Part shown: piece by piece, positions 1 to 20,466 of the stretch
Layout of the letters: every line of letters begins with the position of its first letter
How positions within the stretch are numbered: the first letter of the stretch is position 1
Virus record (IMG/VR): IMGVR_UViG_3300034375_003691
Location: 1-20,466 of that record
DNA: 20,466 nt
Strand: one strand, 5' to 3'
From: a virus
The notes under the pieces: model-generated
Told to the model about the DNA's origin: nothing
What the model saw: only the letters and a program-made list of their open reading frames with translations
Databases searched by the model: none
Program-made: the position numbers and the translations under genes

Positions 1-27
1 TTTTCCTGCATTTCGAACAAAAAGTGC

Positions 28-33
28 TATGGT
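28..33 (+). promoter_or_regulatory. possible leaderless promoter -10 box (TATGGT)
   Basis: TATGGT lies exactly six bases before the ATG at 40, the spacing expected if transcription begins at the start codon, as in actinobacterial leaderless genes. The same TANNNT-six-ATG layout recurs before the genes at 8184 and 12173. No convincing -35 is visible this close to the window edge. GGTGAG at 31-36 could instead act as a weak ribosome binding site, so the call is tentative. Confidence 0.4.
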
Positions 34-39
34 GAGAAA

Positions 40-474
40 ATGCCGAATCCTGCGAAACCACTTGAGATGAAGCGTTTGACGGGGAATCCCGGTCAGCGCA
101 AAATGCCTGAGATTAGTGAGACTTTTGAGCTTGAGGGCGGTTATGTTGAACCGCATCGTGAGCTGGGTGAGGCGGGGAAGGCTTTATGGGATCGCGTGTT
201 TAGTCATGGCAAGACGTGGGTTTCTCGGCAGACTGATGTTGAAGCTTTGATGATTGTGTGTAAGCAGCTCGATCGTCAGGTGATGTTGGAGAAGCAGGTT
301 GAATCTGCGCCTGATGATTTTCATTTGCTTCGGCAGTTGTTGGAGTTGGAGAAGGCGATTATGTCTGGGCTTGGGGTGATGGGTTTCACGGTTGATGCTC
401 GCGCCCGTTTGGGTCTTGCGGAGATTAAGGCTAAGTCTGCTTTTGAGACTTTGATGGCGGAGCGTGCTCAGTGA
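40..474 (+). CDS. terS: phage terminase small subunit, P27 family
   Basis: This 144-residue protein probably recognises phage DNA and hands it to the large terminase during packaging. Its N-terminus carries the family signature, a KRLTGNPG-type motif at residues 11-18. A helical, charged body follows, as expected of small terminases that assemble into rings. The length fits the P27 family. The gene is the first of a packaging block and overlaps the methyltransferase start as GTGA. The large terminase lies downstream of the methyltransferase. An ATG with either a leaderless promoter or a weak GGTGAG ribosome site supports the start at 40. The family assignment rests on the N-terminal motif and the position; no HTH can be named with confidence by eye. 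Confidence 0.85.
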   Translation: MPNPAKPLEMKRLTGNPGQRKMPEISETFELEGGYVEPHRELGEAGKALWDRVFSHGKTWVSRQTDVEALMIVCKQLDRQVMLEKQVESAPDDFHLLRQLLELEKAIMSGLGVMGFTVDARARLGLAEIKAKSAFETLMAERAQ

Positions 475-1058
475 AGATAGGTTCGCTGTTTTCTGGGTAT
501 GGCGGTTTGGATATGGCGGTGTCTAATCTGCTTGATGCTGAGGTGGCGTGGCATTGTGAGTGGGCTGATGCTCCGTCTGCGATTTTGGAACACAATTTTC
601 CCGGTATAGCGAATTATCGGGATGTAAGTCAGGTCGATTGGTCGTCGGTCGAACCTGTGGACATTTTGACTGGGGGTTTCCCTTGTCAGGATGTCTCTTT
701 GGGCGGTCGGCGTGCTGGGCTTATGGCTGGCACTCGGTCTGGTTTGTGGTCGGAGTTCGCTAAGGCTATTAGCGTTCTAAAACCACGTTTGGTGATTATT
801 GAGAATGTGAGGGGACTACTCAGTGCAAGAGCCGGTAGCGATTTGGAACATTGTCCGTGGTGTATGGGAGAGACCGACAGCGAGCAACCTGTTTTGCGAG
901 CACTCGGAGCTGTTCTCGGAGACTTGGCCGACCTCGGGTACGATGCTCGATGGAAGGGCGTACTCGCCTCTGATGCTGGAGCTCCCCACAGAAGGTTCCG
1001 TGTTTTTATCACGGCCTATCCCAGAGGAGAGTCTGTTCAGAACGCCATCCGCATCTGA
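471..1058 (+). CDS. DNA cytosine-C5 methyltransferase, N-terminal catalytic part (motifs I-VIII)
   Basis: This 195-residue protein carries the cofactor-binding and catalytic half of a C5 cytosine methyltransferase. Motif I (FSGYGGLDM, residues 7-15) binds S-adenosylmethionine. Motif IV (GGFPCQDVS, 68-76) holds the catalytic cysteine C72. Motif VI (ENVRG, 111-115) and motif VIII (HRRFRVF, 173-179) are also intact. The protein then ends at 195 residues, without the target-recognition region or motifs IX and X; a complete enzyme is usually over 300 residues. The missing part is encoded in the +1 frame by the gene at 823-1692. The GTG start overlaps the small terminase stop. Methylation may protect phage DNA from host restriction. 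Whether this half acts with a separate partner or by frameshifting cannot be told from sequence alone. Confidence 0.88.
   Translation: MKIGSLFSGYGGLDMAVSNLLDAEVAWHCEWADAPSAILEHNFPGIANYRDVSQVDWSSVEPVDILTGGFPCQDVSLGGRRAGLMAGTRSGLWSEFAKAISVLKPRLVIIENVRGLLSARAGSDLEHCPWCMGETDSEQPVLRALGAVLGDLADLGYDARWKGVLASDAGAPHRRFRVFITAYPRGESVQNAIRI
809..814 (+). promoter_or_regulatory. internal ribosome binding site (GAGGGG) for the second methyltransferase frame
   Basis: GAGGGG lies 8-10 bases before the GTG at 823 and sits inside the motif VI codons (Val-Arg-Gly) of the first methyltransferase frame. It favours separate initiation of the downstream polypeptide over frameshifting. It could be coincidental, because the conserved codons GTG AGG GGA would create it anyway. 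Confidence 0.45.
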
Positions 1059-1692
1059 GGGCGCTGGTGGTGCCATGGCTGAGAAGAAAACTCGTGCCAG
1101 GAATCATCAGGTGATGGTGCGTGATCAGATTGCTCAGTTGGCGCACATGAATGGTTTGAAAGTGACCAAGAGTGTTCAGGAGTCTTTGTTCCCAACACCG
1201 AACACAATGGACCACTTGCCTGCTCGTGACGAGAGCAAGATTGATCGGAGCAAGGGTGGTTATGCGAACGTGCGCGAAACAGTGGTACGGGAACTTGTAC
1301 CGAAAAAGCGTGAGGCTGTTTTACCGACACCTTTGGCTACTGATTCGTATAACGACAATATGAAGTCGTCGCAAACTTCTGAAGGGTCTATGCACTCGGT
1401 TTCTTTGTCTCGCTTGGTGCATAAAACAGATATTGATTGGGGTCGCTTCACTGAGGCGATCGAGCGGTGGGAAAATGTTATAGGGCGTTCTGCGCCTAAC
1501 CCGACTAAGCCAGATGGCAAGGAGGAGACTCACCGGCTTTCGTCATCGTTCACAGAATGGATGATGGGTTTGCCGGAAGGTTTCATCACTGGTGCTGATG
1601 TTGGGCGTAAGGAGGAGCTTCGCGCTTGCGGGAATGGTGTTGTTCCGCAGCAGGCGGAGTTGGCTTTGAGGGAACTGTTGGAGCTTGAATGA
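823..1692 (+). CDS. DNA cytosine-C5 methyltransferase, C-terminal part (target recognition region, motifs IX-X), overlapping frame
   Basis: This 289-residue protein completes the methyltransferase. Residues 239-253 (RLSSSF then EWMMGLPEGF) match the motif IX region of phage C5 enzymes, and residues 262-279 (RKEELR, then GNGVVPQQ) match motif X. The middle, with LFRTP, LFPTP and VLPTP blocks, looks like a variable target-recognition region. It shares 236 bases (823-1058) with the N-terminal gene, in the +1 frame. In that overlap this frame also reads like phage methyltransferase text (TWPTSGTM, GRAY and ELPTEGS at residues 34-59). I chose the GTG at 823 because GAGGGG precedes it; an ATG at 1075, after the first gene ends, is the conservative alternative. 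The stop overlaps the large terminase start as ATGA. M.AquI and M.EcoHK31I are known two-polypeptide C5 enzymes. Confidence 0.75.
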   Translation: MQEPVAIWNIVRGVWERPTASNLFCEHSELFSETWPTSGTMLDGRAYSPLMLELPTEGSVFLSRPIPEESLFRTPSASEGAGGAMAEKKTRARNHQVMVRDQIAQLAHMNGLKVTKSVQESLFPTPNTMDHLPARDESKIDRSKGGYANVRETVVRELVPKKREAVLPTPLATDSYNDNMKSSQTSEGSMHSVSLSRLVHKTDIDWGRFTEAIERWENVIGRSAPNPTKPDGKEETHRLSSSFTEWMMGLPEGFITGADVGRKEELRACGNGVVPQQAELALRELLELE

Positions 1693-3200
1693 CTAAACCG
1701 GCGTGGTTGACGCCCGTACCGCCCGAAGCTGTCGAGCGCGGTGACGGTGATTTCATCTGCCGGTTTTCTGACGCCTTTGCCACGATTACAAAAGACTCAG
1801 TTGCGGGTGCGTCGGGTTCGCCACTTGTGTTGCGTGATTGGCAACGTACGCTCATGGGTTACTTGTTCGCCAAGGATGAGGATGGGCAACTCCGTCACCG
1901 CGTCTCCCTGGTGGGTCAGCCGAGAAAGAATGGTAAAACTTCGTTGGCTTCTGTCATTGCCTCTTTTGCGCTAATGGATGTGAAAACTCAGGGTGCAGAG
2001 ATTTACTCGGTAGCTGCCGACCGTAACCAGGCGCGTCTTGTGTTTGAGGACACGAAACGTATGATCGCTAACTCGGAGCTCAATGAGCACGTCAAGATTT
2101 ACCGCGACCACATTCTCGTACCTGCCACAAACAATGTTTACCGTGTACTGTCCGCTGACGCACCACGACACGAAGGTCTGTCACCAACACTCGTTATCTT
2201 TGACGAGCTTCACGCCCAGCCGAACCGTAACTTGTTCGATGTTATGTCGTTGGCTCAGGGTGCACGTGGAAAAATGGCGACTTTGATAGCGATTACGACC
2301 GCTGGTGTGAAAACTGATACCACCGGGCGTGACTCGATCGCTTACAGCCTTTACAACTATGGTCGCAAGATATGTAAAGGCGAATATGAGGACGAAACTT
2401 TCTTTATGGCCTGGTGGGAGGCACCTGCGGAGGCTGATCACCGCTTAGAGGACACTTGGAGGTCCGCAAACCCGGGTTTTGATGACATTGTGGCTGCTAG
2501 TGACTTTGAATCGGCGGTAAAACGTACACCCGAAGCTGAATTTCGCACAAAACGGTGCAATCAGTGGGTTTCTAGCCAACAGGCATGGCTTCCGACCGGT
2601 TCTTGGGACAAATTAGCGGAAGAATTCGACATTTCCGAGGACGATGACTATGTTTTGGGCTTTGACGGGTCTTACGCGAACGACAGCACCGCAATTTGCG
2701 CTGTAACTCTCCCAAAAGACGGCGAAAAGCCAAAAGTGAAGCTTGTGAAGGTCTGGGAGAAGGATTTTGAGCAAGATGATGACACTTGGCGCGTAAATAT
2801 CGAAGATGTGAAGCAAACAATCATCGATTTTGTCCAAAAGTACCCTCAGTGTCGCGAAATCGCGTGTGACCCGTACCGTTGGGCGTCAATGATGCAAGAT
2901 TTGGACGAAATGGACTTCCCAATCGTCGAATACAAGACAAATTTGCTCAATTTGATGATTCCAGCGACTCAAAAGGTGTTTGAGGCGGTCACTGAAGAGC
3001 GTTTAGTGCATGATGGCAACCCTGTGCTGTCACGCCACATAGATAACTGTGTTATCAAGATGGATCACCGTGGTCAGAGGGTTACGAAGGAGTCATCGGC
3101 GTCAAGGAAGAAGATTGACGCTGCGATAGCCTTCATTATCGCCTACGATCGTGCAACAGCAAGTAGAATAGATGAGGGAGTGCCGGAGTTTTTCTTCTAA
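1689..3200 (+). CDS. terL: terminase large subunit (packaging ATPase and nuclease)
   Basis: This 503-residue motor pumps DNA into the prohead and cuts it. The ATPase half shows a Walker A-like loop (GQPRKNGKTS, residues 76-85), a Walker B strand ending in acidic residues (LVIFDE, 168-173) and a coupling-type TTAG (203-206). The C-terminal RNase H-like nuclease shows the expected acidic residues: D326 (GFDGS), D393 (ACDPYRW) and D477 (KKIDAAIAF). The length is normal for Terminase_1-type large subunits. It starts at an ATG overlapping the methyltransferase stop and lies two genes after the small terminase, so the methyltransferase interrupts the usual terS-terL pair. A small hydrophobic gene and the portal follow. 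Confidence 0.96.
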   Translation: MTKPAWLTPVPPEAVERGDGDFICRFSDAFATITKDSVAGASGSPLVLRDWQRTLMGYLFAKDEDGQLRHRVSLVGQPRKNGKTSLASVIASFALMDVKTQGAEIYSVAADRNQARLVFEDTKRMIANSELNEHVKIYRDHILVPATNNVYRVLSADAPRHEGLSPTLVIFDELHAQPNRNLFDVMSLAQGARGKMATLIAITTAGVKTDTTGRDSIAYSLYNYGRKICKGEYEDETFFMAWWEAPAEADHRLEDTWRSANPGFDDIVAASDFESAVKRTPEAEFRTKRCNQWVSSQQAWLPTGSWDKLAEEFDISEDDDYVLGFDGSYANDSTAICAVTLPKDGEKPKVKLVKVWEKDFEQDDDTWRVNIEDVKQTIIDFVQKYPQCREIACDPYRWASMMQDLDEMDFPIVEYKTNLLNLMIPATQKVFEAVTEERLVHDGNPVLSRHIDNCVIKMDHRGQRVTKESSASRKKIDAAIAFIIAYDRATASRIDEGVPEFFF

Positions 3201-3207
3201 GGACAAT

Positions 3208-3342
3208 ATGCTGGTAAACATTTTGCAAATTAGTGGCGCAGTTCTCGTAGCCGCGGGTGCGGCTTTGGTTTTCCCTCCCGCCGGTCTTATCGTGGCTGGC
3301 GCATTCGCAATTCTTTTTGGTATGAGTTTGGAGCGTAGGTAA
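3208..3342 (+). CDS. small hydrophobic protein, predicted membrane hairpin
   Basis: A 44-residue protein fills the gap between large terminase and portal. It starts at ATG 3208, five bases after AAGGA (3199-3203), and its TAA shares a base with the portal ATG (TAATG). Residues 5-39 are almost wholly hydrophobic, rich in Ala, Val, Gly, Leu and Ile, with a Pro-Pro at about 25-26 that could turn a helical hairpin. The tail (SLERR) is positive. The exact packing between neighbours and the good ribosome site make it a likely real gene. Its function is unknown; membrane association is the only inference I would make. Confidence 0.7.
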   Translation: MLVNILQISGAVLVAAGAALVFPPAGLIVAGAFAILFGMSLERR

Positions 3343-4706
3343 TGCTCGGTAATCTGTTCGGCGAAAGCGAGGAACGCGCAGTATCGTTCCAAACAGTCTG
3401 GGGCTCAGGCGATTTCCTGCAAGCTGGCACAAACTCTGCCACTGTAGTCAACGATCAGACAGCTTTCTCTGTCAACGCAATCTTTTCGGCAGTCAGCCTT
3501 ATCAGCGACACTATCTCCACACTCCCAGTGGACTCTTACATTCGGTTGAATGGTCAGCGCACAGCTTTCCGCCCACGACCCGAATGGGTGCAACGCCCAG
3601 ACATCGACACAACCAAAGAAGCCTTCTATGGCTCAGTGATTGTGTCTCTGCTCCTTGATGGCAACGCTTTCATTCGCGTTTTCTCGAACCGACGTGGCGA
3701 GGTAACTAACCTCACTGTAATCAACCCTGCGGATGTCCAAATTCACCGCAATGGTCTCGGTCGCGTCATGTACGAGGTCGAGAACGAGGACAAGATGTTG
3801 AACTCGGACACGATGATTCACATCCCCGACGTTGTTCGCCCCGGTCACATGCGAGGTGTTTCTCGCATCGAGGCCCTCAAAGAGAACTTTGGTTTGGCGC
3901 TTGCTCTTGAGAACTATGCTGCCAAATTCTTCGGAGAAGGTGCCACCACTCAGGGCATCATTGAATACCCCGGCAAGTTGACCGCTGAGCAAGCTAAGAA
4001 CTTGCAGGAAAGCTTCGACTCACGCCACAAGGGTTGGAAGAGGGCACACCGCACCGGCATTCTCTCAAACGGTGCTGCCTACAAGCCCACAAGCATTGGT
4101 AACGATCAGGCGCAGTTTATTGACTCACGCCGTATGGCTGTAGAGGATGTGGCTCGCGCATTCAATGTGCCACCACACCTACTCGGTCTCCCTGGCACCA
4201 ACACTTACGCTTCGGTGGAGCAAAACAACCTTGCTTGGGTTACTCACTGTCTGCGACCTATTGTGCAGAAGATGGAGGGAGCTTTCTCGCCCCTCATGGC
4301 ACGTTACCCCGGTGGGGAAACAGCTTTCATCAAGTTCAACCTTGACGGCCTGCTTCGCGCCGACATAAACAACCGCATGAGCGCTTATAGCACCGGTCTT
4401 ATGGCTGGGTTCCTCACCATCAATGATGTTCGCAGGCTTGAGGACCTCCCAGATGTCGATGATGATTCGGCACGCACGGTCAGGGTTCCGTTGGCGAATG
4501 TCAATGTGTCCGCTGCAAACCTGAAGGAAGAAACCGAGAAGGTGCAGATGGCTTCACAACTTGTGCAGGTTGGTTTTGATCCTGCACAGGTTCTTGAGGC
4601 GCTCGGTCTGCCCGAGATCGCACACACTGGTTTGCCCTCAGTCCAGTTGCAACCTATCTCACAGATTGACGAGGCAGACCCGAACTCGGAGTACGTCGTC
4701 GAATAA
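3342..4706 (+). CDS. portal protein, HK97-like
   Basis: This 454-residue protein should form the dodecameric ring at one capsid vertex through which DNA enters and leaves. The text is typical of HK97-type portals: an N-terminal SVNAIFSAVSLISDTIS helix (about residues 43-59), the LLLDGNAFIRV segment near 100-112, the ENYAAKFF segment near 190-197, and the strongly conserved ARAFNVPPHLLGL at 271-283. A C-terminal tail of about 60 residues is acidic and rich in Gln and Leu. The position after terL and before the protease and capsid genes agrees. Start and stop both overlap their neighbours as TAATG, which suggests coupled translation. Confidence 0.95.
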   Translation: MLGNLFGESEERAVSFQTVWGSGDFLQAGTNSATVVNDQTAFSVNAIFSAVSLISDTISTLPVDSYIRLNGQRTAFRPRPEWVQRPDIDTTKEAFYGSVIVSLLLDGNAFIRVFSNRRGEVTNLTVINPADVQIHRNGLGRVMYEVENEDKMLNSDTMIHIPDVVRPGHMRGVSRIEALKENFGLALALENYAAKFFGEGATTQGIIEYPGKLTAEQAKNLQESFDSRHKGWKRAHRTGILSNGAAYKPTSIGNDQAQFIDSRRMAVEDVARAFNVPPHLLGLPGTNTYASVEQNNLAWVTHCLRPIVQKMEGAFSPLMARYPGGETAFIKFNLDGLLRADINNRMSAYSTGLMAGFLTINDVRRLEDLPDVDDDSARTVRVPLANVNVSAANLKEETEKVQMASQLVQVGFDPAQVLEALGLPEIAHTGLPSVQLQPISQIDEADPNSEYVVE

Positions 4707-4969
4707 TGATTACGAATGGTCGCCAGTCGGTAGGTGCTAGTCCCGTCAAGATTGATGGGCGTAGCAACGTGTATAGCCGCTTATACATTCACAACGATGA
4801 CAACACCAAAGAACTTTACATTGGTGGACCAACCGTCACTATAAACAATGGTTACAAAATTACCGGGCTTGGCACAGAGGAATTTGACCTGCCTCCGTTG
4901 AATGATCTTTACATGGTGAGTGACGGGGGAGCGCACAACATTTCTTGGATACGAATAGAGTTTAACTAA
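4706..4969 (+). CDS. small beta-rich virion-associated protein
   Basis: This 87-residue protein starts on the portal stop (TAATG) and ends on the protease start (TAATG). Alternating short strands (YSRLYIHN, KELYIGG, TVTINNGYKITG, FDLPPLNDLYMV and ISWIRIEF) suggest a compact beta sandwich. Similar small proteins with a DNTKELYIGG-like strand and a C-terminal aromatic W-R-I strand occur among head genes of many tailed phages. A minor virion or decoration protein is a reasonable guess, but no biochemical role can be read from the sequence. There is no signal peptide and no cysteine. Confidence 0.7.
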   Translation: MITNGRQSVGASPVKIDGRSNVYSRLYIHNDDNTKELYIGGPTVTINNGYKITGLGTEEFDLPPLNDLYMVSDGGAHNISWIRIEFN

Positions 4970-6591
4970 TGCCTTATTACATTACTGATTCAGCGGAGGG
5001 TTGCTCAGGGTGGGCGACCATTAAAGAGGATGGCGAAGTTATGGGTTGCCACGAAACAAAAGACGACGCTATCGATCAGGCGCTTGCTATCGCTGCCCAA
5101 GAAGGTTCCGAGTTCTTGGGTGAGCGTGCCATGCCGGGAACACTCAAGCCAGGTGACTTTGTTTCTTGGAAGGATCACGGAGAAACATTCCAAGGTCGCA
5201 TTCGGGAAGTTGTTACTTCTGGTTTTGTAGATGTTCCAGGCTCAGGTGTGCAAATCGAAGCAACTTATTTTGACCCTGCTGCCCTGGTGCAAATGTATGA
5301 GCAAGTTGATGGACAGTGGCAAGAGGCGTCAACATTCCTTGGTTTGAAATTCTCGCAACTGTCAAGAGTTACTGCTCTTATTGATGACACGATGCCTGAA
5401 TTCAGTTATGACGAACCAAACATGGATGATTCTAGCGATCAAACTAATGACGCTAGTTATTCGATTGAGCAACGCGAAGTTGATCTTAGTGCGCCTGCTT
5501 TCATGAGGGCCGCTGCCCGACAAGGTTTGAAATATCACGAAGAGGGTTACTCGGGTGATGGTTTGCGTCCGGCAACGGTTCGTGAAGCTCGCGCTATGGC
5601 TGCCGGTAACGTCACGGCAGACAAATGGGTACGGATAGCAGCGTGGATTGCACGCCACTTAGGAGACCTGGATTCTCCCGCTGCCAAACCCGGCAATGAA
5701 GATTATCCGTCCGCTGGCGTGGTCGCTCACTTGTTGTGGGGTTCGGGTCCGTCAAAACGCGCTGCTAACCGGGCATTGCGTTATGCACAACGGGTAGTCG
5801 CTAGACTAGAAGAAGAAAATCGGGCACTTGTAAGTGTGGAGGCAAGAGACATGGCAAAGATCGAAACACGCGTCAACAGCACTCAGTTTGAGTTGCGTGA
5901 CAGCGACGGCGGAGACGGCATGACTTTCACTGGTTATGCTGCTGTTTGGGACAGTCCTTCACTCCCGTTGCCATTTACCGAGACGATTCAACGTGGTGCT
6001 TTCAGCAAGTCCTTGCAGAGCCGTAACGACATCAAGCTTCTCTGGAATCACGATTCGGGTACGGTGCTCGGTTCTACGCGTGCTGGCACTTTGCGTTTGC
6101 ATGAGGACGAAATCGGTTTGCGCGTGGAAGCTGATTTACCACCGACTTCTGACGGAAAAAACGCATCCATCTTGCTCAAAAGAGGCGATATCGATTCAAT
6201 GAGCTTCGGATTTTCTGTGCCCCCCGGTGGTGACGAATGGGTTTCCCCCAACGAGCGTGTCCTGAAGTCGGTCAGACTTTTCGAGGCAAGTATCGTGGCC
6301 ATGCCTGCTTACCCAGGTACTGCCGGTCACACCAGTGTTCGCGCTATCGACAAGATTTGCGAGAGAGCATCTGTTGACCCTGACGCGCTTGCTGACGCCA
6401 TGCTGAAGATCGAACAAGGTCAAGACTTGACCGAGGAAGAAGCGGGCATTCTCAGTAAGGTAATTGATACTCTTGGTCCGAAAGCCGAAGAGCCTGAGAA
6501 CACCGAGGAAGTCGAAGCTAACGAGGAACTCAGTGCTGAGCTTTTGGAAATCAAGAAGAAGAAACTAGAAACCCTCCTGAAAGGCATCTAA
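4969..6591 (+). CDS. composite prohead protease (HK97/S78-type) with three N-terminal accessory domains
   Basis: This 540-residue protein is about twice the usual protease length. Residues 1-45 form a short beta-alpha module with two cysteines (C12, C27) and a GCHETK motif. Residues 57-135 resemble a Tudor-like domain of the hypervirulence-associated (Hva1) type, with the GDFVSW strand and a second FDPAALVQMY block. Residues 175-285 are a helical domain (FMRAAARQGLKYHEEG, TVREARAMA, WIARH). The protease spans about 298-455: TGYAAVWD, WNHDSG with the likely catalytic H361, and SMSFGF with S410/S412. An acidic, then lysine-rich helical tail (about 470-540) may act as a scaffold. The protease would cut capsid N-termini during maturation. 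A good internal start at M295 could release the protease alone. Confidence 0.9.
   Translation: MPYYITDSAEGCSGWATIKEDGEVMGCHETKDDAIDQALAIAAQEGSEFLGERAMPGTLKPGDFVSWKDHGETFQGRIREVVTSGFVDVPGSGVQIEATYFDPAALVQMYEQVDGQWQEASTFLGLKFSQLSRVTALIDDTMPEFSYDEPNMDDSSDQTNDASYSIEQREVDLSAPAFMRAAARQGLKYHEEGYSGDGLRPATVREARAMAAGNVTADKWVRIAAWIARHLGDLDSPAAKPGNEDYPSAGVVAHLLWGSGPSKRAANRALRYAQRVVARLEEENRALVSVEARDMAKIETRVNSTQFELRDSDGGDGMTFTGYAAVWDSPSLPLPFTETIQRGAFSKSLQSRNDIKLLWNHDSGTVLGSTRAGTLRLHEDEIGLRVEADLPPTSDGKNASILLKRGDIDSMSFGFSVPPGGDEWVSPNERVLKSVRLFEASIVAMPAYPGTAGHTSVRAIDKICERASVDPDALADAMLKIEQGQDLTEEEAGILSKVIDTLGPKAEEPENTEEVEANEELSAELLEIKKKKLETLLKGI
5838..5842 (+). promoter_or_regulatory. internal ribosome binding site (GGAGG) for a short prohead protease
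   Basis: GGAGG lies eight bases before an in-frame ATG at 5851 (residue 295 of the long protein). The sequence from M295 (MAKIETRVN) looks like the natural N-terminus of a stand-alone HK97 prohead protease, and initiation here would give 246 residues. TAGACT at 5802-5807 could be an internal -10 box, but without a clear -35 I do not call a promoter. Confidence 0.5.
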
Positions 6592-6593
6592 TC

Positions 6594-6794
6594 GTGGCTA
6601 GCAAAGCTGATATCAAAAAAGTAATCATGGACATTGCGGGCAACCCTGAGTCCGGTCCGGTGAAGAACCTGGCTGATCAGTGGGTTGACGCGATTGTTGC
6701 CTTGGATGCTACCGCACCCGCGCCCAAGATTGTGCGTGAGGATGAGGAACCGGTCAAAGAAACTCGCGTGATTCGGTCCTCGGAGAAGAGGTAG
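6594..6794 (+). CDS. small hypothetical protein, acidic/charged
   Basis: A 66-residue protein from a GTG start two bases after the protease stop; an AAAGG upstream gives a weak ribosome site. The N-terminal half is amphipathic helix (KADIKKVIMDIAG; VKNLADQWVDAIVAL). The C-terminal half is charged and probably disordered (REDEEPVKE, SSEKR). Small helical genes of this kind are common between protease and capsid, where scaffold or chaperone roles have been proposed, but I cannot assign one. It closes the head operon just before a strong terminator. Confidence 0.65.
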   Translation: MASKADIKKVIMDIAGNPESGPVKNLADQWVDAIVALDATAPAPKIVREDEEPVKETRVIRSSEKR

Positions 6795-6802
6795 CGGGTT
6801 TC

Positions 6803-6833
6803 CCCTCCCAGTTTCCCCCTTTCCCTGGGAGGG
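6803..6833 (+). terminator. rho-independent terminator after the protease operon
   Basis: A perfect nine-base stem, CCCTCCCAG (6803-6811) with CTGGGAGGG (6825-6833), surrounds a 13-base C/T-rich loop and is followed by TCTTTTA. It begins nine bases after the stop of the preceding gene. It probably attenuates read-through into the capsid gene, which would then depend on its own promoter. Confidence 0.8.
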
Positions 6834-6863
6834 TCTTTTAGTACTACCTGTGCATAACTCGGG

Positions 6864-6869
6864 TAGAAT
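6864..6869 (+). promoter_or_regulatory. possible promoter -10 box (TAGAAT) for the capsid gene
   Basis: TAGAAT follows the terminator by 30 bases, in the context CGGGTAGAATTGG. A near-identical CGGTAGAAT follows the terminator at 12577-12599. No strong -35 is seen at 17 bases. Transcription from here would leave a leader of roughly 80 bases before the capsid ATG at 6959, holding only small hairpin possibilities (for example GACA/TGTC near 6878-6891). Confidence 0.4.
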
Positions 6870-6958
6870 TGGTTACAGACAGTTGAGTGTCAGCACCGCT
6901 GTTCCATTGGTTTGCGTCAGCGCGACCACGACAAGTAATCACATTCACAAGGAGAATA

Positions 6959-8113
6959 ATGTCTGAGTTCATCAAGTCTCAGCAAGAGCTCCGCGCTAAC
7001 CTCGTTGCACAGATTCAGGAATCCCTGGATGTTGCTGAGGAGCGTGGCGGTCTTGACGCTGAGACCAAAGCAAAGGTGGACGCTCTTGAGTCTGACATCC
7101 GTGCCGCTGACGAGGCGATCTCGGTAGCACAGCGTCAGGAAGAGCGTCGCGCCGAAGTGCAGGAATCTGCAAGCAACTTTGTTCCTGCCAACGAGGACCG
7201 TTCCGCTGCGGACATCCTTCGCTCCATTGGTATGGGCGAAATGCGTTCACACACGTTCGAGAAGCGCACTGTTACCAAGTCTGACAACCTGGTTCCCAAG
7301 AGCTTCTTCGACGAGGTTTTCGCTGTTGCCCGCCAGGTTGGTCCCATGCTCGAAGTGGGTCGCAACATCAACACCGCATCCGGTGAGGACATCACTATTC
7401 CGACTCTGACCGCGTACAGCACTGCTGCGCTTACGCCTGAAGGTTCGGCAATCAGCGAGTCCGACCCCACCTTCAGCAACATCACACTCGGAGCCTACAA
7501 GTATGGCTTCCTCGTGCCGATTTCGTCTGAGCTTCTCAGCGACTCCGGTGTGAACATCGAGTCCGTGATCGCTGACGCTGCTGGTAACGCTATCGGTTAC
7601 GCAATCAACTCAGTGCTTACCACTGGTGACGGATCAAACAAGCCCCAGGGTCTTGTTACCGCTGCCGGTTCTGGTATCACTGGTGGAACTGCTGTTTCCG
7701 GTGCTTTCACCGCTGACAACCTCATCGACCTGATTTACTCGCTCGATGGAGCTGCCCGCACCCTGCCCGGTGTTGCATTCATGGCAAACACCTCTTCGCT
7801 TGGTGCAATGCGGAAATTGAAAGATAATTCGGGACAATACCTATACCAGGTCGGTGTAGGACAGCCCGACTCGTTCGCTGGTTTCCCAGTAATCGAGAAC
7901 CCGGCAATGGCCGCTACTGGCACCTCTGCGAAGAGCGTGTTGTTCGGTCACATGCCTTCGTTTGTTGTGCGTCAGGCTGGTGGCCTTCAGGTCGCATCCA
8001 GCGCGGACTACGCATTCAACCAGGACTTGGTGTACTACCGCTTCCTGATTCGCGTGGACTCCGACCTGACTCACGCTGGTCACGTCAAGTACTTCGCGGG
8101 AGCTGCTTCCTAG
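6959..8113 (+). CDS. major capsid protein, HK97 fold
   Basis: This 384-residue protein is the main shell subunit. Residues 1-75 are a charged, heptad-like helical delta domain (QQELRANLVAQIQ, AEERGGL, AQRQEERRAE) that acts as an internal scaffold and would be removed by the protease encoded upstream. The core from about residue 100 has typical HK97-family text: NLVPKSFFDEVFAVARQ, the EDITIPTLT strand, YGFLVPISSELLSDS, the TTGDGSNKPQGL loop and GFPVIENPAM. I chose the ATG at 6959 because AAGGAG ends four bases before it and the protein begins MSEFIKSQ. An in-frame upstream GTG at 6887 adds 24 residues unlike a capsid start. The gene is flanked by terminators, which suggests its own high-level transcript. 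Confidence 0.95.
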   Translation: MSEFIKSQQELRANLVAQIQESLDVAEERGGLDAETKAKVDALESDIRAADEAISVAQRQEERRAEVQESASNFVPANEDRSAADILRSIGMGEMRSHTFEKRTVTKSDNLVPKSFFDEVFAVARQVGPMLEVGRNINTASGEDITIPTLTAYSTAALTPEGSAISESDPTFSNITLGAYKYGFLVPISSELLSDSGVNIESVIADAAGNAIGYAINSVLTTGDGSNKPQGLVTAAGSGITGGTAVSGAFTADNLIDLIYSLDGAARTLPGVAFMANTSSLGAMRKLKDNSGQYLYQVGVGQPDSFAGFPVIENPAMAATGTSAKSVLFGHMPSFVVRQAGGLQVASSADYAFNQDLVYYRFLIRVDSDLTHAGHVKYFAGAAS

Positions 8114-8130
8114 TACGAGACGACACGCTG

Positions 8131-8163
8131 AAGGGCCGGGGTTTGTGGGTTGCCCCGGCCCTT
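8131..8163 (+). terminator. rho-independent terminator after the capsid gene
   Basis: A perfect 11-base stem, AAGGGCCGGGG (8131-8141) with CCCCGGCCCTT (8153-8163), encloses an 11-base loop and is followed by a modest T-rich stretch (CTGTTTG). It starts 17 bases after the capsid stop. It is the strongest hairpin I noticed in the window and should separate abundant capsid mRNA from the glycosyltransferase genes. Confidence 0.85.
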
Positions 8164-8171
8164 CTGTTTGC

Positions 8172-8177
8172 TAGGAT
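8172..8177 (+). promoter_or_regulatory. likely leaderless promoter -10 box (TAGGAT)
   Basis: TAGGAT lies exactly six bases before the ATG at 8184, and there is no purine-rich ribosome site between them. TTGCCC at 8150-8155, with a 16-base spacer, is a possible -35; it lies in the loop and 3' arm of the capsid terminator. If real, the terminator and promoter share sequence. Confidence 0.5.
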
Positions 8178-8183
8178 TCCGGC

Positions 8184-9404
8184 ATGGGAAAAAGTGGGAA
8201 TCCGATTGCTAAGCAACAACTGTCTGGCGCTGTAGGGGTTTGGTCTAACTCTTACGACGCACCTACTGGCTACGGTCAGCAAGTGAAGTACATGATTGAC
8301 CGTTTGAAACGTCACGGTCTGGATGTGGCAAACTTCTCTAACTTTGGTCTTGAGGGCAAGATCGATACGATTCAGACACCGCATGGACCGGTGAAGCATT
8401 TTCCGCGTAGCTTTGGTCATGGTTACTCGATGGATGTTCTTGTACCTGACTTTATGACCTGGGCGAACTCGACTGGTAAGAAAGATGTCCTGTTCACGCT
8501 GTATGACGTGTGGGTTTTGGATTCACCGCATTTGGAGAAGATGCGTCAGATTTGGTCCTGGACGCCTCTTGATCACATAACGATGCCACCGAAGGTGAAA
8601 GAGTGGTTGGTGAAACCGAATGTGTTGCCGATTGCAATGTCACCATTTGGTCAGCGGGAAATGCAAAACCATGAAATAGAGCATGCTTATGTTCCGCACG
8701 GTATTGACACGAAGGTACTCCGTCCGAGCTATAACCTGACTAACGGGATGGATGTTCGCGATTATTGGAAGAGTCGTGACAGTTTCATTGTTGGGATGGT
8801 TGCTGCTAACAAAGCGTCCGGTCTGATTCACAGGAAAGCGTTTAGCGAGAATCTGACAGCGTTTAGCATTTTCCACAAGAAGCACCCGGACACAAAACTG
8901 TATTTGCACACGGATGCGACAGGATCGGGTATTGGTTGGAATTTGCTGGAGCTCCTGAAGGCTTTGGATGTGCCAGCGGAAAGCATTTTGCTTGTCAACC
9001 CGCTTGAGTATCGTTATGGGTCGCCACAGGCAGACTTGGCTGCTTATTACAGCGCCATGGATGTTTTGTTAGCGCCTAGCATGGGTGAGGGTTTTGGTGT
9101 GCCGACTATTGAGGCGCAAGCGTGTGGAACGAGAGCGATTGCCTCTAGTTGGGCCGCTTCGCAAGATTTAGTTGCCGAGGATGGTTGGCTTGTGGATGGT
9201 GTGCCTTTGTGGGATGCCGGTCAGAGCTCTTGGTGGCAGACCCCGAAGATTCCGTCGATCGTGGATGCTTTGGAGGACGCTTACCAGCAAGGCAAGGGCG
9301 AGTCGAAGGTGGCTCGGGAGTTTGCTTTGCAGTTTGATGTGGAGACTGTGTGGCGCGATTACTGGATGCCGTTGCTGAGGGGTGAGTTTAGTGAAACGTC
9401 TTGA
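8184..9404 (+). CDS. glycosyltransferase, GT-B fold (GT4-like)
   Basis: This 406-residue protein probably moves a sugar from a nucleotide donor to an acceptor. The C-terminal half carries the donor-binding signature of GT4-type enzymes: the E-x7-E motif with E302 and E310 (EGFGVPTIE), followed by AQACGTRAIAS. SPFGQREM (about 153-160) and the HGIDTKVLRP segment (about 172-181) match the family's first-domain end and linker. The N-terminus has the GYGQQVKYMIDRL block seen in family 4 enzymes. It is cytoplasmic, with no signal or membrane segment. It is the first gene of a three-gene cassette between capsid and connector. Related enzymes in actinobacteriophages have been linked to glycosylation of virion proteins, so capsid or tail proteins are likely acceptors, which is an inference. 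Confidence 0.88.
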   Translation: MGKSGNPIAKQQLSGAVGVWSNSYDAPTGYGQQVKYMIDRLKRHGLDVANFSNFGLEGKIDTIQTPHGPVKHFPRSFGHGYSMDVLVPDFMTWANSTGKKDVLFTLYDVWVLDSPHLEKMRQIWSWTPLDHITMPPKVKEWLVKPNVLPIAMSPFGQREMQNHEIEHAYVPHGIDTKVLRPSYNLTNGMDVRDYWKSRDSFIVGMVAANKASGLIHRKAFSENLTAFSIFHKKHPDTKLYLHTDATGSGIGWNLLELLKALDVPAESILLVNPLEYRYGSPQADLAAYYSAMDVLLAPSMGEGFGVPTIEAQACGTRAIASSWAASQDLVAEDGWLVDGVPLWDAGQSSWWQTPKIPSIVDALEDAYQQGKGESKVAREFALQFDVETVWRDYWMPLLRGEFSETS

Positions 9405-10050
9405 CACGCTGAAGGATAAGCACTCGGGTTCTACTATCTGGGTGTTCGGTTCTGGTGCGTCAGTAGGGTATCTGTCGCCTCGGTTCTTTGATGACAAGAT
9501 ATGTGTCGCAACGAATCTCATCGCCGATTACTTTGACCTTCGCGCATACTATTTGTTCACTCATTACCACTACTGTGTGTTGCAAAATTTAGCTAACCCT
9601 GGAATGTTGGCTGCTGTGACACATGACGTGTGTTCTTCGCGTTGGCACCCAAATCCGGGGTCTATCCCCGGTGAGGGGTGTGTGCAGAACGAGTCGAGGC
9701 TTATCTATAACACTTTGACTGACCCAACACCGAAGGGTGACGGTTTCGATCCGTACAAGCACGCCAAGAAGGATGAGATTGTGTTTGGCTCATCGTCGAT
9801 TCACGGGTCAATGCACTTGGCTGCGTGGATGGGTGCAAGCAACATTGTGTTGGTGGGTGCTGATTGTGGAAGCATTGATGGTGAGCATCGTGTGGACGAG
9901 TATCCTCCTGGTCATCAGCCGTGGGATTTGTATAACCGTCATTTGATGCGGATGAAGGCTTGGCTGAAAGAGAACTACTCGGTTGAGGTGTATTCGTTGA
10001 ACCCGTTTGTCAATTTCAATCTTGAGGGTCACAAGTTTCAGGGCGTGTGA
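9391..10050 (+). CDS. DUF115/MptE-like putative sugar-metabolism enzyme
   Basis: I do not recognise this 219-residue protein with certainty. It opens with a Rossmann-like IWVFGSGASVGYL strand-loop-helix (residues 16-28), continues with CVATNLIADYF (38-48) and YYLFTHYHY (53-61), and has a second half with SSIHGSMHLAAWMGA (135-149) then NIVLVGADC (151-159). This pattern (GxGxS loop, a late S-x5-A helix, then a GADC strand) resembles DUF115/MptE-like proteins and some GT42-type sialyltransferases, which act in glycan pathways. The GTG at 9391 is preferred because GAGGGG (9377-9382) lies eight bases upstream; GTG 9382 has no spaced ribosome site. It overlaps the GT-B gene by 14 bases and the GT-A gene by one, so it is co-translated with two glycosyltransferases. 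Confidence 0.6.
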   Translation: MKRLDTLKDKHSGSTIWVFGSGASVGYLSPRFFDDKICVATNLIADYFDLRAYYLFTHYHYCVLQNLANPGMLAAVTHDVCSSRWHPNPGSIPGEGCVQNESRLIYNTLTDPTPKGDGFDPYKHAKKDEIVFGSSSIHGSMHLAAWMGASNIVLVGADCGSIDGEHRVDEYPPGHQPWDLYNRHLMRMKAWLKENYSVEVYSLNPFVNFNLEGHKFQGV

Positions 10051-10703
10051 TGTTACCTAACCTGATTGTCCCGGTGTTGAATCGGTATGACTTGTTGCGT
10101 CGCATGTTGGCAAGTATCAATTTTCCGATACGCGATCTTCTCATTATTGATAATGGTGGCGAGTTCTACGATGTTCTACATTCTGAATACATTGACAACA
10201 TTCGTATTTTGAACATACCAGCGAATCTGGGGGTGGGTGGCTCTTGGAATCTTGGTATTAAGTCGTTTCCGAACGATGACCGGTGGTTTTTTGCCTCTAA
10301 TGACATGGTTTTCTTACCAGGTGCTTATGAGAGCCTCTGTGAGGCTCGTAGAGACGAGATAACGCTTTCCGATATGTTTCCTCATTGGCACACGTTTTCT
10401 CTCGGTGATGAGGCTGTCAGCCGTATAGGTTTGTTCGATGAGTGCGGTTTCTTCCCCGCTTACTTTGAGGATAACGATTACATGCGTCGCGCCGAGTATT
10501 GTGACGTGACGGTTAGGCGAATCAATATCCCGACCGAGCATGACAACTCTTCGACTATTCGTAGTGATGCTCGTTACAACGCCATGAATGATCAGTCATT
10601 CCGTCGCAACTCCGCATATTTTCACGACAAAGTAGCGAGACAGGATTACAGCGCCGGTCAATGGTCTTTGGATGTTCGTCGCTTAAACGACTGGGGTAAG
10701 TGA
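10050..10703 (+). CDS. glycosyltransferase, GT-A fold (GT2-like)
   Basis: This 217-residue protein shows GT-A features: an N-terminal IVPVLNRYDLLRRML segment (6-20), the LLIIDNGG strand (30-37) typical of family 2 nucleotide-sugar binding, ANLGVGGSWNLGI (58-70), and a DxD-like SNDM (83-86) after a WFF strand. FEDNDYMRRA (139-148) matches the conserved acidic acceptor-side motif of this family. The ATG at 10050 is preferred (AGGG six bases upstream, TGATG overlap); a GTG at 10047 would add one residue. At 217 residues it is shorter than many GT2 enzymes, suggesting a minimal catalytic domain. It closes the glycosylation cassette, and a promoter-like TAGACT follows its stop. Confidence 0.85.
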   Translation: MLPNLIVPVLNRYDLLRRMLASINFPIRDLLIIDNGGEFYDVLHSEYIDNIRILNIPANLGVGGSWNLGIKSFPNDDRWFFASNDMVFLPGAYESLCEARRDEITLSDMFPHWHTFSLGDEAVSRIGLFDECGFFPAYFEDNDYMRRAEYCDVTVRRINIPTEHDNSSTIRSDARYNAMNDQSFRRNSAYFHDKVARQDYSAGQWSLDVRRLNDWGK

Positions 10704-10706
10704 CGA

Positions 10707-10712
10707 TAGACT
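10707..10712 (+). promoter_or_regulatory. possible promoter -10 box (TAGACT) for the neck/tail genes
   Basis: TAGACT lies just after the GT-A stop. TTAAAC at 10683-10688, with an 18-base spacer, is a weak -35 candidate. A strong ribosome site, GGTGGAGG (10717-10724), lies six bases before the ATG at 10731. The short gap with both elements suggests a start for the connector-tail operon. Confidence 0.35.
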
Positions 10713-10730
10713 AGATGGTGGAGGTTTTTC

Positions 10731-11327
10731 ATGGCTATCACTAACGCTTTGTGCTCACTTGAGGACGTAAAAAGATCACTGGACATCAATGATTCAGTTG
10801 ACGACACTTTGTTGGAGCTCGTTATCGAAGCTGCTTCACGTCAGATTGAGCAACACACTGAGCGGATTTTCACCGCATCTACCGCAACCCGAGTTTTCGC
10901 ACCCGATGACAATTTCCTGGTGCAAATCGATGATCTGCAATCTTTGACCACTTTGAAAACGTCACAGAACCTAAACGGTACTTACGATGTCACCTGGGGC
11001 GCAAACGACTACCAACTAGAACCCCTCAATGGTGTGTCCGGTGGAATGGCCGGCGTGCCCTACACACAGATTCGTGCGATCGGTGACTACTGGTTCCCCA
11101 CAGGCGGTCACGAAGCCACGGTACAGGTCACTGGAGTGTGGGGCTGGAGTGCTATCCCCACTGTAATCCGTCAGGCTGCCGTGCTCCAATCCGCCAGATA
11201 CTATAAGCGTGCGGATGCCCCGATGGGGGTGGCCGGATTCGATGCCCTCGGGGTGATTCGGTTGGCGCGTATCGACCCTGACATTGCTACCCTCTGCGAT
11301 CCGTTTATGCGCGTGAGGATGGCGTAA
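10731..11327 (+). CDS. head-tail connector (adaptor) protein, HK97 gp6-like
   Basis: This 198-residue protein should dock under the portal and extend the neck. The N-terminal half is typical of gp6/gp15-like adaptors: LEDVKRSLDIND (9-20), then DDTLLELVIEAASRQIEQ (24-41), a helix pair. A beta segment (FLVQIDDLQSLTTLK) and the VTGVWGWSAIPTVIRQAAVLQSARYYKR helix (133-160) follow. The length is normal. The start is fixed by GGTGGAGG six bases upstream, and the stop overlaps the next start as TAATG. The gene sits apart from the capsid gene because the glycosylation cassette has been inserted between them. Confidence 0.85.
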   Translation: MAITNALCSLEDVKRSLDINDSVDDTLLELVIEAASRQIEQHTERIFTASTATRVFAPDDNFLVQIDDLQSLTTLKTSQNLNGTYDVTWGANDYQLEPLNGVSGGMAGVPYTQIRAIGDYWFPTGGHEATVQVTGVWGWSAIPTVIRQAAVLQSARYYKRADAPMGVAGFDALGVIRLARIDPDIATLCDPFMRVRMA

Positions 11328-11731
11328 TGACCGACATTAGTGCATTGCGGGAAGCAATCGCCACTAATCTCGCAACGATTTCTGGACTTCGCTCTTCAGC
11401 GGATTTGCCAGATAACCCAAACCCGCCTATTGCAGTGGTGTCACTGGAAAGCATTGATTATGATCAGGCTTTCAACAATGGCCTCACCGTGTTTACCTTC
11501 AGCATCATGGTAATCGTTGGTCGCCAATCTGACCGTGTAGCACAGCGTTCTTTGAACGGTTACGCAAGTCAGAGCGGGGCATCGAGTATCAAGACTGCGG
11601 TAGAATCGGATAGGAGTCTTGATGGTAATGCGGCAGACGTTCGCGTCTCAAGTATGACTAGCATCGGCACTCTGCAACTGAATGACACTGATTACCTAGT
11701 TGCTGAATTTACGGCAACTGCGTACTGCTAA
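11327..11731 (+). CDS. tail terminator protein
   Basis: This 134-residue protein probably caps the growing tail tube and joins it to the head. Its organisation resembles tail terminators of actinobacteriophages: an N-terminal helix (ALREAIATNLATI), a proline-rich turn (DLPDNPNPPIAVV), a strand pair with FTFSIMVIVGRQSDRVAQ (57-74), a helix (SSIKTAVES) and C-terminal strands (DYLVAEFTATAYC). It overlaps the connector stop by one base and precedes the major tail protein. No separate head-tail stopper gene is seen between connector and this gene, so a stopper role cannot be excluded. Confidence 0.72.
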   Translation: MTDISALREAIATNLATISGLRSSADLPDNPNPPIAVVSLESIDYDQAFNNGLTVFTFSIMVIVGRQSDRVAQRSLNGYASQSGASSIKTAVESDRSLDGNAADVRVSSMTSIGTLQLNDTDYLVAEFTATAYC

Positions 11732-11743
11732 GGAGAAAATAAA

Positions 11744-12154
11744 TTGGCTAAGTATGTTGTTACTTCACAGAAAGTAACCTTCAATGGCACCGAGATTTCG
11801 GACGCGGTTGCGCGTGCGGAGCTCGTGTTGAGCGCTGCCGAGGTCGAGACTACTGACTTTTCCTCCAGCGGGTGGACCGAGGTTATTGGAGGCCTGAAGT
11901 CAGGTCAGCTTACCCTCGACTTCCACGCTGATTACGGTGCTGGTGGGGTTTCTGCCCTGTTCCAGGACCTCGTTGGAACTATCGGAACCGCTGTTGTGAT
12001 TGCGAACGGAACTGCTGCTTCGGCAACTACGCCCGCATACACCGCTACGGTCCTTGTCAACAGCTTCACCGCGACGCCTGGTGCAGTCGGCGATTTGGCC
12101 ACGTTTAGTGTGACCTTTCCGACCACGGGTGCCGTTGCTTACGCAACCGCGTAA
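11744..12154 (+). CDS. major tail protein
   Basis: This 136-residue protein should polymerise into the tail tube. It has the usual small tail-tube pattern of strands and few charged residues: a KVTFNGTEISDAVARAEL N-terminus, TTDFSSSGWTEVIGGLKSG (37-55), and a C-terminal FTATPGAVGDLATFSVTFPTTG typical of these proteins. The start is TTG at 11744, placed by AAGGAG (11730-11735) eight bases upstream and by the family-like MAKYV beginning. It precedes the tail assembly chaperones, as expected. Codons are rich in C at the third base like those of the capsid gene, consistent with high expression. Confidence 0.9.
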   Translation: MAKYVVTSQKVTFNGTEISDAVARAELVLSAAEVETTDFSSSGWTEVIGGLKSGQLTLDFHADYGAGGVSALFQDLVGTIGTAVVIANGTAASATTPAYTATVLVNSFTATPGAVGDLATFSVTFPTTGAVAYATA

Positions 12155-12160
12155 TTGTTG

Positions 12161-12166
12161 TAAGCT
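12161..12166 (+). promoter_or_regulatory. likely leaderless promoter -10 box (TAAGCT)
   Basis: TAAGCT begins six bases after the major tail protein stop and lies exactly six bases before the ATG at 12173. No ribosome site fits this 18-base gap. It is the third TANNNT-six-ATG case in the window. No clear -35 is seen. Confidence 0.5.
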
Positions 12167-12172
12167 AGCGAC

Positions 12173-12424
12173 ATGAAAATAAACCTACACATTCAGTTCG
12201 AGGACGGCAGTTCTAAGGACATTACATGTGGCGCGGCCGATCTCGTGGCTTTCGAGAACAACTACAACATTAGTGTTGCGAAGCTCGCGGAGGACACGAG
12301 AATCGGTTGGCTACTGTACCTGGCATGGCACAGCGAGAAGCGTACCGGCGCTACAAAACTTGAATATGACAAGTGGTGTGAGACGGTTGCGACTATCGGG
12401 GAGTCTGATGACGACCCAAAATAA
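12173..12424 (+). CDS. tail assembly chaperone, short form (gpG analogue)
   Basis: This 83-residue product helps load the tape measure and tail tube subunits and is not normally part of the virion. It shows the usual features: an N-terminal strand pair (KINLHIQFEDG), a FENNYNISVAKLAED helix start, and a RIGWLLYLAWHSEKR helix (43-57) near the middle, then an acidic end (ESDDDPK). The last two sense codons form the slippery heptamer CCCAAAA with the base before them, and the TAA follows at once. A leaderless promoter precedes the ATG. The position between major tail protein and tape measure is canonical. Confidence 0.85.
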   Translation: MKINLHIQFEDGSSKDITCGAADLVAFENNYNISVAKLAEDTRIGWLLYLAWHSEKRTGATKLEYDKWCETVATIGESDDDPK

Positions 12425-12573
12425 CTGGGTTGGGCGATAGCTCAGCACACTGGTATATCGCTGGTCTAGCTGTGGAGACTGGGATTAGTCCTAGAGAGTT
12501 GATGCAGTTGGAGGATCGCATGCTATGGACCATGCAAAGATGGTTGATAGCAAAGAATCTTCCGAGATCATAG
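12173..12573 (+). CDS. tail assembly chaperone, -1 frameshifted long form (gpGT analogue)
   Basis: Slipping -1 on CCCAAAA (12415-12421) joins the 83-residue chaperone to 50 more residues read from 12421 to the TAG at 12571-12573, giving 133 residues. The extension (AHWYIAGLAVETGISPREL at about 92-110, then LEDRMLWTMQRWL) is strongly like the T-domain of phage gpGT proteins, and it has no start codon or ribosome site of its own. In lambda and many siphoviruses the ratio of G to GT is set by such a slip. A weak six-base stem, GCGATA (12434-12439) with TATCGC (12456-12461), lies 12 bases after the site and might stimulate it. The extension is shorter than 60 codons and easily missed. Confidence 0.85.
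12415..12421 (+). promoter_or_regulatory. -1 ribosomal frameshift site CCCAAAA
   Basis: The heptamer fits X-XXY-YYZ in the zero frame (C CCA AAA) and abuts the TAA stop. After slipping, both tRNAs re-pair, and the -1 frame stays open for 50 codons. Confidence 0.85.
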
Positions 12574-12576
12574 GAG

Positions 12577-12599
12577 AACCGCCCCCGAGTGGGGCGGTT
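12577..12599 (+). terminator. rho-independent terminator after the chaperone genes
   Basis: A perfect nine-base stem, AACCGCCCC (12577-12585) with GGGGCGGTT (12591-12599), has a five-base CGAGT loop and runs into TTTCT. It begins four bases after the frameshifted stop. Confidence 0.88.
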
Positions 12600-12609
12600 T
12601 TTCTATCGG

Positions 12610-12615
12610 TAGAAT
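12610..12615 (+). promoter_or_regulatory. possible promoter -10 box (TAGAAT) for the tape measure operon
   Basis: TAGAAT in the context CGGTAGAATAG follows the terminator by ten bases, as at 6864. Transcription would begin roughly 20 bases before the ATG at 12640. No clear -35 is seen, and no strong ribosome site precedes that ATG (GGCGG near 12629-12633 is the best). Confidence 0.4.
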
Positions 12616-12639
12616 AGTAGAGACGATCGGCGGTGTGTA

Positions 12640-13368
12640 ATGGTATCTCTTTCTGAGCCAGCGTTTCAGTTGGCGAAGGTGAATGCTGCCAACCGTTTCG
12701 CGGCCAGTCGGGGTCCGGGCACGTCTGAGATTGTGTTGTCTGATTACCGTGACATGTTGCGTGAAATCAATAAGCTTGATCGTGAGATTTGGAAAGACTT
12801 TACTCGGAACGCTCGTGAGATTGCTGCACCTGCTCGGCTTGGTATCAAGAAGAGCATTGACCGGATGGGTGTTGTTCTGCGGGGTTCTGCACGGTATGGC
12901 TACCGGTACGGTATGCAACCTGCTCGCATTCCGGGTCGTTTGACGTACAACACGGGGCGTAAAGCTAATCAGGTGTTGTTCAATATGCCGAAGAGTTTTG
13001 GTGGAGCTCGTAGATTCGGTCAGGGCGAGGCTGTGCCGATTGCTCGTCTCATTGTGCGTTCTCCTGCGACGATTATTCAGGACATGGCGGGGCGTAAGGG
13101 AACCTATATTGATACTCGATCCCGCACTCTTCCGTACCCGTACACAGTGAACACGAAAGATGGACCGAAAGAGATTCTGCGTTCTCACGCCATCAATGGT
13201 CAGGGACGACACATGGTTGACAAATTGAATAAGTACCGTGGTGCTTCTCGTGCCGTGTACCCGGCTGCTGAGCAACACATGGATGAGGTACAGGACAAGA
13301 TCGAAGGCGTTTTGATTGTTACACAGGTGCGCGTACAAGACGCGCTTGATCAGATTGCGAGACTGTAA
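12640..13368 (+). CDS. HK97 gp10-like tail completion or neck protein (tentative)
   Basis: This 242-residue basic protein has a helical N-terminal part (DYRDMLREINKLDREIWKDF, about 36-55, then NAREIAAPARLGIKKSI) that resembles HK97 gp10-like tail completion proteins. A middle part rich in Gly, Arg and Tyr follows (GSARYGYRYGMQPARIPGR, about 85-103), then a C-terminal helix (HMDEVQDKIEGVLIV). Such genes normally lie between connector and major tail protein; here the gene is after the chaperones and before the tape measure. It is longer than typical gp10-like proteins, so an extra domain or another minor capsid/tail role is possible. Its stop overlaps the tape measure start as TAATG. A large antisense reading frame over it is probably a shadow. 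Confidence 0.5.
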   Translation: MVSLSEPAFQLAKVNAANRFAASRGPGTSEIVLSDYRDMLREINKLDREIWKDFTRNAREIAAPARLGIKKSIDRMGVVLRGSARYGYRYGMQPARIPGRLTYNTGRKANQVLFNMPKSFGGARRFGQGEAVPIARLIVRSPATIIQDMAGRKGTYIDTRSRTLPYPYTVNTKDGPKEILRSHAINGQGRHMVDKLNKYRGASRAVYPAAEQHMDEVQDKIEGVLIVTQVRVQDALDQIARL

Positions 13369-16300
13369 TGGCGAGAAGTAGTCTAAAGGTTACTCTTGCG
13401 TCGATGTTCGACGACAAGGGTATCGTCAAGGCTCAAAAGCAGATTCGTCAGCTTAGTGGCACTGTAAATAACCTTGGTGGTGCTGCACTGAAGGCTGGTG
13501 CTGCTTTCGCTGCTTTTGGTGCCGGTCGAGCTCTTGTGAACTTTGCGGGCACAGCTATTGAGCAAGCTCGTGATTTGACTCGTAACTTGGATGGTTTGGG
13601 TCGTGTCTTTGACGAAGTTACACCTCAAATGGTGCAGTTCACCAAAGACGCTGAGATGTTTGGTTTGTCTCAGGCTGAAGCGGCCCAGGCGAGCGTGTTC
13701 TTGGGTTCGGTTATCAAGCAGTCCGGTTTCGACATGCAGACCACTGCGGAGCTTACGAAAGAGCTTGTAGCGCTCGGTACCGACCTCGCAACTGTGTACG
13801 GCTACGACGTTTCTGAAGCTTTGCTCGCAATGACGGCTTTGTTCCGTGGTGAGTATGACCCGATCGAGAAGTTCGGTGTCGGCATGAAGCAGAACGAAAT
13901 CGAGACCGAAAAAGCCAAACTACAACTGGAGAATCTTACCGGTGCTCAAGAACGATTCCTCGATCAGCAAATTCGTCTTATTTTGCTGTTTGAGCGTTCT
14001 GCGGATGCTGTAGGTGCTTTCCGTGATCAACAGGGCACGCTATATGTTGAACAAGAGTTGTTGCAAGCGCAAATCAAGAATTTGGCTGCTGATGTCGGTG
14101 GAACCCTTGTAAATCAATTAGGTAGGCTAATTCAGGTTTTCCGACCGCTTATTGATGAGCTAGCGCCTCTTCTTACTGAGGCGTTTACAAGCCTTATTTA
14201 TGTTATTCGTGGTCTTGTCGAGAACAAAGATGTTTTGATTAGTCGGCTGAAAGCCTTTGGCGAAATTGCTGGACTAATTATGGGCATTGTTGTCCGAATG
14301 ACAGAGTTTTTCTTAGATAATGCACGAGTAATAACAACCGTTATTGGTGTGCTTCTAGCTTTTGGCGCTGCGCATAAGGTTCTTGCGATCGGAACAAACA
14401 TTGTTCTGGCGTATAAGACCGCTAATCAGCTTGCTGCGGGTGCGGTCAAACTGCTAAATATCAATCTTGCTGGCACCGTCTTTGCTCTAAAGAGTGTCCG
14501 TGCTGCAATGATTACGACCGGTATTGGTGCGTTGATTGTTGGTCTTGGTTTTGCGGTTGACTTCGCGTTGACCAAACTTGGTGCTTTCAATGACGGTACC
14601 GAAGAGACTGCTAAGGATTTGGAAAAGGCTGTCAAGGAGCAAGAGGCATTCCTTGAGTCGCTAGATGCGGGACGCGTAGAGGAATATAGTCGCGCTTCAC
14701 GGGAAGAGCTGAAAGAGCTTGTCAATGCGGCTCAGTTCACTGGTTCTGATCTTTTGGATGGGGCTGGACCGGATGCTGTGGGCGGGGCGGCCCGTGATGG
14801 TGTGCGTGATTTCTACACAAATCTTGCGGATGAGGTGCAAAAGCAGAAAGCGAAACTGAAGCTTGAGCAACTAGGTGCAACACCTGAGCTGATTAGTGCT
14901 GTTCTTGGTTCGGGTGATCAGTGGCGCGAAGTATTCAATTCGGTTGTGGAGAACGGTATTGCTTCTGTGCAAGCCGTACAGGACCTTTTCAACGCCACGA
15001 CGACCGGTTACGAAGCTGCTATGGCGGAGTGGGAGAAAAATGTTCTCGAACCGTTCAAGGAGTTCACTCGGGAAGCGGAAAGCGCTCGGGATGCCTTTGT
15101 TGACTTCCTTGACGAGTTTGAGGTTCTGCCATCGATTGAGACTGAGCTTGGTCAGTTTGAGCGTAGCGCTGTAAATCTCCTCGGAAGTATTGAGGAGAAA
15201 CTCGGTGACGCTTTTGATAACGGTTATCTGTTAGATGAGTCCTACCGGAACTTGTTGCAGTATGCCCGTGATGAAATCGCGGTGCTCCGTGATATTGAGC
15301 GTCAACGTGACGAGATTATTGCCCGCCGTGACGCAGCTATGCAACTCATTGATTCGGTCGGTGAGAGCATCCGTGCCAGCGCCAAGATTACGGATATTCT
15401 GCGGGACATTGATACTGAGACTGAACGTATCGATGTTGTGGAGTTTGCTCGTAAGACGGTTATGGCTGGTGATGAGCTTCGTGAGTTCTCGACAGCGCTT
15501 ATCACGAACTTTACGGAACCGATTGAGGAGGCCAGGAGTAAAGCCGACCTTCTTGTAGAGGGTTTCCGTGGTGTTATTGACCGTACTCGGGCGTTTGTCG
15601 AGGACCTGAAGGCTCTTCGTGCGCTTGGGTTGGACCCGATGTTGTTCAACCAGCTTGTGGAAGCCGGTGTGGAGGCAGGATCGGAGACTGCCCGCGCTCT
15701 TGTCGAGGGTGGCTCTGACACTGTAAACGAAGTAAACAACTTGTTCCGTGAGCTTGACGAGCTCGGTATGGAACTTGGCGAGAACACCGCCCAGGTCATG
15801 TACGGGCAGGGTGAGTTGTTTGTTGACGGTATTGTTGCTGGTTTGGAGTCTCAGGCTGCCGAACTGGAGTCAACTGCTAACGCCCTTGCTGAAGCGTTTA
15901 CTACCTCCTTTGAGGAAGTGCTGATTGCTGGTATTGAGCGTGCTATTGCTGCTGCCGAGGCCGCTTTGGCTCGTATGCCTCAGGTGCCAGGGTTTGATTT
16001 CCAACCAGGACCCGGACCTGGACCTGGACCCGGACCTGGACCTGATGAGGGTCCCAGACCGGGACCGACCTCCCCAGTAAATGTGCCAATTCCGTTGGCC
16101 CCGACCGCTTTGAACGTTGGTCTTTCAGCGGGCAGTAATGTCAGTTTCTCCGGCACTGGTTTTGCTGGTTTGTCGGCTGCTCGTGAAATGTTTGGGTCAA
16201 CCCGACCGGGCATTCCGGCAACCGGAACGGGTATTTTTGCTGGCAACACCACGAATATAAATATCAGTACTGGTGCTAATGCATCAACTACCGCGAATGC

Positions 16301-16373
16301 TGTTCGCCGTTACGTAAACACAAATACTTTGGCTGGCGTGCTTGCTGCTTCCAATAATAGGAATCTTGGCTAA
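13368..16373 (+). CDS. tape measure protein
   Basis: This 1001-residue protein sets tail length and may enter the host envelope during DNA injection. It is the longest gene in the window and follows the chaperones. The N-terminal 260 residues are alanine/glutamate-rich helix with typical text (KAGAAFAAFGAGRAL; GLSQAEAAQASVFLGS). Hydrophobic segments lie near residues 299-312, 322-335 and 381-400. Most of 400-870 is heptad-rich coiled coil. A (Pro-Gly) repeat at 880-892 leads into a Gly/Thr/Asn-rich C-terminus with no lysozyme or peptidase motif that I can see. At about 1.5 angstroms per residue the tail would be near 150 nm, which is an inference from the known ruler rule. Confidence 0.93.
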   Translation: MARSSLKVTLASMFDDKGIVKAQKQIRQLSGTVNNLGGAALKAGAAFAAFGAGRALVNFAGTAIEQARDLTRNLDGLGRVFDEVTPQMVQFTKDAEMFGLSQAEAAQASVFLGSVIKQSGFDMQTTAELTKELVALGTDLATVYGYDVSEALLAMTALFRGEYDPIEKFGVGMKQNEIETEKAKLQLENLTGAQERFLDQQIRLILLFERSADAVGAFRDQQGTLYVEQELLQAQIKNLAADVGGTLVNQLGRLIQVFRPLIDELAPLLTEAFTSLIYVIRGLVENKDVLISRLKAFGEIAGLIMGIVVRMTEFFLDNARVITTVIGVLLAFGAAHKVLAIGTNIVLAYKTANQLAAGAVKLLNINLAGTVFALKSVRAAMITTGIGALIVGLGFAVDFALTKLGAFNDGTEETAKDLEKAVKEQEAFLESLDAGRVEEYSRASREELKELVNAAQFTGSDLLDGAGPDAVGGAARDGVRDFYTNLADEVQKQKAKLKLEQLGATPELISAVLGSGDQWREVFNSVVENGIASVQAVQDLFNATTTGYEAAMAEWEKNVLEPFKEFTREAESARDAFVDFLDEFEVLPSIETELGQFERSAVNLLGSIEEKLGDAFDNGYLLDESYRNLLQYARDEIAVLRDIERQRDEIIARRDAAMQLIDSVGESIRASAKITDILRDIDTETERIDVVEFARKTVMAGDELREFSTALITNFTEPIEEARSKADLLVEGFRGVIDRTRAFVEDLKALRALGLDPMLFNQLVEAGVEAGSETARALVEGGSDTVNEVNNLFRELDELGMELGENTAQVMYGQGELFVDGIVAGLESQAAELESTANALAEAFTTSFEEVLIAGIERAIAAAEAALARMPQVPGFDFQPGPGPGPGPGPGPDEGPRPGPTSPVNVPIPLAPTALNVGLSAGSNVSFSGTGFAGLSAAREMFGSTRPGIPATGTGIFAGNTTNINISTGANASTTANAVRRYVNTNTLAGVLAASNNRNLG
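16005..16043 (+). repeat. Pro-Gly hexanucleotide repeat in the tape measure gene
   Basis: CCN-GGA repeats six times and ends with CCT, giving (Pro-Gly)6-Pro at residues 880-892. Imperfect copies follow in GPRPGP. The DNA is a short tandem repeat and may vary in copy number between relatives. Confidence 0.85.
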
Positions 16374-17596
16374 TGCCCATACCTACGCCTAAAGTTGAAA
16401 TTGGTTTCGATCTTACCGAAGCACCTTTTTCGCCTTTTTTTACATTAGATAGCGCCACACAGGGTCGCCTCGACAACACCGAATACACCTTGGGTGGTGT
16501 GCTCTTCATTGATGTAACAGATTTTGTAAAAACTATTGATATTACTCGCGGTAAAACGTCACAATTTACTACTTTCCCTGCCGGTCAATGCGATGTTGGG
16601 TTGAATAACCATTTGCGTACTTTTGATCCGCTTTACGATTTGTCACCCTATGCGGGCAACATTGTTCCAAGACGTGAGATTCGTGTTTCCTCAAACGGTA
16701 CGGTGACATTCCTGGGTTGGATTGAGGACTGGGATTTGGATTATCAGCCGGATGGAGATTCGGTTGCGGTGGCGAAAGCTTATGACACGTCTTACCTGTT
16801 CGCTAACCAGATTCTTGCGGAGCACACGCCAAGTGAAGAGCTGACTGGTGCGCGTATCAATTCGGTTCTCGATCGTGCGGAGATTGGTTGGCCGGCTGTT
16901 TCTCGTGACATTGACCCTGGAACTATCAATATGGGTACTGCCACGGTTGCTGCTGAAACTAACGCGTTGAATTATTTGCAGAACATTGCCCAGTCTGATC
17001 CTGGTTACGTGTTTATTACTCGGGATGGGAAGTTTGCTTTCCGTGACCGCCGTAAAGCACCAACGACTAGCACTCTTGTGGAGTTTGGTACTGGTGGGAT
17101 TCCTATTGATTCGGTACAGGTTGTGTACGGTTCGGAGGAGCTCTACAACGATATTACTTTGAGCCGTAAAGACGGAAGCACTGTTATCGCGTTAGATACA
17201 GCATCTATCAATGAGTATGGTGCACGTGCTTTGACGATTACGAACATGCAAATGGCTAATGACGCTGATCTTGTGGATATTGCGCTCGGTTTCGCGTCAC
17301 AGTTCTCCCAACCGGAATATCGTTTTGAGGCGATAAACCTGTCTTTGCAGAACAAGAGTGTTGCGGTGCAAAATCAGGTACTCGGGTTAGAAATTGGTGA
17401 TGTTTGTAAAGTTTCTTTCACCCCGAACAATATCGGTCCTGCGATCGTGCGATATGTGGAGGTTATTCGCATTGAGCATCAGGTGGATACTTTGGCGCAT
17501 CTTGTGACGCTTGGTTTCCAGGAAACTCGGTACGCGCCGATTGTTTTGGATGACGCGGTGTTCGGTAAACTAGATGTAGGCACTCTGAGCTGGTAA
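16373..17596 (+). CDS. minor tail protein (distal tail/baseplate-like)
   Basis: This 407-residue protein follows the tape measure, where the distal tail and tail-associated proteins are encoded. The N-terminal third contains VTDFVKTIDITRGKTSQF (about 47-64) and CDVGLNNHLRTFDPLY (about 73-88), followed by REIRV and FLGWIEDWDLDY (113-124), a pattern found in many phage tail tip proteins with a tube-like beta domain. The middle (YLQNIAQSDPGYVFITRDGKFAFRDR) resembles hub proteins. The C-terminus (LAHLVTLGFQ) is also typical. A combined distal tail/hub role is likely. The TAATG junction couples it to the tape measure gene. Confidence 0.82.
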   Translation: MPIPTPKVEIGFDLTEAPFSPFFTLDSATQGRLDNTEYTLGGVLFIDVTDFVKTIDITRGKTSQFTTFPAGQCDVGLNNHLRTFDPLYDLSPYAGNIVPRREIRVSSNGTVTFLGWIEDWDLDYQPDGDSVAVAKAYDTSYLFANQILAEHTPSEELTGARINSVLDRAEIGWPAVSRDIDPGTINMGTATVAAETNALNYLQNIAQSDPGYVFITRDGKFAFRDRRKAPTTSTLVEFGTGGIPIDSVQVVYGSEELYNDITLSRKDGSTVIALDTASINEYGARALTITNMQMANDADLVDIALGFASQFSQPEYRFEAINLSLQNKSVAVQNQVLGLEIGDVCKVSFTPNNIGPAIVRYVEVIRIEHQVDTLAHLVTLGFQETRYAPIVLDDAVFGKLDVGTLSW

Positions 17597-17605
17597 GGAT
17601 TTTCT

Positions 17606-17980
17606 ATGCCCTATAAAGTTTGGCAAGTCAATGAGATTTTGACCGCTGCGGATATGAATACGTACATCGGTAATCAGACGATTTTGTCGTTTGCTGGGAC
17701 CGCTGCTCGTGCGACTGCGATTGGTACAGCCGTGGAGGGCATGCTTTCCTATGTTGGTGGTGGAACTGTCGAGGTTTATGCGGGTACCGCTGGTTGGACG
17801 ACGATTTCTGGTGGTGGTGGTGGGAATGTGGCTGATGACACGATTCAGCCTAATTTCAACACGATCACGAATAATTACACTTTTGATGATAATTACAATG
17901 GTGTTAGTGCTGGGCCGATTACGATTTCTGCCGGTGCGACTGTGACGGTGGGTACTGCGAGTGCTTGGAGTATTGTATGA
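17606..17980 (+). CDS. small minor tail protein
   Basis: This 124-residue protein begins with a motif common in phage tail genes, KVWQVNEILTAADMNTYIG (4-22), which in larger proteins forms a short adapter. An AVEGMLSYVGGGTVEVYAG strand region and a poly-glycine stretch (residues 70-74) follow, then a beta-rich Asn/Thr/Gly tail. AAGGA (17595-17599) six bases upstream fixes the start. The gene ends overlapping the next start as ATGA. It is probably part of the tail tip or a fibre adapter, and its role is otherwise unknown. Confidence 0.72.
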   Translation: MPYKVWQVNEILTAADMNTYIGNQTILSFAGTAARATAIGTAVEGMLSYVGGGTVEVYAGTAGWTTISGGGGGNVADDTIQPNFNTITNNYTFDDNYNGVSAGPITISAGATVTVGTASAWSIV

Positions 17981-18549
17981 GTGAGTTGAGTGTCGGTTCT
18001 CTTAGTGGGTTGGCTGCTAATTCTTATGTGATTGACGTGGCGTCTGGGTCGCAACTTACTCAGCCTGGGATGGTGTTGCAGGTTGTATCCACAACAAAGA
18101 CAGATACTTTCAGCTCAGCTCTCGCGTCTGGTGGTGACTCTGTTCCAATTACGGGGCTGTCAGCGTCAATAACACCTAGTTCCACCAGTAGCAAAATCCT
18201 TGTGAATGTTACTGTTACGGGCGCTACAAGCAACTCCAATATATATGGAAGTCTTGCGTTTAGGGTGATGCGTGGTGCCACAAGACTCGCTCCTGCCGAT
18301 GTCAGCAATAGACCAGGCGTGACGACGGCCAACGTTCAACAAACAACTTATGGTGTTTCCATTGGAAGCATAACCTTAGAACAATTAGACTCTCCAAGTA
18401 CTACGAGTTCAATTACTTATTCTGTCGAGGCGGTGAACGCTACCGCTGGGGCCGCTACTGTTTATGTGAACAGGTCTGGTACTGATGGCGATACTGCGGA
18501 CTCTTTTCGCGCATATTCGACTATTACTTTGATGGAGGTCGCTGGCTAA
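17977..18549 (+). CDS. beta-rich tail fibre-like protein, copy 1
   Basis: This 190-residue protein has the pattern VLQVVSTTKTDTFS (about 33-46), PITGLSASITPSSTSSKILV and a C-terminal STITLMEVAG. Such proteins are common in aquatic phage tail clusters and probably fold as a beta sandwich in a fibre or spike. I chose ATG 17977 because it overlaps the upstream stop as ATGA; an in-frame TTG at 17965 would add four residues without a better ribosome site. A paralogue with the same opening and closing motifs lies at 18848-19366. Its receptor or glycan target is unknown. Confidence 0.72.
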   Translation: MSELSVGSLSGLAANSYVIDVASGSQLTQPGMVLQVVSTTKTDTFSSALASGGDSVPITGLSASITPSSTSSKILVNVTVTGATSNSNIYGSLAFRVMRGATRLAPADVSNRPGVTTANVQQTTYGVSIGSITLEQLDSPSTTSSITYSVEAVNATAGAATVYVNRSGTDGDTADSFRAYSTITLMEVAG

Positions 18550-18584
18550 TGCTTACCGTAAACTTATCTAAGGAGAACAACTAA
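18549..18584 (+). other. 11-codon mini-ORF (MLTVNLSKENN), doubtful
   Basis: The ATG shares a base with the stop of the copy-1 fibre gene, and the TAA shares a base with the next gene's ATG, so both ends have the TAATG form used across this window. The ribosome site AAGGAG (18570-18575) for the next gene lies inside it. It may be a coupling peptide, the remnant of a deleted gene, or chance. Confidence 0.2.
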
Positions 18585-18847
18585 TGGATATCACAACAAT
18601 ACTGACCCGTAAGTACCCTGGGAAAGAGTGGACCCTGAATGGGGATGACTACTCTGGTCTGGTGTGGCACAGTGACGGTAAAGCACCCACTAAGGCTGAG
18701 CTGGAGAAACTGTGGCCTACTGTGCAACAGGAGATCGCGGATGAGGCTCAGGCTCGCATTGATGCTAAGGCTTCGGCTGTGGCGAAACTTGAGGCACTGG
18801 GTTTGACTGTTGAGGAAGTGTCTGTCGCTTTCGGTTTGGAGGCGTAA
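18584..18847 (+). CDS. small helical tail-cluster protein
   Basis: An 87-residue protein with an AAGGAG ribosome site eight bases upstream. The N-terminus has the GDDYSGLVWHSDG segment (20-32), then helices rich in Ala, Glu and Lys (KAELEKLWPTVQQEIADEA; AKASAVAKLEALGL). Small proteins with a W-x-L-N-G-D-D-Y type start and an A-K-L-x-A-L-G-L end recur beside phage fibre genes, often with unknown function; an assembly helper is possible. It lies between two fibre paralogues, and its stop abuts the GTG start of the second. Confidence 0.68.
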   Translation: MDITTILTRKYPGKEWTLNGDDYSGLVWHSDGKAPTKAELEKLWPTVQQEIADEAQARIDAKASAVAKLEALGLTVEEVSVAFGLEA

Positions 18848-19366
18848 GTGTCTACTCTGAAAGTCAATAACCTCACTGACTTGGGGGCGGATGCGGTTGT
18901 CACTAATGGTGTGATTGATTCTGGGGCGTTGCCTGCTGGGTCAATTTTACAGGTTGTGTCCACCACTAAGACAGACACTTTTAGCACTTCTAGCACTAGC
19001 GATGTTGATGTTACTGGACTAAGCGCCACAATTACTCCTACATCTACTTCTAGCAAAATTTTGATTATGATGTCTATTTCTTGTGGTAACACAACAGTCA
19101 AAAGATTCAATATCAAAAGGGATGGTGCAATTATTACTGCTGCACAGGGTAGTGGCGGTAGTAGTCAAGCAACGATTAACGCCAATCAAGTAGATTCTGC
19201 TGATAGAAATGTTGTTTCGGCAAATTATTTAGACAGCCCTAGCAGCACTTCTGCTGTTATTTATCAGGTAGCTACTTACACAACTGTTGGCACGGTATCT
19301 GTGAATACTGGGTCGAGTGACCAGCGCGGCATTTCTAGTATTACTCTTATGGAGGTGGCTGGCTAA
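18848..19366 (+). CDS. beta-rich tail fibre-like protein, copy 2
   Basis: This 172-residue protein starts at GTG immediately after the upstream TAA. It shares with copy 1 the motif LQVVSTTKTDTFSTSS, then VDVTGLSATITPTSTSSKIL, DSPSSTSAVIYQV, and the end ISSITLMEVAG. The N-terminal 30 residues (KVNNLTDLGADAVVTNG) differ and resemble an attachment segment. The central part has diverged from copy 1, as expected of an exposed receptor-binding face. Its stop overlaps a mini-ORF as TAATG. A fibre or adhesin role is inferred from its neighbours. Confidence 0.72.
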   Translation: MSTLKVNNLTDLGADAVVTNGVIDSGALPAGSILQVVSTTKTDTFSTSSTSDVDVTGLSATITPTSTSSKILIMMSISCGNTTVKRFNIKRDGAIITAAQGSGGSSQATINANQVDSADRNVVSANYLDSPSSTSAVIYQVATYTTVGTVSVNTGSSDQRGISSITLMEVAG

Positions 19367-19455
19367 TGTCCACCATGCGTTTCGATGACTGGCAGAACAG
19401 TGACGGTGTTCCTGTTACTGATAAGGACACGGCTCAAACAGATTTCGGAGGGTAA
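19366..19455 (+). CDS. 29-residue mini-ORF related to the next gene's N-terminus
   Basis: The ATG shares a base with the stop of the copy-2 gene. The peptide includes RFDDWQNSDGVPV, which resembles KFDTWQAADGTNV at residues 6-18 of the fibre that follows. It ends in GGA GGG TAA; that GGAGGG (19447-19452) is also the ribosome site of the next gene, six bases before its ATG. It may be a real small tail peptide or a truncated duplicate of the fibre's attachment segment. The motif likeness makes pure chance less likely. Confidence 0.45.
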   Translation: MSTMRFDDWQNSDGVPVTDKDTAQTDFGG

Positions 19456-19458
19456 CTG

Positions 19459-20409
19459 ATGGCGAGTGTTGCAAAGTTTGATACTTGGCAGGCTGCTGAT
19501 GGGACTAATGTTGCCCGGTTTAGTGGTGGTGCGTTGCAAACGTGGGATGGGGCTGCTTGGGGTGCGCCTACCCCTGGTGCTGCTGTCATTTCTGGAACAA
19601 CGGGTTCGCCTACCGTTACTTCTGGGACCGTGATTGCCGGGACTACATATGATATTTATCAGTTTACGGGTTCTGGGTCGATTACGGTGGGTACGGCTGG
19701 GTTTGCTGAATTGCTCGTTATTGGCGCTGGGGCTTCCGGTGGACATGGTTGGGGAGGTGGTGGTGGAGCCGGAGGTTTCGTTCCTATTACCTCCGCTTAT
19801 CTTCCAGCCGAATCTCTCACGGTAACTGTTGGTGCTGGTGGTGCTGCACCGGTGAAAGACAACAACGAAGGAAAATTAGGGAGCAACGGAAACTCAAGCC
19901 GGATTGGTGATTTTTATTCCCCTGGCGGTGGTGGCGGAGGGGCGTTAGCGTTCAATAGCTCTGGTTCAGTTTATGGGGCGGCTGGGCAAAACGGTGCTTC
20001 TGGTGGAGGCGGAGGGGGTCGCAACACTGGCACTAATCCGGCTGGAGGTTTAGGGTTTTCTCCACTGGGAAACAACGGTGGTACTACTTCTACAGCTAGT
20101 TCAGGGTCCGGTGGGGGTGGGGCCAGCGCCGTAGGGGCTGGAACATCATCATCCACAACGGGCGGTGCTGGTGGTAACGGTGCAGTTTCCTCAATAACAG
20201 GAGCTTCAGTCACTTACGCTGGAGGAGGAGGAGGTCGCGGCGGTTCCACGGGAGGCGCTGGAGGCTCAGGAGGTGGTGGAGCAGGAGCTTCATCAGGCGG
20301 AAGCGGAACAAGCGGAACGGCAAACACCGGAGGCGGTGGAGGAGGGTCAGATACATTGGGCCCTGGCGCTGGAGGCTCAGGTATTGTGATTGTGAGGGTG
20401 GCTGTCTAA
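19459..20409 (+). CDS. glycine-rich tail fibre/adhesin
   Basis: This 316-residue protein has an N-terminal attachment-like segment (KFDTWQAADGTNVARFSGGALQ), a short beta region (TYDIYQFTGSGSITVG), LLVIGAGASGGHG near residues 85-97, and then about 200 residues dominated by Gly, Ser, Ala and Thr runs such as GGGGGAGG. It ends GGSGIVIVRVAV, a typical close of phage glycine-rich domains. Such regions can form packed polyglycine-II helices in receptor-binding proteins (as in Salmonella phage S16 gp38), so host attachment is likely. GGAGGG six bases upstream supports the start. Its stop overlaps the next gene as TAATG. The repeats may recombine and vary. Confidence 0.82.
   Translation: MASVAKFDTWQAADGTNVARFSGGALQTWDGAAWGAPTPGAAVISGTTGSPTVTSGTVIAGTTYDIYQFTGSGSITVGTAGFAELLVIGAGASGGHGWGGGGGAGGFVPITSAYLPAESLTVTVGAGGAAPVKDNNEGKLGSNGNSSRIGDFYSPGGGGGGALAFNSSGSVYGAAGQNGASGGGGGGRNTGTNPAGGLGFSPLGNNGGTTSTASSGSGGGGASAVGAGTSSSTTGGAGGNGAVSSITGASVTYAGGGGGRGGSTGGAGGSGGGGAGASSGGSGTSGTANTGGGGGGSDTLGPGAGGSGIVIVRVAV
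20254..20381 (+). repeat. 17-base direct repeat in the glycine-rich fibre gene
   Basis: GGCGCTGGAGGCTCAGG occurs exactly at 20254-20270 and 20365-20381, in the same reading frame (GAGGSG). The gene also carries many imperfect GGTGGAGG-like runs. Such repeats could allow expansion or contraction of the polyglycine region. Confidence 0.7.
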
Positions 20410-20466
20410 TGGCTCATTTTGCGCGGATAGATTCCGATAACAAAGTGCAGGAAATCATTGTTGTCA
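20409..20466 (+). CDS. start of a small phage tail-cluster protein, cut by the window end
   Basis: The first 19 codons (MAHFARIDSDNKVQEIIVV) are open to the window end. Proteins beginning MAHFAxIDxxNxVxxVIVV are common beside tail genes of aquatic phages, with unknown function. The ATG overlaps the fibre stop as TAATG, with GAGGGTGG upstream. Confidence 0.65.
   Translation, partial: MAHFARIDSDNKVQEIIVV

Follow-up and report, generated by a model that had tools for sequence, protein, structure and literature searches.

Overlapping phage genes that probably encode one C5-cytosine DNA methyltransferase as two polypeptides

Genomic locus of the methyltransferase pair

The window analysed here is the whole stretch of 20,466 bases from a viral record. 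Two overlapping plus-strand genes, alpha (471-1058) and beta (823-1692), lie between the genes for the small terminase subunit (40..474, plus strand; phrog_83, 8e-15) and the large terminase subunit (1689..3200, plus strand; PF20441, 2e-20; PF03354, 4e-15). The start of alpha overlaps the stop of the small terminase gene (GTGA) and the stop of beta overlaps the start of the large terminase gene (ATGA), so that the pair, with overlaps at both outer ends, belongs to a tightly packed gene block. Portal, prohead protease and capsid genes follow, and after these three putative glycosyltransferase-type genes and further late genes. The three successive genes (8184-10703) give glycosyltransferase-like or MptE-like matches (Pfam 1e-10, 1e-4 and 3e-5) and sit between the capsid and tail genes, which is unusual within a structural block. 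An Rfam search of window positions 1-3300 gave no match, and no restriction gene was recognised in the contig, which is partial and contains many unclassified ORFs.

Alpha encodes 195 aa from a GTG start and matches PF00145 (3e-32) and phrog_363 (3e-62), the former over the first 165 of 324 model positions only. The C5 methyltransferase motifs I, IV (PCQ, 681-689), VI (ENV, 801-809) and VIII are present and invariant in the alignment of relatives; GAPHRRFRVF is encoded at 978-1007. The chain ends 23 residues past the histidine of motif VIII, and in nearly all IMG/VR relatives alpha measures 184-199 aa. We read alpha as the catalytic core, its methylation activity being inferred.

Beta lies in the +1 frame relative to alpha, also begins with GTG and comprises 289 aa. 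Its match to phrog_1008 (3e-48) spans residues 2-287 and therefore takes in the part encoded by the overlap; a Pfam search found no match in beta. The overlap-encoded N-terminal domain (N-domain) is followed by three PTP modules, namely LFRTPSASEG... (1033..1185, delimited by sequence and module comparison), LFPTPNTMDH... (1186..1320) and LPTPLATDSY... (1321..1437), the latter two delimited by module comparison. The C-terminal part (1438..1692, to the stop) carries motifs IX (RLSSSFTEWMMGLPEG) and X (GNGVVPQQ). These motifs, at about 1534-1653, are absent from alpha and are supported by invariant alignment columns and the phrog_1008 match. The sequence-only reading had proposed two frames one base apart and had assigned motifs I, IV, VI and VIII to the first and IX and X to the second; both the frames and the assignments are correct.

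The structure model of beta is weak (pLDDT 68, pTM 0.37), with pLDDT about 90 for residues 205-270. Neither a PDB sequence search nor Foldseek with the beta model returned anything significant. Because the model is weak and without structural match, position is the basis for assigning target recognition to the N-domain and modules.

Conservation and dual coding of the overlap

Scans of IMG/VR yielded 18 loci with the beta query and 80 with the alpha query. Loci recruited by alpha alone still have a +1 beta, mostly from an offset of 352 nt after the alpha start. Matches to beta occur in 569 records of a phage collection, and almost all of these phages infect actinobacteria; the pair is found in phages of Actinobacteria, Firmicutes and Bacteroidota. 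The beta ORF includes motif X in 71 of 85 loci, and motif X lies outside the same +1 ORF in the other 14. The comparison of homologues that had been suggested as a check thus finds both the split and the overlap conserved in nearly all relatives. In five loci (L044, L046, L049, L070 and L085), beta is split into more frames among its modules, frequently where runs of G (GGGG and longer) occur; these further breaks could reflect phase variation, imprecise cassette insertion or assembly error.

The overlap (823-1058, plus strand, 236 nt) encodes motifs VI-VIII of alpha and the N-domain of beta, in which W8, W15, G39 and G44 are invariant. The +1 frame of the window is open from position 811. Since 21% of synonymous recodings of alpha leave this frame open (p = 0.21), the open frame of a single sequence is unremarkable, and the case for dual coding therefore rests on the relatives. 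The stop test used 93 non-redundant loci (<97% identity) and, as null, synonymous shuffles keeping the alpha protein and the codon use of each sequence; genome loci recruited with the +1 N-domain were left out of it and used for the module region. A single +1 stop was observed in the overlap versus 191.7 expected, while an upstream control region of the same loci without a proposed gene has 505 versus 458 expected. At conserved amino acids, synonymous codon identity is 0.565 in the overlap versus 0.380 upstream. The +1 peptide of the overlap is conserved far beyond the shuffles (BLOSUM 2.29 vs 0.47, z = 89), the upstream +1 control peptide much less so (0.71 vs 0.51, z = 19). The +2 frame of the overlap also exceeds its null in conservation, as expected from nucleotide constraint, yet contains 279 stops. 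The locus thereby has a second ORF that overlaps the first in another frame, with both frames coding, as in the M.EcoHK31I type. As far as comparison of sequences can establish it, the evidence for dual coding across the relatives is decisive and more than chance. With about 80 codons constrained in two frames at once, the overlap may serve as a test case for overlapping genes.

Initiation signals of beta

A putative Shine-Dalgarno (SD) sequence for beta, GAGGGG (809..814, plus strand), is located 8 nt before the GTG, within the alpha codons for ENV-R-G of motif VI. Its duplex energy of -8.6 kcal/mol lies at the 5th percentile of random stretches, and the GTG at 823 is the sole +1 start codon before 943. 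Counted from the alpha start, 42 loci, the window among them, have a beta start at +352 only (GTG or ATG), 33 at +334 only (ATG) and 10 at both positions. Neither main start is present in 8 of the 93 loci, six of which have an upstream GTG, at +268 in the loci inspected. An SD-like site is present in all 42 loci of the +352-only class; in 34 of them a +1 stop directly precedes the start, and 33 use AGG for the ENV-R-G arginine that forms the SD, compared with 10% elsewhere in alpha.

Overlaps are already annotated for ArV1_067a/b (266 nt) and Ryadel gp8/gp7 (209 nt), and the annotations of Chickaboom, Scottish and Wile place the beta start after or right at the alpha stop. For Chickaboom gp42, Scottish gp69, Sebastisaurus gp35 and Wile gp74 (L100, L106, L190 and L193), the true beta start probably lies further upstream than annotated; both the +1 ORF and the conserved domain already begin within alpha. 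The betas of many phage annotations probably start too late and are too short.

Three layouts of motifs IX and X

The N-domain and modules remain in the +1 frame in all relatives classified, and three layouts are distinguished by the location of motifs IX and X. Type S, to which the window belongs, has both motifs with beta; beta is open to IX in +1 in 75 of 84 classified IMG/VR loci, window included. The alpha frame of type S is not kept open through the module region (909 stops vs 892).

In type N, motifs IX and X lie in the alpha frame, and beta, consisting of N-domain and modules, is nested in alpha. This layout is found in 66 of 72 classified GTDB loci and in the phages MidnightRain, MelBins and prophiT49-1. 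By GC phase, coding is in +1 for the module region (0.858 at the +1 third position vs 0.609) and in frame 0 for IX-X, with the alpha frame open through the module region (0 stops vs 60.2 expected; +2 control 99 vs 101). In an AlphaFold model of a type N alpha (pTM 0.74), I-VIII and IX-X are each well folded, and the module stretch between them appears as a disordered linker (187-236, below pLDDT 50); the model in its entirety matches M.HhaI at 9e-12. In some annotated methylases, the 'variable region' of frame 0 is probably such a shadow linker.

An extra frame change at motif IV occurs in 44 type N GTDB loci from Streptomyces and relatives (L118, L141, L145, L176 and 40 others). The switch reads CCC TGT CAA / A GAC GTC TCG, so that GFPCQ is followed by DVSVAG in +1. 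Its core, CCTGTCAAAGAC, is invariant except for TGT/TGC in 2 of 35 distinct loci, among which nucleotide identity falls as low as 0.62; the flanking codons counted contain no other AGA. From these patterns, the switch looks like a conserved programmed +1 frameshift or like an old lesion that was retained for a different reason.

Type E has motif IX in the nested +1 ORF and motif X in alpha. It is found in Paenibacillus phage Leyra, Lactobacillus phage Lc-Nu and a Porphyromonas phage, and in 94 of 125 distinct other viral loci from a set seeded with these three. Non-actinophage loci contain 4 stops in +1 versus 227.5 expected (+2 control 413 vs 421.6). The beta of Leyra matches phrog_1008 at 8e-74, which ties type E to the window. 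All layout counts depend on seeds that already had the layout and are not estimates of prevalence.

Modular composition of beta

From 71 betas, 236 modules of about 28-64 aa were cut, with 1-6 per protein and most often 2-5. They occur in 49 different orders among the 71 betas; in 14 pairs of loci, a module is ≥85% identical while the alphas are below 75%. The clustering into module families is single-linkage and coarse. The position between motifs VIII and IX, the exchangeability and the copy number suggest that the modules are target-recognition cassettes, although their specificity is inferred. If they do set specificity, they would amount to a naturally occurring set of cassettes with which DNA methylation could be re-targeted, and would illustrate a way in which phages may alter their marks. 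Five loci (L004, L033, L037, L044 and L070) have additional PTP-type modules (PTPTVSDTFTDNLASTQQKEGSMHSVTLPQAV) downstream of motif X, either in the same frame or in a different one, resembling a reserve cassette.

Evaluation of alternative explanations

Two overlapping genes for two subunits are the best-supported of the explanations offered in the sequence-only reading, given the conserved split and overlap and beta's own start and SD. Three features went unnoticed in that reading: the conserved domain that the overlap encodes in beta, the shift of motifs IX-X from one frame to the other among relatives, and the use of the exact M.EcoHK31I partition by many phages. Its other suggestions were a programmed +1 frameshift near CCC AGA (1020), which would fuse both frames into one chain, and a sequence error. 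The CCC followed by A is indeed present, CCC occupies that proline codon in 43 of 68 loci, and reading across CCCA yields a plausible fused chain in 14 loci. This CCC, however, merely reflects the PTP motif encoded in +1 (CCT ACC CCA), and past motif VIII the alpha tail is variable: its length (14-26 residues), its sequence and its stop codon all differ among loci. A conserved slippery site without need of a second start, as a frameshift would call for, is not found, and a fused product would leave the conserved N-domain, start codon and SD purposeless. With a conserved start and SD for beta, the frameshift is unnecessary, and we regard it as quite unlikely. That a sequencing or assembly error broke a single gene has a negligible chance: dozens of independent contigs share this split and its offset, as do finished phage genomes (Ryadel gp8/gp7, ArV1_067a/b), a recurrence that outweighs the one continuous-frame relative (Burkholderia phage Milagro, L191) and the existence of relatives with IX-X in the alpha frame. 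We treat this explanation as excluded by the conservation among relatives.

It might also be argued that the +1 similarity in the overlap arises merely from alpha conservation and codon bias, the true beta starting past the alpha stop, as several phage annotations have it (after or near the stop in Chickaboom gp42 and Wile gp74) and as the unremarkable open frame of the window alone would permit. Two findings nevertheless make this explanation very improbable: the null that keeps alpha protein and codon use is rejected, and the relatives conserve an SD and a start codon within alpha, the start being closely preceded by a stop. A role of beta as an accessory DNA-binding protein rather than half of an enzyme is unlikely as well. 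It would suit those relatives in which alpha holds IX and X and beta consists of N-domain and modules only; in the window, both motifs are missing from alpha and present in the beta chain, and the two parts always co-occur.

Proposed function of the two chains

We consider it highly probable that the locus encodes one C5-cytosine DNA methyltransferase made as two separately translated polypeptides from overlapping genes, with assembly and methylation inferred. The split, the dual coding, the initiation signals of beta, the conservation and the alternative layouts are supported directly, within the reach of sequence data. The assembly of the chains, DNA recognition by the modules and use of the mark against host restriction are inferences, and the absence of protein, methylation or interaction data counts against the two-chain reading.

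Alpha (471-1058) would supply the AdoMet-binding and catalytic core with motifs I-VIII. Translation of beta (823-1692) is predicted to initiate in the +1 frame within alpha, at a separate ribosome-binding site that the motif VI codons conceal; beta would contribute the overlap-encoded N-domain, three PTP modules of 35-50 residues and motifs IX-X. In one-chain enzymes the target-recognition domain occupies the place that the modules take here; recognition of the DNA target is therefore most likely the task of beta, whose C-terminal part would complete the catalytic fold together with alpha. The phage may use the methylation mark to evade host restriction. We read beta as a specificity subunit, translated on its own, with a target-recognition region built from exchangeable modules; this specificity is inferred.

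A broader proposal is that phages widely overprint the specificity subunit of a C5 methyltransferase on the catalytic one, that reading the catalytic motifs in +1 gave rise to the N-domain de novo, that the PTP modules are shuffled target-recognition cassettes, a type II counterpart of HsdS, and that single indels shift IX-X between the chains. Taken jointly, these statements have about an even chance of being right.

Comparison with known systems

M.EcoHK31I (YGGCCR), like the window, consists of two polypeptides, the second of which comes from an overlapping frame. Both M.EcoHK31I and M.AquI are documented as two-polypeptide enzymes (PMC3404938, PMC3439449). In M.EcoHK31I, alpha holds I-VIII plus X and beta holds IX (PMC3404938), a partition identical to that in Leyra and Lc-Nu, as judged by partition and not by sequence comparison. 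The window differs in having X as well as IX in beta, so that the partition is not matched, and in genes that overlap partly instead of being nested. M.AquI (CYCGRG) has I-VIII in alpha and IX-X with part of the variable region in beta (PMC3404938), i.e. the same partition as the window (again without sequence comparison); unlike in the window, no long dual-coding overlap is reported there.

PHROGs holds the halves as two families, phrog_363 for alpha and phrog_1008 for beta, both labelled DNA methyltransferase; no link between them as parts of a single enzyme with overlapping reading frames is given in the library. In Bacillus phages, multispecific C5 methyltransferases (SPR, phi3T, rho11s type) have a modular variable region, an array of short exchangeable modules as in beta. 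They are single chains, whereas the window has its array on a subunit of its own in the +1 frame. A further case of overlapping frames among actinophage methylase genes is ShiLan, with an out-of-frame HNH in a methylase insertion (PMC11855218). That HNH is a mobile endonuclease, whereas beta has no endonuclease match and carries the enzyme's own motifs.

In open-access text, the only kind searched, no description of the overlapping pair as a family was found, and the breadth, the depth of dual coding, the switching of IX-X and the module arrays appear undescribed there. Two-subunit enzymes and overlap are already known from M.AquI and M.EcoHK31I. What was biochemically an oddity of very few enzymes would become a large natural family, widespread and strongly conserved across phages.

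What the first reader, a model, noticed from the sequence alone, without database searches (positions are those of the whole stretch)
823..1058. Both frames of a 236-base overlap look like real methyltransferase text
Frame 3 reads DLADLGYDARW...APHRRFRVF (motif VIII region). Frame 1 over the same bases reads ETWPTSGTMLDGRAY and LELPTEGS, like segments seen downstream of motif VIII in other phage C5 enzymes. Family-like words in both frames would be true overprinting. The likeness in frame 1 is from memory and could be over-read.
Basis: partly seen in the sequence, partly recalled or inferred. Interest (0 to 1): 0.7.

Follow-up and report, generated by a model that had tools for sequence, protein, structure and literature searches.

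The report
Overprinted two-subunit phage DNA methyltransferase
The same 236 DNA letters of this phage appear to encode parts of two different proteins in two reading frames, most likely the two halves of one DNA-methylating enzyme, and related phages and bacteria keep the same double use.

Summary
The alpha ORF (471-1058, C5-MTase motifs I-VIII) and the beta ORF (GTG 823-1692, +1 frame, motifs IX-X) share 236 bases. Of 247 loci with an alpha match, 238 carry a beta-N-terminus match of at least 25 bits; all 238 lie over alpha in the +1 frame. Much of the frame-1 likeness is passive: synonymous recoding of alpha alone gives 37.9 +/- 9.9 bits. The real window scores 93.0, above all 2000 recodings.

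In split relatives, purifying selection acts on the +1 frame (dNN/dNS 0.63 in the overlap, 1.01 upstream). Synonymous changes that make a +1 stop are rare (0.059 against 0.393), and the +1 frame is open in 73 of 73 (14.2 expected). The beta start and its Shine-Dalgarno sequence sit inside alpha's ENVRGLLSA codons.

Best reading: a heterodimeric cytosine methyltransferase, split like M.AquI; fused, nested and M.EcoHK31I-like arrangements occur in relatives. Two-subunit C5 enzymes are known; I found no report of this conserved overprint in ten paper searches. Translation and activity are not shown.

The parts
471..1058 (+). alpha ORF, 195 aa, N-terminal half of a C5 cytosine DNA methyltransferase (motifs I-VIII)
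   Evidence: PF00145 E=3e-32, profile 1-165 of 324; TIGR00675 104.9 bits, cut-off 100.65; PHROG 363
823..1692 (+). beta ORF, 289 aa, +1 frame relative to alpha: overlap-coded N-terminus, variable TRD-like middle, motifs IX and X
   Evidence: PHROG 1008 E=3.2e-48 over residues 2-287; tblastn to 573 phage records
823..1058 (+). overprinted segment, read in both frames
809..814 (+). Shine-Dalgarno-like GAGGGG for beta, made of the alpha codons GTG AGG GGA (motif VI, Val-Arg-Gly)
   Evidence: sequence; duplex energy -7.7 with an anti-SD string; Arg codon statistics
823..825 (+). beta start codon GTG, made of alpha Ser AGT plus the next G
   Evidence: only start candidate before WPTSG in this frame; same place in 47 of 73 split loci
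681..689 (+). alpha motif IV PCQ (catalytic cysteine; motif name recalled)
801..809 (+). alpha motif VI ENV (motif name recalled)
981..1007 (+). alpha motif VIII APHRRFRVF, inside the overlap
925..960 (+). beta word WPTSGTMLDGRA in the +1 frame, opposite alpha ADLGYDARWKG
1534..1584 (+). beta motif IX-like RLSSSFTEWMMGLPEGF
   Evidence: alignment A4; motif assignment from recalled C5-MTase patterns
1630..1656 (+). beta motif X-like GNGVVPQQA

Best explanation
Bases 823-1058 are truly overprinted. One mRNA carries alpha (SAM-binding and catalytic domain, motifs I-VIII) and beta (N-terminal hairpin region, TRD-like middle, motifs IX and X). Ribosomes start beta independently at GTG 823, using a Shine-Dalgarno sequence embedded in alpha's motif VI codons. 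The two chains most likely assemble into one cytosine-C5 DNA methyltransferase that marks phage DNA, as in the naturally split M.AquI. Shown here: both frames, the start signals and their conservation, and selection on both frames in relatives. Inferred: translation in vivo, assembly, methylation, target site and protective role.
For: All 238 beta-N-terminus matches among 247 loci lie over alpha in +1. The +1 frame is open in 73 of 73 split loci, 14.2 expected by recoding. dNN/dNS 0.63 (0.54-0.73) in the overlap, 1.01 (0.89-1.14) upstream; the +2 frame is unchanged. Window overlap peptide 93.0 bits, 0 of 2000 recodings as high. Start and SD built into alpha codons: Arg AGA/AGG in 44 of 47 split and 28 of 31 fused loci with the start, 1 of 46 fused loci without it. 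In fused loci the +1 frame behaves as the coding frame just after VIII. Alpha carries I-VIII only; IX and X words are in beta. Nine ordinary C5 genes have the +1 frame open in 1 of 9, 0.84 expected.
Against: No expression or activity data. Split loci without the start at that place also favour AGA/AGG for the Arg (18 of 26). Beta has no Pfam match (1 of 41 relatives at E 0.00052) and no significant structural match. A complete alpha-beta complex could not be modelled. The Streptococcus-type enzymes, whose alpha frame carries all motifs, also show a selected +1 frame, so a +1 product need not always be the missing half of the enzyme.
Confidence: 0.82

Rival explanations
1. The overlap is fortuitous: the frame-1 likeness is a shadow of the conserved alpha protein, and beta starts at ATG 1075 or nearby.
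For: The +1 reading of alpha words gives PTSG- and LPT-like words; recoded alpha still scores 37.9 bits on average. Public annotators start beta downstream in ByChance and Chickaboom.
Against: Score 93.0 with 0 of 2000 recodings as high; selection on +1 in the overlap; suppressed stop-making synonymous changes, 0.059 against 0.393; conserved start and SD; overlap-coded residues 1-20 are predicted with pLDDT about 85.
Confidence: 0.05
2. Alpha and beta are joined by programmed ribosomal frameshifting into one chain.
For: Beta is in the +1 frame and 25 of 73 split loci have some in-frame X XXY YYZ heptamer in the alpha overlap.
Against: Only 4 of 73 alpha frames end in a codon that I counted as +1-prone, and the last codon varies widely. 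A shift near the alpha stop would not need the +1 frame upstream of it, yet that part is selected and carries its own start signals.
Confidence: 0.05
3. The pair is a single enzyme gene broken by a frameshift mutation or sequencing error.
For: L002 (split) and L161 (fused) are 97.9% identical over 705 bases and differ by one G in a G run, so one-base changes do move the C-terminal half between frames.
Against: The split form occurs in 73 unique loci with selection on both frames; on an alpha tree the labels need at least 7 changes but are clustered (shuffled mean about 50, 0 of 500 as low).
Confidence: 0.03
4. The +1 signals are kept for translation of a beta whose overlap-coded N-terminus has no protein function (a leader only).
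For: The start and SD are the sharpest conserved features.
Against: Purifying selection and conserved residues run through the whole overlap (W8, N9, W15, G39, G44 invariant in 41 sequences; dNN/dNS 0.63). The smallest intact betas have 185 aa, of which the overlap part is over a third.
Confidence: 0.05

Closest known systems
M.AquI (two-polypeptide C5-MTase, CYCGRG)
   Same: The larger subunit has motifs I-VIII, the smaller one has IX-X (PMC3404938 passage).
   Different: In M.AquI the variable region is shared between the two subunits. Whether its genes overlap as deeply as here was not checked; a 236-base overprint over motif VIII is not known to me for it.
M.EcoHK31I (two-polypeptide C5-MTase, YGGCCR)
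   Same: Two chains, of which the smaller holds motif IX (PMC3404938 passage). That the small gene is nested in the large one in another frame is recalled, not read.
   Different: There the large subunit also holds X and the predicted TRD; in the window IX and X are both in beta. The Leyra-type relatives share the EcoHK31I placing of IX and X.
Paenibacillus phage Leyra gp61/gp62 and Arthrobacter phage ArV1 067a/067b (annotated records)
   Same: Overlapping +1 methyltransferase ORFs, both annotated.
   Different: Leyra beta is wholly nested and alpha keeps motif X; ArV1 resembles the window (266-base overlap). I found no paper on either pair (for ArV1; passages of PMC6070908 for Leyra-type phages).
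ShiLan-type hidden HNH endonuclease in a phage methylase (PMC11855218)
   Same: An out-of-frame protein inside an actinophage methylase gene (abstract and passages seen).
   Different: That is a mobile insertion carrying a nuclease. Here the second frame is read over the conserved catalytic core itself, with no insertion.

Membership tests
C5 cytosine DNA methyltransferase (PF00145 / dcm), alpha plus beta together | Catalytic half with motifs I, IV (PCQ), VI (ENV), VIII | tested here: met
   PF00145 profile 1-165; TIGR00675 above cut-off; PCQ, ENV and VIII words
C5 cytosine DNA methyltransferase (PF00145 / dcm), alpha plus beta together | Motifs IX and X | tested here: inconclusive
   IX- and X-like words in beta; PHROG 363 and 116 reach the beta C-terminus at E 0.00068 and 5.4e-6; no Pfam match for the window beta; structural matches only C5-MTases but not significant
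C5 cytosine DNA methyltransferase (PF00145 / dcm), alpha plus beta together | 5-methylcytosine made on DNA | not testable with these tools
   needs expression
M.AquI-type split enzyme | Break between VIII and IX; I-VIII on one chain, IX-X on the other | tested here: met
   alpha stops 15 codons past its motif VIII profile match; IX and X words only in beta
M.AquI-type split enzyme | Both polypeptides needed for activity | not testable with these tools
   needs expression
M.EcoHK31I-type enzyme | Large chain with I-VIII, TRD and X; only IX on the small chain | tested here: not met
   window alpha ends after VIII and X is in beta; Leyra-type relatives have X on alpha and IX on beta, though not the TRD as described
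True overprinted gene pair | Purifying selection on both frames in the overlap | tested here: met
   (relatives; the window itself enters as one of 73 split loci)
True overprinted gene pair | Both products translated | not testable with these tools
   only start signals seen

The most novel reading that the evidence does not exclude
Overprinting in the +1 frame across motifs VI-VIII is a standing feature of much of the phage C5-methyltransferase world. The second frame encodes a target-recognition or assembly subunit, and motifs IX and X have moved between the two frames, giving split, fused-with-nested and M.EcoHK31I-like forms. Some apparently complete single-chain enzymes (Streptococcus type) also hide a selected nested protein of unknown role.
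Probability: 0.5. Interest if true: 0.82.

Novelty: new variant of a known kind. Interest (0 to 1): 0.63.

Why it matters
Long same-strand overprinted genes in bacteria and phages are few and often disputed. This pair gives a large natural series (73 split and 80 fused unique loci here) with a known enzyme class, codon-level start signals and a clear test: change beta without changing alpha. It also means that annotated phage methylases may lack their second subunit or carry a truncated one, so tests of the single annotated gene could wrongly report no activity. If the nested frame is the target-recognition part, it shows how specificity and catalysis can be encoded on top of each other and inherited as one unit.

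Tried and rejected
Homology of the beta N-terminus to segments downstream of motif VIII in single-chain enzymes: rejected; no such case in 170 alpha frames. Passive shadow: real but insufficient. Programmed frameshift. Fold assignment of beta: Foldseek best E 3.6 and VIA-align Z at most 2.8, so no claim. The nested protein of L215 gave a low-confidence model (pLDDT 52.8) and was not searched. PDB sequence search with the beta profile: two antibody chains at E 0.19 and 0.33, taken as chance.

An intended negative control that failed as a control: Streptococcus-type C5-MTases with a complete alpha frame turned out to have a selected +1 frame too (open in 50 of 50, 8.0 expected; dNN/dNS 0.40 in VI-VIII and 0.82 upstream). 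I then looked at nine ordinary C5 genes (eight of one family, one plasmid gene): +1 open in 1 of 9, 0.84 expected. No selection test was run on those nine.

Rows dropped. Before the class counts, 44 loci lacked my motif VIII pattern and 1 the motif VI pattern; 186 were left, 170 unique, and 17 of these fell in neither class. The beta alignment used 41 of 54 intact sequences. The nested alignment used 29 of 31. In the Streptococcus set 55 of 79 fetched loci passed the patterns and the length limit, 50 unique. Loci were the best 80 per scan, not a random sample. An even draw of 296 Actinomycetota genomes gave 6 with a match to the L215 nested protein.

Literature: ten searches of a CC-licensed library. 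Seen as passages: PMC3404938, PMC3439449, PMC5944983, PMC2884959, PMC4991695, PMC6070908, PMC3711429, PMC6456624, PMC9957025; abstract and passages: PMC11855218. The original M.AquI and M.EcoHK31I papers were not read; the nested-frame arrangement of the M.EcoHK31I genes is recalled.

Full report
The window and the pair. The window (a 20,466-base virus record) carries a terminase small subunit (40-474), the alpha ORF (471-1058), the beta ORF (823-1692) and the terminase large subunit (1689-3200) in a tight run. Alpha is the first half of a cytosine-C5 methyltransferase: PF00145 with profile positions 1-165 of 324, TIGR00675 above its cut-off, M.HhaI as best solved relative. Beta has no Pfam or NCBIfam match but matches PHROG 1008 'DNA methyltransferase' over residues 2-287, and its C-terminus carries motif IX- and X-like words.

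The observation. Frame 3 reads DLADLGYDARW...APHRRFRVF and frame 1 over the same bases reads ETWPTSGTMLDGRAY...LELPTEGS. The link between the words is mechanical: the +1 reading of the codons for ADLGYDAxW and APHRRF gives PTSG- and LPTEGS-like words (seen directly in the sequence). The first question is therefore whether the frame-1 likeness is only a shadow of a conserved alpha protein. Synonymous recoding of the window's alpha with its own codons still gives a mean of 37.9 bits with a beta-N-terminus profile built without the window, L011 and L088, so a good part of the likeness is passive. The real sequence scores 93.0; the best of 2000 recodings reaches 70.9.

Homologues. tblastn with the beta frame finds 573 phage records, 255 of them covering at least 80% of the query in one place. 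In the seven loci that I first read side by side, the beta words lay over alpha's VI-VIII in the +1 frame. Over 247 loci with an alpha match, 238 have a beta-N-terminus match of 25 bits or more; all 238 overlap alpha in relative frame +1, and 9 have no such match. None of 170 alpha frames carries the WPxSG word after motif VIII.

Classes. Of 170 unique loci with motifs VI and VIII found, 73 are split like the window (alpha stops 6-58 codons after VIII, beta C-terminus in +1), 80 are fused (the alpha frame runs on and carries the beta C-terminus) and 17 are neither. The +1 frame is open across VI-VIII in 73 of 73 and 78 of 80; the +2 frame in 7 of 73 and 27 of 80. Recoding predicts 14.2 and 40.7 open +1 frames. 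Split and fused forms can differ by one base: L002 and L161 are 97.9% identical over 705 bases with one G more or less. On an alpha tree the labels need at least 7 changes but are clustered (few columns, 75 of 143 inner branches open).

Selection. I classed substitutions by their effect in alpha and in the other frames, on independent closest pairs. In split loci (29 pairs) dNN/dNS for the +1 frame is 0.63 (0.54-0.73) in the overlap and 1.01 (0.89-1.14) upstream; alpha-synonymous changes that make a +1 stop occur at 0.059 against 0.393; the +2 frame is little changed (1.57 against 1.73). In fused loci (34 pairs) the +1 values are 0.67 (0.55-0.76) and 0.84 (0.75-0.92). Four-fold sites of alpha differ less in the overlap although its amino acids differ more (split loci, 70-79% identity bin: 0.68 to 0.48). 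In fused loci the first 30 codons after VIII change most at alpha position 1 (0.371, 0.234, 0.271), which is third-position behaviour for the +1 frame, although the alpha frame runs through. For the window itself, comparison with five relatives shows alpha third-position differences of 0.33-0.44 in the overlap against 0.56-0.67 upstream.

Start signals. In the window the only start candidate in the +1 frame before WPTSG is GTG 823, preceded by GAGGGG at 809-814. Both are made from alpha codons: Val-Arg-Gly GTG AGG GGA and Ser AGT. A start codon at this place occurs in 47 of 73 split and 33 of 80 fused loci. When it does, the Arg codon is AGA or AGG in 44 of 47 and 28 of 31; fused loci without it have 1 of 46, and Arg codons upstream in fused loci have 32 of 416. 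Against this, split loci without the start also have 18 of 26, and their background is 131 of 360. Without conditioning on the start, Ser AGT at that position is 45 of 71 (split) and 33 of 79 (fused), against 63 of 531 and 14 of 519 upstream (summed). A second group, nearly all actinobacterial genome contigs, has a longer VI-VIII linker and a purine-rich SD followed by ATG; 31 nested ORFs matched that search, 30 of them 121-169 aa and one 260 aa. In 29 of them the nested frame is more conserved than the alpha frame after VIII (amino-acid identity 0.71 against 0.48), and all 29 aligned ones match PHROG 1008.

Other arrangements. Paenibacillus phage Leyra has both ORFs annotated, gp62 nested in gp61 in +1. 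Its alpha carries I-VIII and X; the IX-like word lies in the nested frame. Of 45 related viral loci plus Leyra itself, the 37 distinct alpha ORFs all show relative frame +1; by strict patterns 16 have IX only on beta and X only on alpha, 21 were not fully matched by those patterns. This is the placing of IX and X reported for M.EcoHK31I, apart from its TRD (PMC3404938 passage). Nested +1 words of the same look occur in a cyanobacterial and an alphaproteobacterial plasmid (L253, L252). Because the overlap words are partly forced by alpha, I do not claim that all these nested proteins are homologous. Streptococcus-type enzymes, meant as a control, also show a selected +1 frame. Nine ordinary C5 genes do not keep it open (1 of 9).

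How it is annotated. ArV1 and Leyra have both ORFs. ByChance and Chickaboom have beta annotated 115 and 93 codons after the candidate start; Dorothy has a 23-base overlap. Jinkies has beta only. MidnightRain, prophiT49-1 and MelBins have one long CDS.

Structure. The AlphaFold2 model of window beta (41 sequences) has mean pLDDT 70.0, pTM 0.37. Overlap-coded residues 1-20 are confident (blocks of 86 and 84; strands 4-9 and 14-21), residues 41-50 reach 83, and residues 211-270 reach 88-94; the middle is poor. All 24 Foldseek matches are C5-MTase chains but none is significant. VIA-align gives Z 2.8 at most, mainly over residues 208-289.

Mechanism. Most likely ribosomes translate alpha from 471 and start beta separately at 823 on the same mRNA. 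Alpha supplies the cofactor site and catalytic cysteine; beta supplies the recognition part and motifs IX and X; the two form one C5-MTase. Fragment complementation of C5-MTases split between VIII and the TRD is documented (PMC3404938 and PMC5944983 passages). Shown: frames, signals, selection in relatives. Inferred: translation, assembly, activity, target, protective role.

Novelty. Two-chain C5-MTases are known, so this is a variant of a known kind. I found no report of the conserved +1 overprint over VI-VIII across phages and genomes in the ten searches listed under Tried and rejected; that library lacks most subscription papers.

Noticed in passing
L313:1501-2583 and relatives L321-L399: Streptococcus-type C5-MTases whose alpha frame looks complete also carry a +1 ORF across motifs IV-VIII (open in 50 of 50 unique loci, 8.0 expected; dNN/dNS 0.40), with a conserved ending like SDILEE...YFLS. 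A similar ending is seen in +1 of Enterobacter L250. Function unknown.
   Followed up: partly
L255:1801-2838 with 1985-2689; L263-L307: Leyra-type phage methyltransferases: alpha with I-VIII and X, nested +1 ORF with the IX-like word, in contigs of 33-69% G+C.
   Followed up: partly
L180-L220 (for example L215:2892-3314): Actinobacterial genomes carry a nested +1 ORF of 121-169 aa with its own SD and ATG inside a complete-looking C5-MTase; strongly conserved LFRTPLASD...RRGTIALSHQ stretch after motif VIII.
   Followed up: partly
L002 vs L161; L143 vs L154: The C-terminal half moves between reading frames by one-base changes in G runs, and LPTP-containing modules in the TRD region vary in number and frame; intact split-type betas range from 185 to 464 aa.
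   Followed up: partly
window 8184-10703: Glycosyltransferase-like genes (8184-9404 and 10047-10703, with an MptE-like ORF 9382-10050 between them) sit between the capsid and head-tail connector genes.
   Followed up: no
window 12568-13338: A 256-aa open frame on the minus strand lies opposite the 242-aa plus-strand ORF 12640-13368.
   Followed up: no
window 471-474 and 1689-1692: The methyltransferase pair sits between the terminase small and large subunit genes with four-base start-stop overlaps on both sides.
   Followed up: no
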